From NCBI RefSeq assembly GCF_003859795.1, contig NZ_RQYI01000014.1:1-54109 (forward strand): a DNA stretch of 54,109 nt, in the 5' to 3' direction. Below, piece after piece: positions 1 to 54,109 of the stretch. The notes below the pieces were generated by a model. It did no database searches. It worked only from the letters and a program-made list of their open reading frames with translations, and was not told the DNA's origin. Position 1 is the first letter of the stretch; every line of letters begins with the position of its first letter. Source of the DNA: Alloprevotella sp. OH1205_COT-284. GTDB lineage: Bacteria; Bacteroidota; Bacteroidia; Bacteroidales; Bacteroidaceae. Position numbers and translations under genes: made by a program.

Positions 1-71
1 TTCCGAACAGAGAAGTTAAGCCCGCCCGCGCCGATGGTACTGCTATTTGTGGGAGAGTAGGTCGCCGCCAT
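1..71 (+). rRNA. rrf: 5S ribosomal RNA, 3' part
   Basis: The first 71 bases match the 3' two thirds of a bacterial 5S rRNA: the conserved loop region with GAACAGAGAAGTTAAGC, then the CCGATGGTACTG helix and the GGGAGAGTAGGTCGCCGCC end. The 5' end lies outside the window. A strong terminator follows at once, so this is the end of an rRNA operon. The exact 3' end is inferred from the GCCGCCA that would close the terminal stem. Confidence 0.93.
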
Positions 72-75
72 TTTC

Positions 76-113
76 AGAGCCTTGTTTCAAAATAAGAAAC
101 AAGGCTCTTTTAT
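76..113 (+). terminator. rRNA operon terminator
   Basis: A perfect 13-bp stem (76-88 with 96-108) around a 7-base AT loop is followed by a run of T. It lies a few bases past the 5S end and is a classical intrinsic terminator. Confidence 0.95.
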
Positions 114-487
114 TTTGTCTTTTTATCTTGTGACTCATTTATCGTCCCTCCTTTTCCTCCTTTTCCCTTTCTTCCTCTTCTCCTTCCTTTTTGCTTATCA
201 TGGGTGCATGTTGGTCCTTATCGTATGCTCGTTTGGTAATATTTGCGTTTTGTGTGGTTCTGCATCTATCGAAGAATTTTTGTAGAATTTGTATGAGAAA
301 GAAGTAAACTATGATCTTCGGAAATTGTTTGAGAAGCTACATCTGCACAAGAAGTTTGGAGTAATTATGTTGCGGGCGACTTAATGAAAGTTGCTAAAAT
401 GAGGAGCTAATTTGAATAAACTCTTAAAACACGTTATATGATTAAGGAAATATAGCATCTATTCTTTTCTTCATGATAATATTATGA
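114..487. other. AT-rich intergenic region, no supported gene
   Basis: Nothing convincing is coded here. A pyrimidine-rich stretch (about 118-200) gives a spurious short frame. A second stretch (about 295-384, + strand) reads as 29 lysine- and leucine-rich codons before a stop and could be the tail of a decayed gene, but it has no start and no recognisable domain. Confidence 0.5.
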
Positions 488-495
488 TATATTTG
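488..495 (+). promoter_or_regulatory. -7 box of rprX, possible leaderless start
   Basis: TATATTTG fits the Bacteroidota -7 consensus TAnnTTTG. Only four bases separate it from the ATG at 500, so transcription would begin at or next to the start codon. No good -33 TTTG lies 19-21 bases upstream, so the promoter is only moderately supported. Confidence 0.5.
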
Positions 496-499
496 CCGT

Positions 500-2005
500 A
501 TGAAAAAGAAAACCATCTGGGGCATTGCCATAGTCATGGGGATCTCGTTTACTGTCCTGATATTCTTGCAGGTATATTACTTCAACGAGATTGTCGAGAT
601 GCGGCGCACGCAATTTGACGAAAATGTCAAACGTGCTCTCTATCAGGCCGTGCACTCGTTGGAACTTCAAGAAACCCAAGCTACGATCGAAACGGAAATT
701 GCAGCAGGAGAGGAAAACCATTCCAAACAGCGGCACAGCGAAATGGAAGATGAAGGAATGGCTTTGCCGCATGTGTATGCTGCGCCGCTTGATTCCGAAA
801 GTTTTGTTCGTCGCCCGAATATTAGGATTGGAGAAACAAGAGGATATACGCCGAGATTGAGTGAAAAGGTGAGAAAGCGTTTCCTTTATCAGAAAGATTT
901 GCTCAATGAGGTGATTTATTCGATCCTTTACAAGCCTCTCGACAAGCCCATAGAACAACGGATCAGCCGTAATGCTTTGGACTATGCCTTGAAAACGGAA
1001 CTCCAACACAATGGTATTGATCTGAAAAAGATGCACTATCATTTTCAGGTGTTCACGGTCGACGGTCGCGAGGTGATGCGTTGTCAAGACTACGAGGAGA
1101 GTTTTGGAGATGCTGTCTTTCGTCAGGAGATCTTTGCCAATGACGCACCGGCACAGATGGGAATCATACAAGTGAGATTTCCCGAAGTCGGTTACTATAT
1201 CTTCGAATCGGTGAAATTTGTGCTTCCGGCGATCATCTTTACTTTTGTCTTGCTGTTTGTGTTCATATATACTATTTACACGATATTCCGACAAAAGCGT
1301 CTGACGGAGATCAAGAATGATTTCATCAACAACATGACCCACGAGTTCAAGACCCCGATCTCCTCCATTTCTCTCGCCTCTCAAATGTTGGCAGACACTG
1401 CGCTCCCCAAGAATGAGGCGATGTTGAAACAGTTGTCGAGTGTCATCATTGACGAAACAAAGAGGTTGCGTTTTCAAGTGGAGAAAGTGTTGCAGATGGC
1501 GATGTTTGACCGTGATGACACCACGACGTTCAAGTTTCAAGAAGCCGATGCCAATGGTATCGTGGAGGAAGTAGTTTCGACGTTTCGGCTTAAAGTCGAA
1601 AGTACCGGCGGAAGTATTGACAGTTACATCGAAGCGGAAGATCCGATTATCTTGGCCGACCCGATGCATTTTACCAATCTGATTTACAACTTATTGGAAA
1701 ATGCTTTGAAATATCGAAAACCCGAAGTGGAAGTGAAATTGCTTGTTTCTACTTTTAATGAATCCGGAAAACTGAAAATTACCATTAAAGACAATGGTAT
1801 CGGTATCAGAAAGGAGGATTTGAAACGTATCTTCGACCGCTTCTACCGCGTTCCCACCGGAAACGTGCACAACGTAAAAGGAGTGGGCATCGGATTGGCA
1901 TACGTCTCTTCGGTGGTTAGGGCGCACAACGGAACCATACATGTAGACAGCGAATATGGCATTGGCACTACGTTTACCATTACTATCCCTCTTTTGGAGG
2001 CATGA
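500..2005 (+). CDS. rprX: Sensor histidine kinase, RprX-like
   Basis: Inner-membrane sensor kinase of 501 residues. A membrane segment at about 8-28 is followed by a periplasmic region of some 210 residues and a second segment at about 240-262. The HisKA dimerisation domain carries the phosphorylated H281 within NMTHEFKTPI. The HATPase domain shows an N box (NLLENALKY), a G1 box (DNGIGI) and a G2 box (GVGIGLAYV). The overall sequence and the RprY-type regulator 34 bases downstream match RprX of Bacteroides fragilis, first linked to tetracycline regulation and later to stress and envelope physiology. The signal it senses cannot be told from sequence. The periplasmic region has an acidic, Glu/His-rich stretch (about residues 55-90). 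Confidence 0.9.
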   Translation: MKKKTIWGIAIVMGISFTVLIFLQVYYFNEIVEMRRTQFDENVKRALYQAVHSLELQETQATIETEIAAGEENHSKQRHSEMEDEGMALPHVYAAPLDSESFVRRPNIRIGETRGYTPRLSEKVRKRFLYQKDLLNEVIYSILYKPLDKPIEQRISRNALDYALKTELQHNGIDLKKMHYHFQVFTVDGREVMRCQDYEESFGDAVFRQEIFANDAPAQMGIIQVRFPEVGYYIFESVKFVLPAIIFTFVLLFVFIYTIYTIFRQKRLTEIKNDFINNMTHEFKTPISSISLASQMLADTALPKNEAMLKQLSSVIIDETKRLRFQVEKVLQMAMFDRDDTTTFKFQEADANGIVEEVVSTFRLKVESTGGSIDSYIEAEDPIILADPMHFTNLIYNLLENALKYRKPEVEVKLLVSTFNESGKLKITIKDNGIGIRKEDLKRIFDRFYRVPTGNVHNVKGVGIGLAYVSSVVRAHNGTIHVDSEYGIGTTFTITIPLLEA

Positions 2006-2039
2006 ATAAAATAATAATAACTCCCAAATACTTACAACC

Positions 2040-2747
2040 ATGGACGAAAAAATGAGAATTCTCTTATGCGAAGACGATGAAAATCTCGGAATGCTTCTTC
2101 GCGAATATCTTCAAGCCAAAGGCTATGAAACCGTGCTTTGCTCCGACGGAGAAGAAGGCTATCGCGAGTTTCTGCGCAGCAAATTTAATCTCTGCGTATT
2201 CGATGTGATGATGCCGAAAAAGGACGGATTTACATTGGCCAAGGAAATTCGCATGACCAACACCGAAGTGCCTATCGTGTTCCTCACGGCAAAGACGTTG
2301 AAGGAAGATATTTTTGAAGGCTTCAAAATCGGTGCCGACGACTATTTGACGAAACCCTTCTCGATGGAAGAGCTGACGTTCCGCATTGAAGCTATTTTGC
2401 GTCGTGTTCGTGGCAAGAAAAATCGCGAACGTACTGTTTATAATATTGGTTCTTACGTGTTTGATACGCAAAAACAAACACTTTCGCGCGGAGAAGAAAG
2501 CCGCAAACTCACCACCAAAGAGAGCGAGTTGCTCGGATTGCTCTGTGCTCACACCAATGAGATTTTGCAACGCGATTTCGCGCTCAAAAAGATTTGGATC
2601 GACGACAACTACTTCAATGCTCGCTCAATGGATGTGTATATCACCAAATTGCGCAAGCATCTCAAAGATGACCCCGAAGTGGAAATCATCAATATTCACG
2701 GTAAGGGATATAAGCTCATCTGCCCCGAAGAGGAAGAAAAAGCATAA
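2040..2747 (+). CDS. rprY: Response regulator RprY, OmpR/PhoB type
   Basis: Cytoplasmic regulator of 235 residues. The receiver domain has the acidic pocket EDDE near the N terminus, phosphoacceptor D55 in VFDVMMPKKDG, the switch Thr in FLTAK, and the conserved Lys in YLTKPFS. A winged-helix DNA-binding domain follows (about 130-230) with the recognition-helix pattern NARSMDVYITKLRKHL. It lies 34 bases after rprX and is surely its partner and co-transcribed. A second ATG at 2052 is a possible alternative start. In B. fragilis and Porphyromonas gingivalis the homologue binds promoters of envelope and stress genes; that role is inferred here. Confidence 0.92.
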   Translation: MDEKMRILLCEDDENLGMLLREYLQAKGYETVLCSDGEEGYREFLRSKFNLCVFDVMMPKKDGFTLAKEIRMTNTEVPIVFLTAKTLKEDIFEGFKIGADDYLTKPFSMEELTFRIEAILRRVRGKKNRERTVYNIGSYVFDTQKQTLSRGEESRKLTTKESELLGLLCAHTNEILQRDFALKKIWIDDNYFNARSMDVYITKLRKHLKDDPEVEIINIHGKGYKLICPEEEEKA

Positions 2748-2775
2748 ACCCTTCTTGGAAGATTACGAATGCAAT

Positions 2776-2812
2776 AAAAAACGACACAAAATGATATTTG
2801 TGTCGTTTTTTT
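2776..2812 (+). terminator. Terminator after rprXY
   Basis: The stem AACGACACAAA (about 2780-2790) pairs with TTTGTGTCGTT (2797-2807) around ATGATA and runs into a T tract, about 30 bases after the rprY stop. Confidence 0.92.
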
Positions 2813-2843
2813 GTTCCATATCGTTTCAATATGTGCGGTTGTT

Positions 2844-2874
2844 TTGGAGAATAAAGAAATAGTACTTATATTTG
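2844..2874 (+). promoter_or_regulatory. Promoter of the M60 peptidase gene
   Basis: A -33 TTG (2844-2846, within TTTTGG) lies 20 bases before TATATTTG (2867-2874), a good match to the Bacteroidota promoter. Transcription would start near 2880 and give a leader of about 30 bases. Confidence 0.75.
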
Positions 2875-2910
2875 CGGTTAATTTTCCATTAATTTTATCC
2901 TTTCTTTATT

Positions 2911-5900
2911 ATGAACATTTTTTCAAGAAGTCTGTTCCTCCTTGTGGTGGCCGTCGGCATGTTATCTCCCGACCTGGCTGTCGCTCAAAAAACGGTGGTT
3001 GACGCTCATTTGGCCAACGGAGGTCTTTTTCGTCTGAAAAACCGTGGTTCCGGTCGTTACATCACCGAAAACAAAACCGATCATGGCTTGACCGGTGTGA
3101 CCCAACAGACGGTAAAGCCCGGAGCTTTGTCGCAAATTTGGATCCTAAAAAAAAATGACGGTTCTTACAGCCTCCGCAACGCTTACACGGGGCGTTACAT
3201 TCCGGCCGAAAACGGAAAACCGATGAAAACGACCTTGGGGGCAAGCAAACTCTACATAAAATACAGTGCCGCAAACAATGGTACAACCACCTCGTATGTC
3301 ACCATTTCATGGGACGCCAAATATGAAGGCGAAAAATGCTTGAACGAGAACAATGGAACGAGATACATTTTGGGTTGGAAGGCCAATTCGCCGTCGGTAA
3401 ACGATAAATTCTCAGACTGGGTTCTCGAACCGGCCAAGGATGTGACGGATGATGAAATCAAAGCGCAAATCACACAGCAAAACCATTTCACGAAGCCCAC
3501 CGAAAATGCCTATGTGCATATCGTGAGTGCGGCCTATGGCAATGTCATCACCGAATCTCCGGGCAACAACAGTCTTTTCTGCATCGCACCCGACGCCGGC
3601 GATTTTTCGCAGGTGTGGAAGTTGGAGAAAATATCAGACAGCCAGTGGGCTTTGAAGAACGCCCTTACCGGCCGCTATATCCAAAAGCAAAACGGTAAGC
3701 GTTCAAGCGGTTATAAAACGACGACTGCCAAGCAATCTTATACCTTTTCGGAGGGAACGGATCCTTATGTGATTCAGTATAGCATCGAAGATGCAGGCGG
3801 TGTGGGTTTGCACGATGCTTCTTCGCAAGACCATCTGTTGGTAGGATGGGATATTTCGGCAGAAGCCTCACAGTGGGGCTTAAAGACGGTGACCGTGGAC
3901 GAAGCGGCTCTGAAAGCCAAACAAGACGAATTGGCAGTTTACAGTGTGCTTACTCCCATCAATATCATCAAAATTCGCACAACTCTCAGACACTATTTTG
4001 AAGACGAGGCTTGCACTCGCCTGAAACCCGAATTTCAAAACATGAGCGATGACCAGCTCAGAGCGAAGATGAGCGAAGAGCCGACCGATCCCGCCGATCC
4101 GGTCAAAATTGCCATTCCGCTTTTCATTCAAGATATGGCTGTAAAAGTCAAGAACGAGTCTTGGGGACATCGCGAAAAAGAATTCCGCATTCACAACTAC
4201 GATGTGTTTACCGCGGGCGGATACAGTGACGGCGGCTATCGCGACATCATCGGTACGAATTTCTGCTTCGGTGTTCAGACCGGTCCCACCGGCATCAGTG
4301 TGAAACGTGGCGATGTCTTGACCATTTATGTGGGTGCAACGCCCAAGTATGGCGCATCAATCGGCGTGATGCTTACTTCCGATTTTGCGGTAAATGGAGA
4401 AGTCACCCCGTTGCAAAAAGGTTTTAACGTGTACACCGCCGCCCGCGACGGTTTCATTTTCATCAACTATCATCTGAAAAACAAGTTGAAGAAAGTGGCA
4501 GACTATCCTGCCATTCCCATACACATCGAAGGCGGCCGCGTGAATGGATATTTCGACATCACTCGCGGACACACCAATGCCGACTGGCTCGACATGGAGA
4601 AGACGCTTTTCAAGGATAAGGTGATCCACATGCAGTCCAAGTACACGCACTATCTCTTCCACCTTGATCGGGTCAAGAAAAGAATGGGACAGAGCTATCT
4701 GAACAAATATCCCACCATGTATGCCGACATGCGTGCCAATCGTGTGGATGCCGACGGCGTGCCCAAGGGGATCCAAGGGGTGCTTCAACGTTGGGATTCG
4801 ATTGTTGCCATTCAGTATGATTTGATGAATGTGAAGCTCTACCAAGACCGATTCAAAGGAATGCTTTCCGCCAGTTCCAATGCTTCGGGAAATCCCCACG
4901 CCTCTTCTTTCGGAACGTATTATCCCGATGCCGGAGGTATTGTTGATTACTACGACATCACTATCGGTCGAGATACCGACGAAGGAGGAAATCTTTGGAT
5001 GTTGGCACACGAAATCGGACACATTCACCAGCGTTACATCAATATGGCCGGTTGCACCGAAATCTCCAACAACTTCTACTCTCAGGTGACGGCTTGGAAG
5101 CAGGGTTCCCACGTTGGTCGCGGCGGCCCGCTCTCCGTTGCCATGAATCACTTCCACAAAGGCAACAACTGGCACGAATATGATCTTTGGATTCGCACGC
5201 GTTTCTATTTCCAACTTTGGCTCTATTTCCATGAAATGGGACATAAGCCCACGTTCTATCAGGAATTGTTTGAAAGACTGCGTCGCGAACCGATGACCGC
5301 TTCTACCCAAGAACACGCTCCCGGCAGCGGAAAAACCGACTTCCTCAGATTTGCCAAACACTGCTGTGACGTGGCAAAAATGGATCTCTCCGAATTCTTC
5401 CAATTCTATGGCATGTTCCAACCGACCAAAAACTATACTGTCGGCGATTACACCAATACCTACTTCTCTACAACGCAGAAAGACATCGACGAAGCGATTG
5501 CCTATATGCAGAAATACCCCAAGGGTCCCGAAGGTTTGCTCTTCATCGACGAGCGCATTCGCAAAGTGCCTGCCACCTATCCCGGAGCTCCTGCCGGTGC
5601 CATGCGTTGGGCTACGACCAGAGACGTGCATCCTGCCCAAGCCTCGAAAGTGGGCGATGTGGGCATGTATCTCGACTATCGCAACGACATCGAGGTGGCC
5701 CCTTACACGTGTACGGTTTCCGCAACGGGAAAGGTGACTATCCAAAAAGACGGTAAAGGAGCTGTCGGCTTCAAAGTGTATGACACCAACCGCAAGCTGG
5801 TCTATGTTTCCAACACTTGGACGTTCAACTTGCCCGAAAGTATTCGTAAGGCCGGCTATTACATCTGTGTGGCCTATGGCAATGGCAAACAGCAATCTAT

Positions 5901-6048
5901 CTACAACGCCACTAATGTCGCTTCAATCGGAGAGACCGTTGTTGAGCCTGCCGACCAATTTGCCGTGATCTATGACCTTTCCGGCCGTCGCACCCATAAC
6001 CCGAAACATGGTGTTTACATTGTGAACGGAAAACTTCAAGTACGCTAA
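2911..6048 (+). CDS. Secreted M60-family zinc metallopeptidase (enhancin-like)
   Basis: 1045-residue exported protein. A signal peptide (about 1-25, ending AVAQ) is followed by two related regions (about 30-170 and 195-330) with FRLKNRGSGRYI- and ALKNALTGRYI-type repeats, resembling beta-trefoil (ricin-like) carbohydrate-binding domains. The peptidase_M60 domain contains the gluzincin signature HEIGH at 700-704, with the third zinc ligand probably E717 (HExxH plus 8-28 residues plus E). M60 enzymes of gut and oral Bacteroidota cleave mucin-type O-glycoproteins, so mucin or another host glycoprotein is the likely substrate. The C terminus has the YDLSGRR...GVYIVNGK pattern common at the ends of exported Bacteroidales proteins. 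Single-gene unit with its own promoter and terminator. Confidence 0.88.
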   Translation: MNIFSRSLFLLVVAVGMLSPDLAVAQKTVVDAHLANGGLFRLKNRGSGRYITENKTDHGLTGVTQQTVKPGALSQIWILKKNDGSYSLRNAYTGRYIPAENGKPMKTTLGASKLYIKYSAANNGTTTSYVTISWDAKYEGEKCLNENNGTRYILGWKANSPSVNDKFSDWVLEPAKDVTDDEIKAQITQQNHFTKPTENAYVHIVSAAYGNVITESPGNNSLFCIAPDAGDFSQVWKLEKISDSQWALKNALTGRYIQKQNGKRSSGYKTTTAKQSYTFSEGTDPYVIQYSIEDAGGVGLHDASSQDHLLVGWDISAEASQWGLKTVTVDEAALKAKQDELAVYSVLTPINIIKIRTTLRHYFEDEACTRLKPEFQNMSDDQLRAKMSEEPTDPADPVKIAIPLFIQDMAVKVKNESWGHREKEFRIHNYDVFTAGGYSDGGYRDIIGTNFCFGVQTGPTGISVKRGDVLTIYVGATPKYGASIGVMLTSDFAVNGEVTPLQKGFNVYTAARDGFIFINYHLKNKLKKVADYPAIPIHIEGGRVNGYFDITRGHTNADWLDMEKTLFKDKVIHMQSKYTHYLFHLDRVKKRMGQSYLNKYPTMYADMRANRVDADGVPKGIQGVLQRWDSIVAIQYDLMNVKLYQDRFKGMLSASSNASGNPHASSFGTYYPDAGGIVDYYDITIGRDTDEGGNLWMLAHEIGHIHQRYINMAGCTEISNNFYSQVTAWKQGSHVGRGGPLSVAMNHFHKGNNWHEYDLWIRTRFYFQLWLYFHEMGHKPTFYQELFERLRREPMTASTQEHAPGSGKTDFLRFAKHCCDVAKMDLSEFFQFYGMFQPTKNYTVGDYTNTYFSTTQKDIDEAIAYMQKYPKGPEGLLFIDERIRKVPATYPGAPAGAMRWATTRDVHPAQASKVGDVGMYLDYRNDIEVAPYTCTVSATGKVTIQKDGKGAVGFKVYDTNRKLVYVSNTWTFNLPESIRKAGYYICVAYGNGKQQSIYNATNVASIGETVVEPADQFAVIYDLSGRRTHNPKHGVYIVNGKLQVR

Positions 6049-6072
6049 TTTTGGCGCAATTTTTCTCGTCAT

Positions 6073-6110
6073 ACAAAAAGCTCTCTGTCCGTCGATAGAG
6101 AGCTTTTTGT
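6073..6110 (+). terminator. Terminator after the M60 gene
   Basis: A perfect 14-bp stem (6073-6086 with 6097-6110) encloses a 10-base loop. The A/T arms on both sides mean it could act in either direction. Confidence 0.88.
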
Positions 6111-6188
6111 GTAAACAGGAGAAAGAGGGAATGCTCAATCGGCGTAGTGTGGTCAATACTGTCGGTGTGTCCCCAATGATTATTTTGT

Positions 6189-6660
6189 AAATCGCCGAAA
6201 AACATACACTTTGCTTTGAATATTGCTGAATTTCAGTGAAATGGGAGTGTATGCGGCAGTTCTTTTGTATACACGGCGGTAGGTTAAGTCGATGATATAC
6301 AGATGAAAATGAATGTAGGCAGTTCTTTGCAAAACCTACACTGTCTACATGGTTGTGGTTTCGGACATCTTCACACCTTCCCGATGCAGCGTGTAGGTTG
6401 TAGAAACGAATGTAGATAATTTCCCGTGTTGTCTACATACGCAACGGGTTGTTACTCTGTGGTTTAACCCATGCAGTGTAGACAATGTAGATAAAAAGAA
6501 GAAAAACTCTTGGTAGAAGCCGGAAATTGTATGTTCTTACGAAGAACGGCCTCACTTTCTCTCCGTTTTTCCGAATAGATTTTAATGCGTCGGAACGCAA
6601 CTTACCAAAGGAGTAGAATAAACGGAGTAACGAGTAGAAATTTCTATCTCAGAGGTAAAG
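6189..6660 (-). repeat. Dispersed intergenic repeat, family A, copy 1 (inverted)
   Basis: About 470 bases whose reverse complement aligns along its length with 37951-38423 and 53492-53963. Shared landmarks are the GTGTATGTTTTTCG end, paired GTAGGCAGTGTAGG / CTACATTC blocks, a central hairpin of GTAGATAAT type, ATGTATGAAAG-like text and the GATAGA..TTTCTACTCGTTACTCCGTTTATTCTACTCC end. No frame stays open across all copies, so it is non-coding. This copy abuts the 3' end of the DUF1460 gene. Confidence 0.85.
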
Positions 6661-6671
6661 ATTTTGCTAAA

Positions 6672-7634
6672 CTATTTCATGCGAAAGACGCGAATGCCCC
6701 TATTGTGAGGGATGCGTTGCAGATAGTCGTGAAGCGGCCGTTCGTCTTCGATCACTCGTTTGAAGTCGGTCGAGGCATGTAGCATGTGGAGTTTGCCGTC
6801 TTTCCCCCACGCGGCGAATCCTTGGTGCGAGTAGTCGAGCCCGCTTTTGTCGGTCACGATCACAATGATGTCGCCGTCGCGGATGCTGCCCAACTCTTGG
6901 CGAGAACCTCCTGTGTGTCGTTTCGGCAGAAAACGCCCCGCCGCCCCGCTGTGTTTGCGCTCCCATGCCGCTATTTCGGCCACTCGTTCGGGGCGGTTTT
7001 TCAACATCTTGTAGGCCTCGGCGTGTCGGCTCATGTAGTGCAATTTCACATGGAGCGGCCGTGTTAGTTTTTGAGGAAGCCGAACTTCTTCTATCGTCCC
7101 TCGTTTCAAGTGGTCGTCTATCCAAAAGGTGAGATAATGCAGTCGGGAAACGTAGCCGGCGCACTTGCCGTTGCGATATCGGATCCGCTCCAAACGGCGG
7201 CAATAGTCGGAAAAGGAACTTCCACCTTCGCGGCGTGTCAGTGCAAGTGCCGATGCCGTTTCCACCAACGTGGCGCAGTCCAAACCTCGGAGATTTACGA
7301 CGACTCGCTCCGGATCGGCCGCTTCAAGCGTGTGCGCCACATAGGGGCGTCCTTTCAGCTTACGGGCAAAATCGAGCGATGTATTCAAACTTCTGTCGGC
7401 CAGTAGTTTTTCCACTTCCACCGAATCGCGTCTGTCAAACACTGCTCTCACACTTACCTTCGTTTCCACGCGTTCCTTTGCCTCCGCACTTTCCTTGGTT
7501 TGTGTGCTGCCTGTCGGCTCGATCTCGGCATGGAGCGAGAGGCAGAAAAGGCCGTCGCTCCCGGCGGCGGGAGGCTCGGTGTTCGACCGACCTCCCGTTG
7601 CCAAGAGCGACAGCAGTAAGAGAGAAATATACAT
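6672..7634 (-). CDS. DUF1460 family amidase-like cell-wall hydrolase
   Basis: 320 residues. The N terminus (about 1-16) is hydrophobic, consistent with export to the periplasm. Residues from about 75 onward match DUF1460, a family with an NlpC/P60-like papain fold whose characterised members act as N-acetylmuramoyl-L-alanine amidases on peptidoglycan. The likely catalytic Cys is C120 in GLDCATLVE and the His is H270 in YSHQGFA. A low-complexity Glu/Lys/Thr stretch (about 42-65) links the signal to the enzyme domain. It stands alone on the minus strand, 61 bases from htpG, and could be co-transcribed behind it. Substrate specificity is inferred. Confidence 0.82.
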   Translation of the reverse strand: MYISLLLLSLLATGGRSNTEPPAAGSDGLFCLSLHAEIEPTGSTQTKESAEAKERVETKVSVRAVFDRRDSVEVEKLLADRSLNTSLDFARKLKGRPYVAHTLEAADPERVVVNLRGLDCATLVETASALALTRREGGSSFSDYCRRLERIRYRNGKCAGYVSRLHYLTFWIDDHLKRGTIEEVRLPQKLTRPLHVKLHYMSRHAEAYKMLKNRPERVAEIAAWERKHSGAAGRFLPKRHTGGSRQELGSIRDGDIIVIVTDKSGLDYSHQGFAAWGKDGKLHMLHASTDFKRVIEDERPLHDYLQRIPHNRGIRVFRMK

Positions 7635-7694
7635 TGCGTTGAATTTACCGCCGCATCAGCTTTCGATCTGTCGAAAGTCTGCGGCACAGTGTCG

Positions 7695-9752
7695 TCAGAT
7701 GAGTTCGACGGAACGTTTCACGAAAGCGTTGAGTGCTTCTCCGCGGAGCAGTCCGTTTTGCAGCAAAGCCAAGTCAATGAGTTGCGGCACGATTTTGTTT
7801 GTGCGGGCGTAGTCGGCCAAGGCCGTTTCGCGCAGGTTGCGTTGTGCGGCGATGTCGTCGTTCACCTTTTTCAGTTCGGCCTTTTCGTCTTCGGTGATCT
7901 CTTCCGCCTTCATGGCCTGCTGAGTCGTTTCGATGGCCTGACGGCGTGCTTCGAGTCCGCGCAGTTCGGCGTCAATGGGTGCGAGGCGTTCGGCGAGGTT
8001 GCCGTTGAGCTCTTCGTTCACACTTTTGACAAGGCGGTGATCGGTGTTGAGCACGAGGCTGTACATGTCGGGCATTTCGCCGTAGAACGACATGCCCTGT
8101 TGCAGTTGTGCCATTTCTTTCATGCGGCGCATATATTCGCTTTGGGTGATCACAACGGGTTGTGCCTCTTCGCCCATGGCGGTGGCTTCAACGTGGAAAT
8201 CTACCTTTTCCACTTTGGGCAACACGGCTTTGAACACTTGGCTCAGATTTTCGCGCACGGCTTCGTCGGCTTCGTTCACTTTCGAGTCGGCTTTTTGAAT
8301 GAGTCGCTCCACCGTGTCGCCGTCCACGCGCACGAAGCGGGTCTTTTCCCATTTCCGTTCGAGTTCGCTCACCAGCGGCGCATCGAGTTGTCCGTCGAGC
8401 AAGAGCACGTTGTAGCCCTTTGCCGTGGCTGCCTCGACGTGGGCAAACTGCGCTTCCCGGTTGTTGGTATAGAGGCAGATGAGGTTGCCGTCTTTGTCGG
8501 TTTGCGCTTCTTTCACGGCTTCCTTGTATTCGTCGTAAGTGTAGCACTTACCGTCGATGTCTTTGAGCAGGGCGAAAGATTTGGCTTTGTCGTAGAAGTC
8601 GGGTTCGGAGAGAATGCCGTAGTGGATGAAGAGTTTCAGGTCGTCCCACTTCCGTTCAAATTGTTCGCGGTCGTTTTTGAAGATGCCGCTCAGGCGGTCG
8701 GCCGCTTTTTTGGTGATGTATTGCGAAATCTTCTTCACGTTGCGGTCGCTCTGCAAGTACGAACGGCTCACGTTGAGCGGAATGTCGGGGCTGTCGATCA
8801 CGCCGTGGAGCAGGGTGAGGAAGTCGGGCACGATGTTTTCCACCGAATCCGTCACGAACACCTGATTGCAATACAACTGGATTTTGTTGCGATGTACCTC
8901 GATGTTGTTCTTGATTTTGGGGAAGTAGAGCACCCCCGTCAGGTTGAAGGGGTAGTCCACGTTGAGGTGAATCCAGAAGAGCGGTTCGTCCTGCATAGGG
9001 TAGAGGTCGCGGTAGAATTTTTGGTAGTCCTCGTCTTTGAGGGACGAAGGCGTCTTTGTCCAAAGCGGTGTCGTGTCGTTCACTTGGTTCGGCTCTTCCG
9101 TCTCCACCTGTGTGCCGTCTTTCCATTCCGTTTTCCGTCCGAACACGACGGGAATGGGGAGGAAACGGCAATATTTGTTGAGGAGCGTTTCGATGCGTCC
9201 TTTTTCGAGAAACTCCTTGTTGTCATCGTCGATATGGAGAATGATGTCCGTTCCGCGTTCGGCGCGCTCGGCGTCTTCGATAGTAAATTCCGGCGTTCCG
9301 TCGCAGCTCCATTTCACTGCCTGCGCCCCTTCTTGGTGGCTGCGAGTGACGATGTCCACTTGTTTGGCCACCATGAAAGTGGAGTAGAAGCCCAGTCCGA
9401 AATGTCCGATGATGGTGGCTGCGTCGTCTTTGTATTTTTCAAGGAAGTCCGTAGCTCCCGAGAAAGCGATTTGGTTGATGTAGCGGTCGATTTCCTCGGC
9501 CGTCATACCGATACCCCGGTCGCTCACGGTGAGTGTGCCGGCCTCGGCGTCGATTTTCACTTCCACGTTCAACTCTCCCAATTCGCCTTTCACTTCGCCT
9601 TTGGCGGCAAGTGTTTTGAGTTTTTGGGTGGCGTCTACGGCGTTGGCCACGATTTCGCGGAGGAAGATTTCGTGGTCGCTATACAAAAACTTTTTGATGA
9701 CGGGAAAGATATTCTCGGTAGTGATGCCGATATGTCCTTTTTGTGAAACCAT
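7695..9752 (-). CDS. htpG: Molecular chaperone HtpG (Hsp90)
   Basis: 685-residue cytoplasmic Hsp90. The start at 9752 (MVSQKGHIGITTENIF) is chosen because the Hsp90 N-terminal domain begins there; the frame stays open a further 35 codons upstream without homology. Visible ATP-site motifs are FLREIVANAVDAT, DRGIGMT and GHFGLGFYS in the GHKL fold, followed by the middle domain and a C-terminal dimerisation region. No MEEVD tail is present, as is normal for bacteria. It is divergent from the TerB/DnaJ gene at 10146, putting two chaperone-type genes back to back. Confidence 0.97.
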   Translation of the reverse strand: MVSQKGHIGITTENIFPVIKKFLYSDHEIFLREIVANAVDATQKLKTLAAKGEVKGELGELNVEVKIDAEAGTLTVSDRGIGMTAEEIDRYINQIAFSGATDFLEKYKDDAATIIGHFGLGFYSTFMVAKQVDIVTRSHQEGAQAVKWSCDGTPEFTIEDAERAERGTDIILHIDDDNKEFLEKGRIETLLNKYCRFLPIPVVFGRKTEWKDGTQVETEEPNQVNDTTPLWTKTPSSLKDEDYQKFYRDLYPMQDEPLFWIHLNVDYPFNLTGVLYFPKIKNNIEVHRNKIQLYCNQVFVTDSVENIVPDFLTLLHGVIDSPDIPLNVSRSYLQSDRNVKKISQYITKKAADRLSGIFKNDREQFERKWDDLKLFIHYGILSEPDFYDKAKSFALLKDIDGKCYTYDEYKEAVKEAQTDKDGNLICLYTNNREAQFAHVEAATAKGYNVLLLDGQLDAPLVSELERKWEKTRFVRVDGDTVERLIQKADSKVNEADEAVRENLSQVFKAVLPKVEKVDFHVEATAMGEEAQPVVITQSEYMRRMKEMAQLQQGMSFYGEMPDMYSLVLNTDHRLVKSVNEELNGNLAERLAPIDAELRGLEARRQAIETTQQAMKAEEITEDEKAELKKVNDDIAAQRNLRETALADYARTNKIVPQLIDLALLQNGLLRGEALNAFVKRSVELI

Positions 9753-10145
9753 AATGATATAATTAAGGTGTTTGTTGATAATTGTTTTTACCCTGTTTTC
9801 TCTGCAACTTCCGTGCCAATCTTCTCCGCCTGCCGTTTCCGATCCTTCGAATGACAAGAAGAGAGAAACGCTTTCCGCTCAAAATGCCGCCGGCGTGTCG
9901 CTCTTTCGTTCTTCCTGCGTTGGGACATGTTCTTCCGTAAAAAGTCGTCAAAAGATACGAATGCTTTTGTTTTTATGATTATCTTTGCCACTCCGAAACT
10001 GCGGTCGTCGGCATTGTGGCCTCGTCCGAAAGTAGGGCAAAGCCAAGAGGAGTATCTTTCTTTTCTCCTCGTGCGCGTTCCAATTCTTCCGTCGCATGTT
10101 TCTTGCAATTCTTATTTCACGACATCACTTCACAACACTACCACC
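9753..10145. other. Divergent intergenic region between htpG and the TerB/DnaJ gene
   Basis: It holds a clear + strand -7 box (TATCTTTG, 9980-9987). On the minus strand there is a weaker box, TATCTTTTG, near 9949-9957, one base longer than consensus, which could serve htpG with a leader of about 190 bases. No CIRCE-like inverted repeat was recognised. No gene is supported. Confidence 0.55.
9980..9987 (+). promoter_or_regulatory. -7 box for the TerB/DnaJ gene
   Basis: TATCTTTG matches TAnnTTTG exactly and lies about 160 bases before the ATG at 10146. No clear -33 element is at the right distance. Confidence 0.5.
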
Positions 10146-10952
10146 ATGGGCTTAGGACACTGGATTGGCGGAGCCTTGGGCTTCGTCGTAGCTCCCGGAC
10201 CTCTCGGCGTGATAGCCGGAGCGGTTTTGGGAGGATTGGTCGAAAACTTATTTTCCGACAAGGGTAACGAAGCGGCAACTCGATATTATGACGAAAAGGC
10301 CGGAAATCCTCACGCATATTCCCAACAAGAACAGCGCAACGATTTTCTGTTTTCGCTTTTGGTGCTGGCCTCCTATATGATTCAGGCCGACGGCAGAATT
10401 ATGCACAGCGAAATGGAATTTGTTCGTCGTTTTCTGCGCTCCAATTTCGGAGAGAGCGCCGTGATCGAAGGCGAGGAGATATTGCACAACCTGTTTCGGC
10501 TGCGCAAGAAAACGGTCGATGCCCAAGGCCGCATGGCTTATGAGCGTCTGATCAGTGACAGTTGCAGGCAGATGGGTGCGGCAATGTCCTACGAGCAACG
10601 CTTGCAGTTGTTGGCACTGCTGGCCGAAATCGCCAAAGCCGACGGCCGCATAGACGCTGCCGAGGCCGGAGCACTTCGGGAAATGGCTGTGGCAATGGGG
10701 CTGACTGCTGCCGAAGCCGAATCGATGCTCTACATGGGTGGAGATTCTTTGGAGGATGCTTACAAAGTGTTGGAAACAGATCCCGACGCCTCCGACGAAG
10801 AAGTCAGAAAGGCTTATCGACGTCTTGCCCTCAAACATCATCCCGACCGAGTGGCAGCATTGGGTGAAGATGTCCGAAAAGCTGCCGAACGAAAATTTCA
10901 AGAATTGGGCGAAGCCAAAGAGAAAATATACAAAGCACGCGGCATGAAATGA
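10146..10952 (+). CDS. TerB and DnaJ domain protein (DjlA-like)
   Basis: 268 residues from the ATG at 10146. The frame is open upstream, but the conserved protein begins with the glycine-rich hydrophobic stretch MGLGHWIGGALGF, probably a membrane anchor (about 5-32). Residues about 60-190 are helical and acidic like TerB domains (LVLASYMIQADGRIMHSE; LAEIAKADGRIDAAE). A C-terminal J domain (about 203-268) carries the HPD triad at 232-234 that stimulates DnaK. This order is that of DjlA. Role: membrane-associated Hsp70 co-chaperone, inferred from the family. Confidence 0.88.
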   Translation: MGLGHWIGGALGFVVAPGPLGVIAGAVLGGLVENLFSDKGNEAATRYYDEKAGNPHAYSQQEQRNDFLFSLLVLASYMIQADGRIMHSEMEFVRRFLRSNFGESAVIEGEEILHNLFRLRKKTVDAQGRMAYERLISDSCRQMGAAMSYEQRLQLLALLAEIAKADGRIDAAEAGALREMAVAMGLTAAEAESMLYMGGDSLEDAYKVLETDPDASDEEVRKAYRRLALKHHPDRVAALGEDVRKAAERKFQELGEAKEKIYKARGMK

Positions 10953-11063
10953 ACGGTTTCGAGCAAAGATCAGAGTTGCCGCCGTCGTTCTGCCGACCTC
11001 TTCTTATTCTGTCTGTGGCGGCATGGCATCGATTTGACAAACCCAAATCCTCATTTTTTAGGA

Positions 11064-11094
11064 TTGTCGGTTTTCTTCATTACTTGTACCTTTG
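11064..11094 (+). promoter_or_regulatory. Promoter of the haem-uptake operon
   Basis: A TTG at 11064-11066 lies 20 bases before TACCTTTG (11087-11094). This fits the Bacteroidota sigma factor and predicts a leader of about 20 bases before the ATG at 11120. No Fur-type palindrome was recognised by eye. Confidence 0.75.
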
Positions 11095-11119
11095 CACACG
11101 AATCTTAAAACTTCATTCC

Positions 11120-11701
11120 ATGAATATCAAACACTTCTTTTCGATCGCCCTTGCCGCAGGCACGCTTGCTACTCTTCCCGCCACTTTCACTTCTTGCGAT
11201 AACGACGACACGTCGAATGTCGATCTCACCCGATGGACGTCGCTCAAAGTATCCGGAAACTACAAAGCACAAAACATCATCGGTGTGCAATCTCTTCGTA
11301 CAAAGCTTGAACTGGGCACGATGAAAGATCAGCAATTGCTCATTACGCCCGATGGAGCAGATCATATCACAATTAAACTTGCTGAATATGCCCTGCCGAT
11401 CAACGAGGCTTCCGCTCCTTATTCGCTTGTCGCTTCCAAGGCGTTTGAACTGAAAAATATCAAAACAACCCTCGAATCCAATGGTGATATTTCCATCTCC
11501 GGAGCCGTGAAAGGCAATGTTTCCATGAAACTTGTCGGCAGAAAAGGCAATGCCAACGAAACTGATTTCCGCGAATATGAAGTGAGCAACGGATCTGTCA
11601 CAGGAACCATGGGTAAAGACAGAGAGCTTTCGCTCACCATTTCGTTTCAACCCGGTTCGATGCCTATGCCTATCGTTTACACCATCCGCGCCAAACGCTA
11701 A
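11120..11701 (+). CDS. Lipoprotein of the HmuY-type operon, unknown function
   Basis: 193 residues from the ATG at 11120, placed just after the promoter; the frame extends upstream without meaning. A lipoprotein signal ends at TFTSC with acylated C26, followed by DNDD, an acidic start often associated with surface export in Bacteroidetes. The rest is beta-rich with no catalytic motif. It is the first gene of a four-gene unit, 12 bases before the HmuY-like gene, so a role in haem or metal capture is inferred from position only. Confidence 0.75.
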   Translation: MNIKHFFSIALAAGTLATLPATFTSCDNDDTSNVDLTRWTSLKVSGNYKAQNIIGVQSLRTKLELGTMKDQQLLITPDGADHITIKLAEYALPINEASAPYSLVASKAFELKNIKTTLESNGDISISGAVKGNVSMKLVGRKGNANETDFREYEVSNGSVTGTMGKDRELSLTISFQPGSMPMPIVYTIRAKR

Positions 11702-11713
11702 ATCCATACGAGA

Positions 11714-12469
11714 ATGAACAAGTTTTTGTTCTTCCTTTGCATGCCGGGACTTCTTTTCGGAGTTTCGGCATGCAATGGTATTTTGAGTGACATCTACGAC
11801 ACGCCCTCCGAGCAATTCGTCGCCTCTCACGGTTTCGTCTCCCACGATGAAACCACAGGTCGCGGTCGCATTTCGCTCGACATGAAAAGTTATGGGGCAT
11901 GGACTTATCTCGACTTCGCACAACTCCGTGCGACTACACTCTCCATTCCCGAAACCCTCAGCGGAGAGTGGGACGGGCGTTCGGGATACAGCTACTATCA
12001 AGTGACCCTGCCCTCCACTTTCAAACACCACCGCACCCTTCCCACCGACAGCATGCCCACTCCCGAAAAATGGGACATCGCGTTGCATCACTACGACGTG
12101 CGCACCAACGGAGGAGCGGCTTTCGAAACACCATACACCTCGCTCGAACAGCTGTTGAGAGAAGGCAACCGGGCGCAACTGTCGGCACAACCCTTCACGC
12201 CCGACACATGGACGACGCACCATTGCTACTACGATCTGACCGGCATCTACGAATACTACATCGGCTACCGGCATTCGTGGTGCAATCTCGTGCTTTCGCG
12301 GTGGATGGACATGAACGTCAGTCAGCCTCCTCCCACCTATACCCTCAGCCGTCGTGTCTATCTCGTGCGTTTTGCCGACGGCAGCATGGCCGCTCTCCAT
12401 TTTCCCGATCACATCAGCCCCTCCGGCAACAAAGGGCATGTGACCATTGACTATATTTATCCCTATTGA
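11714..12469 (+). CDS. HmuY-family haem-binding lipoprotein
   Basis: 251 residues with a lipobox at FGVSAC (C20). The core KWDIALHHYDVRTNGG, the later SRRVYLVRFADGSMAALHF, and the ending KGHVTIDYIYPY are the hallmarks of the HmuY family, surface haemophores that in Porphyromonas gingivalis capture haem and pass it to the TonB receptor HmuR. The next gene is indeed a TonB receptor. Haem ligands in HmuY (two His) are not conserved across all homologues; several His are present here but I cannot assign them. The family call is firm, the ligand is inferred. Confidence 0.85.
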   Translation: MNKFLFFLCMPGLLFGVSACNGILSDIYDTPSEQFVASHGFVSHDETTGRGRISLDMKSYGAWTYLDFAQLRATTLSIPETLSGEWDGRSGYSYYQVTLPSTFKHHRTLPTDSMPTPEKWDIALHHYDVRTNGGAAFETPYTSLEQLLREGNRAQLSAQPFTPDTWTTHHCYYDLTGIYEYYIGYRHSWCNLVLSRWMDMNVSQPPPTYTLSRRVYLVRFADGSMAALHFPDHISPSGNKGHVTIDYIYPY

Positions 12470-12506
12470 TTGTTTGGAATACCTCCGTTGCCGCTCCGTC
12501 GTTTTT

Positions 12507-14519
12507 ATGTTCGTCTTCCGATTCCTCTTTTTCGTTTTGTCGTTCAGTGCGGCCGCGGCTTTTTCCGTTGCCGCTGTTCGGCATTCGTCGCCCGACAGCC
12601 TTTGGGTCGAATCCGTGGAAAACGGAGTGCAGCTCGAAACGGCCGTCGTGACGGGCACCGGAACTCGGAAAACACTGGCTGACACGCCTGTCCGCACACG
12701 TCTTATTACGGCCGACGACATCAAAAAAAGCGATGCCTTCGATCTGCGCCAACTGCTGCAACACGAACTGCCGGGAGTGGAGTTCAGCAAAGCCCTCAGC
12801 CAACACACCGTCTTGAACTTTTCGGGTTTCGGCGGACAACAACTGCTGTTTTTGATCAACGGCGAGCGGTTGGCAGGTGAAAACATGGGCAACGTCGATT
12901 TCTCCCGCATCAATCTGGCCGATGTCGAGCGCATCGAGATAGTCAAAGGCGTCTCCGCCCTCTATGGCAGTGACGCTGCCGGCGGGGTGATCAACGTCAT
13001 CACGCGACAACAGCGTCCTCAACCGTGGACATGGCAGATCGATTGGAGAAAATCTGCTCACAACGACCGAAAAGTCGGCACCTCCCACACCCTCAACCGC
13101 CGCCGTTGGGCGCACACCGTGCAGTTGCACCACACCGCTCACGACACCTACTTCTTGCCCAATCCGCCCGATGCCGCCCTCTATGGGAAATACGTGCTTC
13201 ATCGCATTTCCGGCGAAAAAACATGGAACATGAATGAGCGTTTCGTCTTTCGCCCCACCGATCAACTCCGTCTGTCGGCACGCGCCGGTTATTTCTTTCG
13301 GCAACATGCCCACGACGCCGGCGAAGACCAACGCTATCGGGACTTTTCGGGTGGTTTGAAAGCGGAATGGACTCCTTCCGACGAGCGACGTTTGGAACTG
13401 TCCTATGCTTTTGACCAATATGACAAAAGCGATTTTCATCGTGAGAAGCGGCTTGACCTGCGTGATTACAGCAACGTGTTGCACGCCTTCCGTGTCCTTT
13501 ATGCCCGGCCGTTGAACGCTCTTTCCAAAGAACACTCCCATGCCCTTCTCCTGCTCGGCGGCGATGGGCAGCGCGACTATCTCTCCTCCCGTCAGTTGGG
13601 AGAAAACGGCATCCGTCATCGCTATTCGGCCGATGTCTTTGCGGAACTCGATTGGACGCTCGGCCGCCATTGGAGTGTTGTGGCCGCCACGCGCTACGAC
13701 TATCTCACCGACACAAAGCAAGGACACCCCACGGGAAAACTGTCGGCGCGCTATCGGCGCGGTGCTTTCACGCTGCGAGCCGGTTGCGGCAGCGGGTATC
13801 GTGTGCCGACGCTCAAAGAGCGATTTATGCACTTTCACTTGCGCGACCTGTTCATCATACGCGGCAACGAAAATCTGCGTCCCGAAAAGAGCCGCGGTTT
13901 GCATCTCTCGGCCGAATGGGCAAAAAACGGTTGGTCGCTTGAAACCTCAACCGACTATCAGCGCATAGCCCGACGCATCACTACTACCCGCCCTTCCGAC
14001 GAGCGTGATCCCAAAAGCCGACTTCCGTATGTGGACTATGTCAATGTGCCGCGTTTTGAAGTGTTTAATGTTGAAACGACTGCACAACATCGCCGCCGCC
14101 ACCGCAACCATATCGTCACGGCACGTTTGGCCTATGCCTTTACCCACGAAAAAGCCCGTGAGAGAGAAACTCTCACGCCCTATATGCCTGCGCGCCCACA
14201 CAGTCTGACCGCTCGTCTTGACTATCGGCATGCCTCGACCAATGCCTTCGACGGCGTGTTGAGCGGTCGGTTTCTTTCTGCCATTCGGGGCGAAGAATAC
14301 AACGCTCTCACCCATGAGGCGCGCCCGTTTCGCTATCCGGCCTATTTCCTGCTCAAACTCTCTCTCCGTCAGCAATTCGGCCGCGGTGTGCAACTCTATG
14401 CCACGATCGACAACCTGCTCGACTATCGCCCTCGGGTCTATCTCTACAACTCGCCGCCCACAACCGGCATCACCCTCACCGCCGGGGTGCGTCTTGATCT
14501 CCACGCCCTGCGTTTTTGA
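12507..14519 (+). CDS. TonB-dependent outer-membrane receptor, probable haem/iron
   Basis: 670 residues from ATG 12507, chosen because a signal peptide (MFVFRFLFFVLSFSAAAAFS) starts there; an upstream ATG at 12447 overlaps hmuY and adds a non-signal sequence. The plug domain (about 45-165) contains LETAVVTGTGTRKTLADTP, a TonB-box-like start, and IEIVKGVSALYGSDAAGGVINVIT. A 22-strand-type barrel fills the remainder and ends in an aromatic residue (LHALRF), the signal for outer-membrane assembly. It follows the HmuY-like gene and is most like HmuR/siderophore-class receptors. The substrate is inferred from context. Confidence 0.9.
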   Translation: MFVFRFLFFVLSFSAAAAFSVAAVRHSSPDSLWVESVENGVQLETAVVTGTGTRKTLADTPVRTRLITADDIKKSDAFDLRQLLQHELPGVEFSKALSQHTVLNFSGFGGQQLLFLINGERLAGENMGNVDFSRINLADVERIEIVKGVSALYGSDAAGGVINVITRQQRPQPWTWQIDWRKSAHNDRKVGTSHTLNRRRWAHTVQLHHTAHDTYFLPNPPDAALYGKYVLHRISGEKTWNMNERFVFRPTDQLRLSARAGYFFRQHAHDAGEDQRYRDFSGGLKAEWTPSDERRLELSYAFDQYDKSDFHREKRLDLRDYSNVLHAFRVLYARPLNALSKEHSHALLLLGGDGQRDYLSSRQLGENGIRHRYSADVFAELDWTLGRHWSVVAATRYDYLTDTKQGHPTGKLSARYRRGAFTLRAGCGSGYRVPTLKERFMHFHLRDLFIIRGNENLRPEKSRGLHLSAEWAKNGWSLETSTDYQRIARRITTTRPSDERDPKSRLPYVDYVNVPRFEVFNVETTAQHRRRHRNHIVTARLAYAFTHEKARERETLTPYMPARPHSLTARLDYRHASTNAFDGVLSGRFLSAIRGEEYNALTHEARPFRYPAYFLLKLSLRQQFGRGVQLYATIDNLLDYRPRVYLYNSPPTTGITLTAGVRLDLHALRF

Positions 14520-14596
14520 ACCGTTCGCCTCCCCGTCGCCGACTGCTTCGTTCAACCCTCTCTCAACCGCTCACTTCCCAAAACTCTTGTTAGGCT

Positions 14597-16120
14597 ATGA
14601 AACTTTCCGCTTGGAGAAAATGTCACAAATGGATCGGATTGCTCTTTTGCTTCTTCCTGCTGATGTTTTGCTTTTCGGGCATCGTGCTCAATCATCGTTC
14701 GTTTTTTGCCGACAGCACCGTTTCGCGTCGTTATCTTCCCGAAACTTTCCGATATAAAGACTGGAACCAAGGCCTCTTGCGGGGCACTTTGCGACATGGC
14801 GACAGCATCATTGTCTATGGCAGCGGCGGCATTTTTCAGGCCGACACCATGGGCACTTCCGTTGTCGATTTCAACGCCGGTCTGCCCCATGGCGATCACC
14901 GCAACATCCGCTCTGTCGTTTCGCTGCCCGACGGACGGCTCTATGCCATGGGCTTGTTTCACCTCTATGTCCTTCTTCCTCCCGAAGACGTGTGCCACGG
15001 ACAGACGCGCCAATGGCAACAAGTGAAATTCGATTTTGAAGAAGAGCGTTGGAGCGACCTTGTGTTGCACGGCGATACGCTCATCGCCGTCGGCCGTTCT
15101 TCCCTCTACGTGTCGCGTCCGCCCTATCGGCATTTCAAACGCGTTGTGCTCCCCGCGCCCTCCGATCACACCGGAAAGGTTTCTCTCTTTCGCACCGTTT
15201 GGCTCTTGCACAGCGGAGAGCTTTTCGGGTTGCCCGGCCGTTTGCTCATGGACGCCGTGGCGTTGGTGCTCATCGCACTTTCGCTCACGGGCATCATGCA
15301 CTGGCTGTTTCCGAAATATCTGCGCCGATTGCCGTTGCACCGCCGTCGCACCGCTGCCCGCCGAATGAAGCAAAACATACGCTATCACGACCTCTTCGGG
15401 CGCAAGACCATTGTGCTCACCCTTCTCCTCGTTTTCACCGGTTGGTGTCTTCGTCCGCCGTTGCTCATCGCTTTGTTTTCATTGGAAACACCGCCCATTC
15501 CCTACACCGCGCTCGATCAACCCAACCCTTGGCACGAACGGCTGAGAATGTTGCGCTACGACGAACGGATGGGCGACTGGTTGCTGTCTGCCTCCGACGG
15601 CTTTTATTCCCTCAAAGACTTTGCCGACGTGCCACGCCCCATTGCCGATGCCCCTCCCGTGAGTGTCATGGGGCTCAATGTGCTTGCTCAAACGCCCCAA
15701 GGGAAATGGCAGGTCGGTTCGTTCAGCGGATTTTACGAGTGGGACAGAGCCGGCGGAAAAGCCTACGATTACACCACCGGAGCGACCGTGGCAAAGGCGG
15801 CTTCGCCAAAGCCTTTCGGCGGAATGCCCGTGTCGGGATACAGTCGTGATTTCTGCGCTGCCGACGGCACACCGATAGATTGCGTCGTGCAGCACCGTGC
15901 CGGCACTTCTCTCATAGCCATGCCCGAATCTTTCCGTTTCTTGCCGATGTCTTTGTGGCATGCCGCTCTCGAACTGCACAACGGCCGCCTCTATACCTTC
16001 TTGGGCAAATCGGCCGGATTTTACATCTTCTTGGCCGGCTTGCTTTCTATTCTCGTGTTGTGGAGCGGTTGGGCAATCAGATTTCGTCGTCGTTCTTGCT
16101 CCGAGGCTTCTCGAAAGTGA
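14597..16120 (+). CDS. PepSY-associated membrane protein
   Basis: 507 residues. The N terminus (KCHKWIGLLFCFFLLMFCFSGIVLNH) is the typical first helix of PepSY_TM proteins; further membrane segments are at about 215-240, 270-295 and 475-495, with large periplasmic parts between. PepSY_TM proteins next to TonB receptors are often associated with iron-uptake loci, some as inner-membrane ferric-siderophore reductases. This is the last gene of the haem operon, 77 bases after the receptor. Reductase function is inferred; paired His that could bind haem exist in the helices (H10, H32) but are not proof. Confidence 0.8.
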   Translation: MKLSAWRKCHKWIGLLFCFFLLMFCFSGIVLNHRSFFADSTVSRRYLPETFRYKDWNQGLLRGTLRHGDSIIVYGSGGIFQADTMGTSVVDFNAGLPHGDHRNIRSVVSLPDGRLYAMGLFHLYVLLPPEDVCHGQTRQWQQVKFDFEEERWSDLVLHGDTLIAVGRSSLYVSRPPYRHFKRVVLPAPSDHTGKVSLFRTVWLLHSGELFGLPGRLLMDAVALVLIALSLTGIMHWLFPKYLRRLPLHRRRTAARRMKQNIRYHDLFGRKTIVLTLLLVFTGWCLRPPLLIALFSLETPPIPYTALDQPNPWHERLRMLRYDERMGDWLLSASDGFYSLKDFADVPRPIADAPPVSVMGLNVLAQTPQGKWQVGSFSGFYEWDRAGGKAYDYTTGATVAKAASPKPFGGMPVSGYSRDFCAADGTPIDCVVQHRAGTSLIAMPESFRFLPMSLWHAALELHNGRLYTFLGKSAGFYIFLAGLLSILVLWSGWAIRFRRRSCSEASRK

Positions 16121-16172
16121 ACCCTCCGTTGCGCCGTTTTCCATTGAAGGGAGCTGTCCCATGATTTCCGCT

Positions 16173-16702
16173 TCCGGCTTCGTCGCATTTCCGATGAAAC
16201 CGCCCTTTTGAGCCGTTTCTCACCCCAATATTTTGTTTTTTGCCGTTTTGCCTTCGCAAAATGCCTTTTCTGTTTGATTGTCAGCGTGTTTGTTGCGAAG
16301 GCAAGTGAAGGCAAACCGTCAAAGTGATTTTTCAATCGTTTGAAAATCAGTACTCTTACGGTGAAGGCAAACGGCGGGGTTTGCCTTCACTTACTTCCGC
16401 TGACGAAAGACGAAAAATGGCTTTTTCGAGTGGGTGAAAGCAAAAATCCGCCCCAACATCATGAAATTCAGGTGTTTGCAATTTCGTCTTTCGGTTTGCC
16501 TTCACTTGCCTTCACCGGAAATCTCTGAAAACCATGTCGTTGGGTCGTTTTGCGAAGGCAGTGAAGGCAAAAACATAATTCTATGGAACGCGCGCGTGCG
16601 CGCGAGAAAGGTTGCTTTTCTCGTTTCGACGGGAGATGGCTTTCACTACCTTTGAGATAGAAATTTCTACTCCCAAGGTAGAAATGCCCACCTCTCAGGC
16701 AG
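16173..16702 (+). repeat. Dispersed intergenic repeat, family B, copy 1
   Basis: About 530 bases aligned with 44819-45351. Shared parts in order: CGATGAAACCG, a TTTTTTGCCGTTTTGCC block, GCGAAGGCAAGTGAAGGCAAA, TTTTTCAATCGTTTGAAAAT, ACGGTGAAGGCAAACGGCGG, CTGACGAAAGACGAAA, a second TTGCCTTCACTTGCCTTC, the GCGCGTGCGCGCGAG tract (16588-16606), and a TAGAAATTTCTA hairpin module (16650-16702). The GAAGGCA heptamer occurs many times in both orientations. Stops occur in every frame in one or the other copy, so it is non-coding. Confidence 0.88.
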
Positions 16703-16745
16703 GCGTGTTTTTCCGCATGACGCCAATGCCCGACCGAACGGCAAT

Positions 16746-16897
16746 GGAAAAGAATGACGGAGATTCGGTAGAGAAATGGCGGTGATATTTTCGGGGAAAA
16801 CGCCTGCTCCCTCCCAAATGCCTTCGACACAATCGGAACCGACAGGGGGAAAAGAAGAGGAGGGTACCGATATTGACCGCGGAAAGCAGAGTGAGGA
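16746..16897 (+). repeat. Direct repeat C, left copy
   Basis: About 152 bases nearly identical to 18591-18745 (few substitutions and one 3-base indel), in the same orientation. It runs from GGAAAAGAATGACGG to GCAGAGTGAGGA. The copies bracket the AT-rich cassette at 16898-18590. Confidence 0.92.
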
Positions 16898-16972
16898 AAC
16901 CTCTGCAAAAGCCCCAAAGATAAATCAGATAGCTATTAAATGACTTACATAATTCTTTTATGTAATGAACTG

Positions 16973-17860
16973 TTACAGTGATTTAATGCTATCTCTATAT
17001 CGTCTTAATTCTTCCTCTCCAATATTTTTTATTGCCAAATCTAATTCATTAAGTAGTCGAGTTTTATCATTAGGTATCATTCCGATAAACGGGACTGTGT
17101 TTGATACCGTATTTCCTAACAAAGTTGTTTCTATACAGAGCTTTGAAATGAAAGTCCGTAGTTCTAACAACCGTTCGTGTTCAGTCGCCTCTATAAAATT
17201 GCCACGCTGTATTTCTATGTATAAGTCTGATTCGGGAAATACTGTTAGCGATACAAAGTTTATGGTAAAAGGGTGCAACTGATTGAAGACATTTGCAGTA
17301 TTGATAGCGTTCTGCTCACCCTTGTCTTTGCCTGCAAGTCCTGTCAGATATACGAAGTTATATCTGATATTAGCTTCTTCCAACTTCTTGCATTGCTCGA
17401 CAATATCATTAGCCGTATATCCCTTGTTCATGACGGCCAATGTTTCATCATCACCCGATTCAGTTCCGATACTGATACTGTCGAAACCTAAATGACGCAG
17501 GTTTTTCAATTCCTCTATTGTTTTCGATTTAATATCTGAAATACGGGCAAACATACCGATGCTTTCACAATAGCGAAGATATTTCCTAATTAAAAGACCT
17601 AAATCCAGCAACCTGTTATAACTTAATACAAATGGATTTCCCCCCGTTAAAAACACTCGCCGAGCTTTGGACTGGTAACTTTGTATCACTTTCAAATCTT
17701 CTTCGATTTCCGTAATAGGAGATAGACGAAACTTTGTTCCGTAATACAAACTACAAAATTTGCACTTGTTGTGAGTACATCCGGCAGTTACCTGTAAGAG
17801 TTGGGAATTTGCCTCGTAGGGTGGTCGCCATACTTGTCCCGTAAAATGTAATAGTTTCAT
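16973..17860 (-). CDS. Radical SAM protein
   Basis: 295 residues. The iron-sulphur motif is C28-x4-C33-x2-C36 (GCTHNKCKFC), a spacing used by a subgroup of radical SAM proteins instead of the usual Cx3Cx2C. The GGNPF (SAM-binding GGE-like) and SIGTESGDD segments follow in the TIM-barrel order. No SPASM or B12 domain is present. The subgroup is common in anaerobes and its reaction is unknown. It is divergent from the HxlR regulator at 18017, with overlapping promoters, so the regulator probably controls it. The gene is clearly AT-richer than the surrounding chromosome and lies inside a repeat-flanked cassette, which points to horizontal transfer. Confidence 0.88.
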   Translation of the reverse strand: MKLLHFTGQVWRPPYEANSQLLQVTAGCTHNKCKFCSLYYGTKFRLSPITEIEEDLKVIQSYQSKARRVFLTGGNPFVLSYNRLLDLGLLIRKYLRYCESIGMFARISDIKSKTIEELKNLRHLGFDSISIGTESGDDETLAVMNKGYTANDIVEQCKKLEEANIRYNFVYLTGLAGKDKGEQNAINTANVFNQLHPFTINFVSLTVFPESDLYIEIQRGNFIEATEHERLLELRTFISKLCIETTLLGNTVSNTVPFIGMIPNDKTRLLNELDLAIKNIGEEELRRYRDSIKSL

Positions 17861-17879
17861 ATAATTGCAAATTAAGCAC

Positions 17880-17907
17880 TTGGAATTGATTCTTTTATGT
17901 ATTTTTG
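17880..17907 (+). promoter_or_regulatory. Promoter of the HxlR-type gene
   Basis: TATTTTTG (17900-17907) with TTG at 17880-17882 or 17886-17888 gives a plausible promoter for the regulator at 18017, with a leader of about 105 bases. Confidence 0.5.
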
Positions 17908-17912
17908 TGATA

Positions 17913-17920
17913 CAAAGTTA
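17913..17920 (-). promoter_or_regulatory. -7 box of the radical SAM gene
   Basis: On the minus strand this reads TAACTTTG, a perfect -7 box, about 50 bases before the start at 17860. It lies only five bases from the oppositely directed box at 17900-17907, so one bound regulator would cover both promoters. Confidence 0.6.
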
Positions 17921-18016
17921 GGGCGTTCTTTTTGAATAAAGAAGAACTGCGCTATCTGTCAGTTACTTACGTTGGAGTTAGTTTTTCTCTATATCAATGT
18001 ATTCAAAGACGGAAAA

Positions 18017-18370
18017 ATGCGAAAAAAGTTAGATTATAATTATTGTTCTGCTTCCCCTATACTGGAATGGATGGGTGACAAATGGGCTTTGGTCGTTTTA
18101 TTGAAGCTACACGAGAATGGAGTAATACGTTTCAATGAACTATATAAAACAATCCCCTCTATATCGGAAAAGATGCTATCTGCTGTTTTACGGTCATTGG
18201 TTACGGACGGATTGGTAAATAGAAAAATATATCCATCAGTTCCACCCAAAGTGGAATATCATGTATCAGAATTTGGAGAAACTTTAATCCCTCATTTAGA
18301 GCAGTTGAAACAATGGGGACAGGAAAATTTTGAAACGATAATGGAGAACAGACGGAAAAATAAGTATTGA
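18017..18370 (+). CDS. HxlR-family transcriptional regulator
   Basis: 117 residues from ATG 18017; an upstream ATG (17972) adds 15 residues not typical of the family. The start MRKKLDYNYCSASPILEWMGDKWALVVL fits HxlR/YodB/HypR regulators, including the conserved N-terminal Cys (C10) that senses electrophiles or oxidants in some members. A winged helix-turn-helix follows (RFNELYKTIPSISEKMLSAVLRSL), then the beta-wing (YPSVPPKVEYHVSEFGETL) and a dimerisation helix. It is divergent from the radical SAM gene and probably regulates it and itself. Confidence 0.9.
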   Translation: MRKKLDYNYCSASPILEWMGDKWALVVLLKLHENGVIRFNELYKTIPSISEKMLSAVLRSLVTDGLVNRKIYPSVPPKVEYHVSEFGETLIPHLEQLKQWGQENFETIMENRRKNKY

Positions 18371-18377
18371 AATTTAG

Positions 18378-18420
18378 TGCAAGGCGCAAGTATATATCTA
18401 TATATAACTTGCATCTTGCA
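18378..18420 (+). terminator. Imperfect hairpin after the HxlR gene
   Basis: TGCAAGGCGCAAGTATATAT pairs imperfectly with ATATATAACTTGCATCTTGCA eight bases after the stop. No T run follows, so termination is uncertain; it may instead be a processing or attachment-type palindrome. Confidence 0.45.
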
Positions 18421-18590
18421 ATAACCGCAGAAGGCTTGTTTTCAATGATTTGCCTATGTCAAAAGAAAGCTGTATCTTAGAACCGTATTTTAGGCAGACA
18501 AGGAACAGCCAAAAGATGGCAGAAAAACGTTATTCTTGTAACCTCAGTTGTACCCCTAAGGCTTTGATATAGTGATAAAAAACTCTCAGG

Positions 18591-18745
18591 GGAAAAGAAT
18601 GACGGAGGAGGATCGGCAGAGAAATGGCGGTGATATTTTCGGGGAAAACGCCTGCTCCCTCCCAAATGCCTTCGACACAATCGGAACAGACAGGGGGAAA
18701 AGAAGAGGAGGGTGCCGATATTGACCGCGAAAAGCAGAGTGAGGA
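18591..18745 (+). repeat. Direct repeat C, right copy
   Basis: Second copy of the 16746-16897 sequence in the same orientation, at the right edge of the AT-rich cassette. Repeat B is not next to it, unlike the left copy. Confidence 0.92.
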
Positions 18746-18898
18746 CTTTCAAGGCACGATTCGGAAGCAAGAAACTTTATCACAAAGCCATTCAAAGGGC
18801 AACCCTTATTTTATTCGACACCAATCGTTTCGGAATGGTTGCTCCGACGCATCTCTTCATTTTTGACAAGGAGTATCGGAAAGGTGAAAAAAAAGTCG

Positions 18899-18906
18899 TA
18901 CATTTG
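18899..18906 (+). promoter_or_regulatory. -7 box of the LptF/G gene
   Basis: TACATTTG matches TAnnTTTG and lies 23 bases before the ATG at 18930, giving a short leader. No clear -33 element. Confidence 0.5.
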
Positions 18907-18929
18907 CACGGAATAAGTCCTTTCTCCGC

Positions 18930-20864
18930 ATGCTGATCGTCAAGCGTCTTGATACATTCATCCTCGGCAAGTTCCTGCAACTTTTTGTGGGGGCATTTTT
19001 CATATGTCTGTTTGTCTTCATGATGCAATTCACATGGCGTTGGATCAACGACCTTGTGGGCAAAGGACTGACTCCGGATATTCTGGCACAGTTCTTTTGG
19101 CACATGGGCATCACGTTGGTGCCGATGTCGTTGCCATTGGCTGTGCTGCTGGCGTCGCTGATCACGTTTGGAAACATGGGCGAAAATCTCGAACTGCTCT
19201 CCATGAAGGCAGCCGGGGTACCGTTGGTGCGCGTCATGCTTCCGATTTTGTGGATCGTTGTGCCGCTTGTGGCGGTTTCGTTTCATTTTCAAAACTCGAT
19301 TGCCCCCAATGCTCACCGTGCGCTTCGCACGCTGGCCACTTCGATCAAAATATCGCAACCGGCTTTGCAAATCCCCGAAGGCGTTTTTTACGGAGGGGTG
19401 GAAAACCTCAATCTTTTTGTAGAGCGCAAGAATGCGGAAACGGGCATGTTGTATCGCACCATTATCTACAAGACCGATCAAGGTTTTGACCGTGCGCAAA
19501 TCGTGTTGGCCGACTCGGCACGCCTCGAACTGACGGCCGACAAACTGCACTTGCGACTGACGCTTTGGTCGGGAGAGCAGTTTCAAAACCTGAAATCCGA
19601 CAACATGTCGGTGTTCAATTCGCAAAGCGTGCCTTACGACCGCGAAACGTTCTCCTACAAGCAGTTGCTCATCGACTTCGACTCCAACTTCAATCAGCTC
19701 GAAGCCGACCAGCTCCGTTCTATGCCGCAGGCCAAAAACATGAGACAGATCGTACACGACATCGACTCGATGAACCGTGCGATCGACTCTTCCGCTCTTG
19801 ATTTCCACAAAAGTTTGGTGGATCGTTCGACGTGGGACGGGCAATCGTTGAGTAAGAAAGATTCGATGGCCGTACTGAAAAAGTTCAAAGCCCGCCCGAT
19901 CACCTTCGACCGAATTTTGAAACGGTTTTCTGCCGAACAGCGCAAGCAGGCCGAAGCGCAGGCGGCTTCCCGGCTGCAAATGCAAAGTGCCGAATACGAT
20001 TGGCGAAGCGAGAGTATCAAAGAACAGGAATATCAAATCCGCCGTCACCAAATCGAGTGGCATCAGAAACTCACGCTTTCACTGGCTTGTTTGTTATTTT
20101 TCTTTGTCGGTGCTCCCTTGGGCGCAATCATTCGCAAGGGCGGTTTGGGAATGCCGACCGTCATTTCAGTGGGAATTTTCATTCTTTACTACATCATCAA
20201 CACATCGGGAATGAAAACCGCACGCGACGGCACGATCAACATGACTTTGGGCATGTGGATTTCGACCGCCGTGCTTACTCCCGCCGGAGCTTATCTCACG
20301 TTTATGGCCAACCGAGATTCGGTGGTGTTCAATCTGGATGCCTATAAGGCGTTCTTCCGCAAGGTCTTGGGTTTGCGCACGAAACGACATCTGCACCGCA
20401 AAGAAGTGATCATCACCCCCCCCGACTACGAAAACGATCTTCAACATCTGCATACGCTCATCCGACAGGCCGAAGCCTACACCAAGGAAAACCGCCTTTG
20501 GCTCGCCCCCAACTACTTCCGCATCTTCTTCCGGACACGCCCCGATGAGCAGGTGGAGCAACTGAGCGAAAACCTCGAAAATCTCGTGGAGGATTTGGCC
20601 AACACTGCCGACTTCCATGTGTTGCAAACCCTCAACGAGCTGCCACTCATTCATGTCCATTCACACACCACGCCTTTCTCGCGAAAACGCTACAACTGGA
20701 CGTTCGGCCTGCTTTTCCCCTTGGGTGTGTTGTTGTGGTTGCGCATTTGGCGTTTCCGTTTGCGTCTGCTTAAAGACTTACGACAGATAGTGAAATCGGG
20801 CGAGCGACTCGAACAGCAAATCCGCCAACAAATACAACCACACACTTCGGCTGTCTCCGACTGA
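18930..20864 (+). CDS. LptF/LptG-family lipopolysaccharide export permease
   Basis: 644 residues. The N terminus ([30 protein letters not shown]) and the following [21 protein letters not shown] match the YjgP/YjgQ permeases that, with LptB, extract LPS from the inner membrane and pass it to the periplasmic bridge. Six core helices are visible (about 12-35, 58-82, 100-122, 385-405, 410-430, 435-455) around a periplasmic jellyroll domain. E. coli LptF/G have about 360 residues; the extra 180 at the C terminus, with a further membrane segment (about 592-610), is typical of Bacteroidota. LptF and LptG cannot be told apart here. Leads a run into ribBA (62-base gap). Confidence 0.9.
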
Positions 20865-20926
20865 AAAAATATGGGAAGAGATCGCGCCAATCCTCTTGTG
20901 GAACTTTTCTTAATCAACGTTTCATC

Positions 20927-22141
20927 ATGAAAAAACTTCAATTAGCCACCATAGACCAAGCCCTCGCCGATTTCAGAGAGGGAAAGTTCGTTGTCGTCGT
21001 CGATGACGAAGACAGAGAAAACGAAGGCGACCTCATCACTGCCGCCGAACTCATCACCCCCGAAAAGATCAACTACATGCTCAGTCATGGGCGCGGCGTA
21101 CTTTGCGCTCCGATTACCAAAGAACGCTGCCGACAACTCAAACTTGATCATCAGGTGCAAAGCAACACCTCAGTGTTGGGTACACCGTTCACCGTGACCA
21201 TCGACCTTTTGGAAGGCTGCACGACGGGAGTGTCCACCCACGACCGTGCCGCCACCATTCGTGCCTTGGCCAACCCCGACGCACGCCCCGAATGGTTCGG
21301 CCGCCCCGGACACATCAATCCGCTTTATGCCCAAGATCGCGGCGTTTTGGCAAGAGCCGGACACACGGAGGCTGCTGTCGATCTCGCACGAATGGCCGGA
21401 CTGCAACCCGTGGCCTGCCTCATCGAAATCCTCAACGAAGATGGCACCATGGCACGCATGCCCCAGCTCATAGAGTTTGCACGCCGCGAGGGGCTCAACA
21501 TCATCACCATCAAAGACCTCATCGCCCATCGTCTGAAAGAAGAAAGCCTTATAGAAAGAGGTGAAGAGGTTAATATGCCGACCGATCATGGCTCGTTCCG
21601 CCTCATCCCCTTTCGGCAGAAAAGCAATGGTCTCGAACATGTGGCGCTCTTCAAAGGAAGCTGGGAGCCGGGCGAACCGTTGCTCGTGCGTGTACATTCG
21701 AGCTGCGTGACGGGCGACATTTTCGGCAGTCGCCGGTGCGATTGTGGCGAACAGCTGCATCAGTCCATGAAACTGATAGAACGCGAGGGAAAAGGGCTCA
21801 TCCTCTATCTCAACCAAGAAGGGCGCGGCATCGGGCTGATGGCCAAAATTGCGGCATACAAATTGCAAGAAGAGGGTTATGACACCGTTGACGCCAACGT
21901 GCACCTCGGCTATGACCCCGACGAGCGCGACTATGGAGTGGGGGCACAAATCCTCCGTTCGCTCGGTGTGACAAAGATGCGCCTTATCACCAACAATCCC
22001 GTAAAACGTGTCGGCCTCGAAGCCTATGGTCTTGAAATCGTGGAGAATGTGCCTATGGAAATCTGTCCTACAAAAGAAAACGAAAAGTATCTTCGTACGA
22101 AAAAAGACCGTATGCACCATTCGCTCCATAATTTGAAATAA
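20927..22141 (+). CDS. ribBA: RibBA: DHBP synthase / GTP cyclohydrolase II
   Basis: 404-residue bifunctional enzyme that makes both precursors of riboflavin. The N-terminal RibB domain (about 1-200) has the metal-binding acidic loop [11 protein letters not shown] and [11 protein letters not shown], for ribulose 5-phosphate to 3,4-dihydroxy-2-butanone 4-phosphate. The C-terminal RibA domain (about 205-400) has the zinc ligands C260, C271 and C273 ([19 protein letters not shown]) and [11 protein letters not shown], for GTP to the diaminopyrimidine. Both sites look intact. No FMN riboswitch could be seen in the 62-base gap upstream. Confidence 0.97.
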
Positions 22142-22171
22142 AAGAAGTTACACCCTTAATCCTTTTTCACC

Positions 22172-22894
22172 ATGTATTCACAAGAGCAATACAATCGCAC
22201 CTACACCATTCCCGGGCAGGGACGTTCCCTCTCCTTTCCCGCCGTGATGAAAAACGTATATATTTGGATGGCACTGGCGCTCGCCATGACCGGCCTGACG
22301 GCCATGGCCGTGGCCACACAGCCACAACTCGTCGCAACGATCTTCGGCAACAAAGCCCTCTTTTTCGGTCTGATCTTGGCAGAGCTGGGCTTGGTGTTCT
22401 ATCTGTCGGCACGCATCATGAAGATGTCCTTTGCTTCGGCCGGTTTGGCTTTCGGCATTTACGCCGTGTTAAACGGCATTACGCTTTCGGGCATTTTTCT
22501 GGCTTACACCATGGAGAGCATCGCCCAAACCTTTTTTGTGACGGCCGGAACGTTCGGCGCAATGGGTGCCGTCGGCTTATTCATCAAAAAAGACCTTTCG
22601 GCCATCGGGCGCATCTTGTTTATGGCACTCATCGGGTTGATCATCGCCACGGTTGTCAATATGTTTTTTAAGAATTCGACCATTATGATGCTCTGCAACT
22701 ATGCCGGCGTGCTCATCTTCACCGGATTGACCGCCTACGACACGCAGAGAATAAAAAACATGCTCCAACAATACGGCGAAGAGCAAAGCGAAACCACTAT
22801 GAAACTTGCACTTCTCGGAAGTCTTATGCTCTATCTCGATTTCATCAACCTCTTCCTCTATTTGCTCCGTTTCTTCGGCAGCAGCCGTGACTAA
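22172..22894 (+). CDS. Bax inhibitor-1 / YccA family membrane protein
   Basis: 240 residues with seven hydrophobic segments. The family signatures are the internal GITLSGIFLAYT region, the FTGLTAYDTQRIKNM stretch and the acidic C-terminal membrane part (LYLDFINLFLYLLRFFG). Bacterial homologues (BsYetJ) are pH-sensitive calcium leak channels; YccA modulates FtsH. It follows ribBA by 30 bases and is probably in the same transcript. Confidence 0.92.
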   Translation: MYSQEQYNRTYTIPGQGRSLSFPAVMKNVYIWMALALAMTGLTAMAVATQPQLVATIFGNKALFFGLILAELGLVFYLSARIMKMSFASAGLAFGIYAVLNGITLSGIFLAYTMESIAQTFFVTAGTFGAMGAVGLFIKKDLSAIGRILFMALIGLIIATVVNMFFKNSTIMMLCNYAGVLIFTGLTAYDTQRIKNMLQQYGEEQSETTMKLALLGSLMLYLDFINLFLYLLRFFGSSRD

Positions 22895-22910
22895 CCCAAG
22901 CTCCCGACCG

Positions 22911-22956
22911 CCAAGGCCAAGGGCAGAGATATTCGACGCTCTGCCTTTGGCCTTGG
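22911..22956. terminator. Strong hairpin between BI-1 and aminotransferase genes
   Basis: An 18-bp stem (22911-22928 with 22939-22956; one G.T wobble) and a 10-base loop lie 16 bases after the BI-1 stop. There is no T run, so it may be a rho-independent-like stop, an RNA processing site or an mRNA stabiliser. Confidence 0.6.
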
Positions 22957-22996
22957 TTCATCCACATCGACTATCAACATTTCTAAACCTTTTCTT

Positions 22997-24187
22997 ATGC
23001 AACTTTCCGCTCGCCTCAACCGATTGGCACCTTCCGCCACGCTTGCCATGTCTCAAAAAAGTGCCGAACTCAAAGCGCAAGGCATAGACATCATCAATCT
23101 CAGCGTAGGAGAACCCGACTTCAACACGCCCGACCACATCAAAGAAGCTGCCAAAAAGGCAGTGGACGAAAACTGGTCGCGTTACAGTCCCGTCCCCGGT
23201 TATCTCGATCTGCGACAAGCCATCTGCGACAAGCTCAAACGCGAAAACGATTTGGAATACGCCCCCACGCAGATCGTTGTCGGCAATGGCGCGAAACAAG
23301 CGGTTTGCAATGTCATTCTTGCCCTTGTCAATGAAGGCGACGAAGTCATCATTCCCGCCCCCTATTGGGTAAGCTACCCCGACATGGTGCGTTTGGCCGA
23401 CGGCACTCCCGTCATCGTCGAAGCCGGCATTGAGCAAAACTTCAAAATCACTCCCGAACAACTCGCCGCCGCCATCACCCCCCGCACCCGCGCCCTCATT
23501 CTCTGCTCTCCTTCCAACCCCACAGGCTCGGTATACAGCGCAGCGGAATTGGAAGGTTTGGCCGCCGTGCTTCGCAAACACCCACAGGTGGTTGTGATTG
23601 CCGACGAAATCTACGAACACATCAACTACGTCGGTCGCCATGCCTCCATTGCCTCTTGCGAAGGCATGAAAGAGCGCACCGCTCTCATCAACGGCGTGTC
23701 GAAAGCCTATGCCATGACGGGCTGGCGCATCGGTTTCGTGGCCGCTCCTCTCGACTTGGCCAAAGGGGTGAACAAGTTGCAAGGCCAATACACTTCGGGA
23801 CCGTGCTCCGTTTCTCAAAAAGCAGCGGTAGAGGCCTTTGTCGGCGACCAACGCCCCGTCGAAGAAATGCGTCAGGCTTTCCTCCGTCGCAAGAATCTCA
23901 TTGTGCAACTGGCCAAAGAGATTTCGGGATTTGAGGTGAACGATCCCGAAGGCGCGTTCTATCTTTTCCCGAAATGCTCTTCTTATTTCGGCAAAAGCTG
24001 TGGCACACGAACCATTCGCACGGCCGACGATTTCGCACTCTATCTGCTCGAAGAAGCGCACGTTGCCACCGTGGGCGGCGATTCGTTCGGAAGTCCCGAA
24101 TGCTTTCGCATGAGCTATGCCACAAGCGATGAAAACATCGTAGAGGCCATGCGCCGCATCAAAGAAGCGTGTGAAAAACTCCAATAA
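22997..24187 (+). CDS. PLP-dependent aspartate-type aminotransferase
   Basis: 396-residue class I aminotransferase. Visible motifs: INLSVGEPDFNTP at the N terminus, SPSNPTGSVY, IADEIYEHINY, and the PLP-binding K236 in NGVSKAYAMTGWRIGF. The C-terminal substrate Arg lies in ECFRMSYA. This pattern is that of the 1-gamma aspartate/prephenate aminotransferases, which move the amino group between glutamate and oxaloacetate or aromatic keto acids. The exact substrate is inferred. Confidence 0.93.
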   Translation: MQLSARLNRLAPSATLAMSQKSAELKAQGIDIINLSVGEPDFNTPDHIKEAAKKAVDENWSRYSPVPGYLDLRQAICDKLKRENDLEYAPTQIVVGNGAKQAVCNVILALVNEGDEVIIPAPYWVSYPDMVRLADGTPVIVEAGIEQNFKITPEQLAAAITPRTRALILCSPSNPTGSVYSAAELEGLAAVLRKHPQVVVIADEIYEHINYVGRHASIASCEGMKERTALINGVSKAYAMTGWRIGFVAAPLDLAKGVNKLQGQYTSGPCSVSQKAAVEAFVGDQRPVEEMRQAFLRRKNLIVQLAKEISGFEVNDPEGAFYLFPKCSSYFGKSCGTRTIRTADDFALYLLEEAHVATVGGDSFGSPECFRMSYATSDENIVEAMRRIKEACEKLQ

Positions 24188-24365
24188 ACGCTCTAAAAGA
24201 AGCGTGGGCAAAATAAAGTCTGAAAGAAAGAGGCAAAACTATAAATTCCGAAAGAAGTGGTGCGATGTCAGGCGAAAGCCATATTTTTCACCTCGTTTGC
24301 CCGCCATCTTTCTTCCGACTGAAAACTCACCTCGTCCATTCGAGGTATCATCGTCCCGACAAATC

Positions 24366-24411
24366 GTTGCAGCCGCCGAAAACACAATGTTTTCGACGGC
24401 TGCAACATTTT
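24366..24411 (+). terminator. Terminator-like hairpin between convergent genes
   Basis: GTTGCAGCCGCCGAAAAC (24366-24383) pairs with GTTTTCGACGGCTGCAAC (24389-24406), one mismatch, loop ACAAT, then ATTTTT. It lies in the 272-base gap between the convergent aminotransferase and lipid kinase genes; the rest of that gap shows nothing else. Confidence 0.75.
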
Positions 24412-24459
24412 TGCGGAAGCTGTAAATCAACAAGGCACGCAAGTTGTTTTGCGGATCTG

Positions 24460-25389
24460 TCAAGGAATAAGAAACGGTATGACCTCTTGTCGTATATCCA
24501 CAGAGAGGGCGGTGATATGTCGGTGTATCGCCCGTCCGTCCACGCTTACCGCAACGCGTCCGATGCGCTTCACCTCCACGGCCGCCGCTCTCCAAACGCT
24601 GATGCCTTTTTGAGAAAGAAACCGCCGCCGAAACAGCAAAACAAGCGCAGCAAAAGCCTGTAACAATTCGGGACGCCTCACGGCCGAAACATCCAACAAA
24701 CCATTGTAAGGAACGGCCGACGGCGTTTGCCCATAGCCCGTGCAAGAACCGATGCACAGCGTGGTGATGCGCTGCGAATAATCCCCGCTCCCGATATGCA
24801 GTGTCATTCGGGTGGAGTGCCGATGCAGCAACAGCATGAAAGCACTGCTCAACTCCCGAAGCCACCCGATGCCGCGCCAAAAACTATGCGCACGGCGGCG
24901 GAGCTTGATAATGGAAGCCGCCAAACCGACATTGACACAGTTGAGAAAACTGCGCTCGATGATCTCTCCGTTGATCGTTTGCAACCGCACGCGTCCGACA
25001 TCCACCAGTCGCGTGCGTCCTTTTTGAAGGGCGTCGATCGTGGTTTCGGGCGCAGACGGGCGAAAGCCCCAATAGCGTGCAAAGTCGTTGATCAAACCAT
25101 TCGGAATGACACCCAACTTCGGATATTCTCCTCCTTTCGGAGTTGCTTTGAGCATCCCGTTGAGTGCTTCGCACAAAGCCGCATCTCCTCCAACGACGAC
25201 GATCGTGTCGTAGCCGTTGAGGGTAAACATACCGGACAACCGCTCCACGCTGTCTGCTCCGTCGCTCTGCACGAAGTCGAAGGCCTGCCCGCTGTGTTCG
25301 AGATAATCTCGAATGCGTTTCCAGCGTCGTTGCCGTTTGCGGTTGCCCTCCGTCGGGCAATAAATCACGCCCCAGCGTTCATGTTTCAT
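24460..25389 (-). CDS. Diacylglycerol kinase-fold lipid kinase, altered motif
   Basis: 309 residues from ATG 25389 (an ATG at 25395 is also possible). Fold and length match the DAGK_cat family (DgkB/YegS). The nucleotide-binding GGDGT loop reads VVGGDAALCEALNG, so the family Gly-Thr is replaced by Ala-Ala, and the second motif (usually PLGTGNDFAR) reads PNGLINDFARYWG. Asn-Asp and Arg are kept. Bacteroidales homologues often diverge here, so loss of activity is not proved. It overlaps the end of miaA by 11 bases, so translation is likely coupled. Confidence 0.82.
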   Translation of the reverse strand: MKHERWGVIYCPTEGNRKRQRRWKRIRDYLEHSGQAFDFVQSDGADSVERLSGMFTLNGYDTIVVVGGDAALCEALNGMLKATPKGGEYPKLGVIPNGLINDFARYWGFRPSAPETTIDALQKGRTRLVDVGRVRLQTINGEIIERSFLNCVNVGLAASIIKLRRRAHSFWRGIGWLRELSSAFMLLLHRHSTRMTLHIGSGDYSQRITTLCIGSCTGYGQTPSAVPYNGLLDVSAVRRPELLQAFAALVLLFRRRFLSQKGISVWRAAAVEVKRIGRVAVSVDGRAIHRHITALSVDIRQEVIPFLIP

Positions 25390-26311
25390 AGGCAATCATG
25401 TTTAGCGCAAGTTCCACTTTTTCTTCCATCGGCAGCAGGGCGTCTATCCAGTGAATGGTACAACCGCGTTTCTCCATGCCTCGAAACCACGTCATTTGCC
25501 GTTTGGCAAATTGGTGGATGGCCGTTTCGAGTTGCACGAACATCTCGTCACGGCTCAATTTTCCGGTGGCATGAAGCGTGAGATATTTATATTCGAGGCC
25601 GTAGTAGATGAGGTCGTCTGCCGAAATCCCCTCGTCGAGCAATCCTTCCACCTCTTCAACCATGCCTTGATCAAGTCGTTCGCGCAGACGTTTTGAAATT
25701 CTCGAACGTCGGGTTTCGCGATCGATGCTCAGCCCGATATTGAAAGATGAAAAGGTGGGAAACGCTCTTTCTCCTGCATTTTTTTGCAGGTTGTGGGTTT
25801 CGATCTCAATGGCTCTAATGGCACGTTTGCACGAATCCACGTCCGTCGAGTTGTGCATTTCCATTCCCGCTCGCGCTTTCAGTTCGGCCAGCATGGCGGT
25901 GAGTTCTTCGAGATTTTTTTCTTCGAGTTCGGCTCTCAACTCCGGATTTTGCGGCACATGGCTGATGTTGTAGCTTCTGATGATGCTTTCCAAATACAAG
26001 CCCGTTCCGCCACACACCAGCACCCTCTTTCCGACCGCCCGAATTTTCCGGTAGGCTTCAAGAAAATCCTGTTGATACCGATAAAGGTTATATTTCGTGC
26101 CCGGTTCGACAATGTCGATGAGATGATAAGGCACGCTTCCTCCGTCGGGCAACAAATATTCGGAAAGATCCTTTCCCGTGCCCAAGTCCATGCGACGATA
26201 CACTTGGCGTGAGTCGGCACTGATGATTTCGGCCTCCAACCGTTGGGCGAGCGAAACGGCAAAACTTGTTTTTCCGCAAGCCGTAGGGCCGAGAATGGTG
26301 ATGAGATCCAT
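25379..26311 (-). CDS. miaA: tRNA dimethylallyltransferase MiaA
   Basis: 310 residues from ATG 26311 (MDLITILGPTACGKT); an ATG six codons upstream is less likely. It transfers the isopentenyl group from DMAPP to A37 of tRNAs that read UNN codons. The P loop is at 8-15 (GPTACGKT), then the substrate-binding SADSRQVYRRMDLGTGK, the GGTGLYLESI stretch, and ending with the Q-F-A-K-R-Q-M-T-W-F motif. It starts the two-gene unit miaA-lipid kinase, 48 bases after the metY stop. Confidence 0.97.
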   Translation of the reverse strand: MDLITILGPTACGKTSFAVSLAQRLEAEIISADSRQVYRRMDLGTGKDLSEYLLPDGGSVPYHLIDIVEPGTKYNLYRYQQDFLEAYRKIRAVGKRVLVCGGTGLYLESIIRSYNISHVPQNPELRAELEEKNLEELTAMLAELKARAGMEMHNSTDVDSCKRAIRAIEIETHNLQKNAGERAFPTFSSFNIGLSIDRETRRSRISKRLRERLDQGMVEEVEGLLDEGISADDLIYYGLEYKYLTLHATGKLSRDEMFVQLETAIHQFAKRQMTWFRGMEKRGCTIHWIDALLPMEEKVELALNMIAYET

Positions 26312-26359
26312 ACGTTGTTTGAAAAGCAATGGTGGTTTCGGGGGCGGAACAGTTCCCGA

Positions 26360-27649
26360 TTATTTGGCGTCGAGGGCTTGTCGGATGTCGGCAATGATGT
26401 CGTCCGCATCTTCAATGCCGACGCTCAAACGGATCAGATCGGGCGCAATGCCTGCTGCACTCAGCTGTTCGTCCGTCAGTTGTCGATGAGTGTGGCTGGC
26501 CGGGTGGAGTACACAACTTCTTGCATCGGCCACATGGGTTGCGATGCTGATCAAACGCAATGCATCCATGAAGCGCACGGCGTCTTCGCGAGAGCCTTTC
26601 AATCCGAAAGATACAACGCCACATCCGCCATTTGCAAGATATTTTTGCGACAGCGCATAGTTCTTGTTGTCACGCAGTCCGCCATAGTTCACCCATGCCA
26701 CACGCGAATCGGCAGCCAAGAAATCGGCCACGGCCTGAGCGTTGGCGGCATGGCGGTTCATGCGCAGATGAAGAGATTCGAGCCCCAAGTTGAGGAGATA
26801 AGCATTTTGAGGACTTTGGCAGCAACCCAAATCGCGCATGAGCTGCGCCGTGGCTTTCACGATGTAGGCCGCCTGCCCGAAAGCCTTCGTATAGGTCAGT
26901 CCGTGGTAGCTCTCGTCGGGCGTGCAAAGTCCGGGGAATTTATGGGCGTAGGCCTCCCAATCGAAACGACCGCTGTCCACAACGCATCCGCCGACGGCAG
27001 CACCATGTCCGTCCATGTATTTCGTGGTGGAATGCACAATGATGTCTGCCCCCCATTCAAAAGGACGACACTGTGCGGGAGTGGCAAAAGTGTTGTCGAT
27101 GATCAACGGCACGCCGTTTTCATGCGCAATGCGGGCAAACCGCTCAATGTCGCAAACATGCCCGGCAGGGTTGGAGATTGTTTCGCCGAACAGCAATTTC
27201 GTGTTGGGACGAAAACAGGCTTGAATTTGCTCGTCGCTCCATTCGGGGTCGATAAACGTACACTCCACACCCATTTTTTTCAGCGTCACGCCAAAAAGAT
27301 TGAACGTTCCGCCATAGATGGTGTTGGAAGCGATGATGTGGTCGCCGGCTTCGGCAATGTTGAATACGGCAAAAAAGCTGGCAGCTTGTCCGCTCGACGT
27401 GAGCATGGCCGCCACTCCCCCTTCGAGCGTGGCGATTTTGGCGGCCACGGAGTCGCAGGTGGGATTTTGCAGACGAGAGTAGAAATAACCGCTTTCGGCC
27501 AAATCAAACAAGCGCGCCATCTGTTCGCTGCTGTCATATTTGAAAGTCGTACTTTGATATATCGGCAGTTGCCGTGCTTCTCCATTTTTGGGAGTCCACC
27601 CTGCTTGAACACAAAGTGTTCCGGTATTGGGTTGTTTAGTCATTGTCAT
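26360..27649 (-). CDS. metY: O-acetylhomoserine sulfhydrylase (MetY type)
   Basis: 429-residue PLP enzyme of the Cys/Met metabolism family. YSRLQNPTCD, the SSGQAA motif, and the PLP Lys K210 in HSTTKYMDGHG are visible. Length and the 210-range Lys position fit the long O-acetylhomoserine aminocarboxypropyltransferase group, which makes homocysteine directly from O-acetylhomoserine and sulphide. A second ATG two codons in is also possible. It has its own promoter at 27676-27683. No S-box or T-box leader is visible in the short upstream region. Confidence 0.93.
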   Translation of the reverse strand: MTMTKQPNTGTLCVQAGWTPKNGEARQLPIYQSTTFKYDSSEQMARLFDLAESGYFYSRLQNPTCDSVAAKIATLEGGVAAMLTSSGQAASFFAVFNIAEAGDHIIASNTIYGGTFNLFGVTLKKMGVECTFIDPEWSDEQIQACFRPNTKLLFGETISNPAGHVCDIERFARIAHENGVPLIIDNTFATPAQCRPFEWGADIIVHSTTKYMDGHGAAVGGCVVDSGRFDWEAYAHKFPGLCTPDESYHGLTYTKAFGQAAYIVKATAQLMRDLGCCQSPQNAYLLNLGLESLHLRMNRHAANAQAVADFLAADSRVAWVNYGGLRDNKNYALSQKYLANGGCGVVSFGLKGSREDAVRFMDALRLISIATHVADARSCVLHPASHTHRQLTDEQLSAAGIAPDLIRLSVGIEDADDIIADIRQALDAK

Positions 27650-27675
27650 ATGTATGAGTTGGTTTTACAATGGCA

Positions 27676-27683
27676 AAAATAGC
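27676..27683 (-). promoter_or_regulatory. -7 box of metY
   Basis: On the minus strand it reads TATTTTTG. It predicts a leader of about 20 bases before the start at 27649. A TTG about 16 bases upstream is slightly close for a -33 element. Confidence 0.5.
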
Positions 27684-27763
27684 TGATTTTGTCGAAACAA
27701 CTGCATCTGATGCCCGGAAATGCGCAATGAAACGGATTTTTCAAAACTTTTTTCCCCATGAGC

Positions 27764-27794
27764 TTTGCCGTTTAGAAAAAACTTCCTACTTTTG
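27764..27794 (+). promoter_or_regulatory. Promoter of tRNA-Met
   Basis: TTTG (27764-27767) lies 19 bases before TACTTTTG (27787-27794), a full match to the Bacteroidota promoter, about 20 bases before the tRNA. Confidence 0.8.
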
Positions 27795-27813
27795 CACTCG
27801 AAATTAAAACCAC

Positions 27814-27887
27814 GGCGAGGTAGCTCAGATGGTTAGAGCGCAGGATTCATAATCCTGAGGTCCCGAGTTCAATCCTCGGCCTCGCTA
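27814..27887 (+). tRNA. tRNA-Met (CAT)
   Basis: A 74-base cloverleaf: acceptor GGCGAGG with CCTCGCT (one G.T end pair), D arm GCTC..GAGC, anticodon stem CAGGA/TCCTG with loop TTCATAA (anticodon CAT), and T arm CCGAG-TTCAATC-CTCGG. CCA is not encoded. The G1 start excludes initiator tRNA. A CAT anticodon could also be tRNA-Ile with lysidine; overall resemblance favours elongator Met. Confidence 0.93.
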
Positions 27888-27892
27888 CTTTG

Positions 27893-27931
27893 GAACGTTC
27901 GAAAGCAACAGCTTCGAACGTTCTTTTTTTT
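27893..27931 (+). terminator. Terminator after tRNA-Met
   Basis: GAACGTTCGAA (27893-27903) pairs with TTCGAACGTTC (27913-27923), followed by eight T. Confidence 0.95.
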
Positions 27932-27959
27932 GTTTAACTCAGAGATGGAAAACGTTACA

Positions 27960-28150
27960 TGGGAAGTAGAAAATTCCACATAGGAGGTCGTGACGATTCT
28001 CTGCTTCGCTGTCTTCTTGCAATCTCTCACGCGCTCACGCGTTACCCTAATGAGCGATTTTTACCTTCACTTGCCTTCGCAAGGAATTCGCTGACATTCA
28101 GATGATAAGGCGTTTTAGCGGAGGCAAAACGGCAAAAATAAAATATAGAG
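27960..28150 (-). repeat. Dispersed repeat, family B, shortened inverted copy
   Basis: In reverse orientation this carries the two ends of family B: the GTAGAAAATTCC-type module (27967), a CACGCGCTCACGCG tract (28029-28042), the TTCACTTGCCTTCGC block (about 28063) and the TTTTAGCGGAGGCAAAACGGCAAAAATAAAATATAG end (28108-28143). The middle 300 bases of the full-length copies are missing. Confidence 0.78.
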
Positions 28151-28568
28151 GTAGGGAAACGGGCAAAAAGAGCGATTTTATCGGAAGTGCGGAGGCTGCA
28201 GAAACGGAAGTAATAGAGCAGATCGATTAATGGGAATTTCAGTGTCTGACAGATGCCGATAGTGGAGAGGGGAGCCCGATTTTTGACATTGCGGATGCGT
28301 TGCGAACAATGGATGTTCGAATAGGCATATTCAAACAAATCAACCATTATCGGAGAGCAATAATACTGATTTTGTAAGCGAAATGTGCGCCCATAAGGCA
28401 AACCTAAAATCCGGAAAATTGTTTTGCGGATTAAAATGTATAAATTCTGATAATTTACTGATGTACAGATGTTTTTCGAGAGAAAGAATATCCAATCCGA
28501 AAAAAATGGAATGGACAGTGTTATAAGAAACTTTTACAGGGATTTTATAATAAGAAAGTGAATATTAT
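28151..28568. other. AT-rich stretch before the ATPase operon, no supported gene
   Basis: Base composition drops in AT-rich steps towards the operon. A minus-strand frame (28042-28401) runs into the repeat and is probably chance. No integrase, attachment repeat or tRNA fragment was recognised. Confidence 0.5.
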
Positions 28569-28596
28569 TTTGAATCACAGATAATTGTTAACTTTG
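28569..28596 (+). promoter_or_regulatory. Promoter of the ATPase-HNH operon
   Basis: TAACTTTG (28589-28596) is a perfect -7 box 19 bases before the ATG. TTTG at 28569-28572 is 16 bases upstream, slightly short for -33. Leader about 15 bases. Confidence 0.6.
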
Positions 28597-28615
28597 CGAG
28601 AAAAATACAATAAAT

Positions 28616-30733
28616 ATGTTGACGCCTATAGCACTTAGAGTATTATCAGACGACAGTGTCGGTAAAAGGAAACTGAAAACAAATAAAGTATATTATTTGT
28701 TAGACGGTTTTGAGATTACAAGAGAAGGGGATTTATGCGTTTCTCCCTATCGTCTTGAAAAGGATATTGTTTTTCAGAAATTATTCTCTGATCCAGGTAG
28801 TCCGGATATAAGTATTTCTGCGATTGTTGGTGAGAATGGCTCAGGAAAAAGTTCATTAGTTGAATTTTATATGCGATTGGTGAATAACTTTGCAGCAGCC
28901 ACATTAGGAGAGTACCAAACTAACCCCGGCTCTCAACATTTGCATTACATAGATAATATTGCAGGTGAATACTATTATATGATGGATGGAATACCATATA
29001 GATTAACAATTAAAAGCCGAAAGGTACTATTGGGGCGCTATTCTGATATAAAGGAAGAGGTAAAAGGGATGCGTAAGTATGTCTTACTTGATGAAAAAAA
29101 TATAAATAGCGAAATGAGCGAATCACCGATGAAGGGTATATCAAAGTCGAAGGATGATAATTCGTTAAATGGTTTATATGGTAGTTTTTTCTACACCTAT
29201 ATATCGAACTATAGCATTTACGCATATAATACAACCGACTACCACCAAGAATGTAATAGTAATGAAAGAGAGGCATTAATCAGACAGGACAAGAAAAAGA
29301 TATATGATGTGGAGTATCGAAATTGGTTGAATGGCATATTTCATAAAAACGATGGCTATCAAACTCCTATTGTATTATCACCCTTTAGGACTGAAGGAAA
29401 TATTGATATTAACACCGAAAATAAACTATCCAGAGAACGATTAATCACTCTATTGATAATGCCCAAATCTCAATTTCGCATTATTAATGGTCATCTTAAA
29501 GTTACTGGACTTAAGTTGTCCAATAGAGGAATAGAGTATAATGCGAAATACTTAAACCGGCATCTTGGATTACGGCTACAGCAAAAAGGTTTTGATAAAT
29601 TCAAATCCTCCATAGTGAAATATTGGGGCGAGATGATAGCTGAAAAATTAGAAGGCTTCTCCAAGGAGCGTAAACATTATGAAGCCGCTGTTGGCTATTT
29701 GGTATATAAAACCTTGAAAATATCAAAAAAATATAAGCAATACAATAATTTCTTTCGAAAGCATCATACTATAAGATATAAAATTGACGAGGAAGCTCTT
29801 CGCAAGTTAATTATACGTATGAGTAAAGACCATTCTCATATTACAAGAAAGATACGTCAGACATTATCATATATTGTTTATGGAATATATGATAACGATA
29901 GAGATTCTTGTACCTTTGCTATCAATAAAATCTCTAAGGGTATAAAGGATATAGAAGAACAGCAGAAAGCAGAAACTGGTATAGGAAAGAAGTTTATTTA
30001 TTCTGTAGAAGAATTAGTTCCGCCTCCATTTTATGACATTCAGATAGAACTTCAAGATATATATAATAAGAATCCCGTTCTATTTGAAACTCTAAGTTCT
30101 GGAGAAAGGCAACAAACATATTCTATTAGTGCCCTCTTGTATCATCTTTCCAATCTTGATTCTGTATGGAAAGATACAAACAAACAACGTGTTGCCTATA
30201 AACATATTAATGTTGTAATGGAGGAAATTGAATTATATTTCCATCCGGAATTACAACGAACATATATCAAGAATCTTCTTGAAGGAATCAAACAAATGCA
30301 TATTTCTAATATCAGAAGTATTCATATATGCTTTGTTACGCATTCTCCTTTCGTTTTGTCTGATATTCCGAGCCGTAATATCTTAGCATTAAAATTAAAC
30401 TCTAATGATACGGATGATACAGAAAAAACTCATTTAAGCACATTTGGAGCCAATATTCATGATATACTCAAAGATAGTTTCTTTCTGACGAAGGGGGCTA
30501 TTGGTGCATATGCGGAGTTTATCATCAAAAGCATTATTAAAGAAATGGAAGATGAAAAGAAAAATAGAAAAGCTGATGATAAAAAGATTCATGAGAGGAT
30601 TATGCTAATTGATGAGCCCATTATAAGGAATGTTCTTTTAGAGGAATATCACAGAGTTTTTCCTGAAACAGATAAAGAACAGAAGATAAAAGAATTGCAA
30701 CGTCAAATAGATGAACTAATATGTGGAAATTAA
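28616..30733 (+). CDS. ABC/SMC-like AAA ATPase of a Septu-like defence operon
   Basis: 705 residues, cytoplasmic. A Walker A loop GENGSGKS (72-79) comes after about 70 residues. A long insert (about 80-480) with coiled, Lys/Tyr-rich stretches separates it from the ABC signature LSSGERQ (493-499), Walker B with E536-E537 (VVMEEIELYFHPE) and a switch His H576 (THSPFVLSD). This is the OLD/SMC-type ATPase architecture (AAA_15/AAA_21) found in PtuA, GajA and similar anti-phage proteins; no TOPRIM domain is seen. It overlaps the HNH gene by 13 bases. The pairing with HNH recalls Septu, but PtuA is usually clearly shorter. AT-rich compared with its neighbours. Function as defence is inferred. Confidence 0.82.
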   Translation: MLTPIALRVLSDDSVGKRKLKTNKVYYLLDGFEITREGDLCVSPYRLEKDIVFQKLFSDPGSPDISISAIVGENGSGKSSLVEFYMRLVNNFAAATLGEYQTNPGSQHLHYIDNIAGEYYYMMDGIPYRLTIKSRKVLLGRYSDIKEEVKGMRKYVLLDEKNINSEMSESPMKGISKSKDDNSLNGLYGSFFYTYISNYSIYAYNTTDYHQECNSNEREALIRQDKKKIYDVEYRNWLNGIFHKNDGYQTPIVLSPFRTEGNIDINTENKLSRERLITLLIMPKSQFRIINGHLKVTGLKLSNRGIEYNAKYLNRHLGLRLQQKGFDKFKSSIVKYWGEMIAEKLEGFSKERKHYEAAVGYLVYKTLKISKKYKQYNNFFRKHHTIRYKIDEEALRKLIIRMSKDHSHITRKIRQTLSYIVYGIYDNDRDSCTFAINKISKGIKDIEEQQKAETGIGKKFIYSVEELVPPPFYDIQIELQDIYNKNPVLFETLSSGERQQTYSISALLYHLSNLDSVWKDTNKQRVAYKHINVVMEEIELYFHPELQRTYIKNLLEGIKQMHISNIRSIHICFVTHSPFVLSDIPSRNILALKLNSNDTDDTEKTHLSTFGANIHDILKDSFFLTKGAIGAYAEFIIKSIIKEMEDEKKNRKADDKKIHERIMLIDEPIIRNVLLEEYHRVFPETDKEQKIKELQRQIDELICGN

Positions 30734-31806
30734 AAGCACCGTCATCCGAACTAATCACATGGTATAAAGATTTGATGCTTGAAGGATTATATGGTCGAAT
30801 AAATGGTTCTTCATTAGAACAGCGTATAAAAGATATTCTTATACCTACGAATGAAGAGAGTCATGATAGAGCTATATTAGAAAAGTTGTTGATTGGTAAG
30901 CCTGATGAGTCACATGAATTATGTAATGATTTAATGGGACAGATTGTTCTTGGCTACAATGAAAATGAATTCGAATCATATCTTGAAGCAAAAAAGAAAG
31001 GAGACAGACGCGATGAGGAACAAGACGCTTTATACCGAAAATATTCCAATGTGCTAAAAAAACTACTTGATGTATTTGAGTACGACGGCCAACTATCAAG
31101 GAATAAATCACGATCATATAAGCTGTCAATAGAACAGGGACATAATACCTGTACATATTGTAATCGTCAATATATTATCACCATTGATGGGAAAAACAAC
31201 AGTGAACGAATCGCCCGTCCACAATTAGATCATTGGTTTTCCAAAGAATTATATCCTTTGTTGTCACTAAACATATACAATTTAATTCCCTGCTGTTCAA
31301 TATGCAACAGTTCAATAAAAGGGAATGCTATTTTTAAACTTGATACCCATATACATCCATACCTTGATTCTACCCCTCAAGAGCCAATTTTTAAGTTTAA
31401 GTATAAATTAGAACAAGATATGACATATTCGGTGATTTGTGAAAATGTGAGTGATGAAAAGGAAAAGAATATGCTCAAAGCTTTTGAAATTGAAAAACTC
31501 TATGCGTATCATGGAGAACTTGAGGTTAGAGATATTTTGCTATTCTTTGAGAAAAATACAAGCTCATATCTCTCACATTTACTAAATGATACCTTAAAAA
31601 TATATGATTATACAGAACATTCTATCTATAGAATGTTTTTTGGCACAGAGTTAGATCCGAAAGAAAATCTCAATAGACCATTTAGTAAATTAAAACGCGA
31701 TATCCTTACTCAACTTGGCGTACTTGAAAATGGACACATTAAAATAAGACAGCATTGGTGTTATATTGATTTTGTGGATTTGGCTTCTATCTCAGAACGG
31801 ATTTGA
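30721..31806 (+). CDS. HNH endonuclease partner of the ATPase
   Basis: 361 residues. A zinc-finger HNH core lies in the middle: C144-x2-C147 (CTYCNRQY), LDH with H171 (QLDHWFSK), NLIPCCSICN with C192-x2-C195 and N196. This is the DH...N...CxxCN form of PtuB-like and McrA-like nucleases. About 140 residues precede it and 160 follow with no recognised domain; PtuB proteins are usually shorter. The start codon lies inside the end of the ATPase gene (13-base overlap), so the two proteins are translationally coupled and likely form a complex in which the ATPase gates a DNA (or tRNA) nuclease. Defence role inferred. Confidence 0.82.
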   Translation: MWKLKAPSSELITWYKDLMLEGLYGRINGSSLEQRIKDILIPTNEESHDRAILEKLLIGKPDESHELCNDLMGQIVLGYNENEFESYLEAKKKGDRRDEEQDALYRKYSNVLKKLLDVFEYDGQLSRNKSRSYKLSIEQGHNTCTYCNRQYIITIDGKNNSERIARPQLDHWFSKELYPLLSLNIYNLIPCCSICNSSIKGNAIFKLDTHIHPYLDSTPQEPIFKFKYKLEQDMTYSVICENVSDEKEKNMLKAFEIEKLYAYHGELEVRDILLFFEKNTSSYLSHLLNDTLKIYDYTEHSIYRMFFGTELDPKENLNRPFSKLKRDILTQLGVLENGHIKIRQHWCYIDFVDLASISERI

Positions 31807-31859
31807 TATTTCAATGCCGCAAAAGTCGTTTTTTTTCTCATAAGTTTTTATATAGAAAG

Positions 31860-31890
31860 ATGCAAATCAAGCTGTTTGCCGATTTGCACC
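31860..31890 (-). terminator. Hairpin behind tRNA-Ser (minus) and the HNH gene (plus)
   Basis: TGCAAATC (31861-31868) pairs with GATTTGCA (31881-31888). On the minus strand it is followed by TCTTTCTAT, a fair terminator for the tRNA; on the plus strand it could also close the HNH transcript. Confidence 0.6.
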
Positions 31891-31898
31891 TTTGATTG

Positions 31899-31986
31899 CG
31901 GAGAGAGGGGGATTCGAACCCCCGAAACGCTTTTGACGTTTACACGCTTTCCAGGCGTGCCTCTTCAACCACTCGAGCACCTCTCC
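31899..31986 (-). tRNA. tRNA-Ser (GGA)
   Basis: 88-base class II tRNA on the minus strand: acceptor GGAGAGG/TCTCTCC, D arm with CTCGAGTGG, anticodon stem CACGC/GCGTG with loop CTGGAAA (anticodon GGA), a long variable arm (AAACGTC..AAAGCGTTT region) and T arm GGGGG-TTCGAAT-CCCCC. Discriminator G; CCA not encoded. Confidence 0.95.
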
Positions 31987-32163
31987 TTGGTGGGGTTAAA
32001 GTCGAGAGAACGTTTTCTCTCAATGTTATACGGGTATTTTCCCGAATGCGAGTGCAAAGGTATGTCTTTTTTTTGAATAGAGAAGTCCTTTTGCGAGAAA
32101 AATCATCTGATCCCCATAAATTCTACCTGTTTTGGAAATAAGCAGGTAAAAAAACGAGTAAAA

Positions 32164-32195
32164 TTTGGAGTTTTACGTAAAACTTCCTATCTTTG
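32164..32195 (+). promoter_or_regulatory. Promoter of tRNA-Thr
   Basis: TTTG (32164-32167) lies 20 bases before TATCTTTG (32188-32195), 24 bases upstream of the tRNA; a textbook Bacteroidota promoter. Confidence 0.85.
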
Positions 32196-32219
32196 CACCG
32201 CTTTTACAAAGAAAACCTC

Positions 32220-32292
<73 letters not shown>

Positions 32293-32297
32293 CAAAT

Positions 32298-32334
32298 AAA
32301 GGATGTGTCAAGAAAGACGCATCCTTTGTTTTTT
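32298..32334 (+). terminator. Terminator after tRNA-Thr
   Basis: AAAGGATGTGTC pairs with GACGCATCCTTT (one G.T) around AAGAAA, followed by GTTTTTT. Confidence 0.92.
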
Positions 32335-32527
32335 ATGTTCTCATGGATGAATGCCATAAAGTAGATCCGATTTTTCGATGGGGATAATCAATGTTTGCGC
32401 TTCCGAATAGCAAATAAATCTCTTTTTTGCCTTGTTTTGAGGGCTTCGCCGGTTCTTGTTTTGAATAAATGTGTGTCCGTATGACGAAGATAGGGAGATA
32501 AGCCAAAGTATTTCGGCTTTTTCTTTG

Positions 32528-32535
32528 TACATTTG
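32528..32535 (+). promoter_or_regulatory. -7 box of the cytidylate kinase-like gene
   Basis: TACATTTG lies 58 bases before the ATG at 32593. The remaining 32335-32527 stretch shows no gene. Confidence 0.5.
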
Positions 32536-32592
32536 CAACGACAAACTTTCTTTATTTTTTTATTTTTCCGAAACCTCAAAATCTCTCTGCAC

Positions 32593-33237
32593 ATGAACCA
32601 AACTCCGTTTGTCATTACGATCGGGCGCCAATCGGGCAGTGGCGGTCGCGAAATCGGTCGTCTTCTTGCCGAACGCTTTGACATAGCCTGCTATGATAAG
32701 GAAATTCTTTCGATGGCGGCACAAGAAAGTGGCCTCGGCCCCGATGTGTTTGAGCGAAAAGAGGGGCGCAAGGGCTTTTTTAGTTCTTTCATCGGCGTAG
32801 TACAGCCTTTTATCGGGGGCGGCGGTGATTTTTACAACAATCAGTTGAGCGAAGAAAATCTCTTTGTTCTTCAAAGTCGTGTCATACAAAAAGTGGCCTC
32901 CGAGCGTTCGTGTATTTTCATGGGACGGGTGGCCGACTACATTCTTCGTCATCATCCTCGTCATCTCGATGTGTTTGTGGCGGCGGATCTCGATGATCGA
33001 GCTGCAAGGATAATGGAGCGTAAAAAGGTGGATAGAAAAACGGCAAAAAGCATTCTTGAAGAGTGCGACGAACGGCGGTCGGACTACTACAATTTCTACT
33101 CTTCCGGCATATGGGGAGCGGCCGACAGCTATGATCTTTGCATCAATTCGTCGGTGCTTGGTATTGAGCGGACGGCCGACTATATCGCACAGTTTGCCAT
33201 TGAGAAACTCGGCATTGAGCCGGTGGAGCTACGCTAA
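32593..33237 (+). CDS. Cytidylate kinase-like family protein
   Basis: 214 residues from ATG 32593; the frame is open 20 codons further up, but homology begins at ITIGRQSGSGGREIG, the P loop (11-18). The rest matches the Cytidylate_kin2 family (RLLAERF..CYDKEIL; RSCIFMGRVADYIL). These are NMP-kinase-fold proteins separate from the canonical Cmk, widespread in Bacteroidota and Firmicutes; their substrate is not established. Nine bases separate it from the phosphoesterase gene, so they form a pair. Confidence 0.85.
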   Translation: MNQTPFVITIGRQSGSGGREIGRLLAERFDIACYDKEILSMAAQESGLGPDVFERKEGRKGFFSSFIGVVQPFIGGGGDFYNNQLSEENLFVLQSRVIQKVASERSCIFMGRVADYILRHHPRHLDVFVAADLDDRAARIMERKKVDRKTAKSILEECDERRSDYYNFYSSGIWGAADSYDLCINSSVLGIERTADYIAQFAIEKLGIEPVELR

Positions 33238-33245
33238 AAAGACAA

Positions 33246-33734
33246 ATGGTTCGAATTGGTCTTCTTTCCGACACACACGGATGTTATGATCCGCGATTTG
33301 CGCAACATTTTGCCCAATGCGACGAAATTTGGCATGCCGGCGACATCGGCACTCCCGAGGTGGCCGACCGTTTGGAGGAAATCGGTCGATTGCGCGCCGT
33401 CTTCGGGAATATTGACGACAGGGTGTTGCGCCGCCGTTTTCCCGAAACGCTCCGTTTTCGATGTGAAGAGACGGAAGTGCTCATCAAACACATCGGCGGC
33501 TATCCCGGAGCCTATGACCGCTCTGTGATCGGGATGTTGCGACAAAACCCTCCGCATCTTTTTATCAGCGGACACAGTCATATTCTCAAAATTTTGCGTG
33601 ACCCGTCGTTGGGATTGTTGCACATTAATCCCGGAGCGGCCGGCCGGCATGGCTGGCACGCAGTGCGTACGTTGGTGCGATTTTCCATTGATGGCGCAAA
33701 AATCAAAGATGTCGAAATCATAGAATTGGCTTGA
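33246..33734 (+). CDS. YfcE/MJ0936-type metallophosphoesterase
   Basis: 162 residues with the full set of calcineurin-like metal motifs: D9 and H11 (SDTHG), WHAGDIG, GNID, and GHSH with a final INPGA loop. Family members hydrolyse phosphodiesters with two Mn or similar metals; a natural substrate is not known for this group. Likely co-transcribed with the kinase-like gene upstream. Followed by about 190 bases without features before the fucosidase promoter. Confidence 0.92.
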   Translation: MVRIGLLSDTHGCYDPRFAQHFAQCDEIWHAGDIGTPEVADRLEEIGRLRAVFGNIDDRVLRRRFPETLRFRCEETEVLIKHIGGYPGAYDRSVIGMLRQNPPHLFISGHSHILKILRDPSLGLLHINPGAAGRHGWHAVRTLVRFSIDGAKIKDVEIIELA

Positions 33735-33926
33735 CCGCAACGGCATATTCCCCTGTGCGACATCGTCGGCAACCTGTCCGAAACGAGCGAGTGGACGACG
33801 AGGTGGTGTTTCACGCTGATTTTGAATGAGAGAGGAAAGGAACGCGACGATTGTTGAAAATATGATTTTTTGATCGATTTGTCCATATTTTGCACCACAA
33901 ATGAGGTGGATGTCAAAAGTTTTATT

Positions 33927-33934
33927 TATATTTG
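33927..33934 (+). promoter_or_regulatory. -7 box of the fucosidase operon
   Basis: TATATTTG about 100 bases before the ATG at 34034 predicts a leader of some 95 bases. No clear -33 element at the right spacing. Confidence 0.55.
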
Positions 33935-34033
33935 CTCCCGTTAATATTCAATCGCATTCTATATTTCGGACATTTAATTGTCGAGCGTCCGCTTCCCTTT
34001 GGGAGGACACTGTCTTCAAACACATTATTCATC

Positions 34034-35551
34034 ATGAAAACACTCAAACATTTTGTTGCGCTGCTGCTTTTGGCATCGCCCGTCATGACATGGGCGCAAG
34101 AAGACTTTCGGTTGATCAACGAAGATCTTCCCAATCCCGAAAACGAACCGGCACCGGTGCATCCCGTGCCGCATCCGCGCCAACTGAAATGGCAGGAAAC
34201 CGAGTTTTATGCTTTTTTTCACTATGGCATGAACACTTACACCGGTAAGGAGTGGGGATACGGCGACGAAAACCTCAATACTTTTGCCCCCACTGCACTT
34301 CCCAATCCTCACCAATGGCTCGAAGTGGCTAAAAAAGCGGGTATGAAAGGTGGCATCGCAGTGGTGAAGCACCACGATGGCTTTTGTCTGTGGCCGACAG
34401 AAACGACCGACCACCATTGCCAAAACTCCAACAATACGTATGCCAAGACACTCAATATTCCCGAAGCTTTCGCCAAAGCGGCCAAGGAGCTGGAAATGAA
34501 GTATGGCTTCTACATTTCTCCGTGGGATCGCAACTCGGCTCTCTACGGAACGGATCGCTATGTGAAAGAAGTCTTTTTGCGTCAATCGGCCGAACTTGCC
34601 AAATATGGAAGTGATCAGTTTGAAATGTGGTTTGACGGTGCCAACGGCGGTGGCGGCTACTATGGCGGTGCGAAAGAAAATCGCAGCATAGATCGCGAAA
34701 CCTACTATGACGTGCCCAATCTGCGCGACACCGTACACAAGGTTTGTCCCGATTGCGTGTTGTGGGGTGTCGGCGGTGAAGCCCGCTGGATCGGCAACGA
34801 GGAAGGTTGGGCTGGACAAACCAATTGGAGCCCCGAAAACAGAGGTTATGCTCCCGAAAACAACGGAATGTATGGCAACGAAAACGGATGGTTCTGGTTG
34901 CCCGGCGAGAGTGATGCCAAGGGTACCAGCGGAGGTTGGTTCTATCACGATGGCGAGAGACCTCTCAGCCCGGAAACCCTCTTCCAAATGTATCTCGAAA
35001 CCGTCGGTCGAAACTCCACCCTCATTCTCAACCTGCCCCCCAATAAAGCAGGAGTATTGCCTCCGGCCACAGTCACTGCCGTGACTCGCATGGGCGAGCT
35101 GATCACACAGCGTCTTTCCAAAGACCTTGCTCCAAATGCGAAGGTCAAAGCAAGTGTCACTCGTACGGCCGGTTTGAACAAAAAATATGTTGCCGAAAAC
35201 CTCACCGACAACGATAAAAATACCTATTGGGCCGCACCCGACGGTACCACCTCGGCAACCATTACCTTTACGTGGGATACGCCTCAAAAGGTGAGATACG
35301 TGGATTTGATGGAATACATCGCCAAAGGACAACGTGTCAAGAAGTTCAAGATCGAAACTTCCGCCGATGGCAACGAATGGACACAGCGTGCCGAACGCCA
35401 AGAAACCACCACCATCGGCTACAAGCGCATCATTCCGCTCAACGGTTCGACGGAACACAGCTATTCCAACGCTTATGATGTCAAAGCCTTGCGCATCACC
35501 ATTATGGACGCCAAAGCCTGTCCGCTTCTTCACCGTATTTCCATCTACTAA
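34034..35551 (+). CDS. Secreted GH29 alpha-L-fucosidase with F5/8-type domain
   Basis: 505 residues from ATG 34034, where a signal peptide (1-21, ending TWA-QED) begins. The GH29 domain (about 45-365) shows FFHYGMNTYTGKEWG, VVKHHDGFCLWPT and the nucleophile D201 in FEMWFDGANGG. The C-terminal region (about 370-505: TYWAAPDGTTSATITFTWDTPQKVRYVDLMEY) looks like an F5/8 type C (CBM32-like) sugar-binding domain. It removes fucose from glycoconjugates, probably of the host. The next gene follows by 21 bases and is co-transcribed. Confidence 0.93.
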   Translation: MKTLKHFVALLLLASPVMTWAQEDFRLINEDLPNPENEPAPVHPVPHPRQLKWQETEFYAFFHYGMNTYTGKEWGYGDENLNTFAPTALPNPHQWLEVAKKAGMKGGIAVVKHHDGFCLWPTETTDHHCQNSNNTYAKTLNIPEAFAKAAKELEMKYGFYISPWDRNSALYGTDRYVKEVFLRQSAELAKYGSDQFEMWFDGANGGGGYYGGAKENRSIDRETYYDVPNLRDTVHKVCPDCVLWGVGGEARWIGNEEGWAGQTNWSPENRGYAPENNGMYGNENGWFWLPGESDAKGTSGGWFYHDGERPLSPETLFQMYLETVGRNSTLILNLPPNKAGVLPPATVTAVTRMGELITQRLSKDLAPNAKVKASVTRTAGLNKKYVAENLTDNDKNTYWAAPDGTTSATITFTWDTPQKVRYVDLMEYIAKGQRVKKFKIETSADGNEWTQRAERQETTTIGYKRIIPLNGSTEHSYSNAYDVKALRITIMDAKACPLLHRISIY

Positions 35552-35572
35552 CGCCTCAAATCTTTTCAGAAA

Positions 35573-37708
35573 ATGAAAGCCAAACATATCCTCTTGGCAG
35601 CCGTAGCTTTGCTGCCCGGAATAAACCATGCACAAAGCATCGATTTCGAAACGCAGACTTGGACAGGAATCGGGGTATATGACACTTGGGAGCAATCTCC
35701 TTTCCGCGAGAAATTGCTCAAAGGCAACGTGGCCGTTATCAACAACCCTACAAAAACGGAAATCGATCCCATTACCAAAAAGAATGTCAATATCTCCGAT
35801 AAGGTCTTGGCCGTTCAGCGTTCACGCTATGGTTCCAACACTTTCGGTGCGCGTATTGATTTGAAAGAAACCTTTGAGCTGACGCCCACCACCCAATATG
35901 TCCACGTTTGGATTCATCGTCCCAAGAAGGGCAGGGTGATGGTTGTCGGTCTTGGAAAACGAAAAGACAGAGCCGGACAAAGTTCCGAAACGGAACAGTT
36001 TTGGGCAATGTCTACGAGCGCAATCGAAGGTGGAAGTTGGAAAGAAGTCGTGTTGCCTTTCAGAGGAAACGGAGGTATCGACATTCACAGTCTGGTCGTT
36101 GTGCCCGATTGCGAAAGCCCGCACAACCTCCAAGAAGACTTCATTGCCTATATCGACAACGTCAGTGTCAGTCTGAGCCCCACGCCCCAACTGGTCAATG
36201 ACTACTACTACATTAATTTCGACAAAAAACAAACCCACGTCAGAAACGACCGTTATATCGAAGGGGTGAGCCTGACCACTCCTGACGGAAAACAGGAGGC
36301 AGGCATCTCCGATACCAAAAAGATCTACACGGAAGTCCAAAAAACTTTCCCCGTAAAAGCCGGTCAGAAAGTTACTGCCGCAGTGAAGTATAAAGGCAGT
36401 TGGATGCACGCTTATTGCTATCTTGATGCCGACAACGACGGCTTGTTCACGGAGAATAACCCCAAAGAATTGTTGTCTTATTCTTATCTTTCCGACAATC
36501 CCTCTAATCCCACGGTCGGAAAGAACAGTGCGGGGCAGGTTATTTCGGGAAATGCCCGAAACACTCTCGCCATGCCGGAATTCACCATTCCCGAAAATCT
36601 CACTCCCGGCTACTATCGTTTGCGCTACAAGGTGGACTGGGATAATGCCGATCCTGCCGGAGAAGTCAAGTCGGAAAACAACTTGCTGAAAAACGGCGGC
36701 GGATTTGTAGACGTCAGACTCAACGTACACACCGATGAAGTCACGGTCAATGATGCCAACCGCAACGGATATGTATCGGATGCCGAGGGCAATCGTCTTG
36801 TCAGCATGAAAGTGCCTTTCGGCAAAGCCTTCAAGATCAAGATGAATCCTGAAAACGGTTTTGAATACTCCGGCATCATCGTCAAATACGGCTACAACCT
36901 CTCCGGCGACAGCATTGTCAAAGGCAACGTGCAGTGGGAGAAAGTGCGTATTTCCAGAAGTAAATTCAATGAAGATGATCACACTTTTGTCATTCCCGGA
37001 AAATACATGGAGGGCAATGTTGAGATCGAAGGCTTGTTTATTGAGAAAGGAACGTATACTCCCGCAGCCACTCGCTATGAAACCACCAAGATCATAGACG
37101 GCCAATTCTCCAAGGATACTCCGTGGTACACCTTGCAAATCGGTAAGGAGGGTTATGTCCTTTCGGAAAATCAAACTAAGCCCATCGTGCTCAACAGAAC
37201 GCAAATAGATACCGATAACGCGGCTCAACTTTGGTGTTTCGTTGGCGATGAGGCGGAAGGTTATCGGATTTACAACTGCAAGGCCGGAGCCGGAAAAGTT
37301 TTGGCAGCTCCCGTCACCATGAAGGGCAATAAAGGAGGAGAGTCCTATCCGGTTATGCACTCCACAGACGAAGTGCCCAACGATTATATTGACGTGTGGA
37401 TGTTTCAAGACTCCGAAGATTTGGGAACGGGAAGCAACTACGCCTATCTTTATCAGAAAGGGTATCCTGCTCACAAAATCAACAATCGTGACAAGAAACT
37501 CGCCTTTTGGAGCGGCGGAGCGGATGCCGGTTCTACGCTCACCGTCACTTTTGCCCGAAAAACCTCTCCTACGGCCATAGCGAATATCTCGGCACAACAT
37601 TCCGCTGCCGACGCCACAATCTATAATCTCGACGGGCGTCCTGCCGCTCCCTTGTATCAAGGAGTGTGTGTTAAGGACGGAAAGAAATTATTGAAATCGC
37701 GCCGATAA
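35573..37708 (+). CDS. Secreted multidomain protein, GEVED-like, unknown function
   Basis: 711 residues. A signal peptide (1-20, INHAQ) is followed by a concanavalin-like beta region (about 21-200: YVHVWIHRPKKGRVMVVGLG, YIDNVSVSLSP), then a GEVED-type domain (about 250-380: YCYLDADNDGLFTENN; YYRLRYKVDW), a region with an InlB-like feel (about 385-490) and a region with ricin-like features (about 500-660: LWCFVGDEAEGYRIYNCKAGAGKVLA). It ends in YNLDGRPAAPL...VKDGKKLLKS, the same exported-protein ending as the M60 peptidase. Functions as a surface glycan-binding or scaffold partner of the fucosidase are inferred from co-transcription; no catalytic residues are recognised. Confidence 0.7.
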   Translation: MKAKHILLAAVALLPGINHAQSIDFETQTWTGIGVYDTWEQSPFREKLLKGNVAVINNPTKTEIDPITKKNVNISDKVLAVQRSRYGSNTFGARIDLKETFELTPTTQYVHVWIHRPKKGRVMVVGLGKRKDRAGQSSETEQFWAMSTSAIEGGSWKEVVLPFRGNGGIDIHSLVVVPDCESPHNLQEDFIAYIDNVSVSLSPTPQLVNDYYYINFDKKQTHVRNDRYIEGVSLTTPDGKQEAGISDTKKIYTEVQKTFPVKAGQKVTAAVKYKGSWMHAYCYLDADNDGLFTENNPKELLSYSYLSDNPSNPTVGKNSAGQVISGNARNTLAMPEFTIPENLTPGYYRLRYKVDWDNADPAGEVKSENNLLKNGGGFVDVRLNVHTDEVTVNDANRNGYVSDAEGNRLVSMKVPFGKAFKIKMNPENGFEYSGIIVKYGYNLSGDSIVKGNVQWEKVRISRSKFNEDDHTFVIPGKYMEGNVEIEGLFIEKGTYTPAATRYETTKIIDGQFSKDTPWYTLQIGKEGYVLSENQTKPIVLNRTQIDTDNAAQLWCFVGDEAEGYRIYNCKAGAGKVLAAPVTMKGNKGGESYPVMHSTDEVPNDYIDVWMFQDSEDLGTGSNYAYLYQKGYPAHKINNRDKKLAFWSGGADAGSTLTVTFARKTSPTAIANISAQHSAADATIYNLDGRPAAPLYQGVCVKDGKKLLKSRR

Positions 37709-37743
37709 AAAGGCACTCTCTCTCCTTGGTTTGAGAGAACAAA

Positions 37744-37804
37744 CAAACTCCGAATTCTCGATTGGCGGTAAGCATACGCTCCGACAAACGGAATTCGGAG
37801 TTTG
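37744..37804 (+). terminator. Inverted repeat after the fucosidase operon
   Basis: CAAACTCCGAATTC (37744-37757) pairs perfectly with GAATTCGGAGTTTG (37791-37804) around a 33-base loop, 36 bases after the stop. No strong T run, so termination is likely but not certain. Confidence 0.6.
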
Positions 37805-37950
37805 TTGTGTTTGGCGGAGAACAAGAATGAAACCTTTGCAAACGTTTCATTCCGTTTTTGACGGTAAAGGGCATCCATACATTGGAAAAGACCTTTTAGA
37901 CGATTACGAAAATCCAAATCACCGGGAGGAGGCTAATGAAGGGTTGGCGC

Positions 37951-38423
37951 AATTTAGGTCAGTGATAGATTTTTCTACTCGTTACTCCGTTTATTCTACT
38001 CCTTGGGTAAGATGCGTTCCAATGTATGAAAGTATATCCCGACAAACCGAAGAGGAGATGAGGCCTTTTCGTGAAAAAGCAACTTCCCCCCCCTTACAAG
38101 GACTTTTTCTTCTTTTTATCTACATTTTCTACACTTTCTCTATTAAAATGCAGATATATAGGTTGTTGCGAATGTAGATAATACGGGGAATTATCTACAT
38201 TCGTCATTACAACCTACACGCCGTATCGGGAAGGCGTGCAGATGTCCGCTCCCCCTGATCATGTAGGCAGTGTAGGTTTTGGGAAAATTTGTCTACATTC
38301 ATTTTTATCTGTGTATCATGGACTTAACCGCTTCCTGTGTATGTTGTCAAATCGTCATGTACACTTACATGTCGCTGAAATTCAACAATATGAAGGGCAT
38401 AGTGTATGTTTTTCGACGTTTTT
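37951..38423 (+). repeat. Dispersed intergenic repeat, family A, copy 2
   Basis: Collinear with 53492-53963 and with the reverse complement of 6189-6660. It contains a perfect 13-bp stem GAATGTAGATAAT / ATTATCTACATTC (38170-38182 with 38190-38202). Weaker likeness to the third copy reaches further upstream to about 37860. Upstream of the copy, bases 37805-37950 hold no supported gene. Confidence 0.88.
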
Positions 38424-38642
38424 ACGAAAAGAATCTTGGGAAAGCCCGCATAACGGGCAATCCTGCCCCCTAAAAACATTTGATAGTAGCCAAAGGTGCG
38501 TTCGAGTACATTACTGGGAAAATAAGGGGCGGATTTGCAGCGGTTTCGGAATGTGTCGCGCTTCGCTTTTTAATCTTTCTCTTTGTCTTCCTTCGGAGAT
38601 GCCGTACGGTCTTTGGGGACGTTTTCGCACGAACACGTTCGT

Positions 38643-40754
38643 TTAGGCATAGGAGTGCAGGCCGCCGAGCAGGAAGTTTACTCCGAAATAAGTCATGACG
38701 ACGCAGAGAAAAGCCAATGCCATGAACCAGTGGAACACACGAGGGCGGCGAAAGACAGGGAGCGAAACGGTGTGAAGAGCGAAGGAATAGATGAGCATCG
38801 TGATGAGTGCCCACACTTCTTTCGGATCCCAGCCCCAATAGCGACCCCATGAAATGTTTGCCCACACCGCTCCCACAAAAATGCCGCCGGCCAACAGAAA
38901 AACGGCCGGGTGGAGCAGAAGACGGTTGAGGGTGGAGAGCTGCGACACTTGGGCGGCGTTGTCGCCTCGGAGAAGCCAAAGGGCATAAAGGCTGTTCAGG
39001 CACATGAAAGCGAAAAGAGCATAAGACAACATGACGATCGTGACGTGAAGACATAGCAGAGGAGAAGAAAGCACCGGCATGAGAGGAGTGATTTGCGGAT
39101 TCATGTCAGACAGATGCGCCACGAGCAATGAGAAACCGGCCAACAGAAAACCAAAGGGAACGGCAAAGGGAAAACGGCGCATCAGCAGCGCACTCAAAGA
39201 GAGCGAGCACAAAGACATGAAGAGCATCGTTTCAAAACCGTTGCTCATCGGGATAAAACCGCCGATATACCACCGAATACAAAATGCAATTGCCAATAAC
39301 AGGAGCGACAGAAAGAGGGCGGTGCGAAATGCGAGTTGCAAGCGACGAGAGCGAACCCTCATGGTCAATGCAAAAAAGGCGATGATGCCCAGCAGCAGAT
39401 TGCCCATGAAAGCTACACGAACAATGGGCAGGCGGTTGTAGATGATTTCGAGTCGGACACGTCGGGGAGAAAGGCGTGCGTGGGTGTCTTCGGGCGATAG
39501 AGGGCGTATCAGCGTTCCCTTGTGCAGCATGAGGATGAGGCCGACTTTTTCGTCCGTTTCGTGAATGGCACGCGTCAGAGCGGAATTGTTGTTGTCGGCT
39601 TGGAGTAGTCGTTGAAGTCGATACTCGTTGCCTGTGTAGAGCTGTCCGAGGGCGGCATATTCTCCGCTCACGCCCAGTCGTCGGCGCAGTTCTCCGTGTT
39701 TGATTTTTATTATCGGGACGTCGTTCCATGCCTCCGGATAGGAGAGCCACGACAGCAGCACCTGTTCCGAAGTCAATCCCCGAAATGTGGCTCGGCCGTA
39801 TAGTTTTTTGACGAAATCCGTGGCCAGTGTGTTGAGCGGGCAGACGCGGTTGTTGTAGACAATTTGCCGACGACCGACGCTGTCGGCAAATGTTCGTCGG
39901 AGTGTCGGCAAAGAGGTATGAGTGGGGGATTGAGTGGAGGAAAGAACGGAAAGGGCGGAATGAGCAGAATGACTGAAATGAACGGCAAGGTGGGAAAGGT
40001 TGGATTGATTGGAATGAGCCGGGGCAGCGTATGGAATAAGCAATCCGGCCGACACGCTTGCCGTCCAAGCCGACCGGCGCAGTGCCGGATGGCGCAGCAA
40101 ACGACGGAAAGTGCCGTTGCGAACCGACAAAGAAGCTGACATCGAGAGCAGAAGCATCAAGTAGCCGGAGTAGGTGAGGGCGATGCCGTAGGGGTCGTGA
40201 TTAATGGAGAGCGTGGTACCCGAAAAGTCGTCGTCGAAAGAAGATTGGTAAAAACGATAGTTGTCGCGTTTGAAGATGCAATTCATCGAAACGGTATGTT
40301 CTTTTCCGTCTGCAAAAAGAGTGCTGACGTAGTCGGACGGAGCGGAAGTGCCGGGATAGTGTTGCACTTCAAAACGGTGCAGGGTCAATTCAAAAGGCAA
40401 CTCTCGCACCTCGCCGTTGTCGGTGAGAAAGAACCGGGCGGGTGTGCCTTTTCGCAAGTGAATGCTGCCATTGACGGCGGTGAGTGCCGTGGTGAGTGCT
40501 CCGCAGAGAATGAACAAAAATGAAAGATGCAACGCGAACACTGTCGGTTTTCGCCACAAGCGGCGACGCACGAGCAGCACAATGCCCGAAACCGATATGA
40601 ATGCCCATAAAATACGAAAAGCCCACGAGCCGTAGATATGCGCGTAGGCGGTGGAACTGCCGTGAAAGTGTTCGACGACGGTGGCGGTCATCAACACCGA
40701 TGTCATGACGAACAGCAGCAGAAACGGAAGTTTAGAAATCGCGGAAGTTTTCAT
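38643..40754 (-). CDS. Fused ResB/CcsA cytochrome c assembly protein (System II)
   Basis: 703 residues from ATG 40754 (MKTSAISKLPFLLLF), the first hydrophobic helix; the longer frame upstream lies in the Rid gene. The N-terminal half is ResB-like: membrane helices, a periplasmic domain (about 100-190) and a Ser/His-rich low-complexity stretch (about 245-290). The C-terminal half is CcsA-like with the haem-handling WWD motif WGRYWGWDPKE (636-646). It carries haem across the membrane and attaches it to CxxCH apocytochromes. In Bacteroides such genes accompany nrfHA nitrite reductase, which is not in this window. It overlaps the Rid gene by 23 bases. Confidence 0.9.
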   Translation of the reverse strand: MKTSAISKLPFLLLFVMTSVLMTATVVEHFHGSSTAYAHIYGSWAFRILWAFISVSGIVLLVRRRLWRKPTVFALHLSFLFILCGALTTALTAVNGSIHLRKGTPARFFLTDNGEVRELPFELTLHRFEVQHYPGTSAPSDYVSTLFADGKEHTVSMNCIFKRDNYRFYQSSFDDDFSGTTLSINHDPYGIALTYSGYLMLLLSMSASLSVRNGTFRRLLRHPALRRSAWTASVSAGLLIPYAAPAHSNQSNLSHLAVHFSHSAHSALSVLSSTQSPTHTSLPTLRRTFADSVGRRQIVYNNRVCPLNTLATDFVKKLYGRATFRGLTSEQVLLSWLSYPEAWNDVPIIKIKHGELRRRLGVSGEYAALGQLYTGNEYRLQRLLQADNNNSALTRAIHETDEKVGLILMLHKGTLIRPLSPEDTHARLSPRRVRLEIIYNRLPIVRVAFMGNLLLGIIAFFALTMRVRSRRLQLAFRTALFLSLLLLAIAFCIRWYIGGFIPMSNGFETMLFMSLCSLSLSALLMRRFPFAVPFGFLLAGFSLLVAHLSDMNPQITPLMPVLSSPLLCLHVTIVMLSYALFAFMCLNSLYALWLLRGDNAAQVSQLSTLNRLLLHPAVFLLAGGIFVGAVWANISWGRYWGWDPKEVWALITMLIYSFALHTVSLPVFRRPRVFHWFMALAFLCVVMTYFGVNFLLGGLHSYA

Positions 40755-41877
40755 GACGACGAGGGGCAGCGGTGATACATTCCATTTCGATGAGCCACTC
40801 CGGCCGACAGACGGGAGCAAGGGTGATGAGGGTAGGAATGTGGGGGAAGCGTTTGGCGAAAAGGTCGCGCACCGTGGCATAGTCGGCCATGTCGCGGAGA
40901 TAGACGATGATTTGCATCGCATGCTGCCCGATAGTCATGTCGGCCTCTTTGAGCAGGGCTTCCACGTTTTCCCACATGCGGTGCGTTTGCCTCTCGATGT
41001 CGCCCACGTGTACCACCTTCCCTTTGTTGTCAATGGAAGCAGTTCCGCTGATGAAAGCATGGGCGCGGTCGCCGTATTCGATGACCGTTCCGCGTTCGAA
41101 AGTCACTCCGTATTCTATCGTCGGATTGAGATGCGTGAGGGCGTGGAGGTGGCGTTGCTGTTGGGGAGAAAAGCCGGTGAGCGCGTAGGTGTCGAGATAT
41201 ACGATTGAGCGTCTGTCGGCAGGCAGGCCGCCGATGCCCGTCGAAGCAATGTAGTGTGTGTCGGGGGTGAGGCCTTGTTGCAGGAAGTTGTCAAGGCGGG
41301 CTTTCACCAGTCCGGCGTATTGGGTATCTACATCGCGCACGAAAAACCATGTGCGCACGCAATGTTCGGCAATGGTGGCGTCTTGTTGTCGCAAGAACGT
41401 TTCGTAGCTGTTGAGCACCTGTTCGGTTTGTTCGGCCGAATTTCCGGAGGTAGCGTGCAGTCCGGCATGCCAAATATGCCGATAGCCGTTGTGCTCGACA
41501 AAAGTCGTGCCTGCCGCCTTGCCTTTCACTTGGGGGCCGGTTTGAAGATAAAACCAGGCGGCCACTTTGCTGCCGTCGAGCGGCGGTTGCTGAATGACGG
41601 AAACCGCCCCGCTCTCCGAGGGTTGCATGAGAGGGGCTTGATTGGCGGCATCGCTGAGGAAGTAGCGTTTGAAAACCACGGAAGCATCTCGAAAGAGAGG
41701 ACGTTGCAGCAACGCCTCTTTCGCAGCGGACAAGCGTGCCCATTGGTGGTCAAAATGCTCTCCGCGTGGGGCAACGTGGAGCATCATGTGGTGTTCGACC
41801 ACGCCGCCTGCCGGGGCGAAAGTGGAGATTTCGACCGTTACGCCGAGGTTGTCGTACTGAATTTTGTCAAAGGTCAT
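40732..41877 (-). CDS. Rid/YjgF-fold protein, chorismatase-like architecture
   Basis: 381 residues from ATG 41877 (MTFDKIQYDNLGVTVEISTF); ATGs further up (41961, 42066) extend into sequence of unlikely protein character. The C-terminal 120 residues (HAFISGTASIDNKGKVVHVGDIERQTHRMWENVEALL and the following IVYLRD) are a Rid domain. The N-terminal two thirds recall the FkbO/Hyg5 chorismatase group, which share that trimeric fold. A reaction cannot be assigned. Its 3' end overlaps the start of the ResB/CcsA gene, so both are made together, linking it to cytochrome c or respiratory maturation by context. Confidence 0.75.
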   Translation of the reverse strand: MTFDKIQYDNLGVTVEISTFAPAGGVVEHHMMLHVAPRGEHFDHQWARLSAAKEALLQRPLFRDASVVFKRYFLSDAANQAPLMQPSESGAVSVIQQPPLDGSKVAAWFYLQTGPQVKGKAAGTTFVEHNGYRHIWHAGLHATSGNSAEQTEQVLNSYETFLRQQDATIAEHCVRTWFFVRDVDTQYAGLVKARLDNFLQQGLTPDTHYIASTGIGGLPADRRSIVYLDTYALTGFSPQQQRHLHALTHLNPTIEYGVTFERGTVIEYGDRAHAFISGTASIDNKGKVVHVGDIERQTHRMWENVEALLKEADMTIGQHAMQIIVYLRDMADYATVRDLFAKRFPHIPTLITLAPVCRPEWLIEMECITAAPRRHENFRDF

Positions 41878-42083
41878 GGTCGTGCATACGAATATAAGGT
41901 CGTGCCGAACCGAAAGGCCGTGCCCGACTCTTAGGGGGGTATCTTGCGGGAAGCAAGACATAATATTTTGAAGCACCGTTGTCAAGGCGATGACTGTGCA
42001 AGGTGCGGATATTTCAGATCGTTTTCGTTGTTGTTTGTTCGCGGTGTCGCACGCCGCTGCTGCCAATCTTGGCTATTGGGTGA

Positions 42084-42091
42084 CAAAGTTA
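42084..42091 (-). promoter_or_regulatory. Candidate -7 box of the rid-ccsA unit
   Basis: Reads TAACTTTG on the minus strand, about 207 bases upstream of the chosen start. No clear -33 element. Confidence 0.45.
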
Positions 42092-42291
42092 ATGAATTTC
42101 TTGCTCATAGCCGTCGTTCGAGGCGTGAGAATAAAGATAGCACTTGCAGATGCGCATTCTTCTTTTTTGCTTTGCCATAACTACTTTTGGGTAGTTTTGA
42201 GTGGGCAAAAGGTTGCTTTTCAAGTAGGGGAAAGTGTATTTTTAAGAGAAAATACCCACGTGTGGTGATATTTCGGAATGAGAATAAATTG

Positions 42292-42299
42292 TAACTTTG
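42292..42299 (+). promoter_or_regulatory. -7 box of the hemerythrin-LuxR gene
   Basis: TAACTTTG, with the -33-like TTTCGG about 18 bases upstream. Leader of about 110 bases. Confidence 0.55.
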
Positions 42300-42416
42300 C
42301 AGTCAGTAGTTCTTTGCTCGCTCCGATTGTTGCCTGATTGTGCCTGTTTTCGAGTAAGAAACTCCGGTTAAATGTGCGCAGAATTTTATGCTGTGCCCCT
42401 TCTGCCTATGATGAAT

Positions 42417-43373
42417 ATGTCCGTCAGCTATACCGAATATGACAAGATCAGCGATGTCATTTCGTCCCAGCCCTCTCTGCTTCAAATGATTTGCCGTTTC
42501 GGCATCCAATTGGGAGTCGGAGATAAAACCGTCCGCGAAGTTTGTGAGGCGGCCAATGTGGATACCACTACTTTCTTAGCCGTGGCCAATGTGATGAAAC
42601 AAGGCATGGCCGTTGCCCCTTTCTATGTGGAAAAGATCGATATGACCACCATGGTCAAACATCTCAAAGTGGCGCATGAGTTTTTTCTCGATTTCCAGTT
42701 GTTGCACATTCGTCGTAAGCTCCTTGAAGCCATAGATTGTTCGAGGCAAAACGAAGTGGCTTTTCTGATACTCAAATTCTATGACGAATACATGAGCGAG
42801 GTGCGCAAGCACATGGAATATGAGAACCGCCGCATTTTTGTGCATGTCGAGCGGCTCATTGCCGGCGAGAATGTCACCGACTTCCGCATCAAGCAGTATT
42901 CAAAAAGTCACGACGGCATGGATCGGAAGTTGCAGGAGCTCAAAAACATCATCATTAAATACTACACCCCTTCCGAGGGCACGTCGTCCGATTTGCTCTG
43001 CAATGTGCTGTTCAGCATCTACAACTGCGAGGCCGATTTGCGTGCGCATTGCGAAATGGAGGATGCCTTGTTTTTCCCTGCCGTGGAGTTGCTCGAAGAA
43101 AAAGTGGCCGCTCAAGCCATCGAGCAAGGTGTCGTCGCCAAGTCCGATCCGCCTCAGGAGAGCCTTTCGGATCGCGAGAAAGAGATTGTTTCCTGCATCG
43201 TGCGAGGCATGACCAACAAGGAGGTGGCCGCCAATCTTTATATCTCCATTAACACTGTGCTCACTCATCGCAAAAACATCTCCCGGAAGCTCGACATCCA
43301 TTCCGTCAGCGGGCTGACCATTTATGCGATTGTCAACGGTATTGTCAAATTGGATGAAATCACCTTGCAATAG
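42417..43373 (+). CDS. Hemerythrin-domain LuxR-type transcriptional regulator
   Basis: 318 residues from ATG 42417 (MSVSYTEYDK), chosen by the usual start of homologues; ATGs at 42372 and 42408 are in frame. An N-terminal part (20-58: FGIQLGVGDKTVREVCEAANVDTTTFLAV) resembles the ScdA_N/DUF542 segment of RIC iron-sulphur repair proteins. A hemerythrin-like four-helix bundle (about 75-235) offers H82, H87, H97, H132, H165 and H211 with acidic partners for a di-iron site. A LuxR/GerE helix-turn-helix ends the protein (about 249-310: LSDREKEIVSCIVRGMTNKEVAANLYIS). The order suggests a sensor of O2, NO or redox state. Divergent from rid-ccsA. Confidence 0.88.
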   Translation: MSVSYTEYDKISDVISSQPSLLQMICRFGIQLGVGDKTVREVCEAANVDTTTFLAVANVMKQGMAVAPFYVEKIDMTTMVKHLKVAHEFFLDFQLLHIRRKLLEAIDCSRQNEVAFLILKFYDEYMSEVRKHMEYENRRIFVHVERLIAGENVTDFRIKQYSKSHDGMDRKLQELKNIIIKYYTPSEGTSSDLLCNVLFSIYNCEADLRAHCEMEDALFFPAVELLEEKVAAQAIEQGVVAKSDPPQESLSDREKEIVSCIVRGMTNKEVAANLYISINTVLTHRKNISRKLDIHSVSGLTIYAIVNGIVKLDEITLQ

Positions 43374-43407
43374 AGGGGAGGGGAACACAGACTTATTGCT
43401 CATTCTG

Positions 43408-43440
43408 CCGCAATCTCCGTTTCGAGGTTGCGGTTTTTTT
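43408..43440 (+). terminator. Terminator after the hemerythrin-LuxR gene
   Basis: CCGCAA (43408-43413) pairs with TTGCGG (43428-43433) around a 14-base loop, followed by seven T. Confidence 0.85.
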
Positions 43441-43571
43441 GATGCGTTTGGTGTCGGATTTTTCCGAAAGAAGGCCGTGGAACGTGTGGACCTTCCATAA
43501 AATCAATACATCGACATCACCGTTCGTCGCAGAAAAATCTCAGAAAAGTTTTCTTTTTTCCCCATATATAT

Positions 43572-43876
43572 TACCTTTGCAGGCAGAAAATAATGCCGAT
43601 TTGAAAAAGATCGGAAAAACATTGTCGAAAATCGGCGAAAGGGCATATACCCGGTGAGGGAAATGTTTGAAAATCATCACTTCGAGGTATTGTTTCAGAG
43701 GGGAATAGTAGCGAACTTTGCCTGAATGAAAATCGAAGTCCTCCCCGAAGCCCGATTTTCTGTGTCGGACATCTGTTTTTTGAAGACAGATCGAGAGCGA
43801 AACGTCATTCAAGCGTTGCAGGTGTACCGTCTTTCAAATTTCGTTTTTTCTTATTGATTTATAAACAGAAACCACC
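43572..43876 (+). promoter_or_regulatory. Candidate promoter and long leader of zupT
   Basis: TACCTTTG (43572-43579) is the only consensus -7 box in the 500-base gap and predicts a leader of nearly 290 bases. Within it are the hairpins GAAAATCG..CGATTTTC (about 43727-43761) and ATCTGT..ACAGAT (about 43769-43786). A weaker promoter-like GAACTTTG near 43713 would shorten the leader. No known riboswitch class was recognised. Confidence 0.4.
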
Positions 43877-44692
43877 ATGTCTCACGACGTCCTCATAGCC
43901 TTTTTACTGACCCTTTCTGCCGGTTTTTCAACCGGCATCGGGAGCGCGATCGCCTTTTTTGCCAAACGAACGAACACCACCTTTCTTGCCGTGTCATTGG
44001 GTTTTTCGGCAGGAGTGATGATCTACGTTTCGTTTGTTGAGTTGTTTGCCTCCTCTGTCGATTCGCTCACCGCATTGCACGGCCGTTCAAACGGCACGCT
44101 CTATGCCGTGTTGTCTTTTTTCGGAGGGATATTTCTCACTTTGCTCATTGACCAATTGGTGCCCGACTATGGCAACCCCCACGAAATCCATGGTGTGGAA
44201 GAAATGGAAGGAGTGGTCCGTCCCAAGTCCAATCTTCGTCCCGATCTCATGCGCGTGGGGCTGACCACGGCCTTGGTGTTGGGCATTCACAACTTTCCCG
44301 AAGGCATGGTCACCTTTTTGGCCGGTCTTCAAGATGTGAGCATTGCCGTTCCCATTGCCTTGGCCATTGCTCTCCACAACATTCCCGAAGGCATCTCCGT
44401 TTCGGTGCCTATCTATTACGCCACCGGCAGCCGTAAACGAGCCTTTTGGCTTTCGTTTCTCTCCGGTCTGGCCGAACCTTTCGGGGCAATCATCGGCTAT
44501 TTGGTGTTAGCCCCCTATTTGAACGACAACGTGTTTGGCATCATCTTCGGCGTCATTGCCGGCATCATGGTCTTCATCTCGCTCGACGAGTTGCTGCCCT
44601 CTGCCGAAAAATACGGAAAACACCACCAAGCCGTTTTCGGGCTGACGGCCGGCATGGCAGTGATGGCGTTCAGTTTGCTGCTTTTGGGATAG
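43877..44692 (+). CDS. zupT: Zinc transporter ZupT (ZIP family)
   Basis: 271-residue inner-membrane importer of Zn2+ and other divalent metals. Eight hydrophobic segments are visible. The metal path is marked by H138-N-F-P-E142 in helix 4 and H167-N-I-P-E171 in helix 5, as in all GufA/ZupT proteins. The cytoplasmic loop (about 95-125) holds a few His/Glu (PHEIHGVEEMEG), a possible metal-sensing segment. Single-gene unit with a terminator at 44728-44763. Confidence 0.95.
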   Translation: MSHDVLIAFLLTLSAGFSTGIGSAIAFFAKRTNTTFLAVSLGFSAGVMIYVSFVELFASSVDSLTALHGRSNGTLYAVLSFFGGIFLTLLIDQLVPDYGNPHEIHGVEEMEGVVRPKSNLRPDLMRVGLTTALVLGIHNFPEGMVTFLAGLQDVSIAVPIALAIALHNIPEGISVSVPIYYATGSRKRAFWLSFLSGLAEPFGAIIGYLVLAPYLNDNVFGIIFGVIAGIMVFISLDELLPSAEKYGKHHQAVFGLTAGMAVMAFSLLLLG

Positions 44693-44727
44693 TCTGCGAG
44701 CCGTTTTTCCAAAGCCGATTTCCACTT

Positions 44728-44763
44728 CCCCGAATGGTCGCCGCCGATCGTTCGGGGTTTTTC
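44728..44763 (+). terminator. Terminator after zupT
   Basis: CCCCGAA (44728-44734) pairs with TTCGGGG (44751-44757) with an inner GGTCG/CGATC helix, followed by TTTTT. Confidence 0.85.
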
Positions 44764-44818
44764 TCCGCCCTCCCTCTTCGAACTCGTCGTTTCCCGTTGA
44801 GTGTCCGCATGCCGGTGT

Positions 44819-45351
44819 CGGCTTCGCCCACCGTCGCGTTTCCGATGAAACCGTTCTTTTTCGGCGTTTTCTTCCCCTATATTTTATTTTTTGCCGTTTT
44901 GCCTCCGCTAAAACGCCTTGTCAGCTGAATTTCAGCGCATTCCTTGCGAAGGCAAGTGAAGGCAAACGGTTAAAGTGGTTTTTCAATCGTTTGAAAATGA
45001 GAATACTTACGGTGAAGGCAAACGGCGGAGTTTGCTTTCACTTGCTTTCGCTGACGAAAGACGAAATACGGCTTTTTAGAGTGACTGAAAGCAAAAATAC
45101 AAGACAATGCCATGATATTCAGGTGTTTGTGGTTCCTTCTTTCAGTTTGCCTTCACTTGCCTTCGCAAGAAACTATTTGATATTCAGTTGATAAGACGTT
45201 TTTGCGAAGGCAGTGAAAGCAAAATGCAATCATCATAGAATACGCGCGTGCGCGCGAGAAAGGCCGTTTTTTCGCGCGGATAGGAGGCAGATATTCTTAC
45301 CTCTGAGCTGAGAAATTCTACCTCAAAGGTAGAATTTCTCAGCTCAGAGGT
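44819..45351 (+). repeat. Dispersed intergenic repeat, family B, copy 2
   Basis: Collinear with 16173-16702, including the GAAGGCA heptamers, the alternating GCGCGTGCGCGCG tract (about 45242-45257) and the hairpin module at the right end, which here is a perfect palindrome (see 45299-45351). Confidence 0.88.
45299..45351. repeat. Perfect 25-bp inverted repeat with 3-base loop
   Basis: Bases 45299-45323 are the exact reverse complement of 45327-45351, separated by CAA. The arms contain ACCTCTGAG and GAAATTCTACCT. It forms the right end of family B copy 2. No T run follows, so it is not a standard terminator. Confidence 0.95.
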
Positions 45352-45550
45352 AGTTTGGTCTTGTTCTTTCTATCCGATTTTCTGCCGACGGATAACAGAG
45401 TGTTGTCGGCAACTCGAAAAGCAGCGTCGCTTTTTTCTTCTCTTTCTTCTCATCAACATGCTCTCCGAAGAAGAGGCACCTCTTTTTGTCATCTGTGGTT
45501 GTCGAAGTGTGGAGGCATGCGCATAATTCGCCCAAAAGGCAAACAATGCT

Positions 45551-45581
45551 TTTGTGGCGCGGAATATCTGTGTTAACTTTG
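45551..45581 (+). promoter_or_regulatory. Promoter of the SulP gene
   Basis: TTTG (45551-45554) lies 19 bases before TAACTTTG (45574-45581); leader of about 76 bases. Confidence 0.78.
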
Positions 45582-45662
45582 CTTTTTATCTTTCTCCCTT
45601 TGGGGAGGCCGACGATTGTTTTCGGCAATGTTTTTGTCCAATTTTTTATTTAGATCTTCCGC

Positions 45663-47438
45663 ATGGAATCCTTTCGCTTCGCTCCTCGTTTGACGCGCGA
45701 TTTGCGCCGATATTCCAAAACCAAGTTTGCTGCCGACCTCTTGGCCGGTGTGGTCGTGGGCATTGTTGCCCTGCCTCTCGCCATTGCTTTTGCCATTGCC
45801 GCCTCTCCGGGTGGCGATGTCGAGCACACGATCGGCCCTGTGGCCGGTATCATCACCGCCATTGTGGCCGGCACCTTGATTTCTGCTTTCGGCGGCAGCC
45901 GTGTGCAGATCGGCGGGCCGACGGGAGCTTTCATCGTCATTATTTACGGTGTGATGGCCGAGTTTGGTCTGTCGGGTTTGCTCATCGCCACGATCATGGC
46001 CGGTTTGTTTCTGGTATTGTTGGGCGTGTTTCGTCTGGGCACGATCATCAAGTTCATTCCCTATCCCATTGTCGTGGGGTTCACTTCGGGCATCGCCGTC
46101 ACCATCTTCACCACGCAGGTCAAGGATCTCTTGGGGCTTCGCATCGACGGGCGTATTCCTGCCGATTTCTTGGATAAATGGGTGTGCTACGTCAAGCATC
46201 TGCACACTTTCGATTTGCAGACGATCGCTGTCGGAGTGCTGACGATTTTGATCATCGTTTTTTCTCCTCGTTTGTGGAAAAAACTTCCCGGTTCGCTCGC
46301 GGCGATCGTGCTGATGACGCTCGGCGTTTATATCGGCAATGTCACCGGTTTGACCCACATCGAAACCATTGGCGACCGTTTCGGTGCCATCACCGCCTCT
46401 CTGCCGCCGATCACGGCCTTTTCCGTCGATTGGCAAGGGCTGTTTGCCGATTCTGCCGGTCGTTTTTCGATGAGCACCATCAATTCGCTCATTCCCACGG
46501 CGTTGGTGATTGCCGTGCTTGGCGCGATTGAGAGTTTGTTGTCGGCCACGGTGGCCGATGGTGTCACGGGCGAACATCACGATTCCAATCAGGAACTCGT
46601 CGGGCAGGGCATTGCCAATATCGTTTCTCCTTTTTTCGGCGGTATCCCTGCCACCGGAGCCATTGCCCGCACGATGACCAACATCAACAATGGTGCGGCC
46701 ACGGGCGTGGCAGGCATCGTTCACGCCGTTGTGCTGCTGCTCATCTTTTGGGTTGCCATGCCGTTGGCCGCCTACATCCCGATGGCTTGTTTGGCCGGCG
46801 TGTTGGTGGTGGTGAGCTATCACATGAGCGGTTGGCGCACGTTTCGCGAGCTCATCCGCCGTCCCAAGAGCGATGTGTCGGTCTTGTTGCTCACTTTTGG
46901 GCTGACCGTCATTTTCGACCTCACCGTAGCCATTGAGATCGGGCTGCTGTTGGCCTGCCTGCTGTTCATGCGGCGCATGACCGAAGCCACTCGCCTTTCC
47001 GTTTTCACCAAAGAGATCGACCCCAATGAAGACGAAAGCGTCGATCTCGAACTTCATGAGGAAAAACTCTCTATTCCCGAAGGCGTCGAGGTCTACGAAA
47101 TCAACGGCCCCTTCTTCTTCGGCGTGGCCAATCGCTTTGAGGAAATGGCAGCCGAGATGCAGACGCATCCGGCCATACGCGTGATACGCATGCGCAAGGT
47201 GCCGTTTATCGATTCGACCGGTGTACACAATCTCGAAAACCTTTGTCGAATGAGTCATCAGGAGGGCACGCAGATCATTCTTTCGGGCGTGTTGCCCGAT
47301 GTGCGTGTGGTGTTGGAGAAATCGGGCTTTTGCGAACTCATCGGAGAGGCCAACATTTGCCCCAACATCAACATGGCACTCGAACGGGCGGCCGATTTGG
47401 CGAAGCAAGAACCGAACGCGCCGGCGTCCGATCGTTGA
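45663..47438 (+). CDS. SulP-family anion transporter with STAS domain
   Basis: 591 residues. The membrane part (about 1-430) shows the SulP hallmarks: an early amphipathic stretch, DLLAGVVVGIVALPLAIAFAIA, GPTGAFIV, and the SLLSATVADG segment before further helices. A cytoplasmic STAS domain (about 470-585) contains the conserved IDSTGVHNL. The family imports sulphate, bicarbonate or C4-dicarboxylates; which one cannot be decided by sequence. Followed after 61 bases by an ABC ATPase gene, perhaps co-transcribed but of a different system. Confidence 0.92.
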   Translation: MESFRFAPRLTRDLRRYSKTKFAADLLAGVVVGIVALPLAIAFAIAASPGGDVEHTIGPVAGIITAIVAGTLISAFGGSRVQIGGPTGAFIVIIYGVMAEFGLSGLLIATIMAGLFLVLLGVFRLGTIIKFIPYPIVVGFTSGIAVTIFTTQVKDLLGLRIDGRIPADFLDKWVCYVKHLHTFDLQTIAVGVLTILIIVFSPRLWKKLPGSLAAIVLMTLGVYIGNVTGLTHIETIGDRFGAITASLPPITAFSVDWQGLFADSAGRFSMSTINSLIPTALVIAVLGAIESLLSATVADGVTGEHHDSNQELVGQGIANIVSPFFGGIPATGAIARTMTNINNGAATGVAGIVHAVVLLLIFWVAMPLAAYIPMACLAGVLVVVSYHMSGWRTFRELIRRPKSDVSVLLLTFGLTVIFDLTVAIEIGLLLACLLFMRRMTEATRLSVFTKEIDPNEDESVDLELHEEKLSIPEGVEVYEINGPFFFGVANRFEEMAAEMQTHPAIRVIRMRKVPFIDSTGVHNLENLCRMSHQEGTQIILSGVLPDVRVVLEKSGFCELIGEANICPNINMALERAADLAKQEPNAPASDR

Positions 47439-47499
47439 GGGCGTCGAAGCACGCCGACGATTTCCGTTTCCCCTTCATCTTTTTTTCCACCCCAATTCC

Positions 47500-48264
47500 A
47501 TGATCGAACTCCGTCATCTCACCATCGGGCATCGCCGCCAACCGCTCGCCGCCCAACTGCATGCAACGCTTGCGGAGGGGTGTCTTACCGCTCTTGTCGG
47601 TCGCAACGGAGCGGGCAAGAGCACGCTTTTGCGCACCATGGCCGGGTTGCATCCGCCTTTGGAGGGTGAAGTGTTGATGAAGGGTCGTGATTTGTCGGCC
47701 TTTTCTCCTCGCAGTCGCGCCCGCCGTTTGGCCGTTGTGCTCACCGACCGTTTTGTCGCTTCCTCCCTCACGGTGCGCGAGGTGGTGGAGATGGGCAGAA
47801 CGCCCTACTCGTCGTTTGTCGGCACATTTTCGCCGACCGACCGAATGGCCGTGGAACGCGCGACCGAGTTTTGCCGGATCGGCGATTTTTGGAAACGGGA
47901 GATCGGCAGTTTGAGCGACGGCGAACGGCAGCGGGTGATGATTGCCCGCGCCTTGGCACAAGACACTCCGTGCATCCTTCTCGACGAACCTACCGCTTTT
48001 CTCGATTTTCCGGCCAAAATCGACATCCTTTCGCTCTTGCTCCGAATGACGCGGGAGGAACAGAAAACCATTCTCCTTTCCACCCACGATCTTGAAATCG
48101 TTTTTCAGCTTGCCCACCGGCTGTGGTTGCTCACGCCCGAACGGATCATCGACGGTCGGCCGGGGCAGTTGGCGGCCGACGGAAGCATCGAGCAGGTGTT
48201 GGCCACGCCGCAGATACGCCTTGACGCCTCGACGCTTCGATTTGATTATGCTGCATTTTCATAA
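47500..48264 (+). CDS. Lone FecE/HmuV-type ABC transporter ATPase
   Basis: 254 residues from ATG 47500; the longer frame upstream lies within the SulP gene. Complete ATPase motifs: Walker A GRNGAGKST, Q-loop region VVLTDRF (the usual Gln appears replaced by Thr/Asp), signature LSDGERQR, Walker B CILLDEPTAFLD, and switch His in LSTHDLE. The sequence type is that of FecE/BtuD/HmuV, which power import of siderophores, haem or cobalamin. Neither FecCD-type permease nor binding protein is adjacent, so it must work with components encoded elsewhere. Confidence 0.88.
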   Translation: MIELRHLTIGHRRQPLAAQLHATLAEGCLTALVGRNGAGKSTLLRTMAGLHPPLEGEVLMKGRDLSAFSPRSRARRLAVVLTDRFVASSLTVREVVEMGRTPYSSFVGTFSPTDRMAVERATEFCRIGDFWKREIGSLSDGERQRVMIARALAQDTPCILLDEPTAFLDFPAKIDILSLLLRMTREEQKTILLSTHDLEIVFQLAHRLWLLTPERIIDGRPGQLAADGSIEQVLATPQIRLDASTLRFDYAAFS

Positions 48265-48314
48265 AACAAGCCTTTGCGCCGACGTGTCGATGAATTGGGC
48301 ACGATGCGGTGAGG

Positions 48315-48380
48315 CAACAGCCGTTCGGACTGCGGAAACAGGGGAGAATGCCCCTCCTTTTGCGGTGCGAACGGCTGTTG
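48315..48380. other. Strong two-part stem structure in the gap after the FecE-type gene
   Basis: CAACAGCCGTTCG (48315-48327) pairs perfectly with CGAACGGCTGTTG (48368-48380); inside, AGGGG/CCCCT forms a second hairpin. It sits in the 343-base interval between the ABC ATPase and TonB-like genes and has no T run. The remainder of the gap holds only a possible promoter. Confidence 0.7.
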
Positions 48381-48485
48381 CGGATTTGAAAAACGAGGAA
48401 ACCTTCCTTTTCAAAGCCTAACAAGGCTTATCAATGCTTGCCGAAAACTTATTTTTTGAGGAACAGCGTGGAAAAAGAAACACGA

Positions 48486-48493
48486 TAGCTTTG
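48486..48493 (+). promoter_or_regulatory. Candidate -7 box of the TonB-like gene
   Basis: TAGCTTTG matches TAnnTTTG, 115 bases before the ATG at 48608; a second near-match (TACTTTCG) follows at about 48513-48520. Confidence 0.4.
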
Positions 48494-48607
48494 CGTGCTA
48501 CGGGAAAAGGTCTACTTTCGCAGTGTCGACAATGTTCGCGTTCGACATCGATCGATTCATTTTCCACCTTGCATGCAAGAGAGTTTAATCCCCTAAAACG
48601 CAAAGCC

Positions 48608-49051
48608 ATGAAACTCTTGATTTCTTTTACTTTTCTTTTCGTCACCCTTAATCTGCCGTCGGTGGCGACTTGTACGCCCGTTTCTTCCGAAACCGTAAAG
48701 ATCGAACAAGACACGCTTGTTTATACTCACCACAACGAAGTCGTCGGTACGCCTCCCCAATATGTCGGAGGAGAAAAGCAACTGTTGACCTATGTCCAAA
48801 AGGCCACTCGTTATCCCGCATCATGTGTCAAAAAGAAAGTGACGGGCAGGGTGGTGGTAAGGTTTACCGTCACGACGAAAGGGCGCATCCGGGGAGTGCA
48901 CGTGTTGAAGTCTTCGGGCAATAAAGATTTGGATGCTGAGGCTGTTCGCGTGGCTTCTTCGATCCCCGGAAAGTGGAAGCCCGGTCTTGACAAGAAAGGC
49001 CGTAAAATTGCCACCTCATTCAATTTGCCTTTCCGATTTATGATACAATGA
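48608..49051 (+). CDS. Small exported TonB C-terminal domain protein
   Basis: 147 residues from ATG 48608, just after a long non-homologous open stretch. A signal peptide or anchor (about 1-20) is followed by a TonB C-terminal domain (about 60-146): PPQYVGGEKQLLTYVQ, YPASCVKKKVTGRVVVRFTVTTKGRI and VRVASSIPGKWKPG. It lacks the long Pro-rich spacer of true TonB, so it may be a short energy-transducer paralogue or a periplasmic protein of another role. The two-component genes start 87 bases later. Confidence 0.85.
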   Translation: MKLLISFTFLFVTLNLPSVATCTPVSSETVKIEQDTLVYTHHNEVVGTPPQYVGGEKQLLTYVQKATRYPASCVKKKVTGRVVVRFTVTTKGRIRGVHVLKSSGNKDLDAEAVRVASSIPGKWKPGLDKKGRKIATSFNLPFRFMIQ

Positions 49052-49138
49052 TCGCCTGCCGTATGTAGGTTTGCTGCGTGCTCCTGAATAATTTCCGGTT
49101 TTGCTTCATCTGCCTCAACGTGACTCTTGCACTCCGTC

Positions 49139-50503
49139 ATGAAATTCACCCTTCGCCAACTCACGCTTTTTCTTGTGCTCGGTATCTTTGCGATGCCGAG
49201 CCTGTTGGCCGTGTGGTGGTGGCGCGATTTTTCGGAAAAGAAGCAACAAACCGAGCGTCAGATTCTTGAAGCACTCATCGCGGCCGATCTGCAAGAGATA
49301 TTCGTGCGCACCTCCCACCGTCGTGCGTCCGACAATATGCTCTTCTATTTTCCCACCACCTCGGAGTTGGATTCTCTTTTGCGACAACAGGCTCCGACAC
49401 GCGAACTCTCGCTCGAAATGCAACGCTCCCTCCACGGCACCCTCGATTGGTGGGTGAAGGTAGAGCCGAGGAGAGCCGACAGCCTGTTTCACTCCGCACT
49501 GCTCGCCGCAGGCATCTTGTTGGACTATCGCTTTTTGCAAGTCGATCTCGAACGGGGCGACACCGTTTTCAGCATCCGTCATGACGTGCGGCGTTGGTGG
49601 CAGCCGCGAGCCATGCAGATACAGCGGCATGTGCATGCCGACACGTTGCTTCACCATTCCGACAATTCGATGGCCTATGTCGTTTCTCGCGAAAGTGTCG
49701 TTCCGCTGTTGCTCGAACGGTCCGCTCCGACCTTGCTGCTGTTTTCGGTCATCATCGGCGTGTCGGCCGTGGTGTTGCGGCTCTGGGTGCGCCAACAAGA
49801 GGCGGAACGAGCGTCTGCCGAATTTACACACAACATTGCGCACGAACTCAAAACACCTATCGCCGTAGCCCTTGCGGCTTATGAGTCGCTGGTCGATTTC
49901 GGAGCCGATATCAATGTGGCTCGTCGCTCGACTTTGTTGGCGACATCGCGCAGACAACTGGTTAAGCTCTCCGAACTCGTGGAGCAAATGTTGGTTGTGT
50001 GGCGGAGGGCGGGAACGGTGGCTTTGCGCTACGAAAAAGTGGAAATCCTTCCCCTTCTCCAACGTCTGCAAGACGAGCATGAGTTGAAGTCCGATAAGCC
50101 GGTGAGTATCTTTTTGCATGTCGAGTCGCCGAAGATCTCCGTCGAGGCCGATGCCACTCATCTCTATCATATTTTGGGCAACCTTGTGGACAATGGAGTG
50201 AAGTATTCGCATGAGCGTGCCGAAATAGACATTTCCGTTGGGCACGATGCCGCACGAAAACAAATCGTCTTTTCCGTGGCCGACAAAGGGCGGGGTATCA
50301 AACGGAGCGACCGCCGACGGATTTTCAAGAAGTTCTTTCGGATATCCGAGGGAAAACTGAACGACGTCGAAGGGTGCGGCCTCGGACTTTTCTATGTGCG
50401 CATGATGATCGAACGACATGGTGGGCATATCGAGGTGAACAGCACGCCGGGAAAAGGCTCTGTTTTCACTTTCGGATTGCCCGAAACTCCTCTTTCGCCA
50501 TGA
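49139..50503 (+). CDS. Sensor histidine kinase
   Basis: 454 residues from ATG 49139, at the start of the first membrane helix (about 8-27); an ATG four codons earlier is possible. A periplasmic domain (about 28-195) precedes a second helix (about 197-215). HisKA follows with H235 in FTHNIAHELKTPI, then the HATPase domain with NLVDNGVKYS, DKGRGI and GCGLGLFYV. Its stop overlaps the start of the response regulator by 4 bases (ATGA), so they are translated together. It resembles the RprX class in layout but is a separate system; signal unknown. Confidence 0.92.
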   Translation: MKFTLRQLTLFLVLGIFAMPSLLAVWWWRDFSEKKQQTERQILEALIAADLQEIFVRTSHRRASDNMLFYFPTTSELDSLLRQQAPTRELSLEMQRSLHGTLDWWVKVEPRRADSLFHSALLAAGILLDYRFLQVDLERGDTVFSIRHDVRRWWQPRAMQIQRHVHADTLLHHSDNSMAYVVSRESVVPLLLERSAPTLLLFSVIIGVSAVVLRLWVRQQEAERASAEFTHNIAHELKTPIAVALAAYESLVDFGADINVARRSTLLATSRRQLVKLSELVEQMLVVWRRAGTVALRYEKVEILPLLQRLQDEHELKSDKPVSIFLHVESPKISVEADATHLYHILGNLVDNGVKYSHERAEIDISVGHDAARKQIVFSVADKGRGIKRSDRRRIFKKFFRISEGKLNDVEGCGLGLFYVRMMIERHGGHIEVNSTPGKGSVFTFGLPETPLSP

Positions 50504-51276
50504 ACAAAAAAGTAATACTCCTTGTTGAAGATGAAAGCGACCTCGCTTTTATCATTCGCGACACCCTCTCCATGCTCGACTATCGTTTGCTGATAGCCGC
50601 CGACGGCGAGGAAGCTCTGAAATGCTATCGGGAACATCGGCCGGACATCGTTGTGACCGATGTCATGATGCCGCGCATGGATGGTTTCACATTTGTGCGG
50701 CGGCTGCGTGCTTTCGACAAAAACACGCCCATTATCTTTCTCACCGCCCGAACGGAAACGGACGATGTGGTGAGTGGCTTCAAAATGGGGGCGAACGACT
50801 ATTTGCGGAAACCCTTTTCGATGAGAGAACTCATTGTGCGCATAGAGGCCTTGCTCGCCCGAAGCGACAACGCTCCCGACAGTCGGCCGGCTCCCGATGC
50901 TCTGCAAAAACAACCGGTCGAAACGGAGAAAAAGAGTGGGGCGGAGGCAGACGAAAACACCGAGCCGACAGATCGAGTGGCCGGTGTCGGTGGGTTTGTG
51001 TTGCATGCCGATCGGCAGAACCTGACATTCAACGGCGGCAACTCCGTGACCCTTACTTATCGCGAAAGCGAAATATTGTATCGGCTCTTTCGGTTTCCCG
51101 GAAAAGTGGTGACTTCGCACGAATTGCTGCTCGAACTGTGGGGGCAAGACACCGCTTGCAATGCGCGGTCGCTCCATGTTTTTATTTCAAAATTGCGAAC
51201 GAAATTGTCGCAAGATCCTTCGATTCGTATTTTCAATGTTCATGGTGTGGGCTACAAGCTCAGTGTCGAGCATTGA
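50500..51276 (+). CDS. OmpR/PhoB-type response regulator with long linker
   Basis: 258 residues from ATG 50500. The receiver domain has acidic residues EDES near the start, phosphoacceptor D54 (VTDVMMPRMDG), Thr in FLTAR and Lys in YLRKPFS. A winged-helix domain ends the protein (about 165-258, with NARSLHVFISKLRTKL). Between them lies a hydrophilic linker of about 45 residues rich in Pro, Glu, Ala and Asp, much longer than in the RprY protein of this window. Partner of the kinase at 49139. Confidence 0.92.
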   Translation: MNKKVILLVEDESDLAFIIRDTLSMLDYRLLIAADGEEALKCYREHRPDIVVTDVMMPRMDGFTFVRRLRAFDKNTPIIFLTARTETDDVVSGFKMGANDYLRKPFSMRELIVRIEALLARSDNAPDSRPAPDALQKQPVETEKKSGAEADENTEPTDRVAGVGGFVLHADRQNLTFNGGNSVTLTYRESEILYRLFRFPGKVVTSHELLLELWGQDTACNARSLHVFISKLRTKLSQDPSIRIFNVHGVGYKLSVEH

Positions 51277-51352
51277 GGAGCACGAAGGGAACTTTCCGCA
51301 GGTCTGTTTGCACCTGCCGATCACAAACCGGTACACTACCGCTTCCTGTTTG

Positions 51353-51383
51353 CCGACATCCGGTGTCGGATCTCCTCTTTTTA
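51353..51383 (+). terminator. Weak terminator after the response regulator
   Basis: CCGACA (51353-51358) pairs with TGTCGG (51364-51369), followed by a pyrimidine-rich ATCTCCTCTTTTT. Confidence 0.55.
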
Positions 51384-51419
51384 AGAAAGACTAATCTCCG
51401 ATGAATTTTCGTAAAAGGG

Positions 51420-51450
51420 TTGGAGCTTTGGAGATAACTTTTTATTTTTG
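51420..51450 (+). promoter_or_regulatory. Promoter of the outer-membrane protein gene
   Basis: TTG (51420-51422) lies 20 bases before TATTTTTG (51443-51450). The ATG at 51455 begins only four bases later, so the mRNA would be leaderless, or else translation begins at a later Met (51461). Confidence 0.65.
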
Positions 51451-51454
51451 CGAC

Positions 51455-52192
51455 ATGAAGATGTTTTTTGCATGGATAATCATTACGGCTTTCGGCATTT
51501 TGGGAAACAAGCAAATGCTGGCGCAGGAAATTTCCGCACCCTCGTTTGACGCCGATTCCATTGCCGTAGTCGATGCTGTCGATAGTTGCAAGATGAAGTC
51601 GTCCGCACTATCGTTGCCGCTTGTCTTGCCCATGCCCCCGACAGCGTGTTGGTATTATCCTTACGGTTGGAGAGGCTATGGTTTGTTGCCGTGGCACGGA
51701 TACGGTTGGAGCGGCGGTTGGCAGCTTCACGAGGGCTTTAATGCAAAGGTCGATTTAAGCATGTCTTCTTTCTCCGGTCGAAATATTCCCAATCGCGTCG
51801 GCTTCGGCCAAAACATAGCCTTGGCCTATGCCAAGACGTTGAATACCCGTTGGTCGGTGGCGGTCGGAGTTTATGGCTACAATCTCGACTGGGGACAGTT
51901 TTCGCAGCAGGATGCCGGCGTTTCGGCCGTTGTGCGCTATCGCGCCAACGAGTGGCTGAATCTGTATGGCTACGCCTCCCAAAAAATCACTTCCTCCTCT
52001 TCTTCTCCCTTGACGGCTTTCCTTTTCGACCCCTATGGCATGAGAACACCCGAAACGAGAGTGGGTGCGGCGGCCGAAATCAAACTCGGAAAGCATGCTT
52101 TGCTCAATGTCAGTGTAGACTGGCAAAAGTATGACACCGACGACATCACGCCTCTCATGGAGCGGCCGAAGTATAAGCGCGGAAGTTATTGA
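51455..52192 (+). CDS. Small outer-membrane beta-barrel-like protein
   Basis: 245 residues from ATG 51455. A signal peptide (about 1-22, LAQE) precedes a Tyr/Gly/Trp-rich segment (about 65-95: YYPYGWRGYGLLPWHGYGWSGGW) and then alternating beta strands (about 105-230) typical of an outer-membrane barrel. No known family was recognised. It follows the second two-component system, which may control it. Confidence 0.7.
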   Translation: MKMFFAWIIITAFGILGNKQMLAQEISAPSFDADSIAVVDAVDSCKMKSSALSLPLVLPMPPTACWYYPYGWRGYGLLPWHGYGWSGGWQLHEGFNAKVDLSMSSFSGRNIPNRVGFGQNIALAYAKTLNTRWSVAVGVYGYNLDWGQFSQQDAGVSAVVRYRANEWLNLYGYASQKITSSSSSPLTAFLFDPYGMRTPETRVGAAAEIKLGKHALLNVSVDWQKYDTDDITPLMERPKYKRGSY

Positions 52193-52246
52193 TAACGTGT
52201 GACGTCGATCCGAATAAATAAAAGAGTGATTTTGAAAAATAACGGT

Positions 52247-52296
52247 GAGTTGCCCTGCGGAAGTAGCATTTTCCAATCGGCAACTCTTGTTTTTTA
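52247..52296 (+). terminator. Terminator after the outer-membrane protein gene
   Basis: GAGTTGCC (52247-52254) pairs with GGCAACTC (52279-52286) around a 24-base loop, then TTGTTTTTTA. Confidence 0.88.
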
Positions 52297-52315
52297 TATA
52301 ATTCTCACGCCACCT

Positions 52316-52346
52316 TTTGTTTGTCGGGAATAAAACGCTATCTTTG
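52316..52346 (+). promoter_or_regulatory. Promoter of rplU-rpmA
   Basis: TTTG (52316-52319) lies 19 bases before TATCTTTG (52339-52346). The mRNA leader would be about 105 bases, long enough for control by a ribosomal protein. Confidence 0.82.
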
Positions 52347-52456
52347 TTGCCGATTTTAGAGTCCGTTGGGGCAAAATAAGTGACGAGCCGCGTTTGGCGC
52401 AATAATCGGGAAACTCGTCCGCCTCCCGGAAAAAACCGTTTTACATATCCATAAAA

Positions 52457-52774
52457 ATGTACGCAATCGTAGAGATTAACGGTCAGCAGTTTAAGGTGGA
52501 ACAAGGCAAGAAGCTCTTTGTAAACCACATCCAATCCGCCGAAAGCGGCCAAACTGTTGAGTTTGAAAAAGTGTTGTTGATTGACAACAATGGTGCAATC
52601 ACCGTAGGCGCGCCCACCGTGGCCGGCGCAAAAGTGGTTTGCGAAGTTATCGATCCCCTCGTAAAGGGCGACAAAGTGCTCATCTTCCACAAGAAGCGTC
52701 GCAAAGGCTATCGCAAGCTCAATGGCTATCGCCATCAATATTCACAGATTTCCGTTAAGGAAGTTATTGCTTAA
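52457..52774 (+). CDS. rplU: Ribosomal protein bL21
   Basis: 105 residues, starting [19 protein letters not shown] and ending [15 protein letters not shown], as in bL21, which binds 23S rRNA domain I near bL20. The C-terminal [15 protein letters not shown] stretch is the rRNA-binding signature. First gene of the conserved rplU-rpmA pair (20-base gap). Confidence 0.98.
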
Positions 52775-52794
52775 CCCCTAAAAAGTAGAAGACA

Positions 52795-53058
52795 ATGGCA
52801 CATAAAAAAGGTGTAGGTAGTTCTAAGAACGGCCGTGAATCGGCTTCACAACGATTGGGCGTTAAGATTTGGGGTGGTCAAACCTGCATCGCTGGCAACA
52901 TCATCGTTCGCCAACGCGGAACAGTTCACTATCCCGGCAAAAATGTCGGAATGGGTAGCGATCACACGCTTTATGCCCTTGCCGACGGAGTTGTGACTTT
53001 TAAGCGCGGTCAGCGCGATCGCAGCGTGGTTTCCGTTGAACCCAAGGCTGAGGCTTAA
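52795..53058 (+). CDS. rpmA: Ribosomal protein bL27
   Basis: 87 residues beginning [16 protein letters not shown] with the flexible N terminus that reaches the peptidyl-transferase centre, then [24 protein letters not shown]. No N-terminal extension needing cleavage is present, unlike Firmicutes. Second gene of the rplU-rpmA operon. Confidence 0.98.
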
Positions 53059-53181
53059 ACACAATCTCAATAACGCATTTTCGTTAAGAGGGACAGATGC
53101 GACATAAGTCAAGGGTGCAAACTCAATGTCGAGTTTCGCACCTCGTGGAAAATGCCCGCATACGCCTCTGTAAAGAACCTA

Positions 53182-53213
53182 AAAAGACTCTCCGTTGCGG
53201 AGGGTCTTTTTTT
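53182..53213 (+). terminator. Terminator after rpmA
   Basis: AAAGACTCTCCG pairs with CGGAGGGTCTTT around TTG, followed by seven T. It is 125 bases after rpmA; a smaller bulged hairpin (GGTGC..GCACC, 53114-53142) lies between. Confidence 0.9.
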
Positions 53214-53491
53214 GTGGTTGGGGAAACCTCTGTTTCTGATTGCAAAAGGAACTGCGTCGGGATAATCTGCTATTTCATAACCCCGCAGATCGAAACGCTG
53301 CAAAATTCACTGCTGAAAACATCGAACTTGTCTGTCGGCCGTTTTAGGCGAGGCCGGAGCGAGAAGATCTGTGTTTAATCGCGACGACATGCCATTCTCA
53401 ATGGCAAAGGGCACTTATATTTCGGAAAGGAGTTTGTAGGACAATGTCGAAAGTCCGAGTCATTGAAAAGAGAACTTGGTGGGCAGTTGTG

Positions 53492-53963
53492 AAATTTAGG
53501 TCTGTGATAGATTTTTCTACTCGTTACTCCGTTTTCTCTACTCCTTGACTAAGAAGCGTTCCGATGTATGAAAGTATATCCCGACAAACCGAAGAGAAGG
53601 TGAGGCCATTCTTCGTGAAAAAAGCAATTTCCCCCCTCTACAAGGATTTTTCTTCTTTTTATCTACATTGTCTACACTCTCTCTATTAAAACACAGATAT
53701 ATAAGCCGTTGCGAATGTAGACAATGCGGAGAAATAACTACATTCGTCGCTACAACCTACACCCTGCATCGGGAAGGCTTGCAGATGTCCGAAATCACAC
53801 TCATGTAGGCAGTGTAGGTTTTGGGAAAAACTCTCTACATTCCTTTTGGTCTGTTTATCATCGACTTAACTTCTTTTCGTGTAGATCGGCAAACTGCCAT
53901 ATACACTTGCATTTTGCTGAAATTCAGTGGAATGGAAGGGATTGTGTATGTTTTTCGACGATT
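53492..53963 (+). repeat. Dispersed intergenic repeat, family A, copy 3
   Basis: About 470 bases collinear with 37951-38423 in the same orientation, with scattered substitutions and small indels. The interval 53214-53491 before it shows no gene. Confidence 0.88.
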
Positions 53964-53976
53964 TGCGAGAAAATCA

Positions 53977-54068
53977 GGTTCATCAGGAATTTGGAGTGAT
54001 GGAGGTATAAACGAATAAGAATGGTTCATCCGGAATTTGGAGTGATGGAGGTATAAACGAATAAGAAT
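53977..54068 (+). repeat. 46-base tandem duplication
   Basis: Two head-to-tail units of 46 bases (53977-54022, 54023-54068) that differ at one base (CATCAGG against CATCCGG). Each unit carries TTGGAGTGATGGAGG and TAAACGAATAAGAAT. The array may be complete with two units or continue in another form outside the window. Confidence 0.95.
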
Positions 54069-54109
54069 TTCGCTAAAATGCTTTTTTCAAAGTCCTTTAT
54101 ATATAGCTA

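Follow-up and report, generated by a model that had tools for sequence, protein, structure and literature searches.

Septu systems encode an ABC/SMC-type ATPase, PtuA, and a CxxC-bearing HNH nuclease, PtuB, in a two-gene operon. Cleavage of tRNA-Tyr has been reported for the PtuAB proteins of retron-Eco7 (PMC11555353) and of Septu Ec-B88 (PMC13096335), and the Septu system of E. coli ATCC 25922 is reported, as cited in PMC11555353, to cut nicked DNA. In the PtuB protein of Septu Ec-B88, exchange of H75 or N91 abolished defence (PMC13096335). A further candidate family of this kind, PDC-M62 (PDC-M62A and PDC-M62B), is catalogued in PADLOC-DB 2.0.0; PDC-x names are described in PMC11811056 as 'unpublished candidate systems', and 203 PDC-M62 calls from the B. 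cereus group that duplicated Septu calls are dropped there. A literature search on PDC-M62 found no characterisation of the family and no experiment on its HNH proteins.

The window analysed here is a 54,109-nucleotide stretch of Alloprevotella sp. OH1205_COT-284, equal to contig C6 of a genome of 2.3 Mb in 93 contigs that is 95.6% complete. It carries an ATPase gene followed by an HNH gene, and we consider it likely that together they act as a stand-alone abortive-infection system of Septu type (PtuAB-like), belonging to the PDC-M62 family.

The ATPase-HNH gene pair in the window

The two open reading frames are intact and overlap by 13 bases, the end of the ATPase frame running into the start of the HNH frame; they, the Walker A motif, the LSSGERQ signature, E536-E537 and the two CxxC pairs all lie where a preliminary description had placed them (Table 1). 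Beyond the residues in the table, S582, D583, F622 and G630 are invariant in 76 aligned ATPases and N196 in 90 aligned HNH proteins, with K200 present in 89 of the latter. Because the motifs are kept across this many homologues, they are not chance occurrences. The spacing of 16 between H171 and N187 equals that between H75 and N91 of Ec-B88 PtuB (PMC13096335).

Table 1. Features of the gene pair and of the neighbouring tRNA genes in the window.
Feature	Position	Strand	Basis or conservation
PtuA-like ABC/SMC-type ATPase, 705 aa, PDC-M62A family	28616..30733	+	ORF, profile, predicted fold
Walker A, residues 72-79, GENGSGKS	28829..28852	+	G72, G77, K78 in 76/76 homologues
ABC signature LSSGERQ, residues 493-499	30092..30112	+	S494, G496 in 76/76
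Walker B, residues 530-537, catalytic E537	30203..30226	+	E537 in 76/76; position 536: D 62, E 14
Family motif FGAN, residues 610-613	30443..30454	+	F610 76/76, A612 73, N613 73
PtuB-like HNH nuclease, 361 aa, PDC-M62B family	30721..31806	+	ORF, profile, predicted fold
First CxxC, C144-C147, putative zinc site	31150..31161	+	90/90 homologues
HNH core D170-H171	31228..31233	+	90/90 homologues
HNH core N187	31279..31281	+	90/90 homologues
Second CxxC, C192-C195, putative zinc site	31294..31305	+	C192 89/90, C195 90/90
C-terminal K323...D327 motif	31687..31701	+	K323 85/90, D327 90/90
tRNA-Met(cat)	27814-27888	+	
tRNA-Ser(gga)	31898-31986	-	
tRNA-Thr(cgt)	32220-32293	+	

The distance from the Walker A lysine to the Walker B glutamate is 459 residues in the window ATPase, compared with a median of 404 (range 340-606) in the 76 homologues and with 273 residues computed between K43 and D316 of Ec-B88 PtuA. 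The stretch first read as a 400-residue insert is the span between the two halves of the ABC/SMC head, and the excess over Ec-B88 PtuA is nearer 190 residues.

As described before, the block is AT-rich and lies between tRNA-Met and tRNA-Ser/Thr; its GC content at 28-32 kb is 0.32-0.375, against mostly 0.43-0.58 in the rest of the window, where a second AT-rich stretch is found at 17-19 kb (0.37-0.405). Upstream of the ATPase gene, TAACTTTG at 28589..28596 (+) resembles by eye the consensus of the Bacteroidota -7 element; this is a weak candidate, with no -33 element at the usual spacing. Two 27-base stretches, 81% alike, stand 5' of tRNA-Met (27771-27797) and tRNA-Thr (32172-32198) and are probably shared tRNA promoters, not attachment sites. 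A repeat some 126 bases long, dispersed through the genome, lies at 28059-28186, at 16138-16315 (-) and at 44840-44966 (-) with 45146-45212 (+). Counting the copy at 28059-28186, the genome of 2.3 Mb contains 62 matches to it, the others with 71-89% identity. Several of the copies are paired in inverted orientation at a spacing of about 180 bases, and the resulting elements, roughly 330-370 bases long, look MITE-like.

Family assignment by profiles and predicted folds

Profile searches against PADLOC-DB gave PDC-M62A as the best match of the ATPase (2.3e-42, residues 62-701) and PDC-M62B as the best match of the HNH protein (1.2e-47, residues 53-334). PtuA1 (1.3e-13, residues 483-623 only) and PtuB1 (1.4e-7) followed far behind, and PDC-M01B (7.6e-16) fell between PDC-M62B and PtuB1. 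PDC-M62 was also the best family for all nine further HNH proteins and the one further ATPase scanned. In NCBIfam, the PtuA (46 bits, cut-off 500), PtuB (15.1, cut-off 150) and TIGR02646 (23.4, cut-off 52.15) models stayed below their cut-offs, as did TIGR04435, by a wide margin; thus neither PADLOC-DB nor NCBIfam returned a full-length, strong PtuA/PtuB match ahead of other families. Pfam placed only AAA_21 above cut-off in the ATPase and no family above cut-off in the HNH protein. A phmmer search of PDB sequences reached retron PtuA with the ATPase (best E 0.0032) and nothing with the HNH protein.

Predicted single-chain models have a PtuA fold for the ATPase and a PtuB fold for the HNH protein, with retron PtuA and PtuB as the closest folds. 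Solved PtuB chains align with the HNH model from residue 1 to 330-341, so that the N- and C-terminal regions of the nuclease, described earlier as unassigned, do have counterparts. Judged by its motifs and modelled fold, the ATPase qualifies as PtuA-like, being of ABC/SMC type with Walker A, signature and Walker B; the CxxC-bearing HNH nuclease, by its predicted fold, likewise qualifies as PtuB-like. The idea of a Septu-like defence pair is thus supported by profiles, fold, near-perfect pairing and the defence neighbours of relatives, but the larger subtype proposed for it is already catalogued: the pair is another member of the existing, uncharacterised Septu-related candidate family PDC-M62.

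Distribution, pairing and genomic setting

Two peptide patterns retrieved at least 527 HNH relatives. The 80 genome loci examined are the best 80 of these by similarity to the window HNH protein; nearly all of them come from Bacteroidota, and the nearest named relatives among them are Paludibacteraceae and Bacteroidales MAGs. The HNH gene was found by tblastn in 36 of 72,556 plasmid records, by pattern scan in 22 IMG/VR contigs, and by tblastn at E 1e-5 in none of the phage records of INPHARED. At L091-L099, on IMG/VR contigs 25-60 kb long, PDC-M62-like pairs are perhaps prophage cargo, and the HNH protein of L091 matches PDLC04741 at 1.6e-180. The distribution is patchy: a profile search of 395 genomes from the phylum found the HNH protein in 27, a count that includes the window genome and canonical PtuB matches, and among 101 relatives it occurred in two, the window genome and another member of its order, the same two that have full-length ATPase matches. 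Ten weaker matches of the phylum search were scanned, of which four were PtuB, one PDC-M01B and one weakly PDC-M62B, and four fitted none well.

Pairing is near-obligatory. An ATPase gene lies no more than 300 bases upstream of the HNH gene in 78 of the best 80 of at least 527 relatives (47 overlapping, 30 within 30 bases, 1 further), some of these ATPases being cut by contig ends or in pieces. The exceptions are L032, where no ATPase was found, and L069, where the HNH frame is shortened and the ATPase ends about 400 bases upstream. A second homologous ATPase (E 5e-61 to 7e-79) stands directly 3' of the HNH gene in L038, L042 and L053, giving the order ATPase-HNH-ATPase. Across 72 loci, ATPase and HNH distances are correlated (Spearman 0.43, Pearson 0.52, the Pearson value being reached in 0 of 2000 permutations), which can be explained by shared ancestry alone.

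An 87-row HNH tree, built by a quick method, unrooted and with SH-aLRT values only, joined 9 of 10 rows labelled PtuB in one group (94), four of the ten labels being verified by PADLOC (L131, L132, L135, L138) and the rest given from low scores; the window and 65 of 67 candidates formed another (83). The window HNH protein pairs with that of a Paludibacteraceae MAG (96), within an 11-row clade of mostly Bacteroidales (96). Two loci were labelled M01, one verified (L126) and the other from a low score. A small group of seven rows (L122-L125, L127-L129; SH-aLRT 90) was also seen, and in L122, L123, L128 and L129 PDC-M01B, PDC-M62B and some PtuB profiles match weakly, at best 1e-13 to 1e-17.

The position between tRNA genes, noted earlier, looks incidental, and the family shows no tRNA preference: of 53 pairs whose flanks were long enough, 4 had a tRNA gene within 4 kb, and of 20 control regions, each 9 kb long, 3 contained one. 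No attachment-site-like repeats were seen flanking the gene pair, and the 12 integrase matches of the genome include none on the window contig. Integration into a tRNA gene was rejected on these three grounds. A comparison of 12 regions from 9 congener genomes showed one (G005) that keeps tRNA-Met on the same side of a gamma-lyase-like gene, with other genes beyond; in G033 tRNA-Met is on the opposite side of that gene, past a miaA-like gene. The site is too little syntenic among congeners to define an empty site.

To survey the neighbourhood of relatives, 30 of 61 eligible loci were scanned. Their 117 neighbour proteins matched 194 PADLOC families at E <=1e-15, a count that overstates diversity since PADLOC holds many profiles per protein type and was tallied without protein identity; type I methylase (6 proteins) and type I specificity (5) led the list. 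Pfam on 120 neighbours, three of which are pieces or homologues of the family ATPase (two in L053, one in L021), gave Methylase_S 5, McrBC 3, N6_Mtase 3, Schlafen group 3 helicase 3, HSDR_N 2, AbiV 2 and TIR 2. By comparison, 115 control proteins from 20 arbitrary regions of other genomes matched 7 PADLOC families (mad3 with 3 proteins; RtcR, ShosA and PsyrA with 1 each) and included no HsdM, HsdS or HsdR. Around the window clade and its neighbours (90 proteins from 17 loci, the ATPase piece of L021 among them), GajA, GajB, QatA, QatC, retron III-A and AbiD lead with one protein each, and the copy on a Segatella plasmid has qatC on one side and an ATPase-UvrD pair on the other. Relatives thus stand beside defence genes, but none of the 38 other open reading frames of the window matched PADLOC at E 1e-15, which counts against a defence island around the window copy itself.

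Restriction linkage, rival explanations and proposed working

Linkage of some relatives to type I restriction-modification (R-M) is the most interesting by-product of the survey and does not directly concern the window copy. Scored with HMMs built from the HsdM and HsdS proteins of these loci, hsdM and hsdS precede the pair in the same orientation in 21 of the best 80 of at least 527 relatives, 65 of the 80 having at least 5 kb of upstream sequence. The end of hsdS is within 1.1 kb of the ATPase gene in 14 of these best 80 of at least 527, within 64 bases in 9, and in 2 the genes overlap by 4 bases. In all nine loci scanned, the large gene ahead of hsdM encodes HsdR. Nearly contiguous hsdM-hsdS-ATPase-HNH arrays were seen in L039, L044, L055, L057, L060, L064, L072, L079 and L087, with hsdR before hsdM in the six of them that were scanned (L039, L044, L060, L064, L072, L079). 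Linkage was absent from 9 loci labelled canonical PtuAB (4 of the 9 PADLOC-verified) and from 30 viral and plasmid loci, where viral and some plasmid flanks are short; of 8 additional PDC-M62-like loci from the phylum search, 2 showed it, one at a distance of 7 kb. On an HNH tree of 77 rows (L012, L063, L071 and one HNH protein below 200 aa dropped; 19 rows without an R-M score, through little flank or R-M more than 1.1 kb off), close linkage in 14 of 58 scored rows required 8 changes against 11-14 in 30 label shuffles, indicating that linkage clusters on the tree, yet has repeatedly arisen or been lost.

These data raise the possibility that the pair is a guard of restriction like PrrC or RloC: a type I R-M enzyme would silence the pair or be monitored by it, and the pair would be set free once a phage anti-restriction protein has put that enzyme out of action; solitary copies such as that in the window would then be derived or respond to another sensor. 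The clustered linkage, the consistent HsdR and the unlinked loci labelled canonical PtuAB agree with this, as do accounts of PrrC, which always occurs with a type Ic R-M system that silences it, and of RloC, for which 8 of 73 cases show linkage to an R-M system of type I or III (PMC2610378). A guard function is nevertheless quite unlikely. The window genome gave no HSDR_N or Methylase_S match, these two domains being what was covered and some HsdR proteins having no HSDR_N; none of the 9 scored rows in the 17-row clade of the window HNH protein (8 unscored) is linked, L016 of that clade having an HsdM match and no HsdS match; and the viral and plasmid loci are unlinked. Moreover, type I R-M operons are reported to host DarTG2 (PMC12255303) and TgvAB (PMC11411939), so that linkage can be plain embedding of unrelated defence genes; Septu embedded in Hma has been noted in the same context (PMC12255303 / PMC11411939). 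A literature search found no report tying PDC-M62, Septu or PtuAB to R-M, and a 2024 preprint on embedded defences may contain one. A broader proposal, that PDC-M62 adds to PrrC and RloC a third class of restriction-coupled suicide nuclease, is doubtful; in it, a PtuAB-like pair would have been recruited behind hsdS repeatedly, would stay silent as long as the type I enzyme is intact and would be freed by phage anti-restriction proteins, with solitary versions such as that of the window re-wired to another trigger.

Retron PtuA and PtuB are the closest folds of the predicted models, which would suit an effector pair of a type I-A-like retron, with reverse transcriptase and msDNA as antitoxin. 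In retron type I-A the reverse transcriptase and msr/msd adjoin ptuAB; here tRNA genes lie on both sides of the pair, and the two RVT_1 matches of the genome are both on contig C32 and none on the window contig. This very improbable reading was rejected for that absence. The patchy distribution and the defence genes beside relatives, together with copies on plasmids and IMG/VR contigs, speak against a known DNA repair or housekeeping ATPase/nuclease pair of Rad50/SMC-like kind, which was likewise rejected as highly improbable.

For a stand-alone Septu-type system, the ATPase would probably hold the nuclease in check until phage attack. The PtuA-like ATPase may dimerise or oligomerise with ATP and keep the HNH protein inactive in a complex. 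Phage infection could change which nucleotide state the ATPase is in, or phage nucleic acid could engage its head; the released nuclease would then cut a nucleic acid needed by the phage, either host tRNA or phage DNA, and the infected cell would stop growing. The complex, its trigger, its target and the effect on phages are transferred to the window pair by analogy. The fold tie of PDC-M62 to PtuAB suggests a mechanism that can be tested, cleavage of tRNA or of DNA, for a family whose HNH proteins are frequent (at least 527 relatives). Because the family recurs behind hsdS, it can also be tested directly whether nucleases of Septu type are able to couple to restriction.

Compared with known systems, PARIS (AriA/AriB) differs in the partner, AriB being a Toprim protein and the partner of the window ATPase an HNH protein. 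PDC-M01 has a related HNH protein, far weaker in score than PDC-M62 and with profiles mostly of 216-304 aa (one of 366). Type I-A retrons (Ec78/Eco7, Ec83) combine PtuA and PtuB with a reverse transcriptase and msDNA, whereas the window contig has no reverse transcriptase. PrrC and RloC share the union of ABC ATPase and nuclease, and R-M linkage as found within 1.1 kb in 14 of the best 80 of at least 527 relatives, but are single chains with another nuclease domain (PMC2610378), and the window pair has no R-M nearby. Septu type I has the same two-gene ATPase-HNH operon and the folds predicted for the window pair and differs in the weak, partial profile scores of the window pair; the window proteins, described as above the usual sizes, are larger than most, yet PtuA1 profiles span 239-535 and reach 773 and PtuB1 profiles span 156-391, so that size by itself draws no boundary. 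With PDC-M62 the pair shares its gene order, ATPase first, and nothing essential differs.
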